Source of the DNA: Megasphaera sp. NM10
GTDB lineage: Bacteria; Bacillota; Negativicutes; Veillonellales; Megasphaeraceae
Direction of reading: 5' to 3'
NCBI RefSeq assembly: GCF_000417505.1
Contig: NZ_APHY01000022.1
Coordinates: 34-64,033 of the forward strand
Length of the DNA: 64,000 nt
Each line of letters starts with the position of its first letter. Position 1 is the stretch's first letter. The position numbers and the translations under genes are program-made. Below the pieces are notes generated by a model. The model was given only the letters and a program-made list of their open reading frames with translations, searched no databases and was not told the origin of the DNA. Below are positions 1 to 64,000 of the stretch, piece after piece.

Positions 1-863
1 ACGACGTCGCATAGAGGCTGGATGAGGAGATTATCCGGATTGTCGAAGACGGCCTTGACGATGATCGAGCCAGAGTTGCCATCCATGCCGTGGTTGACCT
101 GGGTGACATGGCCTTCATAAGGATACATGCTGCCGTCGCTCAAGCGGAGCAGGAGATGGTCGCCCCAGCTGCCGGCGTTGTCCGCAGCCTGCTTGGTCAT
201 CTGCAGGTATTCGGCTTCACTGATGGAGAATTCGACATAGACCGGATTGGTCGAAGAAATGGTGACCAGTGCCGTCGAACCGGCCGTCGCAAAGGTACCG
301 ATAGGTACGTCATCGACGTTCAATTTGCCGCTGAACGGAGCATAGACAATGGTATCGTCGACGTTATCCTGAGCAGCGTCGACCTGGGCTGCATTGGCTT
401 CGACGACAGCCTGCTGCTGCTGCGTAGCCGCTTCCTGGTCGGTGACGGTCTGCTGCGGGATGGCGTCCTGGCTGGCCAGGGTCTGGTAACGGCGCAGGTT
501 CAGCTGCTGATTGGCCAGATTGGCTTCGGACTGGGCCTGGGTAGCCTTGGCCTGGGCCAGGGCGGCGTCATAGGTCCGGCTGTCGAGGCGGAACAACGGC
601 TGCCCTTCCGTGACTTCCTGACCGCCTTGGACGTATTTTTCTACGACACGGCCGGAAATCTTGGGACGGACAGGCACCTTGTCTGTTGCCGTCACGGTAC
701 CGCTGTACTCGGCCTTGACCGGCGTGTCCGCGGCGACGACTTTGTACGTGTTGACTGCAACGGGAGCCTTAGTCGCACTTTGGTTGGCCCCACAGCCGGC
801 TAAGAGCGCGGCGATGGTGAGTACGGTAACGCTCATCGTCGCAAGTTTGCGTTTTTGTATCAT
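1..863 (-). CDS. RND/HlyD-family efflux periplasmic adaptor lipoprotein (partial, N-terminal part)
   Basis: The start ATG at 861-863 follows an AGGAGG site. The product opens with a lipoprotein signal peptide ending in the lipobox LAGC (Cys about residue 24), so it should be anchored in the inner membrane. A lipoyl-like half-motif (SGTVTATDKVPVRPKISGRV), an Ala/Gln-rich hairpin of about 70 residues and a beta-barrel segment (YVEFSISEAEYL) follow, in the order seen in AcrA/MexA adaptors that bridge an RND pump to the outer membrane. It begins 2 bases after the tetR stop, so the two are probably co-transcribed, and the pump gene is expected beyond the window edge. Near positions 18-25 the frame reads PDNLLIQPLCDVV where adaptors usually have a LLxPGMYA-like stretch; one extra C would give LLIPSLYAT, so a frameshift is likely there. 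Confidence 0.85.
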   Translation of the reverse strand, partial: MIQKRKLATMSVTVLTIAALLAGCGANQSATKAPVAVNTYKVVAADTPVKAEYSGTVTATDKVPVRPKISGRVVEKYVQGGQEVTEGQPLFRLDSRTYDAALAQAKATQAQSEANLANQQLNLRRYQTLASQDAIPQQTVTDQEAATQQQQAVVEANAAQVDAAQDNVDDTIVYAPFSGKLNVDDVPIGTFATAGSTALVTISSTNPVYVEFSISEAEYLQMTKQAADNAGSWGDHLLLRLSDGSMYPYEGHVTQVNHGMDGNSGSIIVKAVFDNPDNLLIQPLCDV

Positions 864-865
864 CT

Positions 866-1456
866 TCACTTTCCTCCTATTTCTTTCGATTCCTGATTTT
901 TAATGCCATAAAGCAAGACGTTGATACAGCGCTTCATATAGTCACTAAAGGTGGAATCGTGTTTGACATCATTAAAATAATCGATAATGTCATCGGCTGC
1001 GCTATGCAGGATACGCAAGAACAGGAACTTATCAAAGGGCTTGAATTCTCCTGTCTCCTGAGCTTCATCGAGGAGCCGTTCCAAAAGGAGCCAGTCTTTT
1101 TTATAGCGGGACTGCAAGCGTTCACAAGTACCGGGCATCTTTGCCAGGAGATCCGATGTTTTCCGCACGGACAGGACCTGCCAGTTGTCACTGGGCACGT
1201 CGAAATAAGCGATGAGCTTGGCTTCGCAAGTCATGGCCGGATCGCTGACGATACGCTGATGATAGGCATAGATCTTATCGGTAAAATCGGCGATGGCCTG
1301 TTCGATGATTTCCTGTTTCGACGAAAAATTTTCGTATAAAGTCCGCTTGCTGATGCGCAGATTACGGGCTAAGTCGTCCATGTGGAAATTGGAACCATGG
1401 CGGTTGATTTCACGAAGGGCTTCGGCCAGAATCTTGGCGCGGATATTTTCTGTCAT
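866..1456 (-). CDS. TetR/AcrR-family transcriptional regulator
   Basis: This 196-residue protein has an N-terminal TetR helix-turn-helix (about residues 8-55, including the recognition stretch ISKRTLYENFSSK) and a divergent all-helical C-terminal ligand domain. The start has a GTAGGA site 9 bases upstream. It lies directly upstream of the RND adaptor with a 2-base gap, the usual layout for a local efflux repressor. A perfect inverted repeat overlaps the -10 box of its own promoter, which fits autoregulation. The ligand cannot be read from the sequence. Confidence 0.85.
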   Translation of the reverse strand: MTENIRAKILAEALREINRHGSNFHMDDLARNLRISKRTLYENFSSKQEIIEQAIADFTDKIYAYHQRIVSDPAMTCEAKLIAYFDVPSDNWQVLSVRKTSDLLAKMPGTCERLQSRYKKDWLLLERLLDEAQETGEFKPFDKFLFLRILHSAADDIIDYFNDVKHDSTFSDYMKRCINVLLYGIKNQESKEIGGK

Positions 1457-1504
1457 GTAAACACGTCCTACTCAAAAAAATACAAGGTGATACTTTTGAA
1501 ACTC

Positions 1505-1560
1505 AAACTATAAAACTCAGTACCAATTTATAGTTTAATATACAGCACCTTATAAGTCAA
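1505..1560 (-). promoter_or_regulatory. tetR promoter with overlapping inverted-repeat operator
   Basis: On the minus strand a -35 TTGACT (1555-1560) and a -10 TAAACT (1532-1537) are 17 bp apart. A perfect 10-bp inverted repeat, AAACTATAAA and TTTATAGTTT (1505-1514 and 1527-1536, 12-bp gap), overlaps the -10 box and the probable start site. That position suits binding by the TetR protein encoded just downstream. Confidence 0.6.
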
Positions 1561-1577
1561 TAAACAAGTTGATATTA

Positions 1578-2081
1578 TTATTTTCTCAATTCTTCGGCAA
1601 ATTTCCGAATCGGCAGGACTTTGTATAAAACAGCACCACAGGCCGCACCAATACAGGTATTGGGCAAAAAGGCAACGATGAAGAACCATAAGGCGACGAC
1701 TTTGGAATCGAGGACGAAAGCGGCGACAGGATAGGCGATGAGGCCGCCCAGAAGGCCGGTCCCGACGATTTCCCCGATGACGGCACCCCAGATGGAATTT
1801 GTTTTTTTATACAAAACGCCGGATAAAGCGGCGCCGATCATGCTGCCGGGATAGGCCAGGACGGTACCGACGCCCATGGCAATGCGGATGGATGAAATGC
1901 AGAAAGCACCGGCCGTCGAATAGCGCCAGCCCACGAGGACCGACAAGAGGACATTGATGAGGTGTTGCAGCGGGAAGACCCGGGCACCGCCGAAGGGAAA
2001 GGATACGAAAGGCGCCAGGAGGACGCCGATGGCGATGAAAATCGCCGTCACTGTCATTTTCTTGAGTTCAGTATTATTCAC
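1578..2081 (-). CDS. thiW: ThiW-type thiazole ECF transporter S component
   Basis: This 167-residue, highly hydrophobic protein has about five or six membrane segments and the ThiW pattern FPFGGARVFPLQHLINVLLS near residue 30. ThiW proteins are predicted substrate-binding (S) subunits of energy-coupling-factor transporters for the thiazole moiety of thiamine. The GTG start at 2081 overlaps the thiM stop by 8 bases, which indicates translational coupling to the thiazole kinase. The shared EcfA/EcfT energizing module is not in the window. There is no clear terminator in the AT-rich gap before tetR. Confidence 0.85.
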   Translation of the reverse strand: MNNTELKKMTVTAIFIAIGVLLAPFVSFPFGGARVFPLQHLINVLLSVLVGWRYSTAGAFCISSIRIAMGVGTVLAYPGSMIGAALSGVLYKKTNSIWGAVIGEIVGTGLLGGLIAYPVAAFVLDSKVVALWFFIVAFLPNTCIGAACGAVLYKVLPIRKFAEELRK

Positions 2082-2886
2082 GATGTACTACAACCTTTCC
2101 ATATTTTTGTAAGATAGCATCATTTAATTGATAAAAGGCATCGAAGAGACGGGCGTGAAAGGTCCCCGGCCCATTCTTCCCCTCCCCTGCCAGGGCCAGC
2201 TCGCCGCCGATGCCCATGGCCAGGATGCCGCCGGCTGCGGCTGTGAACGGGTCGGCCACGGCGGCAAAGGAGGCGATGAGGGACGTCGTCATGCAGCCCG
2301 TACCGGTCACATAGGTCAGCAGGGGACAGCCGTTGCGGATTTCGGCCGTCTGGCAGCCATCGGAAAGGACATCGACGGCGCCGGTGATGGCGACGGTCGT
2401 CCCGAGATGGCTGGCCAGGGACGAAGCCAGGGCCGGGTCGGCTGGGCCTAGACGGCTGTCGACGCCGAAATCCTGGCCGCTCTTATGGGCTGCCAGGCAG
2501 GTGATTTCCGACGCGTTGCCGCGGATGACGGCCATAGGCAGTTCATCCAGCAGGCGCAGGGCCGCCTGGGTGCGGAAGGTCGTACCGCCGGCGCCGACGG
2601 GGTCGAAGACGATGGGCACGCCGTGGGCAGCGGCCGATTTACCGGCTGCCAGCATGGCCTCCAGGGTCCACGCCTGGAGCGTCCCCAGGTTGAGGACCAG
2701 GGCCCTGGCGGCAGCCGCCATTTCGGCGACTTCCTCGACGGCATTGGTCATAGTCGGCGACGCGCCGATAGCCAGGGTCGCATTGGCGCAGTCAGTCATG
2801 GTGACGAAATTGGTGATATGGTGAATGAGGGGCCGCTGACGGCGCAGTTCCTCAAGGGCCCTGGCGACGGCCGGAATAAGTTCCAT
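2074..2886 (-). CDS. thiM: Hydroxyethylthiazole kinase
   Basis: ThiM phosphorylates 4-methyl-5-(2-hydroxyethyl)thiazole in thiamine salvage. The product (about 270 residues, normal for the family) shows HHITNFVTMTDCANATLAIG near residue 24, the ribokinase-like segment VFDPVGAGGT near 115, and the ATP-site motif VTGTGCM near 195. Two ATGs lie close together (2892 and 2886); the second is better spaced from the AAGGGGGG site, so it is used here. With thiW it forms an import-plus-trapping pair for thiazole. Only 14 bases separate it from the upstream YhcH-family gene, leaving no room for a TPP riboswitch directly ahead of it. Confidence 0.93.
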   Translation of the reverse strand: MELIPAVARALEELRRQRPLIHHITNFVTMTDCANATLAIGASPTMTNAVEEVAEMAAAARALVLNLGTLQAWTLEAMLAAGKSAAAHGVPIVFDPVGAGGTTFRTQAALRLLDELPMAVIRGNASEITCLAAHKSGQDFGVDSRLGPADPALASSLASHLGTTVAITGAVDVLSDGCQTAEIRNGCPLLTYVTGTGCMTTSLIASFAAVADPFTAAAGGILAMGIGGELALAGEGKNGPGTFHARLFDAFYQLNDAILQKYGKVVVHRE

Positions 2887-2900
2887 CTTCATCCCCCCTT

Positions 2901-3364
2901 CTAGACGTGGAGCTTGAGGATGGCCTTCTTGATGGCCTTCCCCTGCCCGTCAGGCGCGCAGAGGCAGCGATGGCCGTCAGCCGGCGTGAAAATGGCATAC
3001 GTTCCCGGCGTCATGGCAATGACCGTATCGTCGGCGACATCGGGATTGTAGAACCAGGCATCGCTGTCGGCCCGGCTGTCATCGACGACAGGGCCGGCCT
3101 GGCATAAGGCTGCCAGCCGATGTTCTCTTCGCCTTCGAGGACGTACTGGACGTCGATGTAGTCGCGGTGGGCTTCCATCAGACGCTGGCTGGCCGGCGCC
3201 GTTTCCGTGACATCGACATTCATGTAATTGACTGTATCGAAGGTATGGCGTCCGGGATTCAAGTCCGACTTGACCAGGGAAGACAATTTCTCGATCCACG
3301 GCCGGATATATTCCGGCAGGAAACGGCTTTCCTTTTCATACTGGGAAATATTACCTACGAACAT
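2901..3364 (-). CDS. YhcH/YjgK/YiaL-family protein (frameshifted)
   Basis: The two halves of a roughly 154-residue DUF386-family protein are in different frames. The N-terminal part runs from the ATG at 3364 through HRDYIDVQYVLEGEENIGWQ. The C-terminal part carries AGPVVDDS, DAWFYNPDV and the cupin-like TPADGH, ending at 2901. The break is near 3104; restoring one C (GCC CAG GCC) rejoins them. Members are beta-barrel sugar-related proteins (YiaL, NanQ/YhcH, TabA) acting in sialic-acid anomerisation or biofilm control. No sialic-acid genes lie nearby, so the substrate is unknown. The gene sits 11 bases after ftsY and before thiM. Confidence 0.8.
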
Positions 3365-3375
3365 GGGATTCCCTC

Positions 3376-4320
3376 CTAATCTTCGTCGCTGGCTTCGCGG
3401 GCTGCGACGTTTTTATCGAACAGGGCATCGGCGAACTGGGCGGCATCGAAGGGACGCAGGTCGTCGACGCCTTCGCCGACGCCGACCCAGCGGACAGGGA
3501 CGCCCAATTCCCGCTTGACCGACAAGATGACGCCACCTTTGGCCGTCCCGTCGAGCTTGGTCAGGACGACGCCCGTCAAGGGGACGACGTCGCCGAAGAG
3601 TTTGGCCTGGCTGACGGCATTCTGGCCCGTCGTGGCATCGAGGACGAGGAGCGTTTCCTGCGGAGCTCCTTCGATGTTGCGGCTGGCGACACGGGCCATT
3701 TTCCGCAATTCTTCCATGAGGTTGGACTTGGTCTGCAAGCGGCCGGCCGTGTCGACGAGGAGGATATCCATGCCCTTGGCTTTGGCCGACGCCGTGGCAT
3801 CGAAGACGACGGCGGCTGCATCGGCGCCTTCCTGATGCTTGACGATGGGTACGCCGACGCGGTCCGCCCAGATGGTCAGCTGTTCCGACGCTGCCGCACG
3901 GAAGGTATCGCCGGCGGCGAGCATGACCGATTTCCCCTGCTGCTTGTAATACTTGGCCAGTTTGCCGATAGTCGTCGTCTTGCCGACGCCGTTGACGCCG
4001 ACGATGAAGATGACCCGCGGCCCGTCTGTTTCCGGCAGGGGTTCATCGTTTTCATTGAGCAGGGCGACGATGCATTTTTCCAAATACGGGACGACGTCGT
4101 TGCCGTCTTTGATTTCCTTCGATTTGACACCGGTCCGGATCTGGTCCAGGAGGTATTCCGTCGTTTCGACGCCAATATCGCCGGTGAGCATGACCGCTTC
4201 CAGGTCATCGTACATGTCGTCGTCGATCTTGGCATAGCCGCGGACGACGGTTTCGATATTCTGGATGAGCGAGTGTTTCGTCTTTTCTAAGCCTTTGCGC
4301 AGTTTTGAAAAAAATCCCAT
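3376..4320 (-). CDS. ftsY: Signal recognition particle receptor FtsY
   Basis: FtsY is the membrane-associated SRP receptor GTPase that docks ribosomes with SRP at the Sec translocon. The 314-residue product has a short N-terminal A region with a basic, amphipathic start (MGFFSKLRKGLEKTK), then the NG domain. G1 is GVNGVGKTTT (about residue 115), followed by AAGDTFRAAASEQL, the G3 motif DTAGR and the G4 motif TKLDGTAKGG. It starts 2 bases after the smc stop; smc-ftsY adjacency is common in Firmicutes. Confidence 0.96.
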   Translation of the reverse strand: MGFFSKLRKGLEKTKHSLIQNIETVVRGYAKIDDDMYDDLEAVMLTGDIGVETTEYLLDQIRTGVKSKEIKDGNDVVPYLEKCIVALLNENDEPLPETDGPRVIFIVGVNGVGKTTTIGKLAKYYKQQGKSVMLAAGDTFRAAASEQLTIWADRVGVPIVKHQEGADAAAVVFDATASAKAKGMDILLVDTAGRLQTKSNLMEELRKMARVASRNIEGAPQETLLVLDATTGQNAVSQAKLFGDVVPLTGVVLTKLDGTAKGGVILSVKRELGVPVRWVGVGEGVDDLRPFDAAQFADALFDKNVAAREASDED

Positions 4321-4322
4321 AG

Positions 4323-7300
4323 TTATGTTCCTTCCTTTAACAATTCATCTACTTTGACAGTCAGCAGGCGCGATACGCCTTTTTCTTCCATGGTCACGCC
4401 CAACAGGGTATTGGCCGCTTCCATGGTCTTGCGGCGGTGTGTGATGACGATGAACTGCGTCGCACCGCTGTAATTCTTGAGGTATCGGGCCATGCGTTCG
4501 ACATTGGCTTCGTCCAGGGCGGCGTCGACTTCGTCGACCAGGCAGAACGGTGCCGGATGATAGGCCAGAAAAGCCAGGAGCAGGGCAATGACCGTCAGGG
4601 CCCGTTCGCCGCCGGAGAGAAGCGTCAGGGACTGCTGCTTCTTTCCTGGCGGGCGGATATAGATTTCCACACCGGCTTCCAGGATATGTTCCTTGTCGGT
4701 CAGGGCCAGGTGGGCCGTACCGCCGCCGAAGAGACGGCTGAAGATATCCTGGAAGTGGACACCGATTTCCTTGAAGGCCTTGGCGAATTGTTCGGCCATG
4801 GCCGCGTCGATTTCAGCGACGACAGTCCGCAGTTTTTCCCGCGATTCTTTCAGGTCATCGCACTGGCGGTTGTAGAAGTCCCGCTTTTCCAGAGCCGTCT
4901 TGTATTCGTCTTCAGCTGCCGGGTTGATGGTCCCCAGGGCTGTGATCTGCCTTTCAGGGAGGCGACCTTGTCGTGGAGCTCTTTCAGCGAGCCTTCGCGG
5001 CGGCGCTCCATGGCTTCCTGGCGGCTCAGGCCCTGCATGGCCAGCCGTTCTTCATGATGGCTGATATCGCTCTTGTATTTTTCCCGCTGGATGTCGGCAG
5101 CGTTGCAGCGCTGCTGCCAATCCTGATGGCGCCGGCGCAGGTCGTCGACGACACCATCCAGGTCCTGGCTCTGTTTCAAAGACTCATTGCGGGTCTGATA
5201 AAAAGCCTCTTTGGCCTGGTCGCAGCGGACCGTATCGGCTTCTTTCAAGGTAATATTTTTCGACAGTTCTGTCAACAGGCGGGCCGCTTCTTCCTGGCGG
5301 CGGCGCAAATCCTGGCGGCGCTGGGCCAGGGCCTGTTCCTGTACCGTCAGTTCCTGCTGCCATTTGTCATGCTGGCGCAGCTGGTCGTCGCCATGGCTGG
5401 CCTGTTCTGTCAGTTTGGCTACGGCAATCTGCCTTTCCGTCAAGGTCTGGCGGCACTGGGCGGCTTCGGCCTTGGCAGCATCACAGGCGTCCTGCCATTG
5501 CTGGACATCGGCGGCCGGCCCCGTTTCCATATCGGCCAGGGCGGCTTCCTTGGCGACCAGCCGGGCCTGCATGTCGGCCCGTTCCTTTTCCAAGGCTTCG
5601 ACGCGCTGGTCAAAATCAGCCAGGGCCTGGCGGATATCGGCCAGGCCCTTCTCTTCCTGACCGCCCTGCCAGCGGGCCTGTTCCGCAGCCTGGCTGGCTT
5701 TGCGCCAATGGTCTTCGGCCTGGGCCAGTTCCCGGGCAGATTCTTCGGCCTGCCGGCGCAGTTCCCGGCCCTCAGCGGCCAGGGTTTCCAGACGCTGCTG
5801 GCCACGGCGGCAGGTCTCCTGCAATTCCTGCAGCAGCGCCCGCCGGCTGATGAGGGAACCTTCCTGATTGCGGGCGCTGCCGCCGGTCAGGGAGCCGCCG
5901 GCGTTGAACTGCGTCCCGTCGAGGCAGACGATGCGCAGGCGATGGCCGTATTTCCGGGCCACAGCCGAGCCCGTATCCATGGTATCGGCCAGGAGGGTCC
6001 GCCCTAAGAGGGATGAAAAGACCTTCTCATATTTAGCATCATAAGAAATAGCATCGGAGGCGAAGCCGAGCATGCCCGGTTCGCCGGCAGCCTGTTCTTC
6101 ATCGGCTGTCCGCTGCCGGCTGCGCAGGGTATCCAGGGGCAGGAAGGTCGTCCGGCCGGCTTTTCTGTCTTTTAAATACGAAATAGCCTGTTTGGCCGCC
6201 CTTTCGTCTTCGGCGACGACGTAACGGACGGCACCGCCCAGGGCGACGTCGATGGCGACGGCAAAGCGCGATGGGATCTGGCAGAGTTCGCCGACGGCGC
6301 CGCACAGCCGGCTGCGCCAGGGCTGGCTGGCTGTCAGGACGACTTTGACCGCCCGTCCCAGGCCTTCATGTTCCTGTTCCATGCTCTGGAGGACGCGCAT
6401 GCGCTGGGAGGCGGCGTCGACATCGCCGCGCAGGCGGCGGTATTCGTCTTCTCCTTTTTTCAGGCGCTGGCCCTTTTCCTGAGCCGTCTGTCGCAGCGAG
6501 GCGGCCTGCTTTTCAAAGGCGGCGGCTTTTTTCTGGCACGCTTCCTGTTGGGCCTGGGCTTCCTCATGGCGGGCTTCTGCCGCTGTCAGGGTCTGCTTCT
6601 TGTCTTCCCACTGCTTCAGGGCCTGCTGGCAGGCGGCTTCATTTTCTTCCAGGCGGCGGCGCAGGTCTTCACTGTCCCGGCGCAGCATGAAAGCGTCGCG
6701 GCTGCGCTTGGAGTTGGCGTCGACCCGCTCCTGCAGGGCCTTTGCTGCCGCTTCGGCCTTGGCTTCGGCCTGGCCGAACAGGGTCTGAGTCAGGGCTAAA
6801 GCCTTCTGAGCCGCAGCCAGTTCAGCTGCTTTCTGGTCCTTCTGGGCCTGCAGGGTTTCTTTTTGTTCCTGCCAGGCTGCCTGGCGCTGCTGCAGCTGAG
6901 CGGCGTCGTCAGCGGCCTGGGATTCGTTCTCGGCCAGTTCGGCCTGCCGCTGCCGGCAGGCTTCACGGCGGTGGACGAGGCTGTCCAGCTCGTTGTGGAC
7001 GGCCATGGCTTCTTCATCGAGGCGGCGCAGTTTTTCGTCGTCTGCCGCCATGACCTCCAACAGGGCCTTGCGTTTTCCCTCGGCCGCTGCCAGTTCCTGG
7101 GCGGCCTTTTCTTCTTCTGTCGCCGCCGTCATGCGGCTGTTCTCGGCTTTGGCCAGGAGGCGTTCGCTGTTGCGCAGTTCCTGCAAGGTCACGGTCCCTT
7201 CATAGGCCAGGCGCTCGCTGTCGAGGCAGCGGAATTTCTGCAGAGTTTCTGCCTGTTCCTGCAATGGTTCCAGCCGCTCTTCGAGGACGCTCATGAGGTC

Positions 7301-7876
7301 GCGGATGCGCTCCAGGTTGCGCTCGGTCTCGGCGATCTTGCGCAGGCCGTCGGCCTTGCGGCCTTTGAAGCGGCTGATGCCAGCAACTTCTTCAAAGATG
7401 ACCCGCCGCTCTTCGGGCTTGCTGTTGAGGATGCGGTCGACGCGGTTCTGGCCGATGACGGCCATAGAGTCCTGGCCGATACCCGTATCGGCGAAGAGGA
7501 TATGGATATCTTTCAGGCGGCACGGCCGGCGGTTGATATAGTATTCACTGTCGCCGGAGCGGAAGAGGCGCCGCGTGACGACGACTTCCGTGAATTCCGT
7601 ATCCAAGGCGTGGTCGCTGTTATCGAAGTACAGCGAGACTTCCGCTGCCCCCTGGGGCCGGCGGGTCTGGGTCCCGGCAAAGATGATGTCTTCCGACTTC
7701 TGCCCCCGCAGCTGGCGGACATTCTGTTCCCCCATGACCCAGCGGACGGCATCGGAAATATTGCTCTTGCCGCTGCCATTGGGACCGACGATGGCCGTAA
7801 TGCCCTTGTCGAAGGTCAGGGTCGTCTTATCTGCAAAGGACTTGAATCCCCGCAGTTCCATTTTCAATAATTGCAT
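4323..7876 (-). CDS. smc: Chromosome segregation protein SMC (frameshifted)
   Basis: SMC is the ATPase of the condensin-like Smc-ScpAB complex that organises and segregates chromosomes. With one frame correction it encodes about 1184 residues, the normal length. Seen here: Walker A GPNGSGKSN near residue 32, two long Gln/Glu/Ala-rich coiled coils, a hinge at about 500-650 (LCGAVGELCQIPSRFAVAID), and the C-terminal head with the ABC signature LSGGERALT and FCLVDEVDAALDEAN. The frames part near 4950: the upstream frame drifts into a Ser/Thr/Arg-rich tail after KVASLK, while the correct continuation QITALGTINPAAEDEY is one base off. A C inserted to give GGC CAG repairs it. The gene is essential or nearly so in most Firmicutes, so a real null is unlikely. 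Confidence 0.95.
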
Positions 7877-8043
7877 AGTTTCTACTCTCTCTGTGGACTG
7901 CCCGGACGGACACGGTATGGCGCCGCATAGCAGTTCTGCTTATTTACTCGTACAGTTAATGATACCATAATTACCAGCCTGCCGCCACCACGGCGTCGCC
8001 AGCCAGGGCTGGGCAAAGTTTGTGTAAAATATCAGGGAAAGCC

Positions 8044-8073
8044 TTGACAAGTCCTGTCTTAATGGATTATATT
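8044..8073 (+). promoter_or_regulatory. Promoter of the CorA-like gene
   Basis: A consensus TTGACA (8044-8049) is followed after 17-18 bp by TTATAT/TATATT (8067-8073), about 50 bp ahead of the start codon. It lies in the 246-bp divergent gap between smc and this gene, where nothing else stands out. Confidence 0.6.
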
Positions 8074-8122
8074 AGAATTTAGGTTTGAAGGCCCTCATTC
8101 TGCAGAAAGGGAGAGTACCGTA

Positions 8123-9076
8123 ATGATTCAAGTTTATAAGCACAGCAACGGCCATCTGGAAGATAACATTTCCCTGGCATCGGCTGAAAAAGGATCCTGG
8201 ATCCACGTCGTAAATCCCGATTCCGAAGATTTACAGCTCGTATCCATGGTCACGGAAATCCCCACTGATGTTCTGAAAACCGCCTTGGACACGGAAGAAC
8301 GTTCCCACGTCGAAATCGAAGATAACTACATCTTTGTCGTCATCAACATCCCGATCATCTTGGAAACGGACAGTTATGACACCTTGCCCCTGGGCATTTT
8401 CATTACACCGGACTTCATCATCACCCTCTGTATTCAAGAAACAGAAGTCATGCGCGCCTTTACGGAGAATAAGTATCCTCTGTTCTATACATTCAAGAAG
8501 ACGCGTTTCTTATTCCAGATCCTGTACCGTTCGGCGACGCTGTTCCTGCGCTACTTGATGCAGATCAACCGCCGGACCGATGACATCGAGGAAATCCTGC
8601 GCCATTCCATGCGCAACAAGGAATTCTTCCTGCTCCTGGAATTACAGAAATCCTTGACGTACTTCACGTCGGCCCTGCGCAGCAATGGCATCGTCATGGA
8701 ACGGCTCATGCGCCTGCGCCGCAATACGTCGCTCCACCACCTCATCAAGATGTATGAAGAAGACGAAGACCTCCTGGAAGATGTCATCATCGAAAACAAG
8801 CAGGCTATCGAAATGGTCGAGATGTATTCCAACATCCTCATGAATATGTCCGATACCTTTGCATCCATCATTTCCAACAACCTGAACTTGGTCATGAAAT
8901 TCCTGGCTTCCATTACAATCATGCTGGCCGTCCCGACGATCATCTTCAGCCTGTGGGGCATCAACGTCCCCGTCCCCTTCCAGGACACGACAGCCGGCTT
9001 CTATTACGTCGTAGGCATCGCCATGTTCTGCACCGTCGTCGCCGTCATCATGCTCTGGCGGAAGGATTTATTCTGA
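8123..9076 (+). CDS. CorA-family divalent metal ion transporter
   Basis: The 317-residue protein has the CorA layout: an acidic cytoplasmic N-terminal domain, a long helix (about 150-250), and two C-terminal membrane segments (about 262-282 and 292-312). The pore signature after TM1 is usually YGMN; here it reads WGINVPVP, so the Met is replaced by Ile, as in many divergent CorA-like proteins. Mg2+ is the usual substrate but Co2+, Ni2+ or Zn2+ are possible. The start is preceded by GGGAG. It is one of two plus-strand genes in the window and its 3' end overlaps the convergent rnhB by 9 bases. Confidence 0.85.
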
Positions 9077-9855
9077 AAGGCCCTTCACCATGCTCTTTAT
9101 CGGTTCAAAAGAGCGGCGGTGAATGGGACAGGGCCCGTATTTTTGCAACGCTTCCATATGCATTTTCGTCAAATATCCCTTGTGCACGGCAAAGCCGTAC
9201 TGGGGATATTTTTTGTCGTATTCGACCATGAGGCGGTCACGCGTGACTTTGGCGATGATCGAAGCGGCGGCGATGGACGCGCTCAGGCGTCGCCGTGGAC
9301 CAGGAACTTATGGGGCACGGTCAGTTCCCGAAGAGGCATGGCATCGACCAGGACGGCTTCAGCCGGCACGGCCAGGCCGTTCACGGCGTCATACATGCCC
9401 TGCATGGTGGCGTGGTAAATATCGAGTTCGTCGATTTCTTTTTCCGACTTGGCCACACAGGATACGGCAACGGCTTCGGCCATAATTTTATCATAGAGGA
9501 CGTCCCGCTTGGCCGGCGGGACTTTTTTGCTGTCATTGAGGCCGGGACATTCCCAGTAGGGCGGCAGGATGACGGCGGCTACCATGACCGGACCGGCAGC
9601 CGGGCCGCGGCCGGCTTCGTCGATGCCGGCTACGTGGTACAGCCCTTGGTTGTAGTAAGCCGTTTCCTGGGCATACATGTGCAGGACCCGTTCCCGTTCG
9701 GCTTCTTCCCGGATTTTCTGGCGCATATAGGCGGCAGCCAGCTTGCGGACCGACACGCGGCAGTCTTCTTTCATGGCTGCCAGGAGGTCCTGGACGTCAC
9801 CGCCAGCGGCCAGGCGGGCCTTGAGGTCGGCGACGCGGAGTTTCTCGATATCCAT
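9068..9855 (-). CDS. rnhB: Ribonuclease HII (frameshifted)
   Basis: RNase HII cleaves RNA in RNA-DNA hybrids and starts removal of misincorporated ribonucleotides. Active-site motifs are [24 protein letters not shown] and AVLVDAM. The first frame stops at HKFLVHGDA (TGA at 9283-9285); one base over, the protein continues [20 protein letters not shown] to [18 protein letters not shown] and ends at 9068. Adding one C (GCC CTG) gives about 263 residues. An ATG at 9876 lies inside the rbgA end; the ATG at 9855 has GGGGAGG at good spacing and is preferred. The N-terminal extension of about 60 residues before the catalytic core is typical of Firmicutes. Confidence 0.92.
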
Positions 9856-9857
9856 GG

Positions 9858-10721
9858 TCAGTCCTCCCCTTCCCATTCGCCCAGCCGGTCCAGGGAGATG
9901 GCGCCGATCTTGCCTTCGCGGAATTCCTTGAGGATGAGCTTGTACGTCTTTTCCAGGTCGACGACGCCGCCGGAAACGATACAGCCCCGCTTGCGGCCGA
10001 TGGCTTCGATCGTATCCAGCGGCTTGTCACAGAGGGTTTCCAGTTTATAACGGGCCTTCAATTCATCAGGGTACTGGGCCGATAACTGTTCGATGAGCTG
10101 CATGATGACCGTTTCCATGTCGAAGACCGTATCGGAAATGGCCCCTGTCGCTGCCAGGCGGTAGGCGCTGACCTGGTTTTCCAGTTTCGGCCACAAGACG
10201 CCCGGCGTATCCAGGAGGTCGAGCTGGTCGCCGATGTGGACCCACTGCTTGCCCTTCGTTTCGCCAGGCTTGTCGGCCGTCTTGGCCGCACTGCGGCGGG
10301 ACAGCTTGTTGATGAGCGTCGATTTGCCGACATTAGGAATGCCCAGGATCATGGTGCGGACGGCGCGGTTCTTGAGGCCCCGGGCCTTCCAGCGGGCCAG
10401 CTTCGGCGCTGCCAGGGAGCGGACCAGGGAAATGAGCTGTTTCACCCCTTTGCCGCCTTTGCTGTTCAGGGCCAGGACTTTGCGGCCCTGCTGCTTGTAA
10501 TAGGCCACCCATTCGTCGAGGACGGCCGGGTCGGCCAGGTCGGCCTTGTTGAGGACGACGACAGACGGCTTGTCGCCGATGAGGGACTTAATCATGGGAT
10601 TGGTGCTGCTCATAGGGATACGGGCATCGACGAGTTCGATGACGACGTCGATGATCTTGAGATTTTCCTGAATAAGGCGCTTGGCCTTGGCCATGTGGCC
10701 GGGATACCAGTTGATTATCAT
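9858..10721 (-). CDS. rbgA: Ribosome biogenesis GTPase RbgA/YlqF
   Basis: This GTPase acts late in assembly of the 50S subunit. It has the circularly permuted order G4 (VLNKADLADP, about residue 58), then G1 (GIPNVGKSTL, about 129), then G3 (DTPGVLWP, about 177), and begins NWYPGHMAKAKR, a typical YlqF opening. The length of 287 residues is normal. Its stop is 2 bases before the rnhB start, and ylqF-rnhB pairing is conserved in Firmicutes. Confidence 0.96.
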   Translation of the reverse strand: MIINWYPGHMAKAKRLIQENLKIIDVVIELVDARIPMSSTNPMIKSLIGDKPSVVVLNKADLADPAVLDEWVAYYKQQGRKVLALNSKGGKGVKQLISLVRSLAAPKLARWKARGLKNRAVRTMILGIPNVGKSTLINKLSRRSAAKTADKPGETKGKQWVHIGDQLDLLDTPGVLWPKLENQVSAYRLAATGAISDTVFDMETVIMQLIEQLSAQYPDELKARYKLETLCDKPLDTIEAIGRKRGCIVSGGVVDLEKTYKLILKEFREGKIGAISLDRLGEWEGED

Positions 10722-10744
10722 AGTGAATCTCCTTTGGTGATGAG

Positions 10745-10780
10745 AAAAAAGGGCTTGTCGAACGACGACAAGCCCTTTTT
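10745..10780 (-). terminator. Intrinsic terminator downstream of thrS
   Basis: A perfect 10-bp stem (GGGCTTGTCG and CGACAAGCCC) is flanked by A and T tracts on both sides. Nearly the same hairpin occurs at 17402, 57031 and 60055. Confidence 0.85.
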
Positions 10781-10858
10781 AGTTGTTAGTGGCTAGTTGT
10801 TAGTTTTTAGTAGATGGCTTTATTTTAAAACTTCTAACTGCAAACTACAAACTCACGC
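10781..10858. repeat. Intergenic heptamer-arm repeat
   Basis: The left arm has G/T-rich units of 7-bp period (TTAGTGG CTAGTTG TTAG), the centre is AT-rich (TTTATTTTAAAA), and the right arm has the near-complementary units GCAAACT ACAAACT. It fills the space between the thrS stop and its terminator. The same plan recurs at 30734, 36484 and 45995. Confidence 0.6.
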
Positions 10859-10860
10859 TA

Positions 10861-12768
10861 TTAGCCTTCTCTTGTTTCGGTGAGTTTCTGGATGTGGGCG
10901 ACGACTTCGTCGATCGGTTTGGCGCCTAAATCGCCTTTGGAGCGGTCGCGCAGGCCGAGGGCGCCGTTTTCCATTTCTTTATCGCCGACGACAGCCATGT
11001 AAGGAACTTTTTCCATCTGAGCCTTGCGGATCTTGTAGCCGATCTTTTCGCTGCTTTCATCGACTTCGACGCGGATGCCCAATTTCTTGAACTTCTTAGC
11101 CAGGTCTTTGCAGTAAGCCAGGTGTTTGTCGGAGATGGGCAGGAACTTGATCTGGACCGGAGCCAGCCATACCGGGAAAGCACCGGCATAGTTTTCGGTA
11201 ATGATGCCCAGGAAACGTTCGATACTGCCGAAGCAGGCACGATGTACCATGACCGGGCGATGTTTCTGGCCATCTTCGCCGATGTAGGTCATGTCGAAGC
11301 GTTCCGGCATGAGCATGTCGAGCTGGATAGTACCGCACTGCCAGGTACGGCCGATGGAGTCTTTCAGGTGGAAGTCCAGTTTCGGGCCGTAGAATGCGCC
11401 GTCGCCTTCGTTGATGACGTACGGGATGTGGCGTTCTTCGATGACATCATGCAAGGTCTTGGTAGCCAGTTCCCAGATTTCGTCGGAGCCCATGGAGTCT
11501 TCCGGACGAGTGGACAATTCGACGTGATATTCCAGGCCGAACTGTTTGTAAGCCTTGTCGAAGAGGTCCATGACGCCGGAGATTTCTTCTTTCATCTGGC
11601 TCGGCAGCATGAAGATGTGAGCATCGTCCTGAGTGAAGCAGCGGACGCGGAACAGGCCGTGGAGGGCCCCATGGAGTTCATGGCGATGGACCAGGCCGAG
11701 TTCAGCCATGCGCATCGGGAAGTCGCGGTAGCTGTGGACGTTACTCTTATAGACCAGGATGCCGCCCGGGCAGTTCATCGGTTTGATGGCGTAAGGCTGT
11801 TCATCGATGGTCGTGAAATACATGTTGTCGCGGTAGTGATCCCAGTGGCCGGACTGTTCCCAGAGGTGACGGTTGAGGATCATCGGGGTCATGATTTCGT
11901 CGTAATCGGCTTCATCATGGAGTTCATGCCAGAATTTAAGCAAGTTGTTGCGCAGGATCATTCCCTTGGGATGGAAGAACGGGAAGCCCGGGCCTTCTTC
12001 GTGGAAGCTGAACAGGTCGAGCTGTTTGCCCAGTTTACGATGGTCGCGCTTTTCAGCTTCTTCCATCATCTTCAGGTATTCATCGAGTTCCGATTTCTTT
12101 TCAAAAGCGGTCCCGTAAATACGCTGGAGCATCTTGTTGTGTTCATCGCCGCGCCAGTAAGCACCGGCAACGGTGCGCAGCCTGAAGGCCTTGACGGCAC
12201 CGGTCGAAGCGCAGTGCGGGCCGGCACAGAGGTCGACGAAGTCGCCCTGGCGGTAGATGGAGATGACGGCATCTTCCGGAAGGTCTTCGATGAGTTCTAC
12301 TTTATAATCCTGGCCAGCGTCTTTGAAGAGTTTCAAAGCGTCGGCACGGGACAAGACTTCTTTGGTAATGGGAAGGTTTTCTTTGACGATCTTAGCCATT
12401 TCAGCTTCAATGGCAGCAAAGTCTTCCTGTGTGAAACGGTGTTCTGTGTCGAGGTCGTAGTAGAAGCCGTTTTCAATGGACGGGCCAATGGCGAACTTGA
12501 CGCCCGGGAAGAGGTGCTGGATAGCCTGTGCCATGACATGAGATGCTGTATGGCGGAGCGTATTTTTCCCTTCCTGGTCGGCGAAGGTGAGGAATTCAAC
12601 GGTCGAGCCGTCGACGATGGTTTCGCGGAGGTCCGTGACTTCACCGTTTACCTTTGCGACTAATACTTTCTTTGCAAGACTGTTGCTGAGCTGTTTGACA
12701 GCTTCGGCAAGAGAGATGCCATCGGGAAACTGTTTTTTGCTTCCGTCTTTTAATACTAATTCTGCCAT
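10861..12768 (-). CDS. thrS: Threonyl-tRNA synthetase
   Basis: ThrS charges tRNA-Thr. The domains run in the class II order: TGS (1-60), editing domain with HTASH near residue 75, the catalytic core with MNCPGGILVYKSN (zinc-binding Cys) and RVRCFTQDDAHIF, and a C-terminal anticodon-binding domain ending in HIQKLTETREG. ATGs occur at 12777 and 12768; the AAGGAGG site runs directly into the first, so the second (MAELVLKDG) is the likely start, giving 635 residues. It is preceded by a T-box leader, so expression should follow the charge state of tRNA-Thr. Confidence 0.97.
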   Translation of the reverse strand: MAELVLKDGSKKQFPDGISLAEAVKQLSNSLAKKVLVAKVNGEVTDLRETIVDGSTVEFLTFADQEGKNTLRHTASHVMAQAIQHLFPGVKFAIGPSIENGFYYDLDTEHRFTQEDFAAIEAEMAKIVKENLPITKEVLSRADALKLFKDAGQDYKVELIEDLPEDAVISIYRQGDFVDLCAGPHCASTGAVKAFRLRTVAGAYWRGDEHNKMLQRIYGTAFEKKSELDEYLKMMEEAEKRDHRKLGKQLDLFSFHEEGPGFPFFHPKGMILRNNLLKFWHELHDEADYDEIMTPMILNRHLWEQSGHWDHYRDNMYFTTIDEQPYAIKPMNCPGGILVYKSNVHSYRDFPMRMAELGLVHRHELHGALHGLFRVRCFTQDDAHIFMLPSQMKEEISGVMDLFDKAYKQFGLEYHVELSTRPEDSMGSDEIWELATKTLHDVIEERHIPYVINEGDGAFYGPKLDFHLKDSIGRTWQCGTIQLDMLMPERFDMTYIGEDGQKHRPVMVHRACFGSIERFLGIITENYAGAFPVWLAPVQIKFLPISDKHLAYCKDLAKKFKKLGIRVEVDESSEKIGYKIRKAQMEKVPYMAVVGDKEMENGALGLRDRSKGDLGAKPIDEVVAHIQKLTETREG

Positions 12769-12787
12769 TACAAACATCCTCCTTAAT

Positions 12788-13034
12788 AAAAAAAGCTCTC
12801 GTCCTCAAGGGACGAGAGCATAACTCACGTGGTTCCACCCTAGTTCACCGGAAAACCCGATGTACTCAAGCGCGATAACGGGGCGGCCGGGACCCCCTAC
12901 TTACTTCGGGAATCCTGCTCCAAGGCGGTAACTTGCCAGACTTTATAAAGCACTCTCACCATCGTGCCTCTCTCTGTAATAAAGGAGCTATCAAGTGTTG
13001 TCCTTTTCAAAGCATCTTACATATCTCTATGTAT
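12788..13034 (-). ncRNA. T-box riboswitch, thrS leader
   Basis: The minus-strand leader carries the invariant T-box AGGGTGGAACCACG (rc of 12827-12840) followed by the terminator stem GCTCTCGTCC and GGACGAGAGC with a T-run. Upstream is a Stem I with the distal signature AGAGAGGCACGATGGTGAGAG and a base stem GCTCC/GGAGC. In the position expected for the specifier loop the RNA reads TTACCG, so ACC (12927-12929), a Thr codon, is the candidate specifier. Uncharged tRNA-Thr would stabilise the antiterminator and allow thrS transcription. Confidence 0.92.
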
Positions 13035-13040
13035 GCGTAA

Positions 13041-13069
13041 ATTATACGGCAGGAAATGGGGGTTGTCAA
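13041..13069 (-). promoter_or_regulatory. thrS promoter, perfect sigma-A consensus
   Basis: TTGACA (13064-13069) and TATAAT (13041-13046) both match consensus and are 17 bp apart. This is a very strong promoter, as expected where control is exerted by the T-box terminator. Confidence 0.85.
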
Positions 13070-13074
13070 GAGAG

Positions 13075-13108
13075 AAAAGAGGCTGTCTTAAAGCGACAGC
13101 CTCTTTTT
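13075..13108. terminator. Intrinsic terminator between etfA and thrS
   Basis: The stem AGAGGCTGTC and GACAGCCTCT has A and T runs on either side and lies just upstream of the thrS promoter. With the hairpin at 13263 it brackets a repeat element, giving two terminators after etfA. Confidence 0.75.
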
Positions 13109-13114
13109 GAGTTT

Positions 13115-13223
13115 GTAGGGGTTGCCCGTGGGCGACCCGCCAAGTATTTGTATGATGTTTCTAGCAACTTGAATAGGAAACCACACATATGCTGAAACGG
13201 GTTCGCCACGTGCGAACCCCTAC
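13115..13223. repeat. MITE-like element, copy A (GTAGGGG termini)
   Basis: This is a 109-bp unit with imperfect terminal inverted repeats of about 25 bp: GTAGGGGTTGCCCGTGGGCG on the left, and CGCCACGTGCGAACCCCTAC on the right. The interior is AT-rich and has no reading frame. Related copies are at 17438 and 57067. Confidence 0.6.
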
Positions 13224-13262
13224 GAACTAGTGGTCAGACACTAACGGCCAGCTGCCAGTAGC

Positions 13263-13295
13263 AAAAAAGGTCTATCGCATAGCGATAGACCTTTT
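13263..13295 (-). terminator. Terminator of the bcd-etfB-etfA operon
   Basis: The stem AAGGTCTATCGC and GCGATAGACCTT is followed by a T run in the minus direction, 22 bases after the etfA stop. Confidence 0.85.
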
Positions 13296-13316
13296 GATTA
13301 TGCACGGTTAGATAAC

Positions 13317-14333
13317 TTATGCAATGCCTTTCTGTTTCTTGATAGCTTCCGTGAGGAGCGGGAGAACTTTGAAGACATCGCCTACGATACCATAGTCGCA
13401 GACTTTGAAAATCGGAGCATCTTCGTCTTTGTTGATGGCGATGATGCAGTCAGAACCAGTCATGCCTGCCAAGTGCTGGATAGCACCGGAAATAGCGCAT
13501 GCAATGTAGATCTTCGGACCAACTGTTTTACCAGTCTGGCCAACCTGATGGAGAGCATCGATCCAGCCAGCGTCAACAGCTGCACGGGATGCACCAACAG
13601 CGCCGCCGAGGACGTCTGCGCATTCTTTGAGGATACCGGTCTTGAACGGTTCTTCACCGTTCATGCCACGGCCGCCAGCAACGATAACGTCAGCGTCTTC
13701 GATTTTAACGCCTTCGCCGCCCAATTTGATGAGTTCGACGAATTTGGTCATGAAGTCAGCATCGGAGAGGTTAGCTTTCTTTTCGATAACTTCGCCAGTT
13801 GCAGAAGGATCTGCTTCTGGTTTTTTGAAGACGTGCGGGCGGACAGTACCCATCTGCGGACGGTTGTCCGGGCAGATGATTTCAGCCATGATGTTGCCGC
13901 CGAGAGCCGGACGGGTCCATACGATGGTCTTCTTGTCGTCGTCAACGCCGAGCTGTGTGCAGTCAGCGGTGAGGCCAGTCTTCAAGGAGTTAGCGACACG
14001 CGGGCCGAGGTCACGGCCGATGTTGGTAGCGCCAACGAGGAATACGTTCGGTTTTTCTTCATGGAAGAAATCGCAAATAACTTTTGCATAAGCCGTCGTA
14101 TTGTAATGTTCGAGCTGAGGATCATCATATACGAATACCTTATGAGCACCGTGAGCGATGAGTTCCTGAGCCAACGGTTTTACGTCTTTACCAATGAGGA
14201 TTGCACCGACTTCGTCGCCGATGGTGTCAGCCAAGATGCGAGCCTGGCCCAACAATTCGAAAGATACATCACGTAATTTGCCTTCAAACTGTTCAGCAAT
14301 TACATAAATGCCTTTATATTCTGCTAAATCCAT
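13317..14333 (-). CDS. etfA: Electron transfer flavoprotein, alpha subunit
   Basis: EtfA carries one FAD and, with EtfB, passes electrons to acyl-CoA dehydrogenase; in Megasphaera and Acidaminococcus the EtfAB-Bcd pair bifurcates electrons from NADH to crotonyl-CoA and ferredoxin or flavodoxin. The C-terminal FAD domain shows [20 protein letters not shown] and [12 protein letters not shown]. Starts are possible at GTG 14339 or ATG 14333; the ATG gives 338 residues beginning MDLAEYKG, matching the M. elsdenii protein as I remember it. It follows etfB by 20 bases. Confidence 0.96.
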
Positions 14334-14353
14334 TTTCACTGTTCCTCCTTAGA

Positions 14354-15166
14354 TTAAATGATTTTCTGGGCAACCAGTTTTTCCATAATCTGGTCGACGA
14401 TTGCCTGTTCGTTGTCATCTTCAACTTTGAGAACGAGACCACCGGATCTCTGAGGCGGTGTGAAAATCTTGCGGACTTTAGTCGGAGAGCCAGACAAACC
14501 GATCTGAGCGTCATCAGCTGCAACAGCAGCAGCGTCCAAATTCGGGATTTCGCGGCGTTTTGCTTTCATGGTGCCACGAATGGTCGGGAAACGCGGTTCG
14601 TTCAAGTCTTTAACAGCGGTAATCAATACCGGGAAGTTAGCTTCCGTTACGATGTAGCCTTCTTCGTTTTCCTGCTGAACAGTAACTTTGTTGCCTTCGA
14701 CTTTGATGTCGCGGGCATACGTAATCTGAGGAATACCGAGTTCGCAAGCGATCTGCGGGCCAACCTGAGCGGTATCGCCGTCGATAGCCTGTTTGCCGCA
14801 AAGGATGATATCGAACTGTTCGATACCTTTGTCAGCAGCTATTTTTTTGATAGCCTGTGCCAAAGCATAGCCCGTAGCTAACGTGTCGGAACCACCGAGT
14901 TTGCGGTCGGACAGAAGATATGCATCGTCAGCGCCCATTGCGAGGCCTTCACGAAGAACGTCTTTTGCCTGATCAGGACCCATCGAGAGTAACGTAATCT
15001 TTACGTCTTTGTCAGCATCTTTCATCTGAAGAGCTGCTTCCAGAGCATTCTGGTCGAAGGGGTTAAAAATGTTAGGAACACCAGCACGAATGACGGTATG
15101 TTTTACGGGGTCAATCTTAACTTCTGCTGTGTCCGGAACTTGTTTGACACATACCAATATTTCCAT
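14354..15166 (-). CDS. etfB: Electron transfer flavoprotein, beta subunit
   Basis: EtfB is the partner of EtfA. In bifurcating ETFs it holds the FAD that receives the hydride from NADH. The 270-residue product starts MEILVCVKQVPDTAEVKIDP and has the family motif DILLCGKQAIDGDTAQVGP-like stretch (CGKQAIDGDTAQVGPQIA, about residue 120) plus RFPTIRGTMKAKR. AGGAGG precedes the start. It lies between bcd and etfA in one operon. Confidence 0.96.
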   Translation of the reverse strand: MEILVCVKQVPDTAEVKIDPVKHTVIRAGVPNIFNPFDQNALEAALQMKDADKDVKITLLSMGPDQAKDVLREGLAMGADDAYLLSDRKLGGSDTLATGYALAQAIKKIAADKGIEQFDIILCGKQAIDGDTAQVGPQIACELGIPQITYARDIKVEGNKVTVQQENEEGYIVTEANFPVLITAVKDLNEPRFPTIRGTMKAKRREIPNLDAAAVAADDAQIGLSGSPTKVRKIFTPPQRSGGLVLKVEDDNEQAIVDQIMEKLVAQKII

Positions 15167-15200
15167 TTACGTTTGCCTCCTAAAATCTTTTTTTATGTAA

Positions 15201-15224
15201 CAGGCTTGGCTGATGCCAAGCCTG
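15201..15224 (-). other. Strong hairpin between bcd and etfB
   Basis: A perfect 10-bp stem (CAGGCTTGGC and GCCAAGCCTG) has a four-base loop but no T run directly after it. It is better read as an mRNA stabiliser or processing signal setting the bcd:etf ratio than as a full terminator. Confidence 0.5.
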
Positions 15225-15239
15225 CATCATAAACTTCAC

Positions 15240-16390
15240 TTATCTTAACAGAGCACCGCCTGTAACCATGAGCTGAACTTCGTTCGTGCCTTCGTAGATC
15301 TGAGTGATCTTAGCATCGCGCATGTGACGAGCAACCGGATATTCTTCGCTGTAGCCATAGCCGCCGAAGATCTGGACTGCTTCTGTCGTTACGCGCATAG
15401 CAACATCGGAAGCAACGCGTTTTGCGATAGCAGCATCAACGGTGAAGGGTTTACCTTCCTGTTTCTTGCAAGCAGCTTTGTAAACGAGGTTACGGGCAGC
15501 TTCGATCTGCATCTTCATGTCAGCCAGTTTGAAGGAAATGGACTGGAATTTGCAGAGCGGTTTGCCGAACTGTACACGCTGTTTGGAGTATTCAACAGCA
15601 TCTGCCAGTGCAGCTTCTGCAATGCCGAGAGCCTGAGCAGCAACGCCGATACGGCCGCCGTCCAAAGTCATCATAGCGATCTTGAAGCCTTTGCCTTCTT
15701 CGCCGAGCATGTTTTCAGCCGGAACTTTGACGTCCTGGAATACGAGTTCCATGGTCTGCGAAGTATGGATGCCCATCTTGTCTTCTTTCTTACCGAAAGT
15801 GAAGCCAGGCATGCCGTCTTCGAGGATGAAGCTGTAATGCCGTGGTTGCCTTTGCTCTTGTCGGTCATAGCGAAGATGATGTAGATATCAGCAGCGCCGC
15901 CGTTGGTGATGAAAATCTTGGAGCCGTTCAGCGTGTATGTGCCGTCGTCGTTCTTAACAGCAACAGTCTGCTGGCCGGAAGCATCAGTACCAGCGTTCGG
16001 TTCGGTCAAGCCGAAAGCACCGAGTTTAGTACCTTCAACCAAAGGAACGAGGAATTTTTCTTTCTGAGCTTCTGTACCGAACTGCCAAATCGGGTTAGCG
16101 CAAAGGGAAACCGTTGCCGACAGGGTGATAGCAACACCAGCGTCGTATTTAGCCAATTCTTCAACAGCGAGGATGTAGCTCAAAACGTCGCCGCCGTCAT
16201 CGCCGGAACCGCCGTATTTTTCTTCGAAGTAAGCGCCGGTAATACCGAGGCTGAGCAGTTCATCAATAAGGTCTTTGTCATAAATACCTTTGTGGTCGCG
16301 TTCCGTAATGGTCGGAGCTAATTTCTTTTCGCCGAAATCATGAGCGAGTTTTAAGAAGTCCTGTTGAATATCTGTTAAGTTAAAATCCAT
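15240..16390 (-). CDS. bcd: Butyryl-CoA dehydrogenase (frameshifted)
   Basis: Bcd reduces crotonyl-CoA to butyryl-CoA, a late step of butyrate synthesis. The corrected product is 383 residues and from memory nearly matches the crystallised M. elsdenii enzyme. FAD and substrate motifs are FGLTEPNAGTDASGQQT and IFITNGGAADIY; the catalytic-base region is QIYEGTNEVQLMV. The N-terminal frame runs to NHGITA and then drifts; the other frame resumes at FILEDGMPGF. The break is at about 15830, and one C (GCC TTC) restores it. The operon order is bcd-etfB-etfA, with a promoter about 150 bp upstream. Confidence 0.95.
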
Positions 16391-16738
16391 GATGTTTCCA
16401 CTCTCCTTAGTGTATAGTTAGTTTAGTAAAGCCATAAGATAAAAACCTGAACATCGAGGCGATACATTTCCTTACAGTAAATTCTGTCTGGATATATATT
16501 CACACCGTCTCAGTGCTTACAAATGCATTGTACAACTTTTCACATGTTAAATCAATAGCAAAAAGCCTATAAAGCACAATATCACTATTCCATTTTCTCA
16601 TCCTAAAACTTTAACAAGACTTTTTTGTACTAATGGAGGCAAAAAGATTAAAATCTTCTTGACAGAGTACGCCTTGCTTTTCCGTATACGCTTTTGTACG
16701 TATACCTAACTATACTGGTTACAAATATTAAGGAAAGC
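16391..16738 (-). promoter_or_regulatory. bcd upstream region with promoter and palindrome
   Basis: The minus-strand promoter is TTGATT (16550-16555), 17 bp, TACAAT (16527-16532), giving a leader of about 130 nt before bcd. Near the NUDIX gene end lies the inverted repeat GTATACG and CGTATAC (16684-16705) and a short AAGATT/AATCTT hairpin followed by T residues, a possible NUDIX terminator. No gene is visible in this 348-bp gap. Confidence 0.55.
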
Positions 16739-17353
16739 TTACGGTTGTATTATAGCACGGATACCCCGGAAGTTGTCAAGGATGTGTGCCGTAATTCCCC
16801 AGATTTTATAATTTTCATACGTATAAATCTTGACGTTATACGTCCGGCGCTGTTTCCAGCCTGTCTGATGGGAAATATCCAGGCCCTTGGGAAAGCCCGG
16901 TGCCGGCCGGGTAGCCAGTTCGACGCGGCCGATTTCCGGTTCATGCTCATCGAACCAGGACAGAGGGACCGTAAAGGTATGGTCCACTTCGCCCCGGTTG
17001 AGGACGAAGTCATCTGTATCCATATAGGCGGCAAAGGGCCATACGGTGACGCCTACAGGTGATTCCATGTAGTCCAGGGGGCCCCAGACGTGGATATGGG
17101 ATGGGTCGACGCCGAGTTCCTCCTTCGTCTCCCGCAGGGCCGCTTCCAGAGCGCTGTCGTCGCCGTCGTCGATGCGGCCGCCGGGGAAGCAGACGTCGCC
17201 AGGCTGCCAGCCCAGCTTGCTGCTGCGCACTTCAAACACGGCCTGTTCTTCCCCGTCTTTGTAGATAATCGGCACTAAGACGGCACAAGCCCGCGTATTC
17301 ATACAGGTGTTCTGGCGGACGATACGGTCCGGCCATGGCTTAAATGCTTTCAT
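16739..17353 (-). CDS. NUDIX hydrolase, probable CoA pyrophosphatase type
   Basis: This 204-residue protein contains the NUDIX box GGRIDDGDDSALEAALRETK (about residues 67-86) followed by EELGVD. Just before it is a segment (FEVRSSKLGWQPGDVCFPGG) like the UPF0035 motif of CoA pyrophosphatases (NudL/NUDT7), which split CoA into 3',5'-ADP and phosphopantetheine. The preferred start is the ATG at 17353 with AAAGGAG upstream; an in-frame ATG at 17398 lacks a site. It lies alone between leuS and bcd. Confidence 0.82.
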   Translation of the reverse strand: MKAFKPWPDRIVRQNTCMNTRACAVLVPIIYKDGEEQAVFEVRSSKLGWQPGDVCFPGGRIDDGDDSALEAALRETKEELGVDPSHIHVWGPLDYMESPVGVTVWPFAAYMDTDDFVLNRGEVDHTFTVPLSWFDEHEPEIGRVELATRPAPGFPKGLDISHQTGWKQRRTYNVKIYTYENYKIWGITAHILDNFRGIRAIIQP

Positions 17354-17401
17354 ACAAGGCTCCTTTCTGAGGAAAAGACTAAGTTCAAAGAAGTACAAAG
17401 T

Positions 17402-17434
17402 AAAAGGGCTTGTCGTACTTCGACAAGCCCTTTT
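17402..17434 (-). terminator. Terminator downstream of leuS
   Basis: The stem AAAAGGGCTTGTCG and CGACAAGCCCTTTT nearly matches the hairpin at 10745. Confidence 0.85.
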
Positions 17435-17437
17435 ACT

Positions 17438-17598
17438 GTAGGGGCGCCACGCGGGGCGCCCATATCTGTTAGTTGTCAGTGGCTAGCCATCAGCTTATAG
17501 CTAACCCCAACCTCTCCGGCCTTTCAGGCCACCTCCCCTATCAGGGGAGGCAAAACTGCGAACTGCGGCCGGCGGGCTCGTCACGTGCGAGCCTCTAC
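17438..17598. repeat. MITE-like element, copy B, with nested repeats
   Basis: Termini are GTAGGGGCGCC and GCGAGCCTCTAC, the right end abutting the leuS stop codon. Nested inside are heptamer units (GTTAGTTGTCAGTGGCTAG) and a two-hairpin unit at 17509-17551 (GGCCTTTCAGGCC, then CTCCCC and GGGGAG) that occurs again at 54978. Confidence 0.6.
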
Positions 17599-20079
17599 TT
17601 ATTTTATGACGATGTTGATGATTTTCTTCGGTACGACGATGAATTTGACTACTTTCTTATCGCCGATGAATTCCTGGATGTGCGGTAAAGCCAGGACTTT
17701 TTCCTGCAAGGCATCTTTGTCGATGTCGACGGCTACGGTCAGGCGGTCGCGTACTTTGCCGTTGATCTGGACAGGCAGTTCGATTTCATCGACGACGAGA
17801 GCCGATTTGTCGACTTCCGGCCAATCCTGGGCATGGACGCTGCCTTCAAAGCCGCATTTCTGCCAGAGTTCTTCCGTAATATGCGGTGTGAAGGGAGCCA
17901 GGAGCTTGAGCAGGTTCTTGTTGGCTTCCAGGGCAACGGCCTTGTGGATGGTCTTGTTAGCGCCGACATAGCCATGCATGGCGTTAACATATTCCATGAT
18001 CGAGCTGACAGCCGTATTGAGGCCGTAGTTGCCGTCTGTGCCGCGGACGTCTTCTGTGACCTTGGCAATGGCTTTGAATTCCTGGAAACGCAGTTCTTTT
18101 TCGGCTTCCGTATAGTCCGTCCCTTCAAGGCCGTCTTTGACCAAGTCCTGGAACTGATGGACAATGCGCCATACGCGGTTGAGGAAGCGGTAAGAGCCTT
18201 CGACGCCCTGGTCAGACCAGGCCAGGTCGCGTTCGGGCGGAGCCGCGAAGAGGATGAACAGGCGGGCCGTATCGGCGCCGTATTTGGCGATGATTTCTTC
18301 CGGCGATACGATGTTGCCCTTGGACTTACTCATCTTGCTGCCGTCGAGGAGGACCATGCCCTGTGTCAGCAGGCGTTCGAAAGGTTCGACATTGTTGACC
18401 AGGCCGGCGTCATAGAAGACCTTCATGAAGAAACGGGAATACATGAGGTGCAGGATGGCGTGTTCGATGCCGCCGATATACTGGTCGACGTTCATCCAAT
18501 GGTTGGCTTTCTTCGGATCCCAGGCTTTTTCATCATTGCGGGCATCGGTATAGCGGAGATAGTACCACGACGAGCAGACGAAGGTATCGATGGTATCCGT
18601 TTCACGCGTAGCCGGGCCGCCGCATTTCGGGCACGTGCAGTGGACGAAGTGTTCGCTCGTAGCCAGCGGCGATACGGCGCCAGCCGTGAACTTGACGTCT
18701 TCCGGCAGCTTGACCGGCAGCTGGTCTTCCGGTACAAGCTGTTCGCCGCATTTCGGGCAGTAGATGATAGGGATAGGAGCGCCCCAATAGCGCTGACGGG
18801 AAATGAGCCAGTCGCGCAGGCGATAGTTGACGCGGCGTTTCCCCAGTCCTTTTTCTTCCATGTAGTCGATGATGGCTTTCATGGCTTTATGCATTTCCAT
18901 GCCCGTGAAAGGACCGGCATTGACCAGGACGCCGTCCTTGTCTTCATAGGCATGGTCCATTTCTTCCAGCTTCAGTTCGTGGTCTTTCGGCTGCAAAGTG
19001 ATGATCTTCGGGATGTTGTATTTCGTAGCGAACATCCAGTCACGCTGGTCACCCGTCGGTACGCCCATGACGGCGCCGGTACCATAATCGTAGAGGACGT
19101 AGTTGGTGATCCAAATCTGGACGCTCTTGCCCGTCAGCGGATGGACGCAGTCGATGCCGGTATACATGCCGACTTTTTCCGATTCCGTGCTCGTCCGTTC
19201 GATATCGCTGGTATTGCGTACTTTTTCGCAGAATGCTTCCAGTTCGGCTTTCTTGGGATTGTTTTCCAAAATCTTGTGGACCAGCGGATGTTCCGGCGGC
19301 AGGACGACGAAAGTGACACCGTAAATCGTGTCAGGACGCGTCGTGTAGACGGCGACTTTTTCCTTCAGGCTGGGAATGTCGAAGCTGAATTCCAAGCCTT
19401 CGCTGCGGCCGATCCAGTTCTTCTGCATGGTCTTGACGCGTTCCGGCCAGCCCGGCAGGAGTTTCAGATCGTCGAGCAGGCGGTCTGCGTAGTCGGTGAT
19501 TTTGAAGAACCACTGTTTCAAGTCCTTTTTGACGACCGGTGTGTCGCAGCGCCAGCATTTGCCTTCGATGACCTGTTCGTTGGCCAATACGGTGTTGCAT
19601 TTTTCGCACCAGTTGACTTTAGCTTCTTTGCGGTAAGCCAGGCCGCGTTTGTAGAGCAGTTCAAAGATCCACTGCGTCCATTTATAGTATTTTTCGTGGC
19701 ACGTAGCGACTTCGCGGTCCCAGTCATACGACAGGCCCAGGGCTTTCTGCTGGCGTGTCATGTTTTCAATATTGCTGTATGTCCATTCTGCAGGCGGGAT
19801 ATTGTGTTTGATAGCTGCGTTTTCTGCAGGCATACCGAAAGCATCATAGCCCATAGGATGCAAGACGTTATAGCCGCTCATGCGGCGATAACGGGCAATG
19901 ACGTCACCAATCGTGTAATTGCGGACATGACCCATGTGCAGGTTACCCGACGGATACGGGAACATTTCCAATACGTAGTACGGCGGCTTGCCGTTGTCTT
20001 CGGTGCAGCAGTCGCATTTACTTTCTTCCCATACGTGCTGCCATTTCTTTTCTATTTCCTGTGGAATATACTTTTCCAA
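17599..20079 (-). CDS. leuS: Leucyl-tRNA synthetase
   Basis: LeuS charges tRNA-Leu and edits mischarged products. The 826-residue class I enzyme shows the HIGH variant HMGHVRNYTIGD (about residue 48), a zinc-ribbon insertion with paired CxxC motifs (CEKCNTVL, KCWRCDT), the CP1 editing domain (TTRPDTIYGVTFVVLPPEHP), and KMSKSKGN (about 577). It starts from an ATG after GGAGGC. It has its own promoter, whose -35 overlaps the end of the upstream GH18 gene. No T-box is present in the short leader. Confidence 0.97.
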   Translation of the reverse strand: MEKYIPQEIEKKWQHVWEESKCDCCTEDNGKPPYYVLEMFPYPSGNLHMGHVRNYTIGDVIARYRRMSGYNVLHPMGYDAFGMPAENAAIKHNIPPAEWTYSNIENMTRQQKALGLSYDWDREVATCHEKYYKWTQWIFELLYKRGLAYRKEAKVNWCEKCNTVLANEQVIEGKCWRCDTPVVKKDLKQWFFKITDYADRLLDDLKLLPGWPERVKTMQKNWIGRSEGLEFSFDIPSLKEKVAVYTTRPDTIYGVTFVVLPPEHPLVHKILENNPKKAELEAFCEKVRNTSDIERTSTESEKVGMYTGIDCVHPLTGKSVQIWITNYVLYDYGTGAVMGVPTGDQRDWMFATKYNIPKIITLQPKDHELKLEEMDHAYEDKDGVLVNAGPFTGMEMHKAMKAIIDYMEEKGLGKRRVNYRLRDWLISRQRYWGAPIPIIYCPKCGEQLVPEDQLPVKLPEDVKFTAGAVSPLATSEHFVHCTCPKCGGPATRETDTIDTFVCSSWYYLRYTDARNDEKAWDPKKANHWMNVDQYIGGIEHAILHLMYSRFFMKVFYDAGLVNNVEPFERLLTQGMVLLDGSKMSKSKGNIVSPEEIIAKYGADTARLFILFAAPPERDLAWSDQGVEGSYRFLNRVWRIVHQFQDLVKDGLEGTDYTEAEKELRFQEFKAIAKVTEDVRGTDGNYGLNTAVSSIMEYVNAMHGYVGANKTIHKAVALEANKNLLKLLAPFTPHITEELWQKCGFEGSVHAQDWPEVDKSALVVDEIELPVQINGKVRDRLTVAVDIDKDALQEKVLALPHIQEFIGDKKVVKFIVVPKKIINIVIK

Positions 20080-20146
20080 TTGTGAGAGCCTCCTATCCTG
20101 CCCCAGTCAAAATACAGACAGACTGTACTACAGCGTCTTGAGTATT

Positions 20147-20175
20147 ATTATAGTGGCAGGGCGTCGTCAAGTCAA
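20147..20175 (-). promoter_or_regulatory. leuS promoter
   Basis: TTGACT (20170-20175) and TATAAT (20147-20152) are 17 bp apart; the -35 box overlaps the stop region of the GH18 gene. Confidence 0.7.
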
Positions 20176-21921
20176 TTCATGTTTTGCAAAACGCTGCCAA
20201 AAATGTGCCGGTTCAAAGCCTTTGCGCCAGAAGGCAGCGCCGCCCAAACCATAGGTCTGGACCAGGCCGGCTTTGGCTTTCAGTGACTTTTCATCTTCAA
20301 ACCAGATCTTGACGGTCCCCGTCGTCAGCGGCAGTTCCAGATAATAGAGCTGCAGATCATCGTTCCAGACGACATAGTCCTTATAGGCCTTGAGGATGTC
20401 TTCGCTGTCGGCCATGGTCAACGTGCGGACGAAGAGCTTGCCCTTGCCGCCGCTCTTGCGCGCCGGAGCCGTGGCTGCAGCTTTGGGTGCCGTCCTGATA
20501 CGACGCGGCAGGACACGGCGCTTATACGTTTCCCCATCGAGTTCGACAGGCATGATGACCGGCTGTTTGGCCCGACGGACATTTTCCTGTTCCGCCGTTA
20601 CGACCTGGACCAGCATCGGCCCAGCCGCTTCTTCAGCTGCTTCTTCTCTGGCCTCGCTGTATTTCACGCCCTTTGCCGGCGGTGCGCCGACGACAGCCGG
20701 CCAGTCGTGGATGTCTTTCGGCAAATCGCGGCCATCGCTGGATTCATACCACAAGCGCATGTACAACGGCATGCCCAGCAGGACTTTCGACGGCGGTACG
20801 AGATCGATCGTATTCTGTACAGCCCGTTCGACCCAGGGATAGGAAGCGACAGGGCCGGCTGTCGTGCTGGCCCGGCCGAACTGGTCATAGGCCATGACCA
20901 TGAGGTAGTCGAGATGCGGAGCCAGGGCCGCCCGGTCATAGACCAGGGACCAGTTGGGGCTGTCCGAGACGGGCGTGACATCCATGGAAAGCTGGATACC
21001 ATAGGCATGGCAGGCCTGGGACAGTTTGGCCACAAAAACCGTCAGAGCATCTTTATCGCTGTAATTGACGTTTTCAAAGTCGATGTTATAGCCTTTGAAA
21101 TCATATAATAAGGCATAGCCGACGAGCTGGCGGACCATCGTGTCCTGGAGACGGCTGTTGCTCAGGACCTGATGGGTCAGTTTGGGGTTGAAATTGTTGT
21201 CGATCAAAGGCCACATAACGTATCCCTTGCTGGTATACGTCGAAGCCAGCATATCGAAGTCGGGATTGCGCAGTTCGACGCCGCTTTCCGTCAGGCGGAA
21301 AGCACAGGGCGACATGACGGGCTGACGGGTCTGCAAAGACGGCAGGCTGGCGTCTTCCTTCATGACAGGGTCCCAAAAGAGGACGGTCCCCATCTTCCCT
21401 TCCTTAGCCGCTGCCGGTACTGCGTCCTGTACCTGGCGGAGTTCCGGTACCGTATGGACGGGCTGGGATGGCGGCAGGAGTTCGTTCTTTTCTGTCGTCC
21501 CGTTGCCCAGGACGTAGCTGATGCCCAGGGGACGGCGGACATGGCGGATATTGATGGTCCGGCCGCCGCTGACTGCTCGTCCTGGCAGAGTCAGCTGGAC
21601 GTTTTCGTTCTGCCAGGCCGTCGAGCCGTTCTGGGCCTTCGGCAGGCGGAACCAGTAGGTCCCCTTGGCGTGGTCGGCTTCACGGATGCCGTATTGTTCC
21701 AGCGCCTTGTCAGAGACGAGCCAGCGCCCCTGGTCTTCGACGATTTCCAGGTCTTTGATGGCTTCATCAGGGATAGGATTGGCTACGGTAGATACACTGA
21801 AGGCCGGGTCCGACGCCTTGGCGCTGTCCGCAGCCGGCCCATTGGCCCAGGAAACAGCACTCAGGGACAGACAGATCAAGGCGGCCAGACAGGACGTCCG
21901 CATAACATGGTTGTATTTCAT
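20167..21921 (-). CDS. Secreted GH18-family (YaaH-like) glycoside hydrolase
   Basis: The product of about 584 residues has a signal peptide (LAALICLSLSAVSWANG). A GH18 barrel covers roughly residues 175-530. The catalytic strand reads YDFKGYNIDFENV, the YaaH/SleL form of the DxxDxDxE motif with Glu as the acid. Nearby are MSPCAFRLTESG, YVMWPLIDN and LMVMAYDQFG. Such enzymes cut peptidoglycan N-acetylglucosaminyl bonds; here a cell-wall role outside sporulation is likely. An Ala/Lys/Arg-rich insert (about 420-480) interrupts the C-terminal part. Residues 45-160 match no family I recognise. ATGs lie at 21927 and 21921; the second is better spaced from GAGGAG. Confidence 0.8.
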   Translation of the reverse strand: MKYNHVMRTSCLAALICLSLSAVSWANGPAADSAKASDPAFSVSTVANPIPDEAIKDLEIVEDQGRWLVSDKALEQYGIREADHAKGTYWFRLPKAQNGSTAWQNENVQLTLPGRAVSGGRTINIRHVRRPLGISYVLGNGTTEKNELLPPSQPVHTVPELRQVQDAVPAAAKEGKMGTVLFWDPVMKEDASLPSLQTRQPVMSPCAFRLTESGVELRNPDFDMLASTYTSKGYVMWPLIDNNFNPKLTHQVLSNSRLQDTMVRQLVGYALLYDFKGYNIDFENVNYSDKDALTVFVAKLSQACHAYGIQLSMDVTPVSDSPNWSLVYDRAALAPHLDYLMVMAYDQFGRASTTAGPVASYPWVERAVQNTIDLVPPSKVLLGMPLYMRLWYESSDGRDLPKDIHDWPAVVGAPPAKGVKYSEAREEAAEEAAGPMLVQVVTAEQENVRRAKQPVIMPVELDGETYKRRVLPRRIRTAPKAAATAPARKSGGKGKLFVRTLTMADSEDILKAYKDYVVWNDDLQLYYLELPLTTGTVKIWFEDEKSLKAKAGLVQTYGLGGAAFWRKGFEPAHFWQRFAKHELT

Positions 21922-22046
21922 CGTCATTTGCTCCTCACGGGGATTGGAAAAAAGTCCTCAATCCTGTATAATTCTATGGTAACCGTGAACCTTTTCATGT
22001 TCCGTTCACATTGTTTCATTATACCACAACAAAGGGGTGTTTTATA

Positions 22047-22834
22047 TTGCATCAATATCTATTTTTTATCGGTTCCTTCCCGATCCGGGCCTATGGGCTG
22101 TTATTCATGCTGGGTATCGTTTCTGCCGGCATTACGGCTTACTATATCATGAAACGCGACGGCCGGGGCTGGCACGTCCACATCTTTGACTTCACCATGT
22201 ACTGCGGCCTGTCGGGCATCGTCGGCGGCCGTCTATGGGACGTCTTCTTCTTCGACTGGGCCTATTATCACAACCATCTGACGGAAATCCCCTACGTCTG
22301 GCAGGGCGGCATGGCTATCCAGGGCGGCCTGCTCTTCGGCGCCGTAGCCGGCATCCTGTACACGAAGTACCATCACATCGACACCTGGGCCTTTGCCGAC
22401 CTCCTGGCACCGTCCATCATCCTGGGCCAATCCATCGGGCGCATGGCCAACCTCATGAACGGCGACGCCTTCGGCCATCCCACAGGCGGTGACTTCGGCA
22501 TCGTCTATCCCGACACGACCCTGGCCTATCACACGTATGGCAATCAGCCTTGTGGCCGGCCGAAGTCTGGGAAGGTCAGATCGACGTCCTGGTCTTCGTC
22601 GCGCTGCTCCTCTACAGCTGCTTCCCCCACAAGAAGGGCCAGGTATTTTGCCTGTACGTCATGCTCTACGCCGTCGAACGCTTCTTCCTGGAATTCCTCC
22701 GTGGCGACTACGTCAACCTGACGCTGGGCCTGAAATCGGCCCAGATGACCAGCATCATCGCCTTCGCCATCGCCCTCATCGCCTTCATCCTCATCCAGTG
22801 GAAAGGCAGCGTGGATGAAAAAGTCAGTGGCTAG
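22047..22834 (+). CDS. lgt: Prolipoprotein diacylglyceryl transferase (frameshifted)
   Basis: Lgt transfers diacylglycerol from phosphatidylglycerol to the lipobox Cys of prolipoproteins in the inner membrane. Signature segments are FPIRAYGLLFMLGI, the Lgt motif QSIGRMANLMNGDAFGHPT (about residue 130), and C-terminal membrane helices. The frame breaks at about 22549 after HTYGNQP and resumes as LWPAEVWEGQIDVL; adding one C (CCC TTG) gives 262 residues. I chose the TTG at 22047, which follows AAAGGGG and matches the usual N-terminus; an ATG at 22011 has no site. It is divergent from the GH18 gene. Confidence 0.92.
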
Positions 22835-23114
22835 TGGTTCGTGGCTCGCAGCCTGCAGGCCGCAAGCACCGCATGGGCCGTCCTAAAAGCCTTTCCAGCC
22901 CGTCAGGGGCCGACCCACGGAAGGCGCAGGACGGTTGCTGGAACGGACAGCAGAGGCTGGCGGCCCGCCTGAATCTCTGTACACGAAAAAGAGGCTGTTG
23001 CATTAAGCAAAAACATGTGCTTAATGCAACAGCCTCTTTTGATTTATGGGATTCCCACAAGCGGGACGCCCTCTGGGCGTCCCCTACGAGCCGCTAGCAG
23101 CTAACTGCTAGCGG
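22826..23114. repeat. Composite intergenic repeat region between lgt and sufU
   Basis: After the lgt stop come heptamer units (GTGGCTAGTGGTTCGTGGC), a GC-rich stretch without a clear reading frame, a long terminator (22986-23040), a half MITE-like end (GGGCGTCCCCTAC, up to 23087) and a palindromic unit (AGCCGCTAGCAGC and GCTAGCGGCT) touching the sufU stop. Confidence 0.5.
22986..23040. terminator. Bidirectional terminator, lgt / suf operon
   Basis: A perfect 19-bp stem (GAGGCTGTTGCATTAAGCA with its complement) and an 8-base loop, with A5 before and T4 after, can serve both converging transcripts. Confidence 0.85.
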
Positions 23115-23552
23115 CTACTTTTCTTCCCGTTCCAGGGCATCTTTCAGGGTATGCCATGCCAGGACGGCGCATTTGACGCGGGCCGGCATGTTGGAGATAT
23201 TCTTCAGGGCGATGGCGTCTTCCAGTTCTTCCAACTGGTCATCGTCGGTGACTTCCCGTTTGATCATATCCAGGAAGAGGTCGACCAGGCGCAGGGCTTC
23301 TTTGACGGTCTTGCCTTTGATGAGGTCGATCATGATGTCCGCTGAAGCCTGGCTGATGGCACAGCCGTGGCCCGTATAGGCAGCGTCTTTGATGACGCCG
23401 TCCTGGATGTCGGCCTGGAGGGTGATGTCGTCACCGCAGCTCGGGTTGTGGCCGTGTTCGCTGAGGTTGGCATCTTCCAGGGGATGTTTATTTTCCTGAC
23501 ACTGATTGTGTTCCAAGATGATGTCGGAATACAATTCGTTCATATTTTCCAT
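23115..23552 (-). CDS. sufU: Fe-S cluster assembly scaffold SufU
   Basis: This 145-residue SufU/IscU-fold protein has the three conserved cysteines in HNPSCGDDITL, GHGCAISQAS and VKCAVLAWHTL, with the Asp after the first Cys. In Firmicutes SufU binds zinc and accepts persulfide sulfur from SufS. It starts 14 bases after the sufS stop and is the last gene of sufCBDSU. Confidence 0.94.
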   Translation of the reverse strand: MENMNELYSDIILEHNQCQENKHPLEDANLSEHGHNPSCGDDITLQADIQDGVIKDAAYTGHGCAISQASADIMIDLIKGKTVKEALRLVDLFLDMIKREVTDDDQLEELEDAIALKNISNMPARVKCAVLAWHTLKDALEREEK

Positions 23553-23566
23553 GACTTTCTATCTCC

Positions 23567-24787
23567 TTAATCTTTAAAGCCCATCTGTTTGCGGACGAGG
23601 GGCAGTTTTTCCAGGAAGTAGTCGACTTCTTCCAGGGTATTGTAGATATAGAAGCTGGCGCGGTTCGAGGCTTCTACGCCCAAGTGAGCGCCTAAAGGCT
23701 GTGCGCAGTGGTGGCCCGAACGGATGGCGATGCCGAAGCTGTCCAGAATGGTCGCTGCGTCATGGGGATGGACGCCGTCGATGGTGAAGGTAATGACGCC
23801 GGTTTTTTCAGCCGGGTCGGTACTGCCGATGATGTGGATATGAGGGATTTTCTTCATCCCTTCCAGGCAGTGGCGGGTCAGTTCTTCTTCATGGGCTTCG
23901 ATGTTGTCCATGCCCAGGTCTTGCAAATAGTCGATGGCAGCGTGCAGAGCAACGGCACCTTCGACGTTCTGGGAACCGGCTTCGAATTTGAAGGGCAGTT
24001 CGTTAAAGGTCGTCGACTGTTCCTTGACATATTCGATCATGTCGCCGCCGAGGAGGAACGGTTCCATGCCTTCCAGGATGGCTTTCTTGCCGTAAAGGAC
24101 GCCCGTGCTGGCAGAACCGCACATCTTGTGGCCCGAGAAGGCGAAGAAGTCGCAGTCCATATCCTGGACGTCGGTCTTCATGTGCGGTGTCGACTGAGCA
24201 CCGTCGACGATGGCGATGGCTCCGACGGAATGGGCTTTGGCGACGATTTCCTTGACCGGGCGCTTCATGCCGAAGACGTTGCTGACAGCGGCAAAGGCGA
24301 CGATTTTCGTCTTGTCGTCGATTTTAGCCAGGTCTTCTTCTGTGAAGTGGCCTTCTTCGTCGAGGTACATATAATCGAGTACGGCGCCGGTCTTCTGGCA
24401 GACGCGCTGCCACGTGACCAGGTCGGAATGGTGTTCCGAAATGGGGATGACGATCTTGTCGCCTTTCTTCAGGCGCGGTTCTGCATAGCTGCGAGCTACG
24501 AGGTTCAGCGCTTCCGTCGTATTGCGGACGAAGATGACTTCTTCCGTCGAAGCGGCGTTGATGAATTTGCGGACTGCTTCGCGGGCTTCGTCGTACAATT
24601 CACCGGCTTCGATGCTGAGGACGTGGGCACCGCGATGGGGATTGCCGTTGTGGTGTTCCAAGAGGTCTACGATGGCGTGGATGACCTGGTACGGTTTCTG
24701 CGTCGTCGCAGCGTTATCAAAGTAAACGATCTGATGTCTATTATGGGCTTTAGTCAAGATGGGGAAATCTTTGCGTACATTTAGCAT
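23567..24787 (-). CDS. sufS: Cysteine desulfurase SufS
   Basis: This PLP enzyme strips sulfur from L-cysteine for Fe-S assembly. Seen here: the PLP lysine in FSGHKMCGSASTGVLYG (about residue 225), the Asp in AIVDGAQSTPH, and the persulfide-forming Cys in RSGHHCAQPLG (about 360). The ATG at 24787 (MLNVRKDFPIL) has AAAGGTG upstream and gives 406 residues; an in-frame GTG at 24796 is less likely. It overlaps the sufD end by 38 bases, which suggests translational coupling. Confidence 0.95.
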   Translation of the reverse strand: MLNVRKDFPILTKAHNRHQIVYFDNAATTQKPYQVIHAIVDLLEHHNGNPHRGAHVLSIEAGELYDEAREAVRKFINAASTEEVIFVRNTTEALNLVARSYAEPRLKKGDKIVIPISEHHSDLVTWQRVCQKTGAVLDYMYLDEEGHFTEEDLAKIDDKTKIVAFAAVSNVFGMKRPVKEIVAKAHSVGAIAIVDGAQSTPHMKTDVQDMDCDFFAFSGHKMCGSASTGVLYGKKAILEGMEPFLLGGDMIEYVKEQSTTFNELPFKFEAGSQNVEGAVALHAAIDYLQDLGMDNIEAHEEELTRHCLEGMKKIPHIHIIGSTDPAEKTGVITFTIDGVHPHDAATILDSFGIAIRSGHHCAQPLGAHLGVEASNRASFYIYNTLEEVDYFLEKLPLVRKQMGFKD

Positions 24788-25886
24788 GGCAATCACCTTT
24801 CTTGCGGCAGAACTGCATCTTTTCGCGTACAGCCTGGAGCGCTTTATTTTCTAAATCTTTATCACCCAGGGCGTCGATGACCGGGCGGATATTCGATTCG
24901 ACGATGATTAGCTGGGCGCCGGTTTCATTAAAGCCGCGGCTCATGAGGTAGAAGAGCTTGTCCTTATCGATCTGGCCGGCACTGGAAGCATGGTTCCCGA
25001 CGACGTCGTCTTCTTTGCAGAGGAGGAGCGGTACGGAAATGGAATGGACCTTCGGGCTGAGCAGGATGCACGTATCCGATTCGGAACCGACGGCTTTCTT
25101 GCCGCCGCGGAGGAAGTCGATAGTACCGCGGAAGAACTTCTTCGACGTATCGAGGAGGGCGCCTGTCGTCAAGATGTCCGTATTGGTCTTGACGCCCTGT
25201 GTGGGAACCCAGTAAGAGAAGTCGACGACCTGGTCGTCATGGCCGAGGTACATGGCCTGGCTGTTGAAATTGCTTTCATCGTGCATGAGGTCTGTCTTGT
25301 AATAGACGATAGCTGCCTTGCCGCCCAGTTCGGCACTGACGTAGTCGATCGTACTTTCTTTGCCGGCATCGCCGTAGCGGTGTTCGACGTGGCGGACGTT
25401 TTCGCCGTTGAGCTGGACCTTGCTGACTTTGACGTGAGCCCCTTCGCCGGTCTTGACGTAAGTGAGGAAGTTGACTGAGCCGTCATCGGCACTGCCGTCA
25501 AATTCCAGGTAGACCGTCAAATCGCTGTGGGCAGCGGCTTCGATTTTGAGCTGAGCCGTGAGCTGAGGCATCGCTTCGCTGAGGCTGTATTTCAAATGGA
25601 CCGACCCTTTCTGGTTTTCGCCGACGCTGACGGCGCAGCCAGAATTGGCCTGGTTCAGTGCTTTTTGGAGTTCTTCCGCATTGGAACCCTGGAAATCGCC
25701 GAGGCCCGGCATCTGATTGCCTTCATAGAAGATCACCGCTGCGTCGCCGTCGTGGCGTTCTTCCGGCGTATAAGCCGGAGCAGCCTGGGCTTTCAAGGGG
25801 TCCAATTCCAGGTGATTGACCTTCATCCAGCGGAAGGTCGGGCGCGGGAGTTGGTTGTACTGGATTTTTTCTGTCTTTACTGCCAT
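24750..25886 (-). CDS. sufD: Fe-S cluster assembly protein SufD
   Basis: SufD is a paralogue of SufB and part of the SufBC2D scaffold. The 378-residue product has the beta-helix core and the C-terminal SufBD signature (KDKLFYLMSRGFNETGAQLIIV). The final 20 residues, with CRKKGDCHAKC, run through the sufS ribosome site and start, an unusual tail. A frameshift near the end could explain it but cannot be shown from this sequence alone. Confidence 0.92.
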   Translation of the reverse strand: MAVKTEKIQYNQLPRPTFRWMKVNHLELDPLKAQAAPAYTPEERHDGDAAVIFYEGNQMPGLGDFQGSNAEELQKALNQANSGCAVSVGENQKGSVHLKYSLSEAMPQLTAQLKIEAAAHSDLTVYLEFDGSADDGSVNFLTYVKTGEGAHVKVSKVQLNGENVRHVEHRYGDAGKESTIDYVSAELGGKAAIVYYKTDLMHDESNFNSQAMYLGHDDQVVDFSYWVPTQGVKTNTDILTTGALLDTSKKFFRGTIDFLRGGKKAVGSESDTCILLSPKVHSISVPLLLCKEDDVVGNHASSAGQIDKDKLFYLMSRGFNETGAQLIIVESNIRPVIDALGDKDLENKALQAVREKMQFCRKKGDCHAKCTQRFPHLD

Positions 25887-25901
25887 GATGTTCCTCCTCC
25901 C

Positions 25902-27383
25902 CTATTTCAACGAACCTTTGAGTTCGAGATTGATCAGGTTATTCATTTCGACGGCATATTCCAAAGGCAGTGCCTTGGATACCGGTTCGACGAAGCCCCG
26001 GACGAGCATAGCCCGCGCTTCATCTTCGCTGAGGCCGCGGCTCATGAGGTAGAAGATAGCTTCGTCGGAAATACGGCCGATAGAAGCTTCGTGGCCGAGG
26101 TCGATGTTGTCGTTCTTGACGACGATAGCCGGGATCGTATCGGACTGCGACTGTTCGTCGAGCATGAGCGATTCGCAGCTGACGTTGGCCTTGGCGCCGT
26201 CAGCCGGCGGGTTGATGACGACACTGCCGCGATAGATGCAGACGCCGCCGCTCTTGCTGATGGATTTAGAATTGATGTTGCTCGTCGTGTTCGGTGCGTT
26301 GTGGACGACTTTCGAACCCGTATCGAGGTACTGGCCCTTGCCGGCAAAGGTGACGCCTGTGAATTCGCAGTGTGCGCCTTCGCCCTGGAGAATACTCATG
26401 GGGTAGAGGCACGACGTATGGGAACCGAAGGAGCCCGTGACCCAGTTGATGGTGCCGTTCTTGCCGACGATGGCCCGCTTTGTATTGAGGTTGTACATGT
26501 TCTTAGACCAGTTTTCGATGGTCGAATAGGTCAGGGATGCATCGTCGCCGATGAACAATTCGACGCAGCCTGCGTGGAGGTTGGCGATATTGTATTTCGG
26601 AGCCGAACAGCCTTCGATGAAGTGGACTTTCGCTCCCTTTTCGACGATGATCATCGTGTGTTCAAACTGGCCTGCGCCCGGCGCATTGAGGCGGAAATAA
26701 CTCTGCAGCGGGATGGAGACGTCGACACCGGCCGGGACGTAGACGAAGGAGCCACCGGACCAGACAGCACCGTGCAGGGCGGCGAACTTGTGGTCCGTCG
26801 GCGGGACGAGCTTCATGAAATGAGCCTTGACGATGTCTTCATATTTTTCCAGGGCCGTATCGAAGTCGGTATAGACGACGCCCTGCTGGACCAGTTCGTC
26901 CTGGATGCTGTGGTAGACGACTTCCGAGTCGTACTGGGCACCGACGCCGGCGAGGGACGTCTTTTCGGCTTCCGGGATACCCAGGCGGTCGAAGGTGTCT
27001 TTGATGTCATCGGGGACGTCGTTCCAGTCAGCTTTCATCTGAGCGTTCGGGCGGACATAAGTGACGATGTTGTCCATGTCGAGTTCGCTGATGTCCGGGC
27101 CCCAGTCGGGATATTCCATGTGGTTGAAGATATCCAGCGATTTGAGGCGGAAATCGAGCATCCACTTCGGTTCGTGTTTCTTTTCCGAAATTTCACGGAC
27201 GATGTCTTCCGTCAGGCCGGCATCGGTCTTATAGGAATAGGTAAAATCTTTCTTAAAGTTATACATGTTGCCGAAGTCGGCGAAGGTATCGATCTTCTGG
27301 CGTTCTTCAGCGATTTTTTCTTCTTTCTGTTCGACCAGTTTTTCTTTTTCCTGATCGACCAGCTTTTCTTTATTATCAGCCAT
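25902..27383 (-). CDS. sufB: Fe-S cluster assembly protein SufB
   Basis: SufB is the scaffold subunit on which nascent clusters form. The 493-residue length is typical. Motifs include SGGSFVYVPAGVDVSIPLQS, EHTMIIVEKGAKVHFIEGCS and the C-terminal ISDEAIFYLMSRGLSEDEAR. The N-terminus is unusually charged (about 30 residues rich in Lys/Glu). It starts after AGGAGG, 14 bases after sufC. Confidence 0.96.
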   Translation of the reverse strand: MADNKEKLVDQEKEKLVEQKEEKIAEERQKIDTFADFGNMYNFKKDFTYSYKTDAGLTEDIVREISEKKHEPKWMLDFRLKSLDIFNHMEYPDWGPDISELDMDNIVTYVRPNAQMKADWNDVPDDIKDTFDRLGIPEAEKTSLAGVGAQYDSEVVYHSIQDELVQQGVVYTDFDTALEKYEDIVKAHFMKLVPPTDHKFAALHGAVWSGGSFVYVPAGVDVSIPLQSYFRLNAPGAGQFEHTMIIVEKGAKVHFIEGCSAPKYNIANLHAGCVELFIGDDASLTYSTIENWSKNMYNLNTKRAIVGKNGTINWVTGSFGSHTSCLYPMSILQGEGAHCEFTGVTFAGKGQYLDTGSKVVHNAPNTTSNINSKSISKSGGVCIYRGSVVINPPADGAKANVSCESLMLDEQSQSDTIPAIVVKNDNIDLGHEASIGRISDEAIFYLMSRGLSEDEARAMLVRGFVEPVSKALPLEYAVEMNNLINLELKGSLK

Positions 27384-27397
27384 AGCTGTACCTCCTA

Positions 27398-28135
27398 CTA
27401 TCCTTTGTATGCGTCGTAGCCGTTGGCTTCAATAGCCTGGATGAGCGATGCATCGCCGGTCTTGACGATCTTGCCGTCGATGAGGATGTGGACGAAATCC
27501 GGTTTCAAGTGCTGCAAGATTTCACTGTGGTGGGTAATGACCAGGATGGAATTGTTTTCATTGTGGTACTTGGATACCGTGTCCGATACGATGCGGACGG
27601 CATCGACGTCGAGGCCCGAGTCGATTTCGTCGAGCATGGTCAGTTTCGGTTCGAGCATGCACATCTGGAGGATTTCCGTCTTTTTCCGTTCGCCGCCGGA
27701 GAAGCCGTCATTGACATAGCGTTCAGCATAAGACTTATCCATCTTCAGCTGTTCCATCTGGGCGTGGAGCTTCTTACGGAAAGGCATGATGCGCTGCTGC
27801 TGACCCGATACGGTGCTCTTGGCGTTGCGGATGAAGTTTTCAACGGAAATGCCCTGGACGGCGATAGGCTGCTGGAAGGCCATGAAGATACCTGCTTTGG
27901 CGCGTTCATTGACGGGAGCTTCCGTAATATCTTTGCCTTCAAAGAAGATCTTGCCGGCTATGACGACGTATTTCGGGTTGCCCATGATGGCATTGAACAG
28001 CGTCGATTTGCCGGCGCCGTTGGAACCCATGATGACATGTGTTTCGCCTGTGTTGATCGTCAGGTCGAGGCCTTTGAGGATTTCTTTGCCTTCGACAGCG
28101 ATGTGCAAGCCTTCTACTCTTAATAATTCACTCAT
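27398..28135 (-). CDS. sufC: Fe-S assembly ATPase SufC
   Basis: SufC is the ABC-type ATPase that drives SufB/SufD rearrangement. Motifs: Walker A GSNGAGKSTLF, Q-loop FMAFQQP, signature FSGGERKKTEI, Walker B LTMLDEIDSGLD. The ATG at 28135 follows GTAGGAG and gives 245 residues (MSELLRVEGLH); an in-frame upstream extension would reach back into the promoter region. It is the first gene of the operon. Confidence 0.96.
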   Translation of the reverse strand: MSELLRVEGLHIAVEGKEILKGLDLTINTGETHVIMGSNGAGKSTLFNAIMGNPKYVVIAGKIFFEGKDITEAPVNERAKAGIFMAFQQPIAVQGISVENFIRNAKSTVSGQQQRIMPFRKKLHAQMEQLKMDKSYAERYVNDGFSGGERKKTEILQMCMLEPKLTMLDEIDSGLDVDAVRIVSDTVSKYHNENNSILVITHHSEILQHLKPDFVHILIDGKIVKTGDASLIQAIEANGYDAYKG

Positions 28136-28213
28136 CAGTATCACTCCTACATAAGTTATACGTTTCACCTCTCCCCTGCACAGCAGGACAGAGCGCGAAT
28201 TTTTGTATTGATA

Positions 28214-28279
28214 AAGTGTACCATTTAGATACACTTACTGGACTGTTCTTAATGTACTCTATAAACGCCACAAAGTCAA
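28214..28279 (-). promoter_or_regulatory. suf operon promoter with palindromic site
   Basis: TTGACT (28274-28279) and TACATT (28251-28256) are 17 bp apart. Just downstream is a perfect inverted repeat, AAGTGTA and TACACTT with a 9-bp gap (28214-28236), placed where a repressor would block transcription. The regulator is unknown; an iron- or cluster-sensing factor is plausible. Confidence 0.6.
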
Positions 28280-28300
28280 CCTATTTAGTAGCGTTTCTGG

Positions 28301-28507
28301 TTATTTTTTATCAAATTTATTATGCATCCACCGGGCCCGGGCCTTGCTATGCATCCATACCTGCATGACACAGACGGCGACAGCTGCCGCCAGCAGGCCT
28401 AGAAGACCTGCCGACGGGCCGTCGACGACGATGGCATAGAGTAAATAGGCATAGACGACGATCCATAAGAAGACCTTGAGCTTCATGAGCTTGGTCAGCT
28501 TATTCAC
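28301..28507 (-). CDS. Small two-helix membrane protein coupled to the SCIFF maturase
   Basis: The frame from the GTG at 28507 gives 68 residues; an internal ATG at 28486 would give 61. Two membrane segments are visible (FLWIVVYAYLLYAIVV and GLLGLLAAAVAVCVMQVWM), then a basic tail (HSKARARWMHNKFDKK). The GTG overlaps the maturase stop by 8 bases, so translation is probably coupled. I recognise no family. Position alone suggests a part in the SCIFF peptide system; it could also be an unrelated small protein using the transcript. Confidence 0.6.
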   Translation of the reverse strand: MNKLTKLMKLKVFLWIVVYAYLLYAIVVDGPSAGLLGLLAAAVAVCVMQVWMHSKARARWMHNKFDKK

Positions 28508-29933
28508 AGGCGCCGCATCCTTCACAATTTTCTTCCGGGTCCCCGAAGAGGCGGGCTTTCTGGCCGCGCATAGCCAGGACGGCCTGAATGTACATGGCAC
28601 ATTCGATGCGCTTCTTCTGGATCTTGCAGCTCAGTTCATACGGCGTCTGGATGTTGCCGCCGTACTTGATGTTATTGGCATGGCAGCCGCCGCTGCAGAA
28701 GAACTTGGCCCAGCAGTCGCAGCAGATGGGCTTGTTGAGGACGTGCATGTCGCGGAAGAGCGGCGGCAGTTCCGTATTGGTCACGCCGTCATAGACGTTG
28801 CCGATGACATAGTCGTCCTGGCCGACGAACTGATGACAGGGATAGATGTCGCCGTTGGGGACGACGCACATGTATTCATGGCCGGCACCACAGCCGCGCA
28901 GGCGCTTGGCGATGCAGGGACCGCGATAGAGGTCCATGATGAAGTGGTAATAAATGAAGGGCCGGCCTTCATCCATGCGTTTCAGGTAGAAATCGGCCAG
29001 GCGGTCGTATTCTTCATAAATGCGGGGCAAGTCATCATCGGTGATGGCATAGGACAAGTCGTCGCCGACGACGGGTTCCATGGACAGGCCTTCAAAGCCG
29101 AGGTCAGCCATGTGTTCTACGTCTTTGGTGAAATCGAGATTGTATTTTGTATACGTCCCGCGGACGTAATATTCTTCACCGTTGCGGTGTTTCGCCGCAT
29201 AGACCTGATTGTCGGCACAGGTCTTGTACGAGCCGTGACCGCCGGCATCGGGACGCATGCGGTCGTGTACTTCCGGACGACCGTCGAGGCTCAGGATGAG
29301 GCTGATGTGATTATCCGTCAAATACTTGACCTTGGCCGGGTCGAGGAGCATGCCGTTCGTCGTCAGGGACAGCTTGAATACTTTATCGTGGATCTTTTCC
29401 TGTTCCCGGATGTACTCGATGGTCTGCTTGACGACGCCGAAGTTCATCAGCGGTTCGCCGCCGAAGAAGTCGATTTCGCAGTGCTGGCGTTTGCCTTCGG
29501 TGCTCTTGATGAGCAGGTCGACAGCGTGTTTGGCTACGTCGAAGCTCATGAGTTCCCGCTTGTGCGTATCGTAATCGCCCTGGGAGGCAAAGCAGTATTG
29601 ACAGCGCAGGTTGCAATCGTGGGCAATGTTCAGGCAGAGCGATTTGATGACCGGTTCTTCTTCGGCGACGACCTTGAAGTTTTCCGTCATCGGTGCAAAG
29701 AGCATTTCCTTTTCGATGAGCTCATCCAGTTCGCCCAGGGTTTCGTCCAAATCCTTTTTATCATACGTCCCGGCAAAGGCCTGATAGACAGCGTCTTTAT
29801 TGGTACCGTCATAGACGTCGAGTACATCGTAGGTCATCTTGTCGATGACGTTGATGATGCCGCTGTTGACGTCGAGGAGCATGTACGTCCCGTTCTGACA
29901 GTATTTATGAATCATTGGTTTAATTTCAGCCAT
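28500..29933 (-). CDS. SCIFF peptide maturase, radical SAM/SPASM thioether synthase
   Basis: Enzymes of this group form Cys-to-residue thioether links in SCIFF peptides (ranthipeptides, the CteB type). The protein has a leader-binding N-terminal domain (about 1-95), the radical SAM cluster motif CNLRCQYC (about residue 105), and a C-terminal SPASM/twitch region with paired cysteines (CGAGHEYMCVVPNGDIYPC, CCDCWAKFFCSGGCHANN) ending CEGCGACE. The ATG at 29933 follows GGAGG; an upstream ATG at 29951 overlaps that site. The precursor gene lies 70 bases upstream, with a weak hairpin between. Confidence 0.93.
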   Translation of the reverse strand: MAEIKPMIHKYCQNGTYMLLDVNSGIINVIDKMTYDVLDVYDGTNKDAVYQAFAGTYDKKDLDETLGELDELIEKEMLFAPMTENFKVVAEEEPVIKSLCLNIAHDCNLRCQYCFASQGDYDTHKRELMSFDVAKHAVDLLIKSTEGKRQHCEIDFFGGEPLMNFGVVKQTIEYIREQEKIHDKVFKLSLTTNGMLLDPAKVKYLTDNHISLILSLDGRPEVHDRMRPDAGGHGSYKTCADNQVYAAKHRNGEEYYVRGTYTKYNLDFTKDVEHMADLGFEGLSMEPVVGDDLSYAITDDDLPRIYEEYDRLADFYLKRMDEGRPFIYYHFIMDLYRGPCIAKRLRGCGAGHEYMCVVPNGDIYPCHQFVGQDDYVIGNVYDGVTNTELPPLFRDMHVLNKPICCDCWAKFFCSGGCHANNIKYGGNIQTPYELSCKIQKKRIECAMYIQAVLAMRGQKARLFGDPEENCEGCGACE

Positions 29934-29954
29934 GAATAATGTTTCCTCCATACA

Positions 29955-29992
29955 AAAAGAAGGGGGTGCCGCGTGAGCGACGCCCCTTTTCC
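29955..29992 (-). terminator. Imperfect hairpin between SCIFF precursor and maturase
   Basis: A 10-bp stem with one mismatch (GGGGCGTCGC and GCGGCACCCC) is followed by TTCTTTTT. It probably ends part of the transcripts so that precursor outnumbers enzyme. Confidence 0.5.
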
Positions 29993-30002
29993 TTCACGTA
30001 AC

Positions 30003-30143
30003 TTATTTTGTGCAGATCTGATTGCCAACAGTGCAAGAAGTTTTGCAAGCGGACTGGCAGGACGTCTGGCATTCGCTGCAGCCAGCGTGCTGTGCCGTCT
30101 TCTGGATCGATTCTGTGTTGATTGTAATGATGTGTTTTGCCAT
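30003..30143 (-). CDS. SCIFF ranthipeptide precursor (six cysteines in forty-five residues)
   Basis: This 46-residue peptide begins MAKHIITINTESIQ. Its core has six cysteines at 22, 25, 29, 33, 37 and 44, within CSECQTSCQSACKTSC, the hallmark of SCIFF peptides found across Clostridia. The start follows GAGGTG. The neighbouring radical SAM maturase should install thioether crosslinks. The biological role of SCIFF products is not settled; quorum-like signalling has been proposed for some ranthipeptides. A promoter (TTGTAG, 17 bp, TAAAAT) lies about 40 bp upstream. Confidence 0.93.
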   Translation of the reverse strand: MAKHIITINTESIQKTAQHAGCSECQTSCQSACKTSCTVGNQICTK

Positions 30144-30214
30144 GATATTCACCTCGCTATCAATGATTATTCCTTATTTTACCACATTCTCGGTGATTCT
30201 ACAATATGACAGGA

Positions 30215-30609
30215 TTACAAGAGTTTGAAGCCTTCAAAGAAGAAATTCTTGCCCATGCTGATGACGATGGACCGTTCATCGAATACGTCATTGGTATCGA
30301 AGAATACGTCGAAGCCTTTCTTATAAGTAGCATAAATCGAAGTGATGCGACTTAAATAACTGCGGATTTCCTCGCTGTCACTTCCGGTTCGCCGTCAGAG
30401 CGCCATTTCTTGTTCTTGAAATTCGCAATCAGCGGCGCATGAGCGATGACACGGGAGCGGTGCGCCAAAACCCAGTTCCAAACTTTTTCACCGTACTGCT
30501 GTGCTTCCTCTTCATGACCTTCTTCGAGGCCATCGAGGGTAAACAGGACAGGCCGGCCTTCGTACATGATTTCATCCATGTAACTGCCTTTGACATATTT
30601 TAAATTCAC
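30215..30609 (-). CDS. DUF2262-like hypothetical protein (frameshifted)
   Basis: The N-terminal frame from the GTG at 30609 (after AGGGGGTG) runs to DGEPEVTA and then stops early. One base over it continues EEIRSYLSRITSIYATYKKG and FDVFFDTNDVFDERSIVISM to a stop at 30215. The break is at about 30372, and adding one C (GCC GAG) gives 131 residues. The C-terminal half resembles DUF2262 (an FYYDDGDLFWGH-like region). It lies between rubredoxin and the SCIFF peptide with its own promoter. Function unknown. Confidence 0.6.
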
Positions 30610-30668
30610 AGAAGCACCCCCTGCAAAATCATGTGAAACATGACGAATATTTATGTCTAACAGTAATC

Positions 30669-30697
30669 ATTGTATCGTGCTTCCGGGATATTGTCAA
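30669..30697 (-). promoter_or_regulatory. Promoter of the DUF2262-like gene
   Basis: TTGACA (30692-30697) and TACAAT (30669-30674) are 17 bp apart and sit directly after the rubredoxin terminator. Confidence 0.65.
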
Positions 30698-30698
30698 T

Positions 30699-30733
30699 AA
30701 AAAGGTCCCGTCGCATAGCGACAGGACCTTTTT
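30699..30733 (-). terminator. Rubredoxin terminator
   Basis: The stem AAAAAGGTCC(T)GTCGC with its complement and a T5 run lies about 90 bases past the rubredoxin stop. Confidence 0.8.
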
Positions 30734-30823
30734 GAGTGGTTAGCAGCTAGTGGCTAGTGGTTAGCAGCCGGTTAAAAATTTGAAACCATCTGCTACAAAC
30801 TACAAACTCTATACTACAAACTA
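30734..30823. repeat. Intergenic heptamer-arm repeat
   Basis: The left arm is TTAGCAG CTAGTGG CTAGTGG TTAGC; the AT-rich centre includes GGTTAAAAATTTGAAACC; the right arm repeats CTACAAA three times. It fills the space between the rubredoxin stop and its terminator. Confidence 0.65.
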
Positions 30824-30824
30824 A

Positions 30825-30986
30825 TTAATCCATTTTTACGAAAGCGTCTTTATCAGCGCCGCAGGTCGGACATACCCAATCTGCCGGGAGATCAGCGAAT
30901 TTCGTGCCTGCTGCTACGCCGTTGTCTGCGTCGCCTTCAGCTTCGTCATAAATATAACCGCAAATGCTGCATTCGTACTTATCCAT
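30825..30986 (-). CDS. Rubredoxin
   Basis: This 53-residue electron carrier has the two Fe-binding pairs CSICGY and CPTCGA. From memory it closely resembles the M. elsdenii protein ([19 protein letters not shown] start, DAFVKMD end) but differs around residues 20-24. A clear promoter lies upstream (TTGCTT at 31072-31077, TATTAT at 31049-31054, 17-bp spacing) and AGGAGG before the start. It is monocistronic. Confidence 0.97.
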
Positions 30987-31048
30987 GTGTTTTTCCTCCT
31001 GAATTAACATATTAACGAATAATTCTTACTAATGATTTTGACACGCTT

Positions 31049-31077
31049 ATAATATCATACTGGCCTAAAAAAAGCAA
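31049..31077 (-). promoter_or_regulatory. Rubredoxin promoter
   Basis: TTGCTT and TATTAT with 17-bp spacing, about 60 bp upstream of the rubredoxin start. Confidence 0.55.
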
Positions 31078-31091
31078 GATTATTTTATGAC

Positions 31092-31745
31092 TTATTTTGC
31101 CTGTCTGCCCATATTGATATCGATGATGCCCGACGAATACGGTGCTACCTCATACTGGCCAAAGACGAAGTGGATATTGCGGCTCTTGTCGAGATAGAAA
31201 TTCTTCGGGTCTTCTGTCAGGCCGTTGAGGTACGTCGACAGGACGTGGCCGCTCAGGGTCAGTTTATTGGTGATTTTCTTGAGGGTGAAATACTTTTCAT
31301 CGCCCGGTTTAACCAGGTCACGCCAGTTGGTGATGCGCTTGCCCGTCACCATATCGAAGACGACGCCGGTCTTCCAGCTGGTCGGATGGGCAGCCCTGTC
31401 GAAATAGAGATAGCCTTCATCGAGGAAGGACAAATATTTGCCGTCGTTCAAGGTGACGGTGTAGGTCTTCTCTTCCGTCAATTTGACGCCTTTATTGCCC
31501 TGCTGGTCGAAAAAGGTCTTGGCCTGCTGCTGTTCATCGGCAAAATACTGGGCTATCAGCTGGGCAGCTCCGGCATTTTCCGTCATCGTGATGGACGGGT
31601 ATTGGATACTGAGGACGCTGCCATCGCTATGGGTATACACGGCTTTGGGCGCATCCTGGATGACGGCCGGCGAAGCGGCCATGGCGGCGGCCCCCATGAG
31701 CCAGGCGCCGCATAAAACGGTGAGGACTTTCTTTTTCATCATCAT
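31092..31745 (-). CDS. Secreted DUF3298-domain protein
   Basis: The 217-residue product has a signal peptide (LTVLCGAWLMGAAAMAA). The mature part has the DUF4163/DUF3298 pattern also found in RsiV and PdaC: IQYPSITM near the start, YLSFLDEGYLYFDRAAHP, the segment VVFDMVTGKRITNWRDLV, and the closing NIHFVFGQYEVAPYSSGIID. Related domains bind peptidoglycan or lysozyme; whether this one does is unknown. The start follows GAGGAGG. It lies directly downstream of uvrC on the same strand. Confidence 0.8.
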   Translation of the reverse strand: MMMKKKVLTVLCGAWLMGAAAMAASPAVIQDAPKAVYTHSDGSVLSIQYPSITMTENAGAAQLIAQYFADEQQQAKTFFDQQGNKGVKLTEEKTYTVTLNDGKYLSFLDEGYLYFDRAAHPTSWKTGVVFDMVTGKRITNWRDLVKPGDEKYFTLKKITNKLTLSGHVLSTYLNGLTEDPKNFYLDKSRNIHFVFGQYEVAPYSSGIIDINMGRQAK

Positions 31746-31782
31746 AATCCCTCCTCTTTCATTTCTTTCTATTATATCATAT

Positions 31783-33609
31783 CTATTGGGTCAATTTCCT
31801 CTTTTCATCCGTCCCCAGGCGAAAGAAATAATAGACATTTTCCGCAGCCTGGCGGTTCATGCCCGGCACGGCAGCCAGTTCGTCGATGGAAGCGGCCTTC
31901 ATGTCGGCCAGCGTCTTGAAAGCCGTCCACAAGGCCTTGCGCCGCTTGGCCCCGATGCCTTCGACGTGGTCCAGGATGGATACGAGGCTGCGCTTGCCCC
32001 GCAGGTGACGGTGATAGGTAATGGCAAAGCGGTGGGCTTCGTCGCGGATGGCCTGCAGCAGCTGGAGTTCCGGCGTGTGATGGCTGAGGATGATGGAATC
32101 GCTGCGGCCTTCGACGAAGACTTCTTCGATGCGCTTGGCCAGACTGATGACCGGCGCTTCGCAGCCAGCCTGGCGGATGACCGGCAGGGCCGCATGGAGC
32201 TGGCCTTTGCCGCCGTCGATGATGATCAGGTCCGGCACGGGCCAATCCTTTTCGCCATAGCGCCGTTCCATGATTTCCGCCATGGACTTAAAGTCATCAG
32301 GCTTGCCCTGGACGGTCTTCAGTTTGAAGCGGCGATACTCTTTCTTATCCGGCTGACCGTGCTCGAAGACGACCATCGAGGCCACGGTCTCTATCCCCTG
32401 GGTATGGGAAATATCGAAGCACTCCATGCGCTCCGGCAGGCAGGGCAGATTGAGGATGCGCGCCAGGCCTTCGACGGCACCGGTCGTCTTGTCTACGTCG
32501 TGCTGCCATTGCAGGCGTTTCTGTTCCAACAGGCCGGCTGCATTTTCGGAAGCCATGTCCAGGAGCTGTTTCTTCGGCCCCCGCTGGGGAATGACGACGG
32601 TCACTTTCCTGCCCTTCTGCTGGCTCAGGCGGCGTTCGCATCCGTCCAGGTCTTCCAGGGCCGGCACGACGATTTCTGACGGGATGAAGGTCCCGTCGCT
32701 ATAATACTGGTCGACGACGGCTTCCATCAGAGACGGCACGTCGTCATCGCTGCTGTTGTCCAGGGAAAAGGTCTCCCGTCCCATGAGCTTGCCCATGCGG
32801 ACCGTATAAATCTGGACGCACGTCTGTCCAGCCTGGCGGGCCAGGCCGATGACGTCCATATCGCCGCCAGCCGTATTGACGATGTTCTGCTGTTCCTGGA
32901 TGACTGCAATGGCCTTGATCTGGTCGCGGTACATGGCGGCCTTCTCGAATTCCATGGCTTCCGCAGCGTCTTCCATCTTCTGCTGCAGCGACCGGGAAAT
33001 GCCGCTGTCCCGGCCTTCGAGGATATTCAGGGCCTGTCGGACCCGGGCCCCGTAGTCGGCTTTGGTAATATAGTGGACGCACGGCGCATCACAGTGGTGC
33101 AAGTGATATTGCAGGCACGGCCGGTCTGTCGGCATGGTCCGGCACGAGCGGATATGATAGGCCCGCTGCATGAGTTTCAGGACACGGTGGACTGCCGTCG
33201 AGTCGGCAAAGGGTCCGAAATAGCGGGCGCCGTCGCGGCTGACGCGGCGGGTCATGAAGATGCGCGGATAATCTTCCTGGACAGTGACCTTGATATAAGG
33301 ATAGGTCTTGTCGTCGCGGAGCATGATATTGTAATGGGGATGGTATTTCTTGATGAGCGTATTTTCCAGGATGAGGGCTTCCATTTCCGTGGCGACGACG
33401 ATGGTTTCCAAATCGGCGGCATGACTGACCATGGCCGCTACTTTCGGCGCCCTGTTGGCATCGTGGCGGACGTAACTGGTCACGCGGTTGCGCAGGTTGA
33501 CGGCTTTGCCGACGTAAATGATCTTGCCCTTTTCATCCTTCCAGAGATAGACGCCGGGCTGGGTCGGCAGGTTGCGGACTTTTTCCCGGACGGCCTCGCT
33601 GACGGCCAT
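31783..33609 (-). CDS. uvrC: Excinuclease ABC subunit C
   Basis: UvrC makes both incisions around UvrB-bound damage. The 608-residue protein has an N-terminal GIY-YIG domain (PGVYLWKDEKGKIIYVGKAV, about 18-37), a UVR domain (AMEFEKAAMYRDQ, about 215), the RNase H-like C-terminal nuclease (ECFDISHTQG, LIIIDGGKGQL) and a terminal helix-hairpin-helix pair. It starts 3 bases after the uvrA stop. Confidence 0.97.
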   Translation of the reverse strand: MAVSEAVREKVRNLPTQPGVYLWKDEKGKIIYVGKAVNLRNRVTSYVRHDANRAPKVAAMVSHAADLETIVVATEMEALILENTLIKKYHPHYNIMLRDDKTYPYIKVTVQEDYPRIFMTRRVSRDGARYFGPFADSTAVHRVLKLMQRAYHIRSCRTMPTDRPCLQYHLHHCDAPCVHYITKADYGARVRQALNILEGRDSGISRSLQQKMEDAAEAMEFEKAAMYRDQIKAIAVIQEQQNIVNTAGGDMDVIGLARQAGQTCVQIYTVRMGKLMGRETFSLDNSSDDDVPSLMEAVVDQYYSDGTFIPSEIVVPALEDLDGCERRLSQQKGRKVTVVIPQRGPKKQLLDMASENAAGLLEQKRLQWQHDVDKTTGAVEGLARILNLPCLPERMECFDISHTQGIETVASMVVFEHGQPDKKEYRRFKLKTVQGKPDDFKSMAEIMERRYGEKDWPVPDLIIIDGGKGQLHAALPVIRQAGCEAPVISLAKRIEEVFVEGRSDSIILSHHTPELQLLQAIRDEAHRFAITYHRHLRGKRSLVSILDHVEGIGAKRRKALWTAFKTLADMKAASIDELAAVPGMNRQAAENVYYFFRLGTDEKRKLTQ

Positions 33610-33612
33610 GGC

Positions 33613-36468
33613 TTATACCCCCTTCTTGCCGGCCATGAGGGCCTTGGTCCGTTCCAGGACGGGCTTGAGGAACTGACCCGTATAGGATTCCGGTACCTGG
33701 CAGATTTCTTCGGGCGTCCCCATGGCGACGACCGTACCGCCGCCGGCACCGCCTTCGGGACCGAGGTCGATGAGGTAGTCTGCCGTCTTGATGACGTCCA
33801 GGTTGTGTTCGATGACGACGACCGTATCGCCGCCGTCGACGAGCATCTGCAAGACGTCCATGAGCTTGTGGATATCCGCCGTATGCAGGCCCGTCGTCGG
33901 TTCGTCGAGGATATACAGGGTCCGGCCGGTACTGCGCTTGGACAATTCCGTCGCCAGCTTGACCCGCTGGGCTTCGCCGCCGGACAGGGTCGTCGCCGGC
34001 TGGCCCAGGCGGATATAGCCCAGGCCGACTTGCTGCAGCGTCTTCAGCTTATTGACGATGCGCGGTATGTTTTCAAAGAACTGGCAGGCGTCGTCGACGG
34101 TCATGTTGAGGACGTCGGAAATATTCTTGCCCTTGTATTTGACTTCCAGCGTTTCCCGGTTATAGCGGGCGCCGTGGCAGACTTCACAGGGGACGTAGAC
34201 GTCCGGCAGGAAGTTCATTTCGATGCGGATGATGCCGTCGCCTTTGCAGGCTTCGCAGCGGCCGCCTTTGATGTTGAAGCTGAAGCGGCCGGCCTTGTAG
34301 CCCCGGACCTTGGCTTCTGCCGTCTGGCTGTAGAGCTGGCGGATGGAGTCGAAGACGCCCGTATACGTCGCCGGATTGGACCGCGGCGTCCGGCCGATAG
34401 GCGACTGGTCGATGTTGATGATCTTGTCGATGTATTCAACGCCTTTCAGGGCCTTGAACCTGCCCGGCCGGTGCGGCGTGCCGTAGACGGCTTCGGCCAT
34501 ACCCTTGTAGAGGATTTCATTGACCAGCGTCGACTTGCCCGAGCCGGACACGCCGGTGACGACGGTCAGGGTCCCGATGGGGATGGAGACGTTTATATGT
34601 TTTAAATTGTGCTCAGCTGCGCCGATGATTTCCAAAAAGGTGCCATTCCCCTGGCGCCGTTCTTGCGGAACGGGGATATACTTGGTCCCCTTCAGATACT
34701 GGCCCGTCAAAGACTGAGGGCAGGCCATGATGTCATCGGCCGTGCCTTGGGCGACGATAGTGCCGCCGTGTTCCCCTGCTTCCGGTCCGATATCGACGAT
34801 ATAATCGGCAGCACGCATGGTGTCTTCATCGTGTTCGACGACAATGAGCGTATTGCCCAGGTCGCGCAGGCGCTTGAGGGCTTCCAGGAGCTTGTCGTTG
34901 TCCCGCTGGTGCAGGCCGATGGATGGTTCGTCCAGGATATAGAGGACGCCGACCAGGCCCGACCCGATCTGGGTGGCCAGGCGGATACGCTGGGCTTCGC
35001 CGCCGGACAGGGTGCCCGCCGTCCGCGACAATGTCAGGTAGTCCAGGCCGACGGTCTGCAAGAAGTTCAGGCGGGCCTTGATTTCCTTGAAGATCTGCTT
35101 GCCAATGAGCTGCTGTTTTTCCGTCAATTTCAAGTTATCGAAGAAGGGAATCATGTCGCTGACGGGCAAATCCGTCAATTCGGCGATGTTCAGGCCGCCG
35201 ATCTTGATGGCCAGCGCTTCGTGGCGCAGGCGTGCACCGTGGCACGTCGAGCAGGGCTTGACAGTCATGAACTGGCCGAACTGGTCGCGCATCATGTCCG
35301 ACGAGGCTTCGCGGTAGCGGCGGCGGACCATGGGCAGGATGCCTTCAAAGGCCGTGGCGAACTGCTTCACTTCGCCGCGCAGGTTCTCGTATTCAAAGAC
35401 GCACGTATCGTCTGAGCCGTTCATGAGTTTTTCCTGCAATTCTTCCAGCAAGTCATCGTAGCAGTTATCCAAGGTAAAGCCGTAAGGCCGCAGCAGGCCA
35501 CCGAGCTGGCGCATGAACCACGAATCGGGGTTGCTGCTGAGGGCCGCTACGGCGCCGTCGGCAAAGGATTTCTTGTGGTCCGGCAGGACCAGATGCGCGT
35601 CGACTTCCATGGTGCTGCCAATGCCTGAGCAGGCCGGGCAGGCGCCGAAGGGGCTGTTGAAGGAAAAGAGGTGGGATTCGATTTCCGGCAGGCTGACATG
35701 GCAGTCCGGGCAGGCGAAGTGCTGGCTGAAGGTCAGGACCTCTTTCGTCGCCATGCGGAAAATATGGACGATGCCATCGGCCAATTTAGCCGCCGTTTCC
35801 AGGGAATCCGTCAGGCGCGTCAAGATACTGTTCTTGATGACCAGGCGGTCGATGATGACGTCGATAGTGTGCTTTTTATTTTTATCCAGGGGGATATCGT
35901 CGGACAAGAGATAAACTTCGCCGTCGACGCGGACGCGGACATAGCCGTCTTTGACCAGCCGGGCCAGGAGCTTCTGATGAGTCCCCTTTCGCCCGTCGAC
36001 GACAGGCGCCATGACCATGACCTTCTCGCCTTCGCCGAGGGCCATGACGGCATCGGCCATCTGCTCGATGGTCTGCTGACGGATGGGCTTGCCGCATTTC
36101 GGGCAGTAGGCCTCGCCGACACGGGCGTAGAGCAGACGCAGGTAATCGTAGATTTCCGTGACCGTCCCTACTGTCGACCGGGGATTGCGGCTCGTCGTCT
36201 TCTGGTCGATGGAAATGGCCGGCGACAAGCCTTCGATGTAATCGACGTCGGGCTTATCCATCTGGCCCAGGAACTGCCGGGCATAGGCCGACAACGATTC
36301 GACATAGCGGCGCTGGCCTTCGGCATAAATCGTATCAAAAGCCAGGGACGACTTGCCCGAGCCGGACAGACCCGTAAAGACGACGAGCTTGTCCCGGGGG
36401 ATCTTGACGTCGATATTCTTTAAATTGTGCTGACGTGCACCTTTGATGACAATATATTTATCTTGCAC
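33613..36468 (-). CDS. uvrA: Excinuclease ABC subunit A
   Basis: UvrA is the damage-sensing ABC ATPase of nucleotide excision repair. The 951-residue protein has two ATPase halves: Walker [15 protein letters not shown] (about 32) and [14 protein letters not shown] (about 635), with signatures [13 protein letters not shown] and [13 protein letters not shown]. The zinc modules CPDCHV...CPAC and CEACKG...CEVC are present. It follows uvrB after a 117-bp gap filled by a repeat, without a visible terminator. Confidence 0.97.
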
Positions 36469-36483
36469 TTCGTGCCTCCCGTT

Positions 36484-36584
36484 ATCATAACGTTCATCGT
36501 TTGTCGTTCATCGTTCGTCGTGATGGGCTAAAATTTAAAACCTGCTTCGAGGAACGACCCACGAACTACGAACTACGAACTACG
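36484..36584. repeat. Heptamer-arm repeat between uvrB and uvrA
   Basis: The left arm has CGTTCAT CGTTTGT CGTTCAT CGTTCGT; the centre is AT-rich (GCTAAAATTTAAAACC); the right arm is three exact copies of ACGAACT. Arms are inverted relative to each other. This copy sits inside an operon-like run with no terminator beside it. Confidence 0.7.
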
Positions 36585-36585
36585 T

Positions 36586-38709
36586 TTACTTCTTCTTCGC
36601 ATCAGGCCGCTTTATCTTGCGGCGGTAGCGGCGCTTGGGCATGTCTTCGCCCTGCATGTCTTTAGGCAGGGTATCATCGTGGCTCATATCGGCCAGCTGC
36701 TGGCGCAATTGGCCCAGGCGGTCGCGCAGTTCGGCGGCTTTTTCAAATTCCAGGTTCTTCGACGCCTCTTTCATCTGCAAAGTCATGGTCTTGATGACTT
36801 TGTTCAGGGCCTCGCGGGTCTTCTTGCCGCCTTTCCTTCCCTTCTGGCTGCCATAGGCCGCTTCCGTTTCGGCGACTTTCGTCAGTTCGATGAGGTCGAC
36901 GACGTCTTTTTTGACCGATTTCGGCGTAATGTGATGTTTTTTATTATATGCATCCTGGATTTCCCGGCGCCGCTGCGTTTCTTCCATAGCCTTGGCCATG
37001 GAGTCGGTAATCTTGTCGGCATACATGATGACCTGTCCATGGACGTTTCGCGCCGCCCGGCCCATGGTCTGGATAAGCGACGTTTCTGAACGCAGGAAGC
37101 CTTCTTTATCGGCATCGAGAATGGCTACCAGCGAGACTTCCGGCATATCCAGGCCTTCGCGCAGGAGGTTGATGCCGACCAGGACGTCGAAGACGCCGGC
37201 CCGCAGGTCGCGGATGATGTCGGCCCGTTCGATGGTGGCGATATCCGAATGGAGATAGCGCACGCGGACGCCCATTTCCTTCAGGTAATCCGTCAGGTCT
37301 TCAGCCATCTTCTTGGTCAGCGTCGTCACCAGGACGCGTTCGTCCTTTTCCGTGCGCTTGCGGATTTCACCCAATAGGTCATCCATCTGGCCGGCAATGG
37401 GACGGACTTCCACTTTCGGATCCAACAGGCCCGTCGGCCTGATGATCTGCTGGGCCAGATTGGTCTGGACTTCCATTTCATAAGGGCCAGGCGTAGCGCT
37501 GACGTAGACAATCTGGTTGATGCGTTCGACGAATTCCTCAAATTTCAACGGCCTGTTATCCAAAGCCGACGGCAGGCGGAAGCCGTATTCGATGAGGTTT
37601 TCCTTGCGCGACCGGTCGCCGGCGTACATAGCCCGCAGCTGCGGCAGGGTGACATGCGATTCGTCGACGAGGATGAGGAAGTCATCGGGGAAATAGTCGA
37701 GGAGCGTATACGGCGCCTGACCGGGCTTGCGGCCGGCCAGGTGGCGCGAATAATTTTCGATGCCTGAGCAGTAGCCCATTTCTTCCATCATTTCCATGTC
37801 ATAGCGCGTGCGCTGTTCCAGCCGCTGAGCTTCCAGCAAATGGCCGCCGTCTTTCAGCACTTTCAGCCGTTCGTCCAATTCCTGGCGGATCGTCCCCAGG
37901 GCCCGTTCCATCTTGTCCCTGGTCGTGACATAATGGCTGGCCGGATAAATGGCGACGTGCTTGCGCTCGGCAATGACTTCGCCTGTCAGGACGTCGACTT
38001 CCGTGAGCCTGTCGATTTCATCGCCGAACATTTCGATGCGGATGATGGAGTTATCGAAGGCCGCCGGAAAGACTTCGATTGTATCGCCGTGGACGCGAAA
38101 GGTCCCGCGTTCGAGGTTCATGTCGTTGCGGCTGTACTGGATATCGACGAGCTTGTGCAGTATTTCTTCCTGCGGCTTTTCCTGCCCCAGTCGCAGGGAT
38201 ACGACGAGTTCACTGTAGTCTTCCGGGTCGCCTAAGCCGTAGATACAGGAAACGGAAGCGACGATGATGACATCGTGCCGTTCAAAGAGGCTCATCGTCG
38301 CCGAGTGGCGCAATTTATCGATTTCATCGTTGATGGACGCGTCTTTCTCGATGTACGTATCTGTCGAGGCGATATAGGCTTCGGGCTGATAGAAGTCGTA
38401 ATAACTGACGAAATAACCGACTTCGTTATCGGGAAAGAATGACTTGAATTCACTGCACAGCTGGGCAGCCAGGGTCTTATTGTGGGCAATGACCAGGGTC
38501 GGTTTCTGGACGGCTTCGATGAGCTTGGCCATAGTGAAGGTCTTGCCCGTCCCGGTAGCCCCGACGAGGACCTGGGCCCATTGGCCGGAACGGATGCCGT
38601 CTGCCAGAGAGGCGATGGCCTCGGGCTGGTCGCCCATAGGTTCATAAGGGGCGACGACGTGGAAAGGGTGGGACGTATCGTAATCTTTATTGTAATGGGA
38701 CATATCCAT
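36586..38709 (-). CDS. uvrB: Excinuclease ABC subunit B
   Basis: UvrB verifies damage and nicks with UvrC. Motifs: Walker [17 protein letters not shown], the beta-hairpin region [25 protein letters not shown], and a C-terminal UVR motif [14 protein letters not shown]. The preferred start is the ATG at 38709 with GAGGTAA upstream (707 residues). A basic tail ([16 protein letters not shown]) ends the protein. It directly follows the small membrane protein gene at 38715. Confidence 0.97.
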
Positions 38710-38714
38710 AAGCG

Positions 38715-38996
38715 TTACCTCTTTTTCGGCCCTTTCTTCCAATTCTTATACAAAGACCAGGGCCAGAGAACCGTAACCAGGACGGTGAAGGCAAAGCCTG
38801 CGTCCGACCAGTTGCGGGTGAATAAGATAAAATAGGACCAGGCCAGGGCGGAAAAGCCGACGAGGTACAAGACCCAGGTTCTCCGGTCCAGACCGTGAGC
38901 GGGTCCTTTCTTCTTTTTCGGCTGTGCCGTTGCGGCTGTCCCTTCCGGAACGGCTGCAGTATTCCTGGCTTTTTTGCGCCGATTCTTGCGTGACAT
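38715..38996 (-). CDS. Small membrane protein, unknown function
   Basis: The 93-residue protein has a basic, Ala/Lys-rich N-terminal half ([24 protein letters not shown]), then two membrane segments ([19 protein letters not shown] and [18 protein letters not shown]) and a basic C-terminus. It lies 5 bases before uvrB and 11 bases after the nucleoid-associated protein gene, so it is probably co-transcribed. No family recognised. Confidence 0.6.
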
Positions 38997-39007
38997 AATA
39001 ATCCCCC

Positions 39008-40009
39008 TTATTTATTGACGATTTTCCCGATATTCTTCAATTCAATGGACAAGGTCCCATCGGGGTTGTTGATGAATTGGATGAAGTCGGTATTTTCGAT
39101 ATATTCCGACGGAAAAGTGATCTCGATGCCCGTATCGGTCTTGATTTTATGGCTGCGGCCGGCCTTCTGGGCATATTCCTTTTCGATGGCTACGGCTTCA
39201 GGCAGTTTCGCTTCTTTGACTTGTTCTTCAAATTCCCGCTGCAGGACCGGCGAATCGCCGAAGACGTCGCTGCCCAGGTCCTGCGGCGAGAAGGAATCAG
39301 CCGTTTCGGCATTTTCCACCAGATAGGTCTTGGCTTTGGATAAGGCTTCGACCGTGCTGGCGCCGTGTTCTTCCGCTACTTTTTCGGCAATCTTGCTGAC
39401 GACCTTCACGGCTTCCTTGCTGGAAATGACCGACGTGCACTGCAGGAGCTTGTCCGGCAGGAGGTAGACGTCTTCACCGTCCATTTTCCGCTTCTTGTCG
39501 ACGAAATGGATAGAAAAATCGTTCAGGCGGATGAGGGCATAGGCCTCGGCTTTCTGCGCCGTCCCGGGCAGGATGGCGTAATGTTTGATGAGCTTGTTGT
39601 AGACCGTCCCTTCGTCGTCGAGGATCTGATGGGTATAGGCCGTCTTGTTGTCCAGCATGAGGATGCCCAGGTTGCGGACATCGTCGTCATCCTGGAAGTC
39701 GATGACCAGGAGGTCTGTCGATTCCGGTTCATCACAATGGGACACGAGCTGGTAGAGCTCGCGGGCGATCTGGGACGCCAAATCGTCGAAAGTCAGGGTC
39801 CCGTCGACGAGGGCCTGCAATTTCATCTGAAAGGCGCTGGTCGCATAGAAGACGCCCGTCTTCTGGGCGGCATCGCCGATGATGCGGTTCAGCCGCTTGC
39901 TGACGTATTCGTAGACGACATCGCTGCTGAAATCGAGGTCCTTCTGGGATACAATGCAGACGTTGGTATTGAAATCAAAAATATGGAGTACAGCTGTATT
40001 GATCATCAT
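39008..40009 (-). CDS. Nucleoid-associated protein, NdpA/YejK (NA37) family
   Basis: The roughly 333-residue protein has the NA37 layout: an N-terminal domain beginning INTAVLHIFDFN, the central DLLVIDFQDDDDVRNLGILM and KTAYTHQILDDEGTVYNKLI, then a C-terminal domain ending in FIQFINNPDGTLSIELKNIG. Relatives bind the nucleoid; the biochemical role is not known. ATGs at 40018, 40009 and 40006 are in frame; the first is too close to the AAAGGATG site, so the second is used. Confidence 0.8.
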   Translation of the reverse strand: MMINTAVLHIFDFNTNVCIVSQKDLDFSSDVVYEYVSKRLNRIIGDAAQKTGVFYATSAFQMKLQALVDGTLTFDDLASQIARELYQLVSHCDEPESTDLLVIDFQDDDDVRNLGILMLDNKTAYTHQILDDEGTVYNKLIKHYAILPGTAQKAEAYALIRLNDFSIHFVDKKRKMDGEDVYLLPDKLLQCTSVISSKEAVKVVSKIAEKVAEEHGASTVEALSKAKTYLVENAETADSFSPQDLGSDVFGDSPVLQREFEEQVKEAKLPEAVAIEKEYAQKAGRSHKIKTDTGIEITFPSEYIENTDFIQFINNPDGTLSIELKNIGKIVNK

Positions 40010-40025
40010 AATGGGCATTCATCCT

Positions 40026-41264
40026 TTACGCTTGTTTTCGTAATTCAAAGACACTGGCCTCGCGGGAACAGAGGACGCGGAAAGGCAGCCAGTGGCCTGT
40101 GCCGCGGTTGACATAGCCCCGGCAGTCCCCTTTCTGGAACATGCCGCGGAGGTACTTGAAGCCCAGGGCCGTGACCAAGGGCGCAATGGGCGCGAACTGG
40201 GCGCCGTGCGTATGGCCGCACAAAGTCAGGGGGATGTGATGGGCAAAGCCTTCGTCGATAAAGGCCGAATGATGGGCCAGCATGACGACAAAGGCATCTT
40301 CCGGAACCTTAGCCAGCGTTTCCCGGACATACTGTTCCCGTTCTTTGGCAAAGGCTTCATCACCCTTGGCAAAGCTGTAATCAGTGGCGGCGATATAAAA
40401 AGACCGGCCGTCGCGGCCATTGCAGCCCCTCAGGCCCTGGCCGCAGCCGCGGCTGGCCTGGAAGGTGGAATTGCGCAGTACCCGGACCGGCGTGTCATCG
40501 AGCATGGCTGTAATCGCATCGAAACTGCGGTAATACTCATGATTGCCATAGCAGAAGTCGATGCCGTCAGGGAAGCGGCTGGCATTGGCTTTGAGGATGG
40601 CCTGGGCCTTGGGCAGCAGGGCCAGTTCATCGATGAGGTCGCCTGTGATTTCCAGGCGGTTCACGCCCTGTGCCGCTACGGCATCGAGGGCTTCCTGCAA
40701 TCGCCGGGGACTGAAAAAGAGCCCCATGTGCAGGTCAGAGAGCTGGCCGATTTTATAGCCGTCGAGATAATCGGGCAGGTTCTTGTATTTCAAGACATGG
40801 TAGGTCGTATCCAAATCGCGTTCGCCCAAGAGATTGCCCGCTCCGCTGGTGGCGAAAGCCGCCACGGGGATCAGCGCCGCCAGGCCTTTGAGGAAAGACC
40901 GGCGCGTCACGCCCAACGAGCGCCGTTGACGCCGACGCCCTCTCCGGCGGCGCCGGGGCCGGCAGAAAAAGCGGGCTATGGCGACGACGACCAGGCAGGG
41001 AAAGGCCAAGAGACAGGCCAGCAGCCAGATCAGGCCGGCCATGGCCTTGCCGTCATAGAGACCTTCCCAGCCCGACGCGATGAGGCCGGGAAAGAGGTCT
41101 TCATAATGGTAGAGACCGGCTGCCGATAAGACGGCCAGCAGCAACGTCCCCAGGAGCAGCAGCCAGCGATGACCCGTGCGGACGACATAATCCCATAACA
41201 GCGCCGCGACGACGCAGATACAGGATGTAATGACCATGAAGTTAATAAAGAAAAGACCTTTCAT
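40026..41264 (-). CDS. Membrane-anchored calcineurin-like metallophosphoesterase
   Basis: The 412-residue protein (YkuE/YaeI type) has three N-terminal membrane segments within about residues 1-100, then an Arg-rich stretch and TRRSFLKGLAALIPVAAFAT, which looks like a twin-arginine signal placed in mid-protein. The phosphoesterase motifs follow: SDLHMG, TGDLID, GNHEYY, LAHHSAF and CGHTHGAQ, i.e. all the metal ligands. Relatives act on UDP-sugars or lipids. The stop of mutY is directly adjacent; the ATG at 41264 is preferred over the TTG at 41267. Confidence 0.85.
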   Translation of the reverse strand: MKGLFFINFMVITSCICVVAALLWDYVVRTGHRWLLLLGTLLLAVLSAAGLYHYEDLFPGLIASGWEGLYDGKAMAGLIWLLACLLAFPCLVVVAIARFFCRPRRRRRGRRRQRRSLGVTRRSFLKGLAALIPVAAFATSGAGNLLGERDLDTTYHVLKYKNLPDYLDGYKIGQLSDLHMGLFFSPRRLQEALDAVAAQGVNRLEITGDLIDELALLPKAQAILKANASRFPDGIDFCYGNHEYYRSFDAITAMLDDTPVRVLRNSTFQASRGCGQGLRGCNGRDGRSFYIAATDYSFAKGDEAFAKEREQYVRETLAKVPEDAFVVMLAHHSAFIDEGFAHHIPLTLCGHTHGAQFAPIAPLVTALGFKYLRGMFQKGDCRGYVNRGTGHWLPFRVLCSREASVFELRKQA

Positions 41265-41267
41265 CAA

Positions 41268-42324
41268 TTATACCATGGCAGTGATCTTGCCGTGCGGTCC
41301 GGCCCAGGGCAAGGACGCGTAGTCCTTGCAGTCGATCCACTGCCAATCCTCCTCTTCTCCGATTTTCCCCTGGGTGATGCAGCCTTCATAGACCGTCATC
41401 TGCCAGGTCTTATGCGAAAAGACGCTCTTCAGGGAGCCTACAGGCTGGTCATCGGCAGCCAGGGTCAGTCCTTTTTGCGCCAAGAGCTGACGGACTGCAG
41501 CGATGCCCTCTTTCCCCTTCCCCAGGGCATTGGGAAATTCCCACATCGACGCCAAGAGGCCCTTGGGCGGACGGCGGTGGACGAGCCACTGGTCCCCATG
41601 GCGGACGACAACGACGGTAATTTCTTCGACAGGCGATTTCTTCTTGACCAGCCGGATGGGCAGATCACATTCTTTCCCAGCCCGGTGAGCCAGGCAGAGC
41701 CCTTGCAAAGGACAGTCCGGACAGCGGGGATGCTTGGGGATACAGACCATGGCCCCTAAGTCCATGAGGCTTCGTTAAAGGTCCCTGGCGCTTCGTCGGG
41801 AAGCTCTTCTTCTACGAGAGCCGTGATTTTCTTCTTGACCGGCGTCGACAAGATATTCTCTTCAATATCGTAAAGGCGGGCAAAGATGCGCAGGACGTTG
41901 CCGTCGACAGCGGCTTCCTTCTGACCGTAAGCCAGGCTTAAAATGGCGCCGGCTGTGTAATCGCCAACGCCTTTCAGGGACTGTACGTCTTTTTTATTTT
42001 CCGGCACATGGCCGCCGTATTTGACCTGTACTTCCTGGACCGCTTCATGGAGGTTGCGGGCCCGCGAGTAATACCCCAAGCCCTGCCACTGCCGCAGGAC
42101 TTCATCCTGGGAAGCCGCCGCCAGGGCGGGAATGGTCGGGAAATGGTCCATCCAGCTGTCATAATAGGGACGGACGGTTTCGACTTTCGTCTGCTGCAGC
42201 ATGATTTCCGACACCCAGACCTTATACGGATCCCGCGGCGATTCGTCGCGCCAGGCAGATCCCGGCCATGGGCGGCAAACCAGTCGAGGAGCAGCGGGCT
42301 CCAATGTTCTTTCTTTATATCCAT
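41268..42324 (-). CDS. mutY: A/G-specific adenine glycosylase MutY (two frameshifts)
   Basis: MutY removes adenine opposite 8-oxoguanine. With two corrections it encodes about 352 residues. Frame one covers MDIKKEHWSPLLLDWFAAHG to RDLP; frame two WRDESPRDPYKVWVSEIMLQ through the HhH motif LKGVGDYTAGAI and the catalytic-Asp region AAVDGNVLR to NEA; frame three starts MDLGAMVC and holds the Fe-S site CIPKHPRCPDCPLQGLC and a NUDIX-like C-terminal domain. Breaks are at about 42252 and 41763; each is repaired by one C. The start at 42324 has its own promoter and lies beside a long hairpin. Confidence 0.92.
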
Positions 42325-42330
42325 ATAAAT

Positions 42331-42390
42331 AAGCCTCTTTCTTTCTACACTATCAACTACTAGTATAGAAATCCAGAGGCTTTTTGTCAA
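42331..42390 (-). promoter_or_regulatory. mutY promoter overlapped by a long hairpin
   Basis: TTGACA (42385-42390) and TATACT (42362-42367) are 17 bp apart. The region also forms a long two-part hairpin: AAGCCTCT pairs with AGAGGCTT, and TTTCTATAC with GTGTAGAAA. The downstream strand includes the AGAGG likely to serve as the mutY ribosome site, but the upstream strand overlaps the -35 to -10 spacer, so a transcript starting here could form only part of it. Confidence 0.5.
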
Positions 42391-42412
42391 ACACGCGTTC
42401 TCTCAAGTTTCA

Positions 42413-42565
42413 TCACGTTTCCGAATGGACGCCGTCGCGAAGATGCAGGTCCTCTTTCTTAGGCTGCACGGCTTTGCGCCCTTTCTGATACTTTTCATAC
42501 TGCTGCAGCATTTTCCATTGGCGGAAATTTTCTGCCATGATCTTTTCCATTCGCCATACATACAT
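42413..42565 (-). CDS. Small hypothetical protein, 50 residues
   Basis: The ATG at 42565 follows GGGAGGGGGCC. The product begins MYVWRMEKIMAENFRQWK and is rich in Lys, Gln and Glu (QQYEKYQKGRKAVQPKKEDL), probably helical and soluble. It lies between the nadC terminator and the mutY promoter. No family recognised; the good ribosome site is the main support. Confidence 0.45.
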   Translation of the reverse strand: MYVWRMEKIMAENFRQWKMLQQYEKYQKGRKAVQPKKEDLHLRDGVHSET

Positions 42566-42603
42566 AAAGAGGCCCCCTCCCAAAATACGATATAATAAAA
42601 AGC

Positions 42604-42643
42604 AAAAAGACAACGACATCATGGACGACATCGTTGTCTTTTC
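42604..42643 (-). terminator. Terminator of the nadABC operon
   Basis: The stem AAAGACAACGA with TCGTTGTCTTT, with A and T tracts, lies about 50 bases after the nadC stop. Confidence 0.8.
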
Positions 42644-42693
42644 TTTGTCTTCATTATATCGCTGATTTTCCTCTTGTCAAGGACCACGAACCA

Positions 42694-43545
42694 CTATATC
42701 CTGTGCAGGTGTTTCAGGGATAAATCCAGGATGGGCGCGGAATGGGTCAGGGCGCCGCTGGAGATGTAATCGACGCCGATATCGGCCAGGGCGGCGATAT
42801 TTTCTTTGGTTACGTTGCCGGAACATTCCGTTTCAGCCCGGCCGTCGATGAGGGCTACGGCTTCTTTCATCATGTCGTGGCTCATGTTATCCAGCATGAT
42901 GATGTCCGCACCGGCTTCGACGGCTTCGCGGACCATGTCCAGCGTTTCCGTTTCGACTTCGATCTTGCGGACGAAAGGCGCATAGGCTTTGGCCATGGCA
43001 ATGGCCTTGGCCACGCCGCCGGCGGCACTGATGTGGTTGTCCTTGAGGAGGACGCCGTCCGATAAGTTGTAGCGATGATTCTTGCCGCCGCCGACGGTGA
43101 CGGCGTATTTTTCAAAGACCCGCATGTTCGGCGTCGTCTTGCGCGTATCGACGAGGGTCATCCCCGTCCCTTCCAGCAGGGCTGCGACCTGGTGGGTATA
43201 GGTCGCAATGCCGCTTATGCGCTGCAAATAGTTCAGGCCTACCCGTTCGGCCGACAAGATGGCCCGCATACTGCCGACGACTTTGGCCAGTTTCTGGCCT
43301 TTATGGACTTTATCGCCATCTTTGACGAAGAACTCGAACCAGACCTTGTCGTCCAGCAGAGTAAAGGGCCGGGCAAAGACATCGAGGCCGGCGATGATGC
43401 CGTCCTGTTTGCACAGGAGTTCCGCTTCACCCTGGCAGTCTTCCGGCAAAATGGCATTGGTCGTCACGTCTTCACCGGTGATGTCTTCCTGCAGGGCCTG
43501 TAAAATCAAAGGATCAGCCTGCAATTTCATGGTTACGCTGTTCAT
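42694..43545 (-). CDS. nadC: Nicotinate-nucleotide pyrophosphorylase (quinolinate PRTase)
   Basis: NadC converts quinolinate and PRPP to nicotinate mononucleotide with loss of CO2. Motifs: EDITGEDVTTNAIL near the start, RISGIATYTHQVAALL, VDTRKTTPNMRVFEKYAV and ISSGALTHSAPILDLSLK. The ATG at 43545 follows GGGAG and overlaps the nadB end by 32 bases; the result is 283 residues. It is the last gene of nadA-nadB-nadC. Confidence 0.96.
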   Translation of the reverse strand: MNSVTMKLQADPLILQALQEDITGEDVTTNAILPEDCQGEAELLCKQDGIIAGLDVFARPFTLLDDKVWFEFFVKDGDKVHKGQKLAKVVGSMRAILSAERVGLNYLQRISGIATYTHQVAALLEGTGMTLVDTRKTTPNMRVFEKYAVTVGGGKNHRYNLSDGVLLKDNHISAAGGVAKAIAMAKAYAPFVRKIEVETETLDMVREAVEAGADIIMLDNMSHDMMKEAVALIDGRAETECSGNVTKENIAALADIGVDYISSGALTHSAPILDLSLKHLHRI

Positions 43546-44857
43546 CACATTCACGCTCCCTTTCCATTTCACCTAAGACATGACGGCGGTATTCTTCAGC
43601 CAGTGTATCTTCATGACTGCCGATGAAGGCTTCTGACGGCGCACAGGCTTGGGCAAAGTCGGCGGCACTGACTACCTGCTGGGGCTGCTTTTCTGTTTCC
43701 ACGATGTGCTGGGCTGCGCGCTTGCCGAAGACCAGGCTTTCCAGGAGAGAATTGCTGGCCAGGCGGTTGCGGCCGTGGACGCCGTTGCAGCTCGTTTCGC
43801 CGACGGCATAGAGATGGTCCATCGTCGTCTGGCTGTACTTGTCGACGTGGATGCCGCCCATGAAGTAGTGCTGGGCCGGCGTGACCGGGACCCAGTCCTT
43901 CGTCGCATCGATGCCGTCTTCCAGGCAGCGTTCATAAATGTGCGGGAAATGATGCTTAATGACGTCTTCGCCGAGGACGGTCATGTCGAGCCAGACGAAG
44001 GGGCGGTCGTCCTTCTTCATCTGTTTGCGGATTTCGGCCGTCATCAAATCGCGGGGCAGGACTTCGTTGGCAAAACGCTGACCGTCTTTGCCGCGCAGCT
44101 TGGCCCCTTCACCGCGGACTGATTCAGAAATAAGGAAGCTCCGGCCCGGCTTTTTGGAATAGAGCGACGTCGGATGGATCTGGACGTAGTCGATGTGTTC
44201 CAGTTCGACGCCATGGCGCATGGCAATGGCCAGGGCATCGCCAGTGAGATGCGGGAAATTCGTCGAATGGTCATACAAGCCGCCGACACCGCCACTGGCC
44301 AGAATCGTTTCATCGGCCTGGATAGCTCGGTAACGGCCCTGGCTGTCGCGGGCGATGATGCCCAGGCAGCGGTTCCCATCGGTGACGATGTCGACCATAG
44401 TCGTAAAATCGCGGATAGTCACATTGGGCAGCTGGCGGACAGCCGCTAAGAGATGGCTGGTGATTTCCTTGCCCGTAATATCTTCATGGAACAAGATACG
44501 CGGCCGCGAGTGGCAGCCTTCCCGCGTATAATCGAGAGAACCGTCGGCTTTGCGGGCAAAATCGACGCCGTAGCCGATGAGTTCATTGATGACCGGCCGC
44601 GACGAGCGGATTATGATATCGACGGATTCACGCCGGTTTTCATAGTGGCCGGCTTTGAGTGTATCTTCCATGAAACTGTCGTAATCGTCCTTGTCGTGAA
44701 GGACGCAGATGCCCCCTTGGGCTAAAAAAGAATCGCTGTTTTCTACTTCATCTTTGGTAATCATCAGGACTCGTTTATCCCGGGGCAGATGCAGGGCGGC
44801 AAAGAGGCCGCTGGCCCCGGTACCGGCGATGACGATATCTGTTTTTTCTGTTTCCAT
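43514..44857 (-). CDS. nadB: L-aspartate oxidase
   Basis: This flavoenzyme oxidises aspartate to iminoaspartate for NAD synthesis. It has the N-terminal FAD fold (IVIAGTGASGLFAAL), the active-site stretch GYGVDFARKADGSLDYTREG, QADETILASGGVGGLYDH, and CNGVHGRNRLASNSLLESLV. At 447 residues it lacks most of the C-terminal helical domain of the E. coli enzyme (540), as do several Firmicutes versions. It starts 15 bases after nadA. Confidence 0.95.
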   Translation of the reverse strand: METEKTDIVIAGTGASGLFAALHLPRDKRVLMITKDEVENSDSFLAQGGICVLHDKDDYDSFMEDTLKAGHYENRRESVDIIIRSSRPVINELIGYGVDFARKADGSLDYTREGCHSRPRILFHEDITGKEITSHLLAAVRQLPNVTIRDFTTMVDIVTDGNRCLGIIARDSQGRYRAIQADETILASGGVGGLYDHSTNFPHLTGDALAIAMRHGVELEHIDYVQIHPTSLYSKKPGRSFLISESVRGEGAKLRGKDGQRFANEVLPRDLMTAEIRKQMKKDDRPFVWLDMTVLGEDVIKHHFPHIYERCLEDGIDATKDWVPVTPAQHYFMGGIHVDKYSQTTMDHLYAVGETSCNGVHGRNRLASNSLLESLVFGKRAAQHIVETEKQPQQVVSAADFAQACAPSEAFIGSHEDTLAEEYRRHVLGEMERERECDEQRNHEIAG

Positions 44858-44872
44858 TGCTATTACCTTCTT

Positions 44873-45781
44873 CTATTTGGCTAATTCCAGCATCCGTTCC
44901 AGCGAACGGACAGCTTTTCCGGCGACATCCGGGTCGACGCGGACTTCATTCGTTTCATCGCGCAGGCAGTCGCGGACTTTTTCCAGCGTGACTTTCTTCA
45001 TGTTGATGCAATACGCATCTTCCATGGCTGGATAAAAGGTCTTGCCAGGATTGCGCGTTTCTAATTCATAAAAGACGCCGCCTTCCGTACCGATGATGAA
45101 TTCCTTGGCATCGGACTTGCCGGCATAGTCGATGATGCCCGACGTACTGCCGACATAATCGGCCAGGGCCAGGACTTCTTTGCGGCATTCCGGATGGGCC
45201 AGGAACAAGGCCTGGGGATGAGCCGCCTGGACCTGTTTCACATAAGCCGGGTCAACCGTATCATGGCGCGGACAGAAGCCGTCGTTGAGGATAAAATGCT
45301 TGTCCGGGACCTGCGTCGATACGTAATGGCCCAGATTCCGATCAGGCGTAAAGAAAATATGCTTGTTCGGCAGTTTCCGGACGATCTTGACGGCATTCGA
45401 CGACGTGACGCAGACATCGGACACAGCCTTGACAGCAGCCGTCGAATTGACATAGCAGACGACGGCCAGATCATCATATTGGGAACGGACTTTTTCAATC
45501 GTCTTTACGTCAGCCATATGAGCCATAGGGCAGCTGGCCGTCGCATTGGGCATGAGGACCTTCTTTTCCGGGTTGAGCATCTTGGCACTTTCCCCCATAA
45601 AGTCGACACCGGCAAAGACGATGACCTTGGCATCCGTTTCAATCGCCTTCTTGGCCAGGCCAAAAGAATCACCGACAAAATCTGCATATTCCTGAACTTC
45701 ATCAGGTACATAATAGTGAGCAAGGATAATAGCCTGCTTCTCTTTTTTCAGAGCTGCAATCTCATCTTCGATATACACCAA
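44873..45781 (-). CDS. nadA: Quinolinate synthase
   Basis: NadA condenses iminoaspartate with dihydroxyacetone phosphate using a 4Fe-4S cluster. The 302-residue length is typical. Cys-bearing motifs are VVCYVNSTAAVKAVSDVCVT, FLAHPECRKEVLALADYVGS and MEDAYCINMKKVTLEKV; the N-terminus has AIILAHYYVPDEVQEYADFV. It is the first gene of nadABC. Confidence 0.96.
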   Translation of the reverse strand: MVYIEDEIAALKKEKQAIILAHYYVPDEVQEYADFVGDSFGLAKKAIETDAKVIVFAGVDFMGESAKMLNPEKKVLMPNATASCPMAHMADVKTIEKVRSQYDDLAVVCYVNSTAAVKAVSDVCVTSSNAVKIVRKLPNKHIFFTPDRNLGHYVSTQVPDKHFILNDGFCPRHDTVDPAYVKQVQAAHPQALFLAHPECRKEVLALADYVGSTSGIIDYAGKSDAKEFIIGTEGGVFYELETRNPGKTFYPAMEDAYCINMKKVTLEKVRDCLRDETNEVRVDPDVAGKAVRSLERMLELAK

Positions 45782-45902
45782 ACTTCATCCTTTCAGGGAA
45801 GAGGTTGCCCCATAAAGACACCTTCATGTGACAACCTCTTTTATTTAAAGTACATAACGGCTCATCATCCCTTGCGGGATAGACCGTTTTTTTGTTTACC
45901 CT

Positions 45903-45943
45903 ATTATACCGTATCGGTAAAGATTTGACAACACTACTGTCAA
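45903..45943 (-). promoter_or_regulatory. nadABC promoter with inverted repeat over the -35
   Basis: TTGTCA (45926-45931) and TATAAT (45903-45908) are 17 bp apart. A perfect inverted repeat TTGACA and TGTCAA with a 7-bp gap (45925-45943) covers the -35 box. Between promoter and nadA, AAGAGGTTG and CAACCTCTT (about 45800-45842) can form a hairpin. NAD genes in Firmicutes are often under NiaR, but I cannot confirm that this is its site. Confidence 0.55.
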
Positions 45944-45960
45944 GACATTGCAAGATGTGA

Positions 45961-45994
45961 AAAAGAGGCTGTCGCATTAAGACAGCCTCTTTTT
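45961..45994 (-). terminator. Terminator between the Rpn remnant and nadA
   Basis: The stem AAAAGAGGCTGTC with GACAGCCTCTTTT and a 7-base loop is related to the hairpin at 13075. Confidence 0.8.
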
Positions 45995-46083
45995 AGTGGT
46001 TAGCCGCTAGTGGCTAGGGGTTAGTGGATGGCTTGAAATTTAAAGGTTTGCTCTGAAAACTACAAACTCCGTATTACAAACTA
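45995..46083. repeat. Intergenic heptamer-arm repeat
   Basis: The left arm is TTAGCCG CTAGTGG CTAGGGG TTAGTGG; the centre is GGCTTGAAATTTAAAGG; the right arm is AACTACAAACT with a later TTACAAACT. It sits between the stop at 46089 and its terminator. Confidence 0.65.
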
Positions 46084-46088
46084 TCACC

Positions 46089-46421
46089 TTATATCAATTT
46101 ATTTTGCTTGGCAATTTCAGCGACTGCTTCGATAGAAAGTTTCATGTACCGGGCAATTTGCTCAAAGGATAGACCATCTTTAATCATTTCGAGCGCTGCT
46201 TCCCGGTCTTTCCGTTCAGAATTTCGTTTTTCTTGCTCAACGCCTTTTTTTATGCCCTTTTTTATGCCTTTTTCTATACCCTTTTCCAAGCCTTTTTCCA
46301 TGGCTCTTTCATAGAGTCCTTCACCTAAGTTGCACATAGTCGTGACATCCTTCTTCCCTTTAGCCGTCAAATCAATGTCATATTCATCATGTAAGGCTGT
46401 CAGTAGATCTTCTGATTTCAT
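46089..46421 (-). pseudogene. C-terminal fragment of an Rpn-family nuclease/transposase
   Basis: The 110-residue frame resembles only the tail of Rpn/PD-(D/E)XK transposase-like proteins: LLTALHDEYDIDLTAKGKKD, MCNLGEGLYERAMEKGLE, then a degenerate Lys-Gly repeat (EKGIEKGIKKGIKKGVEQ) and a small HTH-like end (GLSFEQIARYMKLSIEAVAE). The N-terminal nuclease domain with its catalytic residues is absent. It may be a decayed gene or a stand-alone short form. AT content is higher than in neighbouring genes, which fits acquired DNA. Confidence 0.6.
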
Positions 46422-46503
46422 CTTTTTGATTTAACCTCATTGTAGCAAATACCCCCACTTTGTATAACACGAATAAGGTGTCGTCTTATGATTTTCCATA
46501 TAC

Positions 46504-46596
46504 AAAAGGGACCTGCCACGACGGTATGGCAAGTCCCTTCAGGATATCAAGATTTCAGCCACGAACCACTAGCCACTAATTACTAACTGCTAGCCC
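46504..46596 (-). terminator. Malic enzyme terminator with adjoining repeat
   Basis: The stem GGGACTTGCCA with TGGCAGGTCCC, followed by TTTTG, is at 46504-46539. Between it and the malic enzyme stop are heptamer units (CACGAAC CACTAGC CACTAAT TACTAACTGCTAG). Confidence 0.7.
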
Positions 46597-47850
46597 CTAC
46601 CCGTGGATCAAGTCGAGCATGGCGTGGAGTTTGTCGATGGTGTCTGCCGCTTCCTGGCGGACTTCTTCCGGGTCGCGGGTGATGCGGGCGACGCCGCTTT
46701 CCATGGCAGCTTTGGCGACGGCTGCGGCGACGGCCGGAGCGACGCGTTGGTCGAAGGCGTCGGGGATGACGTGGTCTTCGGCCAGTTCGTCATCGCCGAC
46801 CAGGGAGGCGATGGCGTAAGACGCAGCCAGTTTCATGTCTTCGTTGATGCTGCGGGCCCGGACGGCCAGGGCGCCGCGGAAGATACCCGGGAAGACCATG
46901 ACGTTGTTGATCTGATTCGGTGCATCCGACCGGCCAGTGCCGACGACTTTGGCACCGGCCGCTTTGGCAGAGGCGTAGTCCGTTTCCGGGATGGGGTTGG
47001 CCATGGCGAAGACGACGGCATCGTCGGCCATGGCCTGGATGATTTCCTTAGTAAAAATATGCGGTGCCGATACGCCTAGGAGGAGGTCGGCCCCTTTGAC
47101 GGCATCAGCCAGGGTCCCGTGGGCATGGGACGGATTGGTCAGGGATGCCAGTTCCGCCTGGACCGGGTTCAGCCCTTCCATGCCAGCGTAGAGAATCCCC
47201 GGACGGTCGACCATGGTGACGTTCCGAGCTCCGGCGCGGACCAGGAGGCGGCCGATGGAAGCGCCGGCAGCCCCTGCCCCATTGATGACGATGCGGGCTG
47301 TCTTCAAGTCCTTATGGACATAGCGGAAGGCACCGATGACGCCGGCCAGGGCGGCAATGGCCGTGCCGTGCTGGTCATCATGGAAGACAGGGATGTCCAT
47401 TTCCCGTTTCAAGGTCTGTTCGATTTCATAGCATTTCGGCGAAGCAATATCTTCCAGGTTGATACCGGCGAAAGACGGCTGCAAACGCTTTACCGTTTCG
47501 ATGAATTCTTTCGGGTCCTTCGTATCCAGACAGATAGGTACGGCATTGACGCCGCCAAAGACCTTGAAGAGAATGGATTTCCCTTCCATGACCGGCATGG
47601 CAGCTTCCGGGCCGATGTCGCCCAGGCCGAGGACGCGGGTCCCGTCCGATACGACGGCGATCATATTGCCACGGCAGGTCAAGTCGAAAGACAAATCCGG
47701 GTCCTTAGTGATTTCCCGGCACGGCTGGGCAACGCCAGGCGTATAGAGAATACTCAGGTCGTCGTGGGTCTTGAGGACTTCCCGGGGAATGGTTTCAATA
47801 ACGCCGTGTTTGCCGCGGCGGATTTTCATGGCTTCTTCATCGAAATTCAT
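46597..47850 (-). CDS. NAD(P)-dependent malic enzyme
   Basis: This enzyme converts malate to pyruvate and CO2 with reduction of NAD(P). The 417-residue short bacterial form has LYTPGVAQPCREI near residue 35, DIASPKCYEIEQTL, the metal-binding VFHDDQHGTAIA, a Rossmann GAGAAGASIGRLL and FAMANPIPE. Cofactor preference is not clear from the sequence. It lies 26 bases downstream of the aldehyde dehydrogenase gene, so both may share a transcript. Confidence 0.95.
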   Translation of the reverse strand: MNFDEEAMKIRRGKHGVIETIPREVLKTHDDLSILYTPGVAQPCREITKDPDLSFDLTCRGNMIAVVSDGTRVLGLGDIGPEAAMPVMEGKSILFKVFGGVNAVPICLDTKDPKEFIETVKRLQPSFAGINLEDIASPKCYEIEQTLKREMDIPVFHDDQHGTAIAALAGVIGAFRYVHKDLKTARIVINGAGAAGASIGRLLVRAGARNVTMVDRPGILYAGMEGLNPVQAELASLTNPSHAHGTLADAVKGADLLLGVSAPHIFTKEIIQAMADDAVVFAMANPIPETDYASAKAAGAKVVGTGRSDAPNQINNVMVFPGIFRGALAVRARSINEDMKLAASYAIASLVGDDELAEDHVIPDAFDQRVAPAVAAAVAKAAMESGVARITRDPEEVRQEAADTIDKLHAMLDLIHG

Positions 47851-47876
47851 GACGCTAAAACTCCTCCTATAACTGT

Positions 47877-49288
47877 TTATGCATAAAAAATGGCCTGGGG
47901 TTCTGTAAATTCCAACATCCCATCTTTGCCGCCTTCACGGCCGATACCACTGTCCTTAAAGCCGCCGAAAGGCGCTGTGACGTCGCGCGGGCTGTCGTTG
48001 ACGTAGACGTTGCCCGACAAAACGGCTGCTGCCACCTTCGAGGCTTCTTCCTTGTCCGGTCCCCAGACGGCAGCGTTGAGGCCATAAGGCGTATCGTTGG
48101 CAATGGCCAGGGCTTCGTCGGCGGTATCATAAGCGATGACGCTGAGGACGGGGCCGAAGATTTCTTCGCGGGCAATGGTCATGTCATTGGTTACGTCCGT
48201 AAAGATGACAGGCTTGACATAGTAACCGTGGTCCGGCGCATCCGGACGGCCGCCAGCCAGAAGTGTCGCCCCTTCTTCCAGGCCCTTGGCGATGTAGGCA
48301 TCGACGGTCTGCCACTGGTCATACGATGCGACAGGACCGATTTTCGTCGTTTCCAGAGCCGGGTCGCCTACGGTATATTCCGGCAGTATCTTCAGCATGA
48401 GCTGTTCAATCTGTTCCTTGTCATCCCGCGGATGATCAGGCGCGACAGGGCCGTACAGGTCTGGCCACTGTTGAGGAAAATGGAATTGAAGCACATGCGG
48501 ATAGCCTTTTCGTAGTCCGCCCCCTTCAAGAGGACGAAAGGCGACTTGCCGCCCAGTTCCATACTGATGCGCTTCATCGAAGCTAAGGCGCGCTGAGATA
48601 CCTTGATGCCGGCTGCCGTCGACCCCGTAAAGGATACCATGGCGATATTCGGGTCGTCGCAGATGGCATTGCCGACCTGGCTGCCCCGGCCGGCGACGAG
48701 ATTGAAGACGCCTTTGGGGAAACCGGCCTGGTCAAAGGCTTCGGCCAGGTAGTACGCCGTCACCGGCGTGTGCTGACTCGGCTTGAGGACGACTGTCGCC
48801 CCGACGAGCAAGGCCGGTACGACTTTCTGGATAATCTGCCCTAAAGGATAATTCCACGGCGTGATACAGCCGATGACACCCAAAGGCCGGCGGTAGACGA
48901 CGGATTGGGACAGATGTTCGACCAGTGGCAATTCCGGTGCCAAGTCGATATACGACTGGGTCCGCACGAACTGGTAGCCAATATGGTTGGTCCTGGCAAA
49001 GGCTACAGGCGCCCCTAATTCCTTGACGACGGCGTCGACGAACTGCGGTTCCAATCTGATCATCTGGACCAGCAGGTTCTTTATGAAGGTGATGCGGTCT
49101 TCCAGCGGCATAGCCGACCAGGCCGGGAAAGCTTTGGCAGCCGCCTGGGCAGCGGCAGCGACATCATCGGCACCAGCCGCGGCGACAGTGGCGAAGATTT
49201 CTTTCGTCGCCGGATTTTCTACGTCAATATATTGGCCAGACAAGGGCGCAACCCACTGGCCATCGATATATAGTTTTTTCAAATCCAT
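47877..49288 (-). CDS. NAD(P)-dependent aldehyde dehydrogenase (frameshifted)
   Basis: This ALDH-family protein would be about 470 residues after repair. Motifs: ITPWNYPLGQ (cofactor Asn and Trp), FTGSTAAGIKVSQRA, the general-base Glu in SMELGGKSPF, and the catalytic Cys in NSGQTCTALSRLII. The frame breaks at about 48430; the correct continuation is PRDDKEQIEQLMLK, reached by adding one C (CCG CGG), and runs to GFKDSGIGREGG. Substrate unknown. It has its own promoter and sits upstream of malic enzyme. Confidence 0.9.
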
Positions 49289-49322
49289 GAAATTACCCCC
49301 TTTTACTCGAGATTATTCTTTA

Positions 49323-49351
49323 ATTATAGAGATAAGTCATTGATTATGCAA
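49323..49351 (-). promoter_or_regulatory. Promoter of the aldehyde dehydrogenase-malic enzyme pair
   Basis: TTGCAT (49346-49351) and TATAAT (49323-49328) are 17 bp apart, about 35 bp ahead of the start. Confidence 0.65.
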
Positions 49352-49360
49352 GTCGGGGAA

Positions 49361-49393
49361 AAAAATAGACTGCCTAAAAGGCAGTCTATTTTT
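49361..49393 (-). terminator. brnQ terminator
   Basis: The stem AAATAGACTGCC with GGCAGTCTATTT and a T run lies about 40 bases past the brnQ stop, next to a remnant GCGCCCCCTACA end. Confidence 0.8.
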
Positions 49394-49430
49394 AGTGGCG
49401 CCCCCTACAGACTCCATACCACAAACTATC

Positions 49431-50753
49431 TTATTTCGCTTCGGCTTCTACGGGTTCTGAGGCGGATACGAAATGACCGATGATGGAGCCGCCGATGAGG
49501 CCGATGATAAAGGGGACGATCCAGCCGAAACCGTATGTGGACAGGGGCGTAGCGGCGACGATGGCTTTAGCAAAGCCCAGGCTGCTCAGACCCGGCAGGG
49601 ATTCCAAAAGGGCGAAGAGCGTGACCAGGTAGACAGAGCCTTTGTAAGCACCGTTGTTGGGCATGAAGCGGCCGATGATGCCCAGGACCAGGAGGGCCAG
49701 GCACGGCGGATAGCAGACGCCGAAAATCCAGCCGATGTAGGTGACGATACCGTCGACGCCGAGGAGGGCCGTCAGGGCCGACAAGATGCAGCAGGCGACG
49801 GCGACTTGCTTATAGCTGATGCGGTTGCCCGTAGCCGTGCTGGTGAATTCGGCAACGGCGGCAATCTGACCGATGGCTGTCGTCAGGCAGGCCAGGACGA
49901 CGGCGATGCCCATGGGAACCATGACCCACGTGCCGACGCGCTGGATGATGGCGACCAGGAGTTCCGCACGGCCGATGTTCTGCGCATAGTCACCGCTGAC
50001 GCAGGCGCCCATGTAGAGCAGGCTGCCGTAAATGATGAGCAGCAGGACGAAGGAAACGATGCCACAGTAGATGAGCACTTTATTGCGCTGGCCGACGGTC
50101 GTATAGCCCTTGCCGTAAATGGAGCTGATGAAGACAGCTGCCATGATGAAGCTGACCAGGACGTCGCCCGTGTTATAGCCGCCGAGGAAGGCATTGACGA
50201 AGGGATGGTCCACAGCCGGAGCGACGGGTGTCCCCAGGGGATTGAAGATGCCGACGAAGGCGACGATGACCAGGATCAGGGCCAGGAGCGGCGTCAGGTA
50301 TTTGCCCATGCGGTCCATGACGTTGTTCTGGTCGGCAACAAAGAAGAAGCTGATGACGAAATAGGCGATGACCAGCGGGATGAACGGTGCTGCCGGCAGG
50401 TTGCCCTGGATGCCGAGCTGGATGGCCGTCGCACACGTACGGGGAATGGAAACGAAGGTACAGACCAGCATGAGGGCTGCCAGGAGGACGTTATACGTAT
50501 TCTTCCCTACCCGTTCAGTAATGGAGTGGACGTCGCCGTTGAGGCCGATGACGATGAGCGTGAAGATAGGAAGAAAAATACCCGAAAAGGTCAGGCCAGC
50601 CAGGCCGGACAGGAAATCGCTGCCGCTGTTCAAACCGAGCTGGGGCGGGAAAATCAAATTGCCGGCGCCAAAATAGGTGGCAAAGAAGGCGAATCCCAGG
50701 ATGAGCACATCCAGCCCCCGGATAGCCTTGCCGCCAGAAGAGTTGTTGTTCAT
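49431..50753 (-). CDS. BrnQ/LIVCS-family amino acid transporter under SAM control
   Basis: The 440-residue, 12-helix inner-membrane protein is of the branched-chain amino acid:cation symporter family. The family opening GFAFFATYFGAGNLIFPPQL is clear near residue 18. Its leader is a SAM-I riboswitch, so expression should rise when S-adenosylmethionine is low. That regulation argues that the substrate is methionine rather than, or besides, Leu/Ile/Val; this is inference from context. It is monocistronic. Confidence 0.9.
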   Translation of the reverse strand: MNNNSSGGKAIRGLDVLILGFAFFATYFGAGNLIFPPQLGLNSGSDFLSGLAGLTFSGIFLPIFTLIVIGLNGDVHSITERVGKNTYNVLLAALMLVCTFVSIPRTCATAIQLGIQGNLPAAPFIPLVIAYFVISFFFVADQNNVMDRMGKYLTPLLALILVIVAFVGIFNPLGTPVAPAVDHPFVNAFLGGYNTGDVLVSFIMAAVFISSIYGKGYTTVGQRNKVLIYCGIVSFVLLLIIYGSLLYMGACVSGDYAQNIGRAELLVAIIQRVGTWVMVPMGIAVVLACLTTAIGQIAAVAEFTSTATGNRISYKQVAVACCILSALTALLGVDGIVTYIGWIFGVCYPPCLALLVLGIIGRFMPNNGAYKGSVYLVTLFALLESLPGLSSLGFAKAIVAATPLSTYGFGWIVPFIIGLIGGSIIGHFVSASEPVEAEAK

Positions 50754-50807
50754 GAAAATACCCCCTAAGAATGATTGAATGATGTGAAAATAAGTACATA
50801 ATACGCC

Positions 50808-50945
50808 AAAAGAAAAGAGGCGCTGCCTCCAAGCTGCGCCTCAGTCATAATGATATCTTTCAGGAATAGCCTGTAGGAATTGGCACCTTACCTTAGGCAG
50901 GTTGCCGCAGCGTCATCGGGCCCGTCCCTCAGCTGCTCTCGATAT
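50808..50945 (-). ncRNA. SAM-I riboswitch (S-box) with terminator
   Basis: The minus strand shows the S-box core in order: GAGAGCAGCTGAGGGAC, GGCCCGATGA, CGGCAACC, AAGGTGCCAATTCC, and the closing GAAAGATAT, with P1 formed by ATATC and GATAT (50941-50945, 50852-50856). A terminator stem GAGGCGC with GCGCCTC (50817-50842) and a T-rich tail follow. Bound SAM would favour termination before brnQ. Confidence 0.93.
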
Positions 50946-50974
50946 AACTTATGAAATTTGTCTGTATTGGTGTT

Positions 50975-51003
50975 ATTTTATAAAATTTTTAACGACTTGT
51001 CAA
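50975..51003 (-). promoter_or_regulatory. brnQ promoter
   Basis: TTGACA (50998-51003) and TAAAAT (50975-50980) are 17 bp apart and start transcription about 20-30 nt before the SAM aptamer. Confidence 0.75.
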
Positions 51004-51026
51004 TGTATTTATTTTGATTTAACGTT

Positions 51027-51659
51027 TTACTTCTGACAACTGGGACAAAGGTCAGCCAAAAAGCAGTTGTCGCATAAAGGCTTGCGGGCTTTGCAGACCC
51101 GGCGGCCATGCCAGATGAGCCAATGATGGGCCCGGCTCCACCATTCCTTGGGAATGGCCTTCTGCAGGCCCTTTTCGACTTCCAGCGGCGTCGTCCCTTG
51201 GGCCAGCTGCAGACGGTTGGACACACGGAAGACGTGGGTATCGACAGCAATGGCCGGCGTATTGAACAAAATACTGACCAGGACATTGGCCGTCTTGCGG
51301 CCGACGCCGGGCAGTTTCACCAGCTCATCGAAAGTCTGCGGCACTTGGCCATGATATTTTTCACAAAGGATGGCACAGTTGGCCAGGATATTCTTGGCCT
51401 TGCTGCGATAGAGGCCGCAGGTCCGTATCTTTTCTTCCAGTCCCGCTGTCCCCAGGGTCAGCATCTTTTCCGGCGTGTTATATTCCGGGAACATGCCGGC
51501 CGTCACGATATTGACCCGTTCATCCGTACATTGGGCCGACAAGATGACGGCAATCATCAATTCAAAAGGAGAATTATAGTGCAGAGCCGGTTTCATGATA
51601 CCGTACTGGTCCTGGAACCGCTGCAGCATTTCATCTTTTACTTTCTTGGAAATAGCCAT
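51027..51659 (-). CDS. nth: Endonuclease III
   Basis: Nth is the DNA glycosylase/AP lyase for oxidised pyrimidines. The 210-residue protein has the HhH motif LPGVGRKTANVLV with the catalytic Lys, the catalytic Asp in AVDTHVFRVSNRL, and the Fe-S loop CKARKPLCDNCFLADLC (C-x6-C-x2-C-x5-C). Its start is one base from the larE stop, so it is the tail of a pncB-ADPRG-larE-nth run. Confidence 0.96.
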   Translation of the reverse strand: MAISKKVKDEMLQRFQDQYGIMKPALHYNSPFELMIAVILSAQCTDERVNIVTAGMFPEYNTPEKMLTLGTAGLEEKIRTCGLYRSKAKNILANCAILCEKYHGQVPQTFDELVKLPGVGRKTANVLVSILFNTPAIAVDTHVFRVSNRLQLAQGTTPLEVEKGLQKAIPKEWWSRAHHWLIWHGRRVCKARKPLCDNCFLADLCPSCQK

Positions 51660-51660
51660 A

Positions 51661-52494
51661 TCACTTTACTTCCTCATCAGTATGGATTACGTCGTTCAGG
51701 CTGCCCATTTCATAGCCGCCCAAATCGAGGGTGACGTACGTAAAGCCCGTATCCTTGATGGCCCGGACGATTTCCTCCCGATGAGCCAGGACCGACGGGA
51801 TTTCATCGACGGCGACTTCGATGCGGGCTACATCGCCGTGATAGCGGACGCGCAGGGACCCCTGGACGTAAGGCGCTACGGCGGCTTCGGCCGCATCGAT
51901 CTGAGCCAGGCGGTGCGGCGTCAGTTCCACGCCATACGGGACGCGGCTGGCCAGGCAGGCAGCGCTCTGCTTATTCCAGGTCTGGAGGCCGAATTCCTTC
52001 GACAAAGCCCGGATATCCGCCTTGGCCAGGCCTGCTTCGATCATCGGGCTGCGGACGGCGTCGGATAATTCCTGCAGGGCTTTCATACCCGGCCGGTAAT
52101 CACCGAGGTCATCGACATTCCCCCCGTCGACGACCCACTGATAGCCTTCGGCCTTGGCCAGGGCCACGAGCGACGTAAAGCGTATTTTCTTGCAGATATA
52201 GCAGCGATCTGGCGGATTCTGGACGAAGTCCGGGTCCTCGAATTCCGTCGAATGGGCCAGGCGGTGTTCGACGCCGATAACCTTGGCCATGGCCTTGGCA
52301 TCAGCCGCTTCACTGCCCGGCAGGGTCGCCGAAACGGCCGTCACGGCCAGGACCCGGTCCCCCAGAGCCTGGTGAGCCGCATAGGTCAGGAAGGTGCTGT
52401 CGACGCCGCCGGAAAAGCCGACGACGACACTGCCCATGTCCTTTAAGATCTGCTGGAGTTTTTCATATTTCTTGCTTGTCTCTGTTGAAATCAA
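51661..52494 (-). CDS. larE: LarE-type ATP-dependent sacrificial sulfur transferase
   Basis: LarE adds sulfur to a nicotinate-derived mononucleotide while building the nickel-pincer cofactor of lactate racemase. Seen: the PP-loop GFSGGVDSTFLTY near residue 22, CYICKKIRFTSLVALA near 95, and SAACLASRVPYG near 165, the region that holds the sacrificial Cys in characterised LarE. I chose the TTG at 52494, which follows GAGGGGG at 7 bases (277 residues); it overlaps the upstream gene by 32 bases. LarB, LarC and LarA are not in the window, so lactate racemase maturation is not proven. Confidence 0.85.
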   Translation of the reverse strand: MISTETSKKYEKLQQILKDMGSVVVGFSGGVDSTFLTYAAHQALGDRVLAVTAVSATLPGSEAADAKAMAKVIGVEHRLAHSTEFEDPDFVQNPPDRCYICKKIRFTSLVALAKAEGYQWVVDGGNVDDLGDYRPGMKALQELSDAVRSPMIEAGLAKADIRALSKEFGLQTWNKQSAACLASRVPYGVELTPHRLAQIDAAEAAVAPYVQGSLRVRYHGDVARIEVAVDEIPSVLAHREEIVRAIKDTGFTYVTLDLGGYEMGSLNDVIHTDEEVK

Positions 52495-53302
52495 AAGAGT
52501 TCCCCCTCGAACCAATATAGTTTTCATAGAACTGTCGAATGACACCCTTCATTTCTTCGTCACCGACATATGGCAGGGCCTGCTGCCACAAGGCATCGGG
52601 CACGCCATAATAGGCTTCGGCAATGCTGCCGGCAATGGCTGCCTGCGTATCCGTATCGCCGTTGAGCCAAATCGCCTTGCGGATCGTATCTTCATAGTCC
52701 GTCCCTTCCAGGAAACATTCGATGGCTTCTGGCACACTATCGTCCGTCGTGCAGGTAAAGCCATAAGACGGCCGTATCTGGGCCAGTGTCCGGGACAGAT
52801 CATAGAAATGCGACCGCAGATATGCGGCAATCGCCTCTTTCTCCTTCCCCTGCCGGGCCAGGAAGATAGCCGACGCCACGGCAATGGCACCCTTGATGGC
52901 TTGGGGATGGTCATGGCTGACGACGGCTGTCAGCTCTGCCAGCGCCTGGGCTTCCTCCAGAGTATCGGCAATCCAGCCAGCCGGGCTGACGCGCATAGCC
53001 GCCCCATTGCCATAGCTGCCGTAAGCCGGTGCCTCGTCGGCCAGGAACCAGCGGCGGAACAGGCCGCCAAAACCGGCGTCGGGATATTTCCGGCACCAGT
53101 AGCGGAGCTGGCGCCGCAAGGGTTCGATATAGCCGCAGCAGGATGCCTTCCCCTCCATCAGGGCTGCCGCTACGGCTACAGTCGTCACCGTATCATCGGT
53201 AAAACGGCTGTTTTTAACGAATAAAGGAAAATCCAGGGATTCCGCGGTTTCATCGAATTCATAGATGGAGCCGGCAATATCGCCGATGATAGCTCCCTTC
53301 AT
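52463..53302 (-). CDS. ADP-ribosylglycohydrolase family protein
   Basis: The 279-residue protein has the family's metal-binding segments: GDIAGSIYEF at the N-terminus, SRFTDDTVTTVAVAAALM (about residue 32), and WLNGDTDTQAAIAGSIAEAY (about 220). Members remove ADP-ribose from proteins or small molecules such as dinitrogenase reductase, or act on related N-glycosides. It is flanked by pncB and larE, both tied to nicotinate nucleotides, so a role in pyridine-nucleotide turnover is plausible. Confidence 0.9.
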   Translation of the reverse strand: MKGAIIGDIAGSIYEFDETAESLDFPLFVKNSRFTDDTVTTVAVAAALMEGKASCCGYIEPLRRQLRYWCRKYPDAGFGGLFRRWFLADEAPAYGSYGNGAAMRVSPAGWIADTLEEAQALAELTAVVSHDHPQAIKGAIAVASAIFLARQGKEKEAIAAYLRSHFYDLSRTLAQIRPSYGFTCTTDDSVPEAIECFLEGTDYEDTIRKAIWLNGDTDTQAAIAGSIAEAYYGVPDALWQQALPYVGDEEMKGVIRQFYENYIGSRGNSFDFNRDKQEI

Positions 53303-53314
53303 GGAATCATCTCC

Positions 53315-54766
53315 CTAAAAGAAATGAGCCGATTCTTCTTTCAAGACTTTATCGCGCAAAGCCGACAGCTTGCTGCTGCGCTGGACCCACATTTCTTCCG
53401 GGTTGACCAGGCGCAGGTATTCGGGCCACAAAGTCTGGACCTGCTGGTCTGCATAGGCCATGATGGTTTTGAGGTCCGGTTTCTGATAGACCAGTTCGCC
53501 TTTCTGGAAAATAGGGAAGAGCATCTTCTGGACACGGTAAGTCCCGCCAGGAATCGTCCGCGAGCGCCACGGTGCCTTATCGCTCTGGAGGAGCAGGTCT
53601 TTCGATTCGTCAATGCTTTCACCTTCGAGGATGATGATGTCAGCTTTCATTTTCCCCGTATCTTTATCGTAAATGCGCAGGACGTTCTTCAGGCCCGGAT
53701 TGGAAATCTTTTCGGCATTGTCGCTCATCTTGATCTTCGGCACGAATTTGCCATCGTCATACTGGCCGACGAGTTTGAAGACGCCGCCCAGGGACGGACT
53801 GTCCTTGGCCGTAATCAAGTTCGTGCCGACACCCCAGGAGTTGATGGCGCAGCCCTGGGCTTTCAATTCGGAAATGAGGTTTTCATCGAGGTCATTCGAG
53901 GCCGCAATGATGGCATCCGGGAAGCCTGCATCGGCAAACATCTTATGGGCTTCTTTCGATAAATAAGCCAGGTCGCCGCTATCCAGGCGGATACCATAAG
54001 CCTTGGGCAGGGTGCCGGCAGCCTTCATTTCCTTGAAGATCGTAATGGCATCGGGGACGCCCTGTTTCAGCGTATTATATGTATCGGCCAGGAGGATGAG
54101 GTTGTTCGGGTACTGGCGGGCATAGGCGCGGAAAGCTTCCAGTTCCGACGAGAAGCTCATGACCCAGCTGTGAGCCATGGTCCCTAAGACGGGCATGCCG
54201 AATTTGGCGCCAGCCAGGACGTTGCTGGTCCCGTTAAAGCCGCCGATCATGGCCGAACGGGCGCCGTAAACACCGGCCGATTTCCCCTGGGCCCGGCGCA
54301 GGCCGAATTCCATGAGGTTGTCCTTACCAGCCACCGTCCGGACGCGGCGAGCCTTGGTGGCAATGAGGCTTTCATGGTTCATGATCATGGACATGCACGT
54401 TTCTAACAGTAAGGCTTCGTCCTTCTTGGTCTGGACGCGCAGGAGCACTTCCTGAGGAAAGGCGACGGTCCCTTCGGGCATGGCATAGATGTCGCCCGTA
54501 AAGCGCAGGTCTTTCAGGTAATCGAGGAATTTGTCCTGGAAAAAACCGGTGCTCTTCAGATAGGCCAGGTCGTCGTCACTGAAATGTATATTGTGTACAT
54601 AATCGATGAGATGTTCCAGCCCGGCCACGACCGTATAGCCCCCCTGGAAGGGATTGGTCCGGTAATAGCGGTCAAACACGCATTGCTGTTCGTGCTTGCC
54701 TTCAAAAAATAAGCCCTGCATCATGGTCAACTGGTACAGGTCGGTCAATAACGCTTTCGTATACAA
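53315..54766 (-). CDS. pncB: Nicotinate phosphoribosyltransferase
   Basis: PncB makes nicotinate mononucleotide from nicotinic acid and PRPP, the Preiss-Handler salvage entry. The 483-residue product matches the longer Gram-positive type: LTDLYQLTMMQGLFFEG at the start, GLRRAQGKSAGVYGARSAMI near 155, HSWVMSF, and IRLDSGDLAYLSKEA. The start is TTG at 54766 with GGAGG 9 bases upstream. A promoter with TATAAT lies about 40 bp before it. Confidence 0.94.
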   Translation of the reverse strand: MYTKALLTDLYQLTMMQGLFFEGKHEQQCVFDRYYRTNPFQGGYTVVAGLEHLIDYVHNIHFSDDDLAYLKSTGFFQDKFLDYLKDLRFTGDIYAMPEGTVAFPQEVLLRVQTKKDEALLLETCMSMIMNHESLIATKARRVRTVAGKDNLMEFGLRRAQGKSAGVYGARSAMIGGFNGTSNVLAGAKFGMPVLGTMAHSWVMSFSSELEAFRAYARQYPNNLILLADTYNTLKQGVPDAITIFKEMKAAGTLPKAYGIRLDSGDLAYLSKEAHKMFADAGFPDAIIAASNDLDENLISELKAQGCAINSWGVGTNLITAKDSPSLGGVFKLVGQYDDGKFVPKIKMSDNAEKISNPGLKNVLRIYDKDTGKMKADIIILEGESIDESKDLLLQSDKAPWRSRTIPGGTYRVQKMLFPIFQKGELVYQKPDLKTIMAYADQQVQTLWPEYLRLVNPEEMWVQRSSKLSALRDKVLKEESAHFF

Positions 54767-54880
54767 GATAACTCGCCTCCAAAAAGTAGTTATTCCTATT
54801 ATACATCAGTTAACGATAAAGGAACAACGAATTACCGATTTTGCATACATCGCAAAATTCTATACGGACTTAGCATGACA

Positions 54881-54912
54881 AAATAGGCTGTCGCACGTGC
54901 GACAGCCTATTT
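54881..54912 (-). terminator. Terminator after the transketolase genes
   Basis: A perfect palindromic stem AAATAGGCTGTCGCAC with GTGCGACAGCCTATTT lies between the transketolase and pncB transcripts. Confidence 0.75.
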
Positions 54913-54916
54913 CATC

Positions 54917-55045
54917 GTAGGGGCCGTCCCAAAGGGCGGCCCTTTCTGGTCCATTGTTAGCGGATGGTATTAAATTTAACCTCTCCGGCCTTTCAGGCCA
55001 CCTCCCCTCTCAAGGGGAGGCTGCGAGTCACGAACCACGAGCCAC
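54917..55045. repeat. Composite repeat: half MITE end, two-hairpin unit, heptamer units
   Basis: In order: GTAGGGGCCGTCCC with AAGGGCGGCC (54917-54947), a GTTAGCGGATGG...TTAAATTTAA stretch, the two-hairpin unit at 54978-55021 nearly identical to 17509-17551, and CACGAACCACGAGCCAC beside the transketolase stop. Confidence 0.6.
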
Positions 55046-55046
55046 T

Positions 55047-55981
55047 TTACTTCCTCTTCAACACGTTATGGACGGCCTGGATGACGTCGCTGGCCGAGAG
55101 ATTATAGGCTTTCAGGAGGTCATCCGGTTTCCCCGATTCGCCGAAGCGGTCCTGGATGCCGACGAGTTCTACTGGGACACAGCAGTACTGGGCCAGGGCT
55201 TCGCAGATGGCCCCTCCCAGACCGCCCATGATTTGATGTTCTTCACAGACGACGACGGCCCCCGTTTCAGCCGCACAAGTACAGACCGTATCCAGGTCCA
55301 GCGGTTTGACCGTGTGGATGTTGACGACGCGGGCCGAAATACCTTCCCGGGCCAGTTCATCCGCCGCCGTCAGGGCTTCATGGACCATGAGCCGTTGGCG
55401 AAGAGGGTCACATCACTCCCATCCCGGAAGATGGCCGCCTTATAGAGGTCAAAAGGCGTATCCTTATCGGTGACGACGGGCGCCGGATTGCGGCCAAAGC
55501 GGACATATGACGGCCCTTTGATATCATAGACGGCCATCGTCGCCTTATACGTTTCCCACCAGTCACAAGGCGTAATGACCATCATATGGGGAATGACCCG
55601 CATGAGGGCGATGTCCTCCAGAGCCTGATGGGTAGCGCCGTCAGGGCCGACGGAAATGCCGGCATGGGCGCCGCCGAGCTTGACGTTGAGATTATTATAA
55701 CAGACCGTATTGCGTATCTGTCCCCACGCCCGGCCTGTCAAAAAGACGCCGTATGTCGAAATGAAGGGGACGAAGCCCGTCAGCGACAGGCCGGCTGCCG
55801 TACCGACCAGGTCTTGTTCCGATATGCCGACATTGATATATTTTTCAGGATATTCCTGGCGGATCCATTCGGTCCGCGTCGATTTGGCGACGTCCGCATC
55901 GAGGACGAGGACATCGTCGTGAAGGCGGCACAGTTCCAGCAGGGCCTTCCCATAGCCGTCGCGCATCGGTACTCGTTCCAT
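55047..55981 (-). CDS. Transketolase, C-terminal subunit (frameshifted)
   Basis: This is the pyrimidine-binding plus C-terminal half of a split transketolase. After repair it is about 311 residues. Seen: RDGYGKALLELCRLHDDVLV, the Glu-containing INVGISEQDLVGTAAGLSL, and STYGVFLTGRAW. The frame breaks at about 55390 after LFANG; one C gives GLMVHEALTAADELAREG and the C-terminal domain with VVVCEEHQIMGGLG. The start ATG shares one base with the stop of the N-terminal subunit (TAATG), so the two are translated together. Confidence 0.93.
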
Positions 55982-56802
55982 TACGGCACCTCCGTTGTCA
56001 GTTCATCCATGGCCAGGCGGTACTGGGCTTCATCCGGCGCCGCACCGTGCCATTTCGCTTGATTTTCCATATATGATACACCCTTCCCCTTGACCGTATG
56101 GGCCAGGATGACCGTCGGCTTGCCGCGATAGGCCTTGGCAGCGCCATAAGCGTCGTACAGGGCATCTGTATCGTGGCCATCCACGCGGAGGACATGCCAG
56201 CCGAAACTTTCCCATTTCGCATCCATCGGTTCCATATTCTTGATCGACACCAAGGAATCGACGAGCTGCAGGCCATTGCAATCGACAATCAGACAAACAT
56301 TGTCCAAATGGTGCTGTGAGGCAAAAGCGGCAGCTTCCCAAATCTGGCCTTCCTGCTGTTCCCCATCGCCGATGAGACAGAAGACTTCCGGTGTTTCATG
56401 GCGCAGTTTCAAGGCCAGGGCAATGCCGTTGGCAATGGACAGGCCTTGGCCTAAAGAGCCGACAGCGCAGTCGAGACAGGGCAGTTTTTCCAAATTGGGA
56501 TGGCCCTGGAGGGCACTGCCAACCGTCCGCAGCGTATCGAGCAAGGCCAGGGGGAAATAGCCCTTATGGGCCAAAATGCTGTAATAAGCCGGGGCCGCAT
56601 GGCCCTTGGATAAGACAAAACGGTCCCGTTCCGGCGCATGGGGCCGGTCAGGAAAACAGGTAAAGACATCTGTAAAATAAAGTGTGGCCATGATTTCGAC
56701 AGCCGATAGAGAGCTGCCAGGATGACCGGAACCGGCACGGTAAATGGACCGCACCGTATCCCGCCGTATCTGCATACACACGTCATGTAGATCATGCTTC
56801 AT
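55981..56802 (-). CDS. Transketolase, N-terminal subunit
   Basis: This 273-residue half binds the thiamine diphosphate pyrophosphate. Motifs: GHPGSSLSAVEIMATLYF near residue 25, KGHAAPAYYSILA, GSLGQGLSIANGIALALK, and the Mg/TPP motif IGDGEQQEGQIWEAA. The pair moves two-carbon units between sugar phosphates for ribose 5-phosphate and erythrose 4-phosphate supply. Its leader contains a terminator, so expression is probably regulated. Confidence 0.94.
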   Translation of the reverse strand: MKHDLHDVCMQIRRDTVRSIYRAGSGHPGSSLSAVEIMATLYFTDVFTCFPDRPHAPERDRFVLSKGHAAPAYYSILAHKGYFPLALLDTLRTVGSALQGHPNLEKLPCLDCAVGSLGQGLSIANGIALALKLRHETPEVFCLIGDGEQQEGQIWEAAAFASQHHLDNVCLIVDCNGLQLVDSLVSIKNMEPMDAKWESFGWHVLRVDGHDTDALYDAYGAAKAYRGKPTVILAHTVKGKGVSYMENQAKWHGAAPDEAQYRLAMDELTTEVP

Positions 56803-56820
56803 GAAGCATAGCCTCCTATG

Positions 56821-56892
56821 TCAGGTCGTCAAGAAAAAAAACGCCGCATACCCCCGTTTATGTCTGGCGGCGATACGCGTGCGTTCGGACAT
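56821..56892 (-). CDS. Possible leader peptide ahead of transketolase
   Basis: An ATG at 56892, preceded by AAGAGGT, opens a 23-residue frame: MSERTRIAARHKRG, then YAAFFFLTT. It runs through the leader terminator, and the Phe codons are the T run itself. It ends 19 bases before the transketolase start. A regulatory uORF is possible but coding has no other support. Confidence 0.3.
   Translation of the reverse strand: MSERTRIAARHKRGYAAFFFLTT
56834..56872 (-). terminator. Leader terminator (attenuator) of the transketolase operon
   Basis: CGCCG pairs with CGGCG, and CATA with TATG inside it, with an 8-base T run. It lies between the promoter and the ribosome site of the transketolase N subunit, where it can only act as an attenuator. 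Confidence 0.7.
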
Positions 56893-56927
56893 ACGACCTC
56901 TTTTGTTCGTTTCTATTTCTTGAGTTT

Positions 56928-56956
56928 ATTGTACAATGATTATATACACAAGTCAA
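56928..56956 (-). promoter_or_regulatory. Transketolase operon promoter
   Basis: TTGACT (56951-56956) and TACAAT (56928-56933) are 17 bp apart, about 125 bp upstream of the first transketolase gene. Confidence 0.7.
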
Positions 56957-57030
56957 ACAGAATATACCATCTGGATATGCTTCATGACTGTATAGCAAGA
57001 CGTGCTTCCATAATATAAATAAATGGTATA

Positions 57031-57064
57031 AAAAGGGCTTGTCGCACGACGACAAGCCCTTTTT
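57031..57064 (-). terminator. panB operon terminator
   Basis: The stem AAAAGGGCTTGTCG with CGACAAGCCCTTTT is the same hairpin family as 10745 and 17402. Confidence 0.85.
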
Positions 57065-57066
57065 CT

Positions 57067-57159
57067 GTAGGGGCGACCACGTGGGGCGCCCGTTCAAGCA
57101 AATCCGGTTCATTAGTATCTCACATATACCTGGCGGGCTCGCCACGTGCGAGCCCCTAC
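57067..57159. repeat. MITE-like element, copy C
   Basis: A 93-bp unit with termini GTAGGGGCGACCACGTGGGG and GGGCTCGCCACGTGCGAGCCCCTAC. It lies between the panB stop and the terminator and is the shortest of the three copies with both ends. Confidence 0.65.
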
Positions 57160-57188
57160 AACGCTAACTGCTGACGGCTGCCTTTCCC

Positions 57189-58028
57189 CTATTCTTTCAT
57201 GGCTTTGACGACTTCCGGGTCTACGGCGAAGCCGTGGGCTTCGTCGGGGAAGCTGCGGTCCTTGACATCGTGGATGTACCGGCCTACGGCATCGACGATG
57301 GTCTGATGGAGATCGGCATAGGTCTTGACGAATTTCGGGCGGAAGCCATTGCTCATGCCCAGGAGGTCCGTGCAGACCAGGACCTGGCCATCGGTGCCGT
57401 TGCCAGCCCCGATGCCGATGGTAGCCGCCGTATGCAGGGCTTTGGTGATTTCCGTGGCGATATCTGTCGGGACACATTCCAATGTGATGGCGAAGGCGCC
57501 GGCTTCTTCCAGCTTCAAGGCGTCGGCAATCAGTTGCTTAGCCGTTTCGCTGTTCTTGCCCTGGACGCGGAAGCCGCCGAGCTGATGGACGGACTGCGGC
57601 GTCAGGCCGATGTGGCCGACGACGGGGATACCGGCCGTCGTCATGGCTTTGACGGCTTCGCAGACACTGGCGCCACCTTCGAGCTTGACGGCATCGCAGC
57701 CCGTTTCTTTCATGAGCCGGCCGGCATTGTGCAGGGCCTGCTGGGTGCTTTCCTGATAGCTCATGAAGGGCATGTCGCCGACGACCAGAGCCCGTTTGAC
57801 GCCGCGGACGACAGCCGCCGTATGGTGGATCATATCTTCCATAGTCACCGGCAGTGTCGACGTATGACCCATGACGACATTGCCCAGGGAATCGCCGACA
57901 AGGATCATGTCGATACCGGCTTCATCGACGTTCTGGGCCATGATGTAGTCATAGGCCGTAATCATGGAAATCGGCGTGCCTTCCTGTTTCATTTTCTTAA
58001 TGGTCAGATTGGTTACTTTCTTGTTCAT
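57189..58028 (-). CDS. panB: Ketopantoate hydroxymethyltransferase
   Basis: PanB adds a hydroxymethyl group from methylene-THF to 2-oxoisovalerate, the first committed step of pantothenate synthesis. The 279-residue product has ITAYDYIMAQNVDEAGIDMI, VGDSLGNVVMGH, VKLEGGASVCEAVKAM and VGHIGLTPQSVHQLGGF. The ATG at 58028 follows AAGGAG and overlaps the upstream gene by 32 bases. The pan-motif leader upstream supports control by pantothenate status. Confidence 0.96.
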   Translation of the reverse strand: MNKKVTNLTIKKMKQEGTPISMITAYDYIMAQNVDEAGIDMILVGDSLGNVVMGHTSTLPVTMEDMIHHTAAVVRGVKRALVVGDMPFMSYQESTQQALHNAGRLMKETGCDAVKLEGGASVCEAVKAMTTAGIPVVGHIGLTPQSVHQLGGFRVQGKNSETAKQLIADALKLEEAGAFAITLECVPTDIATEITKALHTAATIGIGAGNGTDGQVLVCTDLLGMSNGFRPKFVKTYADLHQTIVDAVGRYIHDVKDRSFPDEAHGFAVDPEVVKAMKE

Positions 58029-58893
58029 GGTGAACTCCTTCCGCCATCGCAAGGATTCTTGTCAGCGTGTCATGCTGTTTCTCTGTAATCGTTTCGTTTT
58101 CTAAGGCTAAGTCTGCAGCGGCACAGCCAAAAGCACAATAGGGCTGGAGCCATTTCTCCGGCATGACGGCCAGGTGTTTGGCAACGGTCCCGGCATCTCC
58201 GCGGGACACAGGGCCGGTCAAAGCCGTCTGCCACAGCGGACGCTGGCGGACATTGTCCATCGTCCCTTCGACGAGGGGCCGCAGCGCCTGGGATGCAGCG
58301 CCGGCACTGCCGGTCCAGCGGCTTATGAGCTTCTGGGCAATGGCCAGGGCTGTCACGACGTAGTTGGAGCAGAAGCAGGCCGCAGCATGATAGAGCATGC
58401 GGTCTTCAGGGGGTACGAAAAAAGGCGTACTGCCCAAAGTCCGGACCAGATCTGCCGCAACGGCCTTGGCCCGTTCATCACCATCGACGGCCATGTAGAT
58501 TCCCTTCAGGCGGTCTGCCGAAGGTTCGGCAAAGCTTTGCAGCGGATGAAGGCTGCCGACAGGATACCCCAACCGTGAAAGGGGCTCAAGAGGCGATAAA
58601 TCCATAGCTCCACTGCAGTGAAATATACAGGTCTGAGGCGGCAGCGCATCCCCTGTCAGGGAAGCGGCCAATTCCCGGCTAACGGGAGCCAGGGCATCGT
58701 CGCGTACTGTGAGCAGGAGGACATCGCAGTGCCGTGCGAGTTCAGCACCGTCGGTATAGGCAGCAGCATGGAGGCGGCGGGCCATTTGACGTGTATGTTC
58801 TTCTGTGGAACAAAGGATTCCTTCGACATCGGAAGGAAAAGCTAATACAAAAGAAGCGCCGACTCTGCCGGCGCCGATAATACCTAAACGCAT
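57997..58893 (-). CDS. Rossmann/DUF2520 dehydrogenase in the pantothenate operon
   Basis: The roughly 298-residue protein opens with a dinucleotide-binding motif (MRLGIIGAGRVGASFVLAF) and has a helical C-terminal DUF2520 domain (HAAACFCSNYVVTALAIAQK). It lies first in the operon, overlapping panB by 32 bases and directly behind a pan-motif RNA. From this position it is a strong candidate for an alternative ketopantoate reductase (the step after PanB); PanG of Francisella is such an enzyme, but I cannot verify that this protein belongs with it. The ATG at 58893 follows GAGGGAG. Confidence 0.8.
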   Translation of the reverse strand: MRLGIIGAGRVGASFVLAFPSDVEGILCSTEEHTRQMARRLHAAAYTDGAELARHCDVLLLTVRDDALAPVSRELAASLTGDALPPQTCIFHCSGAMDLSPLEPLSRLGYPVGSLHPLQSFAEPSADRLKGIYMAVDGDERAKAVAADLVRTLGSTPFFVPPEDRMLYHAAACFCSNYVVTALAIAQKLISRWTGSAGAASQALRPLVEGTMDNVRQRPLWQTALTGPVSRGDAGTVAKHLAVMPEKWLQPYCAFGCAAADLALENETITEKQHDTLTRILAMAEGVHHEQESNQSDH

Positions 58894-58905
58894 GATAACT
58901 CCCTC

Positions 58906-58936
58906 AAAAAAAAGCGCATTCCTCTCGGGAATGCGC
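58906..58936 (-). terminator. Leader terminator of the pantothenate operon
   Basis: The stem GCGCATTCC with GGAATGCGC, a 5-base loop and T8 lies just before the ribosome site of the DUF2520 gene, so it acts as the expression platform of the upstream RNA. Confidence 0.85.
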
Positions 58937-58961
58937 GTAAAAAGCCTACGTTTACAAGAAT

Positions 58962-59055
58962 TCGTCCCGGTCTTTCGATCCAAGCGATATGCTATGAAAT
59001 TATGATAATAGTTGACCCGGATTTTTTACGGTACGGATCCCAAAAGATTCCGTCC
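58962..59055 (-). ncRNA. Tandem pan-motif RNA upstream of the panB operon
   Basis: Two 26-nt hairpins (59030-59055 and 58962-58987) share one architecture: an outer stem of 2-3 bp, a bulged A on the 3' side, exactly 5 bp, a bulged A on the 5' side, 2 bp, then the loop (TTTTGG or GAAA). Hairpins with two bulged adenosines, often in tandem ahead of panB/C/D, define the candidate pan regulatory RNA. An outer pairing (GATTCGG with CCGGGTC) can enclose the first hairpin. The ligand is not established. Confidence 0.8.
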
Positions 59056-59128
59056 AACCCGAATCACATGTACAGGATACTACATTTGTGAAACTTTTAC
59101 CAATAACTTTTAAGAATAGAGTATGATA

Positions 59129-59236
59129 GTGGTTTGTGGCTCGTGGCTCGTGGCTCATGGCTCATGGCTCGTGGTTCGTAGCTAGTGGCTCGTAAAAGCA
59201 CTAAGTATTAGCCACGAACAACTAGCCACTAGCCAC
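59129..59236. repeat. Heptamer repeat cluster upstream of the panB operon
   Basis: Runs of CGTGGCT/CATGGCT with 7-bp period occupy 59133-59192, and complementary units (CACGAAC AACTAGC CACTAGC CAC) lie at 59212-59236, so the arms can pair. It is the longest run of this repeat type in the window. Confidence 0.7.
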
Positions 59237-59270
59237 AAAAAAGAGCTGTCTATAAAGACAGCTCTTTTTT
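59237..59270 (-). terminator. Terminator downstream of tRNA-Val
   Basis: The stem AAGAGCTGTCT with AGACAGCTCTT, flanked by A and T runs, lies 11 bases past the tRNA 3' end. Confidence 0.8.
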
Positions 59271-59281
59271 CACACACAATA

Positions 59282-59358
59282 TGGTGGGCGGTAATGGATT
59301 CGAACCATCGACCCCCTCGATGTCAACGAGATACTCTAACCAACTGAGCTAACCGCCC
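59282..59358 (-). tRNA. tRNA-Val (anticodon GAC)
   Basis: This 77-nt cloverleaf has acceptor GGGCGGT pairing with ACCGCCC and an encoded CCA end. The D arm is GCTCAGTTGGTTAGAGT, the anticodon stem is TCTCG/CGAGG around loop TTGACAT (anticodon GAC, codon GUC), and the T arm contains GGTTCGAATCC. A terminator follows. Confidence 0.96.
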
Positions 59359-59396
59359 ATATTTTGTACTTCTCTGTGCGACTTGTTTATTATAAC

Positions 59397-59984
59397 TTAC
59401 TTTTCCCTATTTGGCAAGGGGTATGGGAAAATTATTTCAGCATTTTTTTTGATTTCGTATGTCACCTGGCGCTCATTCAATACGGTATTAAAGGGGCGCG
59501 TCATCTGGCCGCCGCAGGCGATGAAGATAAGCTGCGGTACCTGATGGACGCCATAGTCATGGAGCATCTGTTTCTGTGTGCTGTATACGGGCAGGGCATA
59601 TCCCTGCTGGTGGATATAGGCCCGGCTATCTGCTGTATCCGGTCCGACGGGGATGGTCACGAAATAGACATCCTGGCCGTACTGGACACAGGCCTTTTCC
59701 AGGATGGCCAGCTGGCGCAGGCTGTCGCTGCTCCAGGATGCCCAGAAAAAGAGGCAGACCGGCTTTTGGTTATACAGAGCCTGCAAGCGTATGTCCCTTC
59801 CATCGGGAGCCTGCAGGACCTCATCAGGTGCCAGCATTTCCGTTTCCCGCTCGCTCACGTCTTCCGCTTCCCTGACGACGTCGGAACTATAGGCATCTTC
59901 CTCTTTGCCAGGCCAGAAAAAGACTGTCAGTATCAGACAGATACAGGCCAGGCCGGCCAGGATTTTCGTCTTGATGTTCATCAT
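59397..59984 (-). CDS. Membrane-anchored TlpA-like thioredoxin-fold protein lacking CXXC
   Basis: The 195-residue protein has an uncleaved or lipid-free N-terminal membrane anchor (ILAGLACICLILTVFFW) followed by a periplasmic thioredoxin fold: PVCLFFWASW, a central strand VYFVTIPVGPD, and the cis-proline segment VHQVPQLIFI. Where TlpA/ResA proteins have WCxxC it reads WSSDS, so both redox cysteines are missing. It is therefore unlikely to be an oxidoreductase and may act as a chaperone or binding protein. It lies between the MFS gene and tRNA-Val. Confidence 0.75.
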   Translation of the reverse strand: MMNIKTKILAGLACICLILTVFFWPGKEEDAYSSDVVREAEDVSERETEMLAPDEVLQAPDGRDIRLQALYNQKPVCLFFWASWSSDSLRQLAILEKACVQYGQDVYFVTIPVGPDTADSRAYIHQQGYALPVYSTQKQMLHDYGVHQVPQLIFIACGGQMTRPFNTVLNERQVTYEIKKNAEIIFPYPLPNREK

Positions 59985-60022
59985 CTCTCCCCCCTCTTTT
60001 TCTATCCATTATAACTGAAAAA

Positions 60023-60083
60023 AGTGGTTCGTGGCTAGGGGCTAACAACGTGAAGAGGGCTTGTCGTCGTACGACAAGCCCTC
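60023..60083 (-). terminator. MFS gene terminator with adjoining repeat
   Basis: The stem GAGGGCTTGTCG with CGACAAGCCCTC lies at 60055-60083. Heptamer units (GTGGTTCGTGGCTAGGGGC) occupy 60023-60045. Confidence 0.65.
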
Positions 60084-60116
60084 GAATCTGGGGATAGGAT
60101 CTATTGTAATTACGTA

Positions 60117-61322
60117 TTATGCGTGGATGTAGATGCGGACGGCCCGGTTGATGAGGTTGATCTTGCGTCCGTAGAAAATGTAGTACATGGCAAAGCAGGC
60201 AATGGCTACGATAGCAGCGACGGCATAGAGCTGGGGGAACGTGAGCAGGCCGTGGAGGCTGCCGAGGACATACGGGCCTACGCCGATGCCAAGGTCGAGG
60301 GCGACGAAGTACGTCGACAGGGCGACGCTGATGCGGTACGACGGAGTCAGTTTGATGCAGACTGCCTGACCGTTGGACATGAACGTGCCATAGCCGAGGC
60401 CGACGAAGACGCCCGATAAGAGAAGCTGCCACGAAGCACCGGTGATGCTGAGGAGGAACAAGCCGATGGCCAGGCAGATGTAGCAGGGATAGAGGACGTA
60501 ATTTTCGCCTTTATGGTCGAAGATGACGCCCGTCATCGGACGGGTGATGGTGATGACGACGGCATAGACGACGAAGAAGAACGTGCCGGCCTGGACCAGG
60601 TTGATTTCACGGGCATAAGCGGCCAGGAAAGTCAGGACGCTGGAATAAGCGAAGCCCATGAAGAAGCCGATGATGGAGATGACCATGACGCGATATTCGA
60701 CGTAATTGTCGAGGCTCATGGCTTTCATCTTGGCCACCTGTTCAGACGTGAGGGTAATTTCGTCGATGTGGAGGGCGATGCAGCCAATCATGCACAAGCC
60801 GACGAGGATGGCGCAGAGGGTGATGATAAAGGTGAAGTTCGTGACGACGATGAGGAACATGCCCAGGAAAGGTCCGACGGCAGCGGCCAGGCTAGTGCTC
60901 AGGCCGTAGTAGTTGATGCCTTCACCCCGCTTATCGGCAGGAATACAGGAAGCGACAATCGTGTTCGTCGCTGTCGAGACGATGCCATAGGCCATGCCGT
61001 TGAGGAAGCGGATAGCAAAGAGAATAGCGAGATTGGGAATATAAAAATATAATAACGTCGTTACAAAATAAAGGATGATCCCGCCATATAACGATTTGCG
61101 GCGGCCATACAATTCAATAGCTTTGCCGAACTGCAAGCGGGCCAGCAAAGTGCCGACGATGAAGATGCCCGAAGCCAGGCCGGCTTCACCGAGAGAAGCA
61201 TGAAGCTGGTCTTTGGCGACGACGGCGATAATAACCATCAATAAATAATAAATGAGATAGACTACAAAATTGATACCTGTGTCGAGAAGGAAGTCTTTGT
61301 TCCAAAGTGATTGATTCGACAT
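60117..61322 (-). CDS. Major facilitator superfamily transporter
   Basis: The 401-residue protein has 12 predicted membrane helices, with the MFS loop 2-3 region FGKAIELYGRRKSLYGG (about residue 65) and a second-half counterpart TRPMTGVIFDHKGENY (about 255). It resembles drug or metabolite efflux carriers; the substrate is unknown. It lies downstream of a LysR gene on the same strand but beyond that gene's terminator, so any link is by regulation rather than co-transcription. AGGAG is 12 bases before the ATG. Confidence 0.85.
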   Translation of the reverse strand: MSNQSLWNKDFLLDTGINFVVYLIYYLLMVIIAVVAKDQLHASLGEAGLASGIFIVGTLLARLQFGKAIELYGRRKSLYGGIILYFVTTLLYFYIPNLAILFAIRFLNGMAYGIVSTATNTIVASCIPADKRGEGINYYGLSTSLAAAVGPFLGMFLIVVTNFTFIITLCAILVGLCMIGCIALHIDEITLTSEQVAKMKAMSLDNYVEYRVMVISIIGFFMGFAYSSVLTFLAAYAREINLVQAGTFFFVVYAVVITITRPMTGVIFDHKGENYVLYPCYICLAIGLFLLSITGASWQLLLSGVFVGLGYGTFMSNGQAVCIKLTPSYRISVALSTYFVALDLGIGVGPYVLGSLHGLLTFPQLYAVAAIVAIACFAMYYIFYGRKINLINRAVRIYIHA

Positions 61323-61391
61323 TCTGTATTCACTGCTCCTTTCGTATTTGCAAGCTAGATTCTACACCTTCTCTCCTATCTTGTATAACGC

Positions 61392-61433
61392 AAAAAAAAG
61401 ATACCTGTCATCGTTTTTTACGATGGCAGATAC
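61392..61433 (-). terminator. LysR gene terminator
   Basis: The stem AAGGTATCTGCCATCG with CGATGGCAGGTATCTT and an 8-base T run lies directly after the LysR stop. Confidence 0.85.
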
Positions 61434-61441
61434 CTTTATCA

Positions 61442-62335
61442 TTATTTTTTGATATGATACACGCGACGGATATAGTCGACGAAGACCTGTATCGTCGCGT
61501 ACTTGGGATTGTCCTTCTTATAGACCAGATAACAGGGCAAGCGCAGCGGCGGTTCCAATGCACAGTAGCCCTGGGTGATGCCCATGGCCTGGAGGAATCG
61601 TTCCGGCAGGATAGCTCCGATGCGGTTCTGCTGGCAATAGTTCATCATGGCATAGGGCGTAGAGAACCAGGCCTGCGTTTCCTGAGGCGGGCAGGCATGG
61701 GCCGTGAAATAGTGATTGATGTAGTTATTCATTTCGTATTGCGGCGAATATTGCGCCAACGGCTGGGATGCCACGTATTGAGGCGTCACGGCATGTTCCG
61801 GCAGATCCAGGTTCGGCCCGTAATAGACGAGGTTCTCGATGCCAAAAAAGACCTTCTCGTAGTCTTCCAGGTGCAGTGCCGGCAGATAAAAGAGGGACAC
61901 GATATCCAGTTTATCGTCTTTCAGCCATTGGATCATCTCCCGGACTTCCAGGTTGTAGACCCGGAAAGAAGCGCCGCTGTGGTGCTCCTGGAAATAAGCG
62001 AGGTGGCGGTTCATGTGGACGTCGCCTAAGGACAGCATGATTCCCACCGACAGGGGCTGGGTCTTCCCTGTCCGCCCTGGCAGTTCGCTCATGGCTTCTT
62101 CTAATTCACCTAAAATGCGGGCTATTTTCGTGTAGAACATCTTGCCAGCCGGCGTCAAGTGACTTCCCCTGTTCGAGCGCTCGATGAGGCGGACGCCGAC
62201 GAGGTCTTCCAGTTTCTTCATCTGCGCACTGAAAGCCGACTGGGTAATGTTGGCGGCATTGGCAGCCGTCGTGAAATTTCCATACTTCCCGTAAATGACG
62301 AAATTCCGCAGCTGCTGTATCGACGGTAAATCCAT
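61442..62335 (-). CDS. LysR-family transcriptional regulator
   Basis: The 297-residue protein has the N-terminal winged helix (NFTTAANAANITQSAFSAQM, KKLEDLVGVRLIERSNRG, about residues 18-60) and a periplasmic-binding-like effector domain (about 90-290). The effector is unknown. It is the likely regulator of the adjacent MFS transporter, although most LysR targets are divergent and this one is co-directional. Confidence 0.9.
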   Translation of the reverse strand: MDLPSIQQLRNFVIYGKYGNFTTAANAANITQSAFSAQMKKLEDLVGVRLIERSNRGSHLTPAGKMFYTKIARILGELEEAMSELPGRTGKTQPLSVGIMLSLGDVHMNRHLAYFQEHHSGASFRVYNLEVREMIQWLKDDKLDIVSLFYLPALHLEDYEKVFFGIENLVYYGPNLDLPEHAVTPQYVASQPLAQYSPQYEMNNYINHYFTAHACPPQETQAWFSTPYAMMNYCQQNRIGAILPERFLQAMGITQGYCALEPPLRLPCYLVYKKDNPKYATIQVFVDYIRRVYHIKK

Positions 62336-62344
62336 GGGACCTCC

Positions 62345-62425
62345 TTTTTTCGTTCCTCGTAGGTCGTTCCTCGTAGGTCGAAAAAAAGCATCCCATCACG
62401 ATGAACGACGAACGATGAACGATAA
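62345..62425. repeat. Heptamer repeat between the LysR and DUF1292 genes
   Basis: CGTTCCTCGTAGGTCGTTCC is repeated on the left and CGATGAACGACGAACGATGA on the right, with an AAAAAAAGC centre. This is the same class as 36484. Confidence 0.6.
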
Positions 62426-62428
62426 AGC

Positions 62429-62471
62429 AAAAAGGCCTTGCATGATGGCCGAAACCTTCATGCAGGGCCCC
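62429..62471 (-). terminator. Terminator of the alaS-ireB-ruvX-DUF1292 operon
   Basis: GGCC-CTGCATGA pairs with TCATGCAAGGCC, with one mismatch, and TTTTTG follows, just past the DUF1292 stop. Confidence 0.7.
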
Positions 62472-62476
62472 TTCAA

Positions 62477-62749
62477 TTACTTATCTAAGAGTTCATCGAA
62501 TTTTGCATTGGCTGCGTCGAACTCTTCGTCCGTCGGTGCGACGTAGACGTCTTCGCCGTCTTCCTGGTCGACGCGGGCGATGATGGCATCGCCGCCTTCT
62601 TCGTCTTCCGTGACTTCGACGAGCAGGGTGAATACTTTACCATCGAGGTCGAGGCGCTGTACTTCCTGATATTCCACTTCGTTGCCTTGGTCATCCGTAG
62701 CGGTCACGATGATGACTTCTTCCAATTCGTTGTTCATTTCTTCCGACAT
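62477..62749 (-). CDS. DUF1292 (YrzB-like) protein
   Basis: This 90-residue, very acidic protein has the DUF1292 beta-sheet pattern (FTLLVEVTEDEEGGDAIIAR, then EDVYVAPTDEEFDA). It closes the conserved Firmicutes cluster alaS-ireB-ruvX-yrzB. Function is unknown. The start follows AAGGAGG. Confidence 0.88.
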   Translation of the reverse strand: MSEEMNNELEEVIIVTATDDQGNEVEYQEVQRLDLDGKVFTLLVEVTEDEEGGDAIIARVDQEDGEDVYVAPTDEEFDAANAKFDELLDK

Positions 62750-62760
62750 AGTAGTCCTCC

Positions 62761-63177
62761 TTAATGAGCATGAGCGTCTAAATAATTCTGTAAAATAAGG
62801 ATTGCTGCCATTTTATCGACAAACTGCTTGCGCTTTTCGCGCCGCACATTGCCTTCCTTTAATACATTCTGGGCCATAACGGTCGTCAGGCGTTCATCCC
62901 AATAGACAATGTCTATATCCGGGACGGTTTGCTGGAATCGTTCGACGAATTCTTCGATTTTTTTCATATTATCGCTGTAGTCACCGTTCATATGACGCGG
63001 CTTGCCTACGACGATGCGGTGTACTTCTTTTTCTTTGATCAGTTCGCGCAGACGGGCAAAGTCTGCTTCATCGGATTTACGGCGGATCGTTTCTACGCCC
63101 TGGGCCGTAATCAGCAAGGCATCGCTGCAGGCGACACCGATGGTCTTGGAACCGACATCGAGTCCTAAAATTCTCAT
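62761..63177 (-). CDS. ruvX: Putative pre-16S rRNA nuclease / Holliday junction resolvase YqgF
   Basis: The 138-residue RNase H-fold protein has the catalytic motifs LGLDVGSKTIGVACSD, GKPRHMNGDYSDN and YWDERLTT. Homologues process the 5' end of 16S rRNA and have been proposed as Holliday junction resolvases. It sits 7 bases after the ireB stop and 11 before the DUF1292 gene. Confidence 0.93.
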   Translation of the reverse strand: MRILGLDVGSKTIGVACSDALLITAQGVETIRRKSDEADFARLRELIKEKEVHRIVVGKPRHMNGDYSDNMKKIEEFVERFQQTVPDIDIVYWDERLTTVMAQNVLKEGNVRREKRKQFVDKMAAILILQNYLDAHAH

Positions 63178-63184
63178 ATGTCTC

Positions 63185-63445
63185 CTATAAGTTGTGCTGT
63201 TTGACGTACGAACGGACTAATTCTTCGATGAGTTCATCTCGTTCGATGCGCCGGATATTGCTGCGAGCATTGTTGTGGCTCGTGATATACGTCGGGTCAC
63301 CGGACAGGAGATAGCCTACGATCTGATTAATCGGGTTGTATCCTTTTTCTTCCAATGCGTGATATACATCTTCCAGAATCATGGATGCAACGGTCTGTTC
63401 TTCACTTCGGTTTTGCATAATCATCGTTTCGTCGCTTACTGCCAT
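63185..63445 (-). CDS. ireB: IreB-family regulatory phosphoprotein
   Basis: This 86-residue homologue of IreB/YrzL has the family core [20 protein letters not shown] and [15 protein letters not shown]. In Enterococcus IreB is phosphorylated by the PASTA kinase IreK and affects cephalosporin resistance. The ATG at 63445 is chosen; an in-frame GTG lies two codons upstream. It lies between alaS and ruvX. Confidence 0.9.
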
Positions 63446-63490
63446 GTTCACTCACATCCTTTTTATTCAACTGGCATGACTGCCAAAAAT

Positions 63491-64000
63491 TTATGCTAAC
63501 ATATCGCGTACGGCTGCGGCACCGGCTTTAAGGGCATCGCCCAATTTTTCCGGTTCCTTGCCGCCGGCCTGGGCCATATCGGGACGGCCGCCGCCATTGC
63601 CGCCAGCTGCCTGAGCAGCAGCTTTGATGATCTTGCCGGCATGGAGGCCTTTCTTGGTATCGCTCTTGGCGACTTTGCAGACGAAGTTGACTTTATCGCC
63701 ATTGGTCATCCCCAAGAGGACGACGCCGCTGCCGAGCTTGTCGAGGACCGTATCAGCCAGGTCGCGCAGGTTATCCATAGAATCAGCCTGAGCGACGGCT
63801 GCGACGACAGGAACGCCGCCGATATCTTCTTTAGCTGCCAGGATGCTGTCCATATCGGACAGGGCTGCGTCTTTCTTGAGCTGAGCCAATTCTTTTTCCG
63901 TATCCTTGAGCTGGGCCAGGAGAGCTTCCAGTTTGGCCGGTGCATCGCTGACCTTGCCTTTCAAGAGGCCTGCCAGCTGCTGCAGTTCCTGCGATTCATC
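63491..64000 (-). CDS. alaS: Alanyl-tRNA synthetase (partial, C-terminal end)
   Basis: Only the last 169 residues are present: the end of the coiled-coil linker (LEALLAQLKDTEKELAQLKK) and the DHHA1/C-Ala domain with VVLLGMTNGDKVNF and the Gly-rich tRNA-contact motif AAGGNGGGRPDMAQAGG. The gene runs off the window edge. It heads the conserved alaS-ireB-ruvX-DUF1292 cluster. Confidence 0.96.
   Translation of the reverse strand, partial: DESQELQQLAGLLKGKVSDAPAKLEALLAQLKDTEKELAQLKKDAALSDMDSILAAKEDIGGVPVVAAVAQADSMDNLRDLADTVLDKLGSGVVLLGMTNGDKVNFVCKVAKSDTKKGLHAGKIIKAAAQAAGGNGGGRPDMAQAGGKEPEKLGDALKAGAAAVRDMLA

Follow-up and report, generated by a model that had tools for sequence, protein, structure and literature searches.

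The closest described relatives of the locus reported here are the SCIFF systems, in which the precursor ScfA stands directly before its maturase ScfB, as in the CteA/CteB system of Clostridium thermocellum. In the accessible parts of the respective papers, a SCIFF precursor is expected about 500 bp or less from the maturase (PMC5300114), and CteA and Tte1186a are described with a fourth Cys and Thr acceptors at +2 and +5 (PMC8326336). Accessible text also places ranthipeptides in Bacillota_C (PMC13289728) and a radical-SAM sactipeptide-like cluster in Veillonella (PMC6284299). Our literature search on SCIFF in Negativicutes gave no match.

We have analysed a stretch of 64,000 nucleotides (the window) from contig NZ_APHY01000022.1 of Megasphaera sp. 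NM10. Its SCIFF locus resembles the CteA/CteB system in that the precursor lies directly before the maturase, and in that the fourth Cys of ScfA (C33) is followed by T35 (+2) and T38 (+5), the arrangement given in the available part of PMC8326336. It differs in what comes after scfB: in the Megasphaera family (f1), this is an overlapping gene for a small membrane protein, and not a SecDF-like gene as in Clostridia or a HypF gene as in many Negativicutes. The features of the locus are collected in Table 1.

Table 1. Features of the SCIFF locus and its flanks in the window
Feature	Position	Strand	Basis or remark
Promoter-like site TTGTAG-17-TAAAAT	30176..30204	-	TG precedes the second hexamer; 32 nt 5′ of the scfA ATG
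DUF2262-like gene, upstream neighbour, frameshifted here	30215..30609	-	Adjacency control
scfA, SCIFF precursor of 46 aa, six Cys	30003..30143	-	TIGR03973, 76 bits (cut-off 50); PF13165, 79.1 bits (cut-off 27)
Terminator-like hairpin and T-rich tail in the scfA–scfB gap	29952..29986 (stem-loop 29963–29986)	-	Folding
scfB, radical SAM/SPASM SCIFF maturase of 477 aa	28500..29933	-	TIGR03974, 581.7 bits (cut-off 425)
Small two-helix membrane protein of 68 aa with basic tail	28301..28507	-	Most likely start GTG; without Pfam or NCBIfam match
Promoter-like site TTGACT-17-TACATT of the downstream SUF operon	28251..28279	-	Similar TTGACTTT sequence 5′ of suf in relatives, by eye
sufC, sufB, sufD, sufS, downstream neighbours	23567..28135	-	Probably a separate unit

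The Precursor–Maturase Pair

An earlier note on this DNA had recognised a SCIFF precursor and its maturase, and the assignment holds, both proteins scoring over the curated cut-offs of their families. The six cysteines of ScfA occupy positions 22, 25, 29, 33, 37 and 44. The competing exception model NF040492 gives ScfB a score of 524, below its own cut-off of 855, and this maturase is the one copy in the genome above the TIGR03974 cut-off. ScfB can be aligned across 446 residues with PDB entry 5wgg, which we take to be CteB, with the CxxxCxxC motif and the C-terminal cysteines aligned. The 69-nt gap between scfA and scfB lies within the spacing that defines SCIFF systems. By its family, ScfB would install Cys-to-Thr thioether crosslinks on ScfA, and a non-alpha thioether crosslink is what family membership leads one to expect there.

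Of the 61 genomes of the order, 58 have the maturase, as do 191 of the 200 sampled from the class; the precursor was found near it at 109 of 110 loci, the exception being L202, where the available sequence ends only 234 bases from the maturase. Since the pair is common in both order and class, and since ranthipeptides and the Veillonella cluster are in print, we regard the SCIFF locus in itself as ordinary. Veillonella parvula, from the sister family, has scfA and scfB (L199) followed by a HypF-like ORF, with no small gene there; the sactipeptide-like cluster, as presented in the accessible part of PMC6284299, is very likely this same SCIFF pair. Three genomes of the class (G125, G144 and G359) have two maturase matches each, at E values up to 1e-100.

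Surroundings of the Locus

Upstream, the window contains the DUF2262-like gene followed by genes for a rubredoxin and a DUF3298 protein, uvrC and uvrA; downstream lies the SUF operon. No exporter or protease is found among the identified neighbours of the SCIFF locus, as had been noted before. The nearest named loci include those of Megasphaera massiliensis, M. cerevisiae and Anaeroglobus. The DUF2262-like gene has intact copies among its f1 relatives, and its frameshift in Megasphaera sp. NM10 may be a real mutation or an error of the draft assembly.

Between 28150 and 28290 (minus strand), the promoter-like site 5′ of sufC is followed by a near-palindrome, AGTGTA...TACACT. By eye, TTGACTTT and related elements recur 5′ of the suf genes in relatives; together with the near-palindrome, they are perhaps an operator of an Fe-S regulator. 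The window also has three Rfam matches over the gathering score: a T-box leader (12805–13019), a SAM riboswitch (50850–50948) and a pan motif (58958–59056, minus strand).

A Hairpin between scfA and scfB

In the window, the hairpin in the scfA–scfB gap has a z-score of -2.34, with 2 of 200 shuffles folding equally well. A hairpin with a T-rich tail occupies this gap in all 16 f1 genomes, and a terminator-like hairpin is present in 108 of the 109 Negativicute and Clostridial loci with a precursor. For 98 of these 108, none of 20 mononucleotide shuffles scored as high; the other 10 were matched by at least one of 20. The leaky hairpin of the earlier note is thus supported, as a general feature of SCIFF operons. 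The sequence of the stem varies among lineages. RNAalifold, run on a MAFFT alignment of the f1 hairpins, did not recover the stem, and no covariation was seen; the stem was missed because two stem types misalign in that alignment, and conservation was judged by single folds and the pattern test in place of RNAalifold. We found no description of the scfA–scfB hairpin in the literature, a weak negative, most subscription papers being outside the search.

Most transcripts would end at the hairpin or be stabilised by it, resulting in an excess of precursor, and read-through past it would provide the maturase. Instead of acting as an attenuator, the hairpin could protect the scfA transcript, as an element of RNA processing or mRNA stabilisation, which we consider possible but doubtful. 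Its start only a few bases 3′ of the scfA stop in many loci would suit such a protective element, and attenuation and stabilisation alike would lead to precursor excess, but the T-rich tail behind the hairpin throughout f1 is as termination predicts. The occurrence of the hairpin at nearly all loci suggests that a dosage control favouring precursor over enzyme is general to SCIFF.

A Probable Third Operon Gene in the Megasphaera Family

The small gene overlaps scfB by 8 nt in the window. The earlier note had the maturase stop overlapping the GTG of the small gene; the overlap is real, but the GTG precedes the stop, which overlaps codons 2–3. An alternative start at 28525, giving 74 aa, is also open. 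With the start set by alignment, 10 of the 16 f1 genomes have an overlap of exactly 8 nt and 12 have an overlap of some length, while in the remaining four the small gene starts 4, 10, 24 and 24 nt after the scfB stop.

A promoter-like site, TTGTNG-N17-TANAAT, lies 30–32 nt 5′ of the scfA ATG in all 16 f1 genomes; the pattern was written after inspection of the sequences and is matched by 0.4% of dinucleotide shuffles. At the other end, a terminator-like hairpin 3′ of the small gene passes the test in 5 of the 16. The promoter, the overlap and these terminators support co-transcription in f1, and with it the earlier description of the small gene as coupled. As the promoter and the gap hairpin are common to all 16 genomes, the small gene most likely stands third in the operon and, judged from sequence, scfA, scfB and the small gene most likely form one transcription unit in f1. 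Translation past the overlap would yield the small protein at a low level. Where the small gene has no terminator behind it, which is the case in this window, read-through into suf is possible.

With a dN/dS ratio of 0.09 to 0.71, below 1 in every listed pair, the small gene is under purifying selection. An AlphaFold model has two long helices (residues 3–29 and 33–54) followed by a short helix in the basic tail, at a modest mean pLDDT of 67.9; at that confidence, it agrees with the two-helix, basic-tailed membrane protein described earlier. The protein is accordingly predicted, from the model, to be a membrane hairpin with a basic tail, and would reside in the membrane in that form. It has no Pfam match and no NCBIfam match at E values up to 1, and a literature search on a small membrane protein in Megasphaera gave no match. 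Membership of a phage protein family was rejected, with nothing beyond one weak PHROG match, as was kinship with a solved structure: four weak hits (best E value 0.0078) were taken as chance.

Distribution of the Small-Protein Family

Searched with a single f1 query, the protein was matched in 16 of the 61 genomes of the order, all of them f1. A profile of these 16 sequences found weak matches in other genomes of the order; aligned separately, the non-f1 hits have a common core, Y..Y.I...G, and hhalign relates the f1 proteins to these order relatives with a probability of 98% (E value 2.7e-13). The joint profile detects the small family in 52 of the order's 61 genomes and in 0 of the 319 genomes from the rest of the class. 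Matches outside the profile members include G003 (8.6e-13) and G004, G009–G011 and others, with E values of about 1e-10 to 1e-12. In a sample of 299 genomes from the phylum, the family is matched in three f1 genomes and otherwise by no more than two weak hits, both outside the class; these fall within long frames and were taken for chance matches.

Within the order, 50 genomes have both the maturase and the small protein, eight the maturase alone, two the small protein alone and one neither. Indeed, G002, a single contig estimated at 99% completeness, has the small protein and lacks both maturase and precursor, and in eight genomes SCIFF is present and the small protein was not detected. One f1 genome (G022, 82% complete) is without scfA, scfB, the small gene and the DUF2262-like gene upstream, most simply explained by an assembly gap.

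Linkage of the Small Gene to scfB

The small gene follows scfB directly in all 16 f1 genomes that have the maturase, and was seen in 10 of 10 Megasphaera-type loci of our neighbour survey. In none of the 36 non-f1 genomes of the order that have the homologue does it adjoin the maturase: 34 of them have a maturase, and there the best small-protein match lies on a different contig or at a distance of over 100 kb; in the remaining two, no maturase was matched. By eye, in 20 genomes, the neighbours of the homologue include PurL-, SucD- and TerC-like genes in family f2, a peroxiredoxin gene in f3 and an exonuclease III gene in f4; the SucD and exonuclease III neighbours were confirmed in one genome each. 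Because it is elsewhere a single gene beside unrelated genes, and survives without SCIFF, the basic function of the small protein is most likely independent of SCIFF.

The earlier note had proposed this protein as a candidate partner of SCIFF, with adjacency of its gene to the maturase across Negativicutes and Clostridia as the check and its presence near unrelated genes in most relatives as evidence to the contrary. As a general role, the proposal does not stand: of the 52 genomes where a homologue occurs, 36 have it away from any maturase, so that most relatives do have it near unrelated genes at the level of the order, and adjacency is limited to f1 (16/16, against 0/36 elsewhere in the order, the protein itself occurring in 0/319 genomes of the rest of the class). 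Within f1, the contrary evidence does not materialise, the gene being beside scfB throughout.

Adjacency in f1 has itself to be read against the other neighbours. The DUF2262-like gene, which is unrelated, adjoins the SCIFF locus in 16 of 16 f1 genomes and is unlinked in the four f3 genomes that have it (4/4); suf genes lie downstream of the small gene in 14 of the 16. With such neighbours equally or nearly as constant, family-wide adjacency is weak evidence of a functional link, and the gene overlap is the stronger part of the linkage evidence. The link could then be nothing but the local synteny of a young family, with SCIFF transcripts serving as a convenient source of low-level expression unrelated to the peptide or to suf. 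The constancy of these flanking genes suits such an origin, and so does the faster divergence of the small protein, which has 26–93% identity to the window's sequence across f1 when the maturase has 77–99%; we nevertheless think it quite improbable, the overlap being retained in 12 of 16 genomes, beyond what simple synteny requires.

What Follows scfB in Other Lineages

In 43 of 48 loci outside Negativicutes, a SecD signature occurs 3′ of scfB; three more have a maturase frame that is broken. A TIGR04086-like ORF is present in 22 of the 48, situated just 5′ of scfA where inspected. In non-f1 Negativicutes, scfB is most often followed by a HypF-like ORF (20/30 and 18/22), by signature counts that class L197 and L202 as “other” though HypF-like starts are visible there. 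The SecDF and HypF successors were confirmed in one case each. Most of the f2 and f3 loci seen have, 3′ of scfB, a gene for a secreted-looking protein of some 150 aa that carries a conserved VGGIG-type motif (e.g., L064, 6944–7405); one example was without a Pfam match.

TIGR04086 and the small protein are both small membrane proteins encoded beside SCIFF, but the former is larger and its gene is upstream of scfA. We found no profile similarity between them (hhalign probability 1.2%) and rejected a relationship. Of 200 genomes of the class, 51 have a TIGR04086 match, in 48 of them over the cut-off, and none of the 51 is from this order; a literature search on TIGR04086 gave no match.

Discussion

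We favour, with some reserve, the reading that the window holds a standard SCIFF operon and that a membrane protein found throughout the order, with a function of its own, has been captured in the Megasphaera family, where its gene would have been appended to scfA–scfB. Some of the evidence sits less well with capture. In the second genus of f1 (two genomes), the small gene still adjoins scfB when the suf genes are gone from downstream, which fits selection for the link. A terminator follows the small gene in only a minority of f1 genomes. Furthermore, on the f1 branch, an Asn present in every aligned relative has been lost and a DGPS-type loop gained, changes that could reflect a new role of the small protein.

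An alternative is that, in the Megasphaera family, the small protein has turned into a dedicated partner of SCIFF, for instance by docking maturase or modified peptide to the membrane, or by assisting export. The translational overlap and shared transcription unit, the link's persistence across two genera even without downstream suf, and the f1-specific sequence signature argue for a partner, as does the finding that membrane genes of the SecDF and TIGR04086 kinds also flank SCIFF in Clostridia. We hold a dedicated partner to be rather unlikely: a closed genome has the homologue without SCIFF, the gene is unlinked in all other genomes of the order that carry it and undetected in eight that have SCIFF, the neighbour on the other side is just as constant, and the profiles reveal no homology to TIGR04086.

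Capture of an independent membrane protein remains our preferred account, and family-wide adjacency is not to be read as a functional link. A further step, which we put forward tentatively and think unlikely, is that in the ancestor of the family the free-standing protein was captured through the stop–start overlap and became the membrane partner of SCIFF, in the place held in Clostridia by SecDF and TIGR04086 proteins. What the analysis offers is a defined SCIFF operon with a third gene, in a culturable genus. Nearly all Clostridia and Negativicutes have SCIFF peptides; if the small protein did become such a partner, SCIFF would be a membrane-linked signal peptide in Clostridia and in the Megasphaera family, with different partners in each.

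Follow-up and report, generated by a model that had tools for sequence, protein, structure and literature searches.

The pan motif (RF01749) was published in 2010 by Weinberg et al. (PMC2864571) and consists of stems, usually in tandem, that carry two conserved bulged A residues apiece and are located before pantothenate (vitamin B5) synthesis genes. From the simple doubled stem, its discoverers suggested that it binds a dimeric protein (PMC2864571). In the open-access papers searched, only the 2010 study and one annotation paper bore on this question, and no report was found of a ligand for the pan motif or of a riboswitch for CoA or pantothenate. A 2024 mBio paper on CoA synthesis in B. subtilis did not mention a riboswitch, and a 2022 review called the absence of any CoA riboswitch puzzling (PMC9971707).

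Transcription-attenuating riboswitches, for example SAM (RF00162), resemble pan leaders in placing an element in the 5' leader ahead of an intrinsic terminator and the ribosome site, and an alternative pairing is also predicted in most pan leaders. Compared with the SAM type, pan has two separate small hairpins, no complex junction or pseudoknot, and a ligand that is only putative. The coat protein of phage MS2 binds a hairpin with 5 bp, a 5' bulged A, 2 bp, and a loop, a plan that the pan hairpins share. The MS2 hairpin is read by a protein dimer; compared with this operator, pan has a second bulged A (3' side), variable loops, two hairpins, and no known protein.

Anatomy of the Pan Element

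The window (the whole stretch of analysed DNA, 64,000 nucleotides from Megasphaera sp. NM10) carries the following features of the pan leader and its operon.

58958..59056, minus strand: whole pan motif, RF01749 (46.7 bits, model positions 1-92, full)
59029..59056, minus strand: pan hairpin 1, whose 5' and 3' bulged A residues are 59048 and 59032
58988..59028, minus strand: inter-hairpin linker, 41 nt (24-72 nt in relatives)
58962..58987, minus strand: pan hairpin 2 with GAAA loop, whose 5' and 3' bulged A residues are 58979 and 58965
58906..58936, minus strand: intrinsic terminator, 9-bp stem 58936-58914 and eight-U tract 58913-58906
58899..58905, minus strand: Shine-Dalgarno GAGGGAG, immediately 3' of the U-tract, with ATG at 58893
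57997..58893, minus strand: DUF2520/Rossmann protein, probable PanG-like ketopantoate reductase, 298 aa (PF10728, PF10727)
57189..58028, minus strand: panB, ketopantoate hydroxymethyltransferase (PF02548 2.3e-119, TIGR00222)

Hairpin 1 (59056-59029), on the minus strand, reads UGG-ACGGA-[A]-UC-UUUUGG-GA-UCCGU-[A]-CCG and hairpin 2 (58987-58962) reads UCG-CUUGG-[A]-UC-GAAA-GA-CCGGG-[A]-CGA, with the bulged A residues in brackets. Both follow the order 3' bulged A, 5 bp, 5' bulged A, 2 bp, loop, with only standard pairs, and a direct reading of the letters agreed with the positions and anatomy of the original prediction. That prediction had described two different sequences on one plan. The plan is indeed identical, but the bulged A with the UC/GA inner pairs is conserved in both hairpins, so the sequences are not wholly different.

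The leader scored 46.7 bits with the Rfam pan covariance model, above the gathering cut-off of 36.2 bits (E 6e-5 for the entire library and the window). Every testable published feature was present, including the tandem arrangement with its 41-nt linker, and 58958-59056 is a genuine pan motif with no difference from the published class in the element itself. Together with the Pfam assignments of the downstream genes (DUF2520 3.1e-34; PanB 2.3e-119), the Rfam match bore out the proposal of a tandem pan motif ahead of a DUF2520-panB operon. At its end, the DUF2520 gene overlaps with the start of panB. PanG features (Rossmann-like and DUF2520 domains, linkage to panB) were all present in the DUF2520 gene, and its family and its place before panB suggest a PanG-like function. 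No consensus sigma-70 site came up when the leader was scanned for promoters.

An array of about eight GTGGCTC heptamers (59136-59193) followed by about four TAGCCAC (59209-59236), which are roughly the reverse complement, is situated between the pan leader and the tRNA gene at 59285-59358 (minus strand). From its letters, this array could form a long imperfect hairpin. The window also contains a T-box leader (12805-13019, minus strand, 107.3 bits) and a SAM riboswitch (50850-50948, minus strand, 82.2 bits), both above the Rfam cut-off.

Conservation and Covariation

The pan motif was found in 16/17 genomes of the family, 26/61 of the order, and 116/299 sampled from the phylum. The copy in the window is thus one more member of a published motif and an ordinary sighting. 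Both hairpins and all four bulged A residues could be parsed in 50 of 60 Rfam-detected loci. In these 50 loci, 97.2% of hairpin 1 cells were paired, compared with 74.2% with partners shuffled, and 96.6% of hairpin 2 cells, compared with 84.1% after shuffling; as the 60 loci were chosen by the covariance model and the parse takes the best hairpin, this excess is partly built in. Changes on both sides of a pair were seen in 150 of the 500 cells of the hairpin 1 test. Linker length ranged from 24 to 72 nt among the relatives, and the loops varied in length and sequence.

The original prediction had staked itself on a covariance-model match and on bulged A residues conserved in other Megasphaera. 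The match was present, and all four bulged A residues were kept in 7/7 Megasphaera-type panG-panB leaders. Its claim of selection on RNA structure was supported by the covariation and by hairpin pairing across relatives.

The folding energy of the window leader was unremarkable (z −1.5), so the evidence for the element is its conservation and not its stability. An energy this ordinary would suit hairpins that arose by chance, or a terminator that sits unregulated between two transcription units; set against the covariance-model match, the covariation, and the conserved gene context, this explanation is almost certainly wrong.

Terminator and Antiterminator Pairing

Terminators were detected in 48/60 leaders, and in none of the eight ECF leaders of the set. 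For the 5' arm and loop of each terminator, we searched the leader for the best 24-nt partner. In 38/48 leaders, hairpin 2 supplied this partner through its 3' strand and tail. The leaders' own antiterminator pairs averaged −12.3 kcal/mol, compared with −10.1 ± 0.38 for swapped pairs, and 0/5000 permutations were as low. This difference amounts to 5.7 standard deviations, in a swap test that leaves sequence relatedness uncontrolled. Individual antiterminator z-scores averaged only −1.2. The letters of the pair vary by clade, as in ACAGAGGG/CCUUCUGU and ACGAAUGCG/CGCAUUUGU.

The leader in the window showed a weak antiterminator of 5 bp (CGGGA/UCCCG, −9.0 kcal/mol) with a z-score of −0.5, and 27% of the other segments searched paired better. 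RNAfold proposed the linker and hairpin 1 as rival partners. The antiterminator at this locus is only putative, as no strong partner was found and other partners paired equally well. The description of the locus as a complete candidate switch held for its anatomy, terminator included; the antiterminator pairing was its weak part.

Read from the base pairing, the pan leaders suggest an OFF polarity. In most leaders the 5' arm of the terminator is predicted to find its partner in the 3' strand of hairpin 2 and its tail, so closing hairpin 2 should free the terminator. The reading we prefer, with a probability of roughly 0.6, is a pan attenuator that turns B5 genes off when the pathway product is plentiful. 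An effector, or a protein carrying it, would bind both bulged-A hairpins and keep hairpin 2 closed. The 3' strand and tail would then be unavailable, the terminator would form, and panG-panB would remain untranscribed. When the effector is scarce, the same strand and tail would occupy the terminator's 5' arm, and transcription would read through. The analysis showed the motif, its conservation and covariation, the terminators, the gene set, and the presence in genomes without PanB/PanC; from these we infer the effector, its mode of binding (direct or via a protein), and the OFF polarity.

Pan-Type Elements in the Same Genome and Their Operons

The same genome carries another Rfam pan motif, which scored 57.7 bits and has its own terminator, before a BASS-family transporter and panC. 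The best curated match of this transporter was PanS (293 bits, under that model's cut-off of 400). PanS has been linked to the transport of ketopantoate and pantoate, and binding of pantoate is known for a related BASS protein (PMC10645422). A third pan-type element (C7:49734-49835) lies directly before an ECF transporter S component. With our own model it scored 37.3 bits, while it lies below the reach of Rfam, and its hairpin 1 is degenerate. One genome therefore holds three pan-type elements, which cover both synthesis and uptake. PanD (PF02261), the aspartate decarboxylase, was not found in this genome, though PanB and PanC are present, and it occurred in 6/17 family genomes.

Across the pan loci, the downstream genes included panG-panB, panB-panC, panG-panC, panC followed by a PanD-like gene, and BASS-panC. 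Further operons were birA-ECF-coaX, an ECF pair with coaX behind it, and an OPT-like transporter ahead of a type II pantothenate kinase, so that pantothenate kinases of type III and type II occur in some pan operons. The PanD, OPT, and BirA labels were read from sequence, with Pfam confirming BirA in one locus. The OPT-like transporter and type II kinase follow the pan motif of L075 (G251:C27:12091-12175).

In a complete genome of the same genus without PanB/PanC, the single Rfam pan motif (L009/L064, G004:C2:1533242-1533336, 55 bits, with terminator) stands before an e(P4)-family acid phosphatase, which suggests salvage of phosphorylated B5 compounds. Megasphaera-type panS leaders have a conserved CUUUUGCC stretch between the terminator and the Shine-Dalgarno, as observed in leaders L001, L003-L011, L014, and L015 (BASS/PanS-panC and related).

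Pan-Type Leaders of the ECF Pantothenate Transporter

Unlike the 60 Rfam loci, the panT leaders were retrieved by protein homology. An alignment of eight ECF proteins yielded 80 loci from named genomes, of which 79 were usable. A pan-type hairpin 2 adjoined the Shine-Dalgarno GGAGG in 62/79 loci (4.75 expected), and hairpin 1 was also present in 46/79 (0.65 expected); the expectations came from shuffles that held the Shine-Dalgarno in place. In a subset of 30 loci, 15 of 19 pairs showed changes on both sides, exceeding 500/500 shuffles and all slid controls. The bulged A residues were invariant in this subset, partly because the scan demanded them.

These leaders differ from the Rfam pan motif in several respects. 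They have no terminator, and hairpin 2 adjoins the Shine-Dalgarno instead. Where the Rfam motif has its single 3' bulged A, they usually carry an internal loop (A/AA or A/AG), and most of them score under the Rfam cut-off, which was reached by only 11/40 panT loci tested. Carriers above it include Megasphaera micronuciformis, M. paucivorans, Anaeroglobus geminatus, Colibacter massiliensis, Dialister micraerophilus, Anaerospora hongkongensis, and Clostridium hydrogenum. In the panT leaders the tail is the Shine-Dalgarno itself, so that a closed hairpin 2 would block translation with the same polarity.

A covariance model built from the panT leaders gave matches in 56/61 Veillonellales genomes. 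All 21 inspected matches of the order were before an ECF gene. Among 11 further phylum matches inspected, nine were before an ECF gene and two were Rfam pan motifs on other operons. The only solved relatives of the panT protein were 4rfs (4e-22), which we take to be the L. brevis ECF-PanT cited by the 6zg3 paper, and 6zg3 (8e-14). The 6zg3 structure is ECF-PanT (PMC7755397), and by these nearest solved relatives the S component after the variant leaders is probably PanT.

Two R1 matches about 1.1 kb apart, each before its own panT copy, were seen at L196 (G035:C19), and G038 and G039 likewise have two R1 matches about 1.1 kb apart per genome. A panel of Clostridia panT leaders (L155, L156, L157, L163, L166, L167, L172, L178) have altered hairpin letters (GCUGU-A-UC...GA-ACAGC-A-GC) and keep the bulged-A plan and the Shine-Dalgarno contact; some of this panel have only one clear hairpin.

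The Effector

PanB and PanC were searched across the Veillonellales genomes, and 24 were without both. A pan-type element was present in 22 of these 24, in eight by Rfam's own model; a few of the 24 genomes are below 90% complete, and some of the absences may be gaps. By the known route, a cell that lacks PanB and PanC can make use of neither ketopantoate nor pantoate, which makes these two compounds unlikely signals. They are products of the enzymes of the window operon (PanB, and probably the PanG-like reductase), and the original prediction had listed both among its four ligand candidates; in view of the 22/24 genomes, a riboswitch for either is very improbable. The distribution argues that the pan element senses B5 or something made from B5, such as coenzyme A, and not the earlier building blocks.

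A direct riboswitch for pantothenate would shut down uptake and synthesis when the vitamin is abundant. Pan elements precede genes for both synthesis (panB, panC, panG, panD) and uptake (panT, panS), and they occur where only uptake exists, which fits such a switch. The kinases in some pan operons fit it poorly, as shutting off a kinase fits high CoA better than high pantothenate, and we consider it quite unlikely. Given the pantothenate kinases in some pan operons, a signal from downstream of the kinase, for example CoA, appears most economical. CoaA, the CoA-inhibited type I kinase, was above cut-off in only 6/299 genomes. For the preferred attenuator, the effector would be pantothenate or a downstream product, with CoA as our favoured guess. 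The broader proposal, that pan-type leaders including the panT variant form one CoA-responsive RNA switch class for B5 synthesis, uptake, and phosphorylation, is tentative and, as a whole, rather unlikely.

RNA or Protein Recognition

The RNA may have no pocket of its own. A dimeric RNA-binding protein that senses a CoA-pathway metabolite could grip both bulged-A hairpins, as the proposal of the discoverers and the similar plan of the MS2 hairpin would lead one to expect. The same small site (bulged A, UC/GA) occurs twice with variable loops and a 24-72 nt linker, which is expected for a flexibly spaced dimer. These features suit a protein no less well than a pocket for a metabolite, in a nearly even balance, and the variable linker does not favour one compact aptamer. 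The difficulty is the protein itself. The pan operons examined hold enzymes, transporters, and, in some, BirA and have no recurring RNA-binding gene that could be a candidate, and a protein serving an element that spans many families would need a wide distribution. We judge this explanation to be a serious contender at slightly under even odds. It would rival direct binding only, and the OFF-switch geometry of the attenuator would be unchanged.

Implications for Vitamin B5 Regulation

Neither the ECF variant nor the constraint on the ligand was found in the papers searched, and a prior mention is possible. The panT variant is widespread, probably translational, and largely uncatalogued. Its leaders are short, with a simple ribosome-site read-out, and are easier to test than terminator-type leaders. 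The presence of pan-type elements on panT in bacteria without PanB and PanC removes two candidate ligands and suggests pantothenate or CoA. If the pan class is CoA-responsive, it would be the CoA riboswitch that has been noted as missing (PMC9971707).
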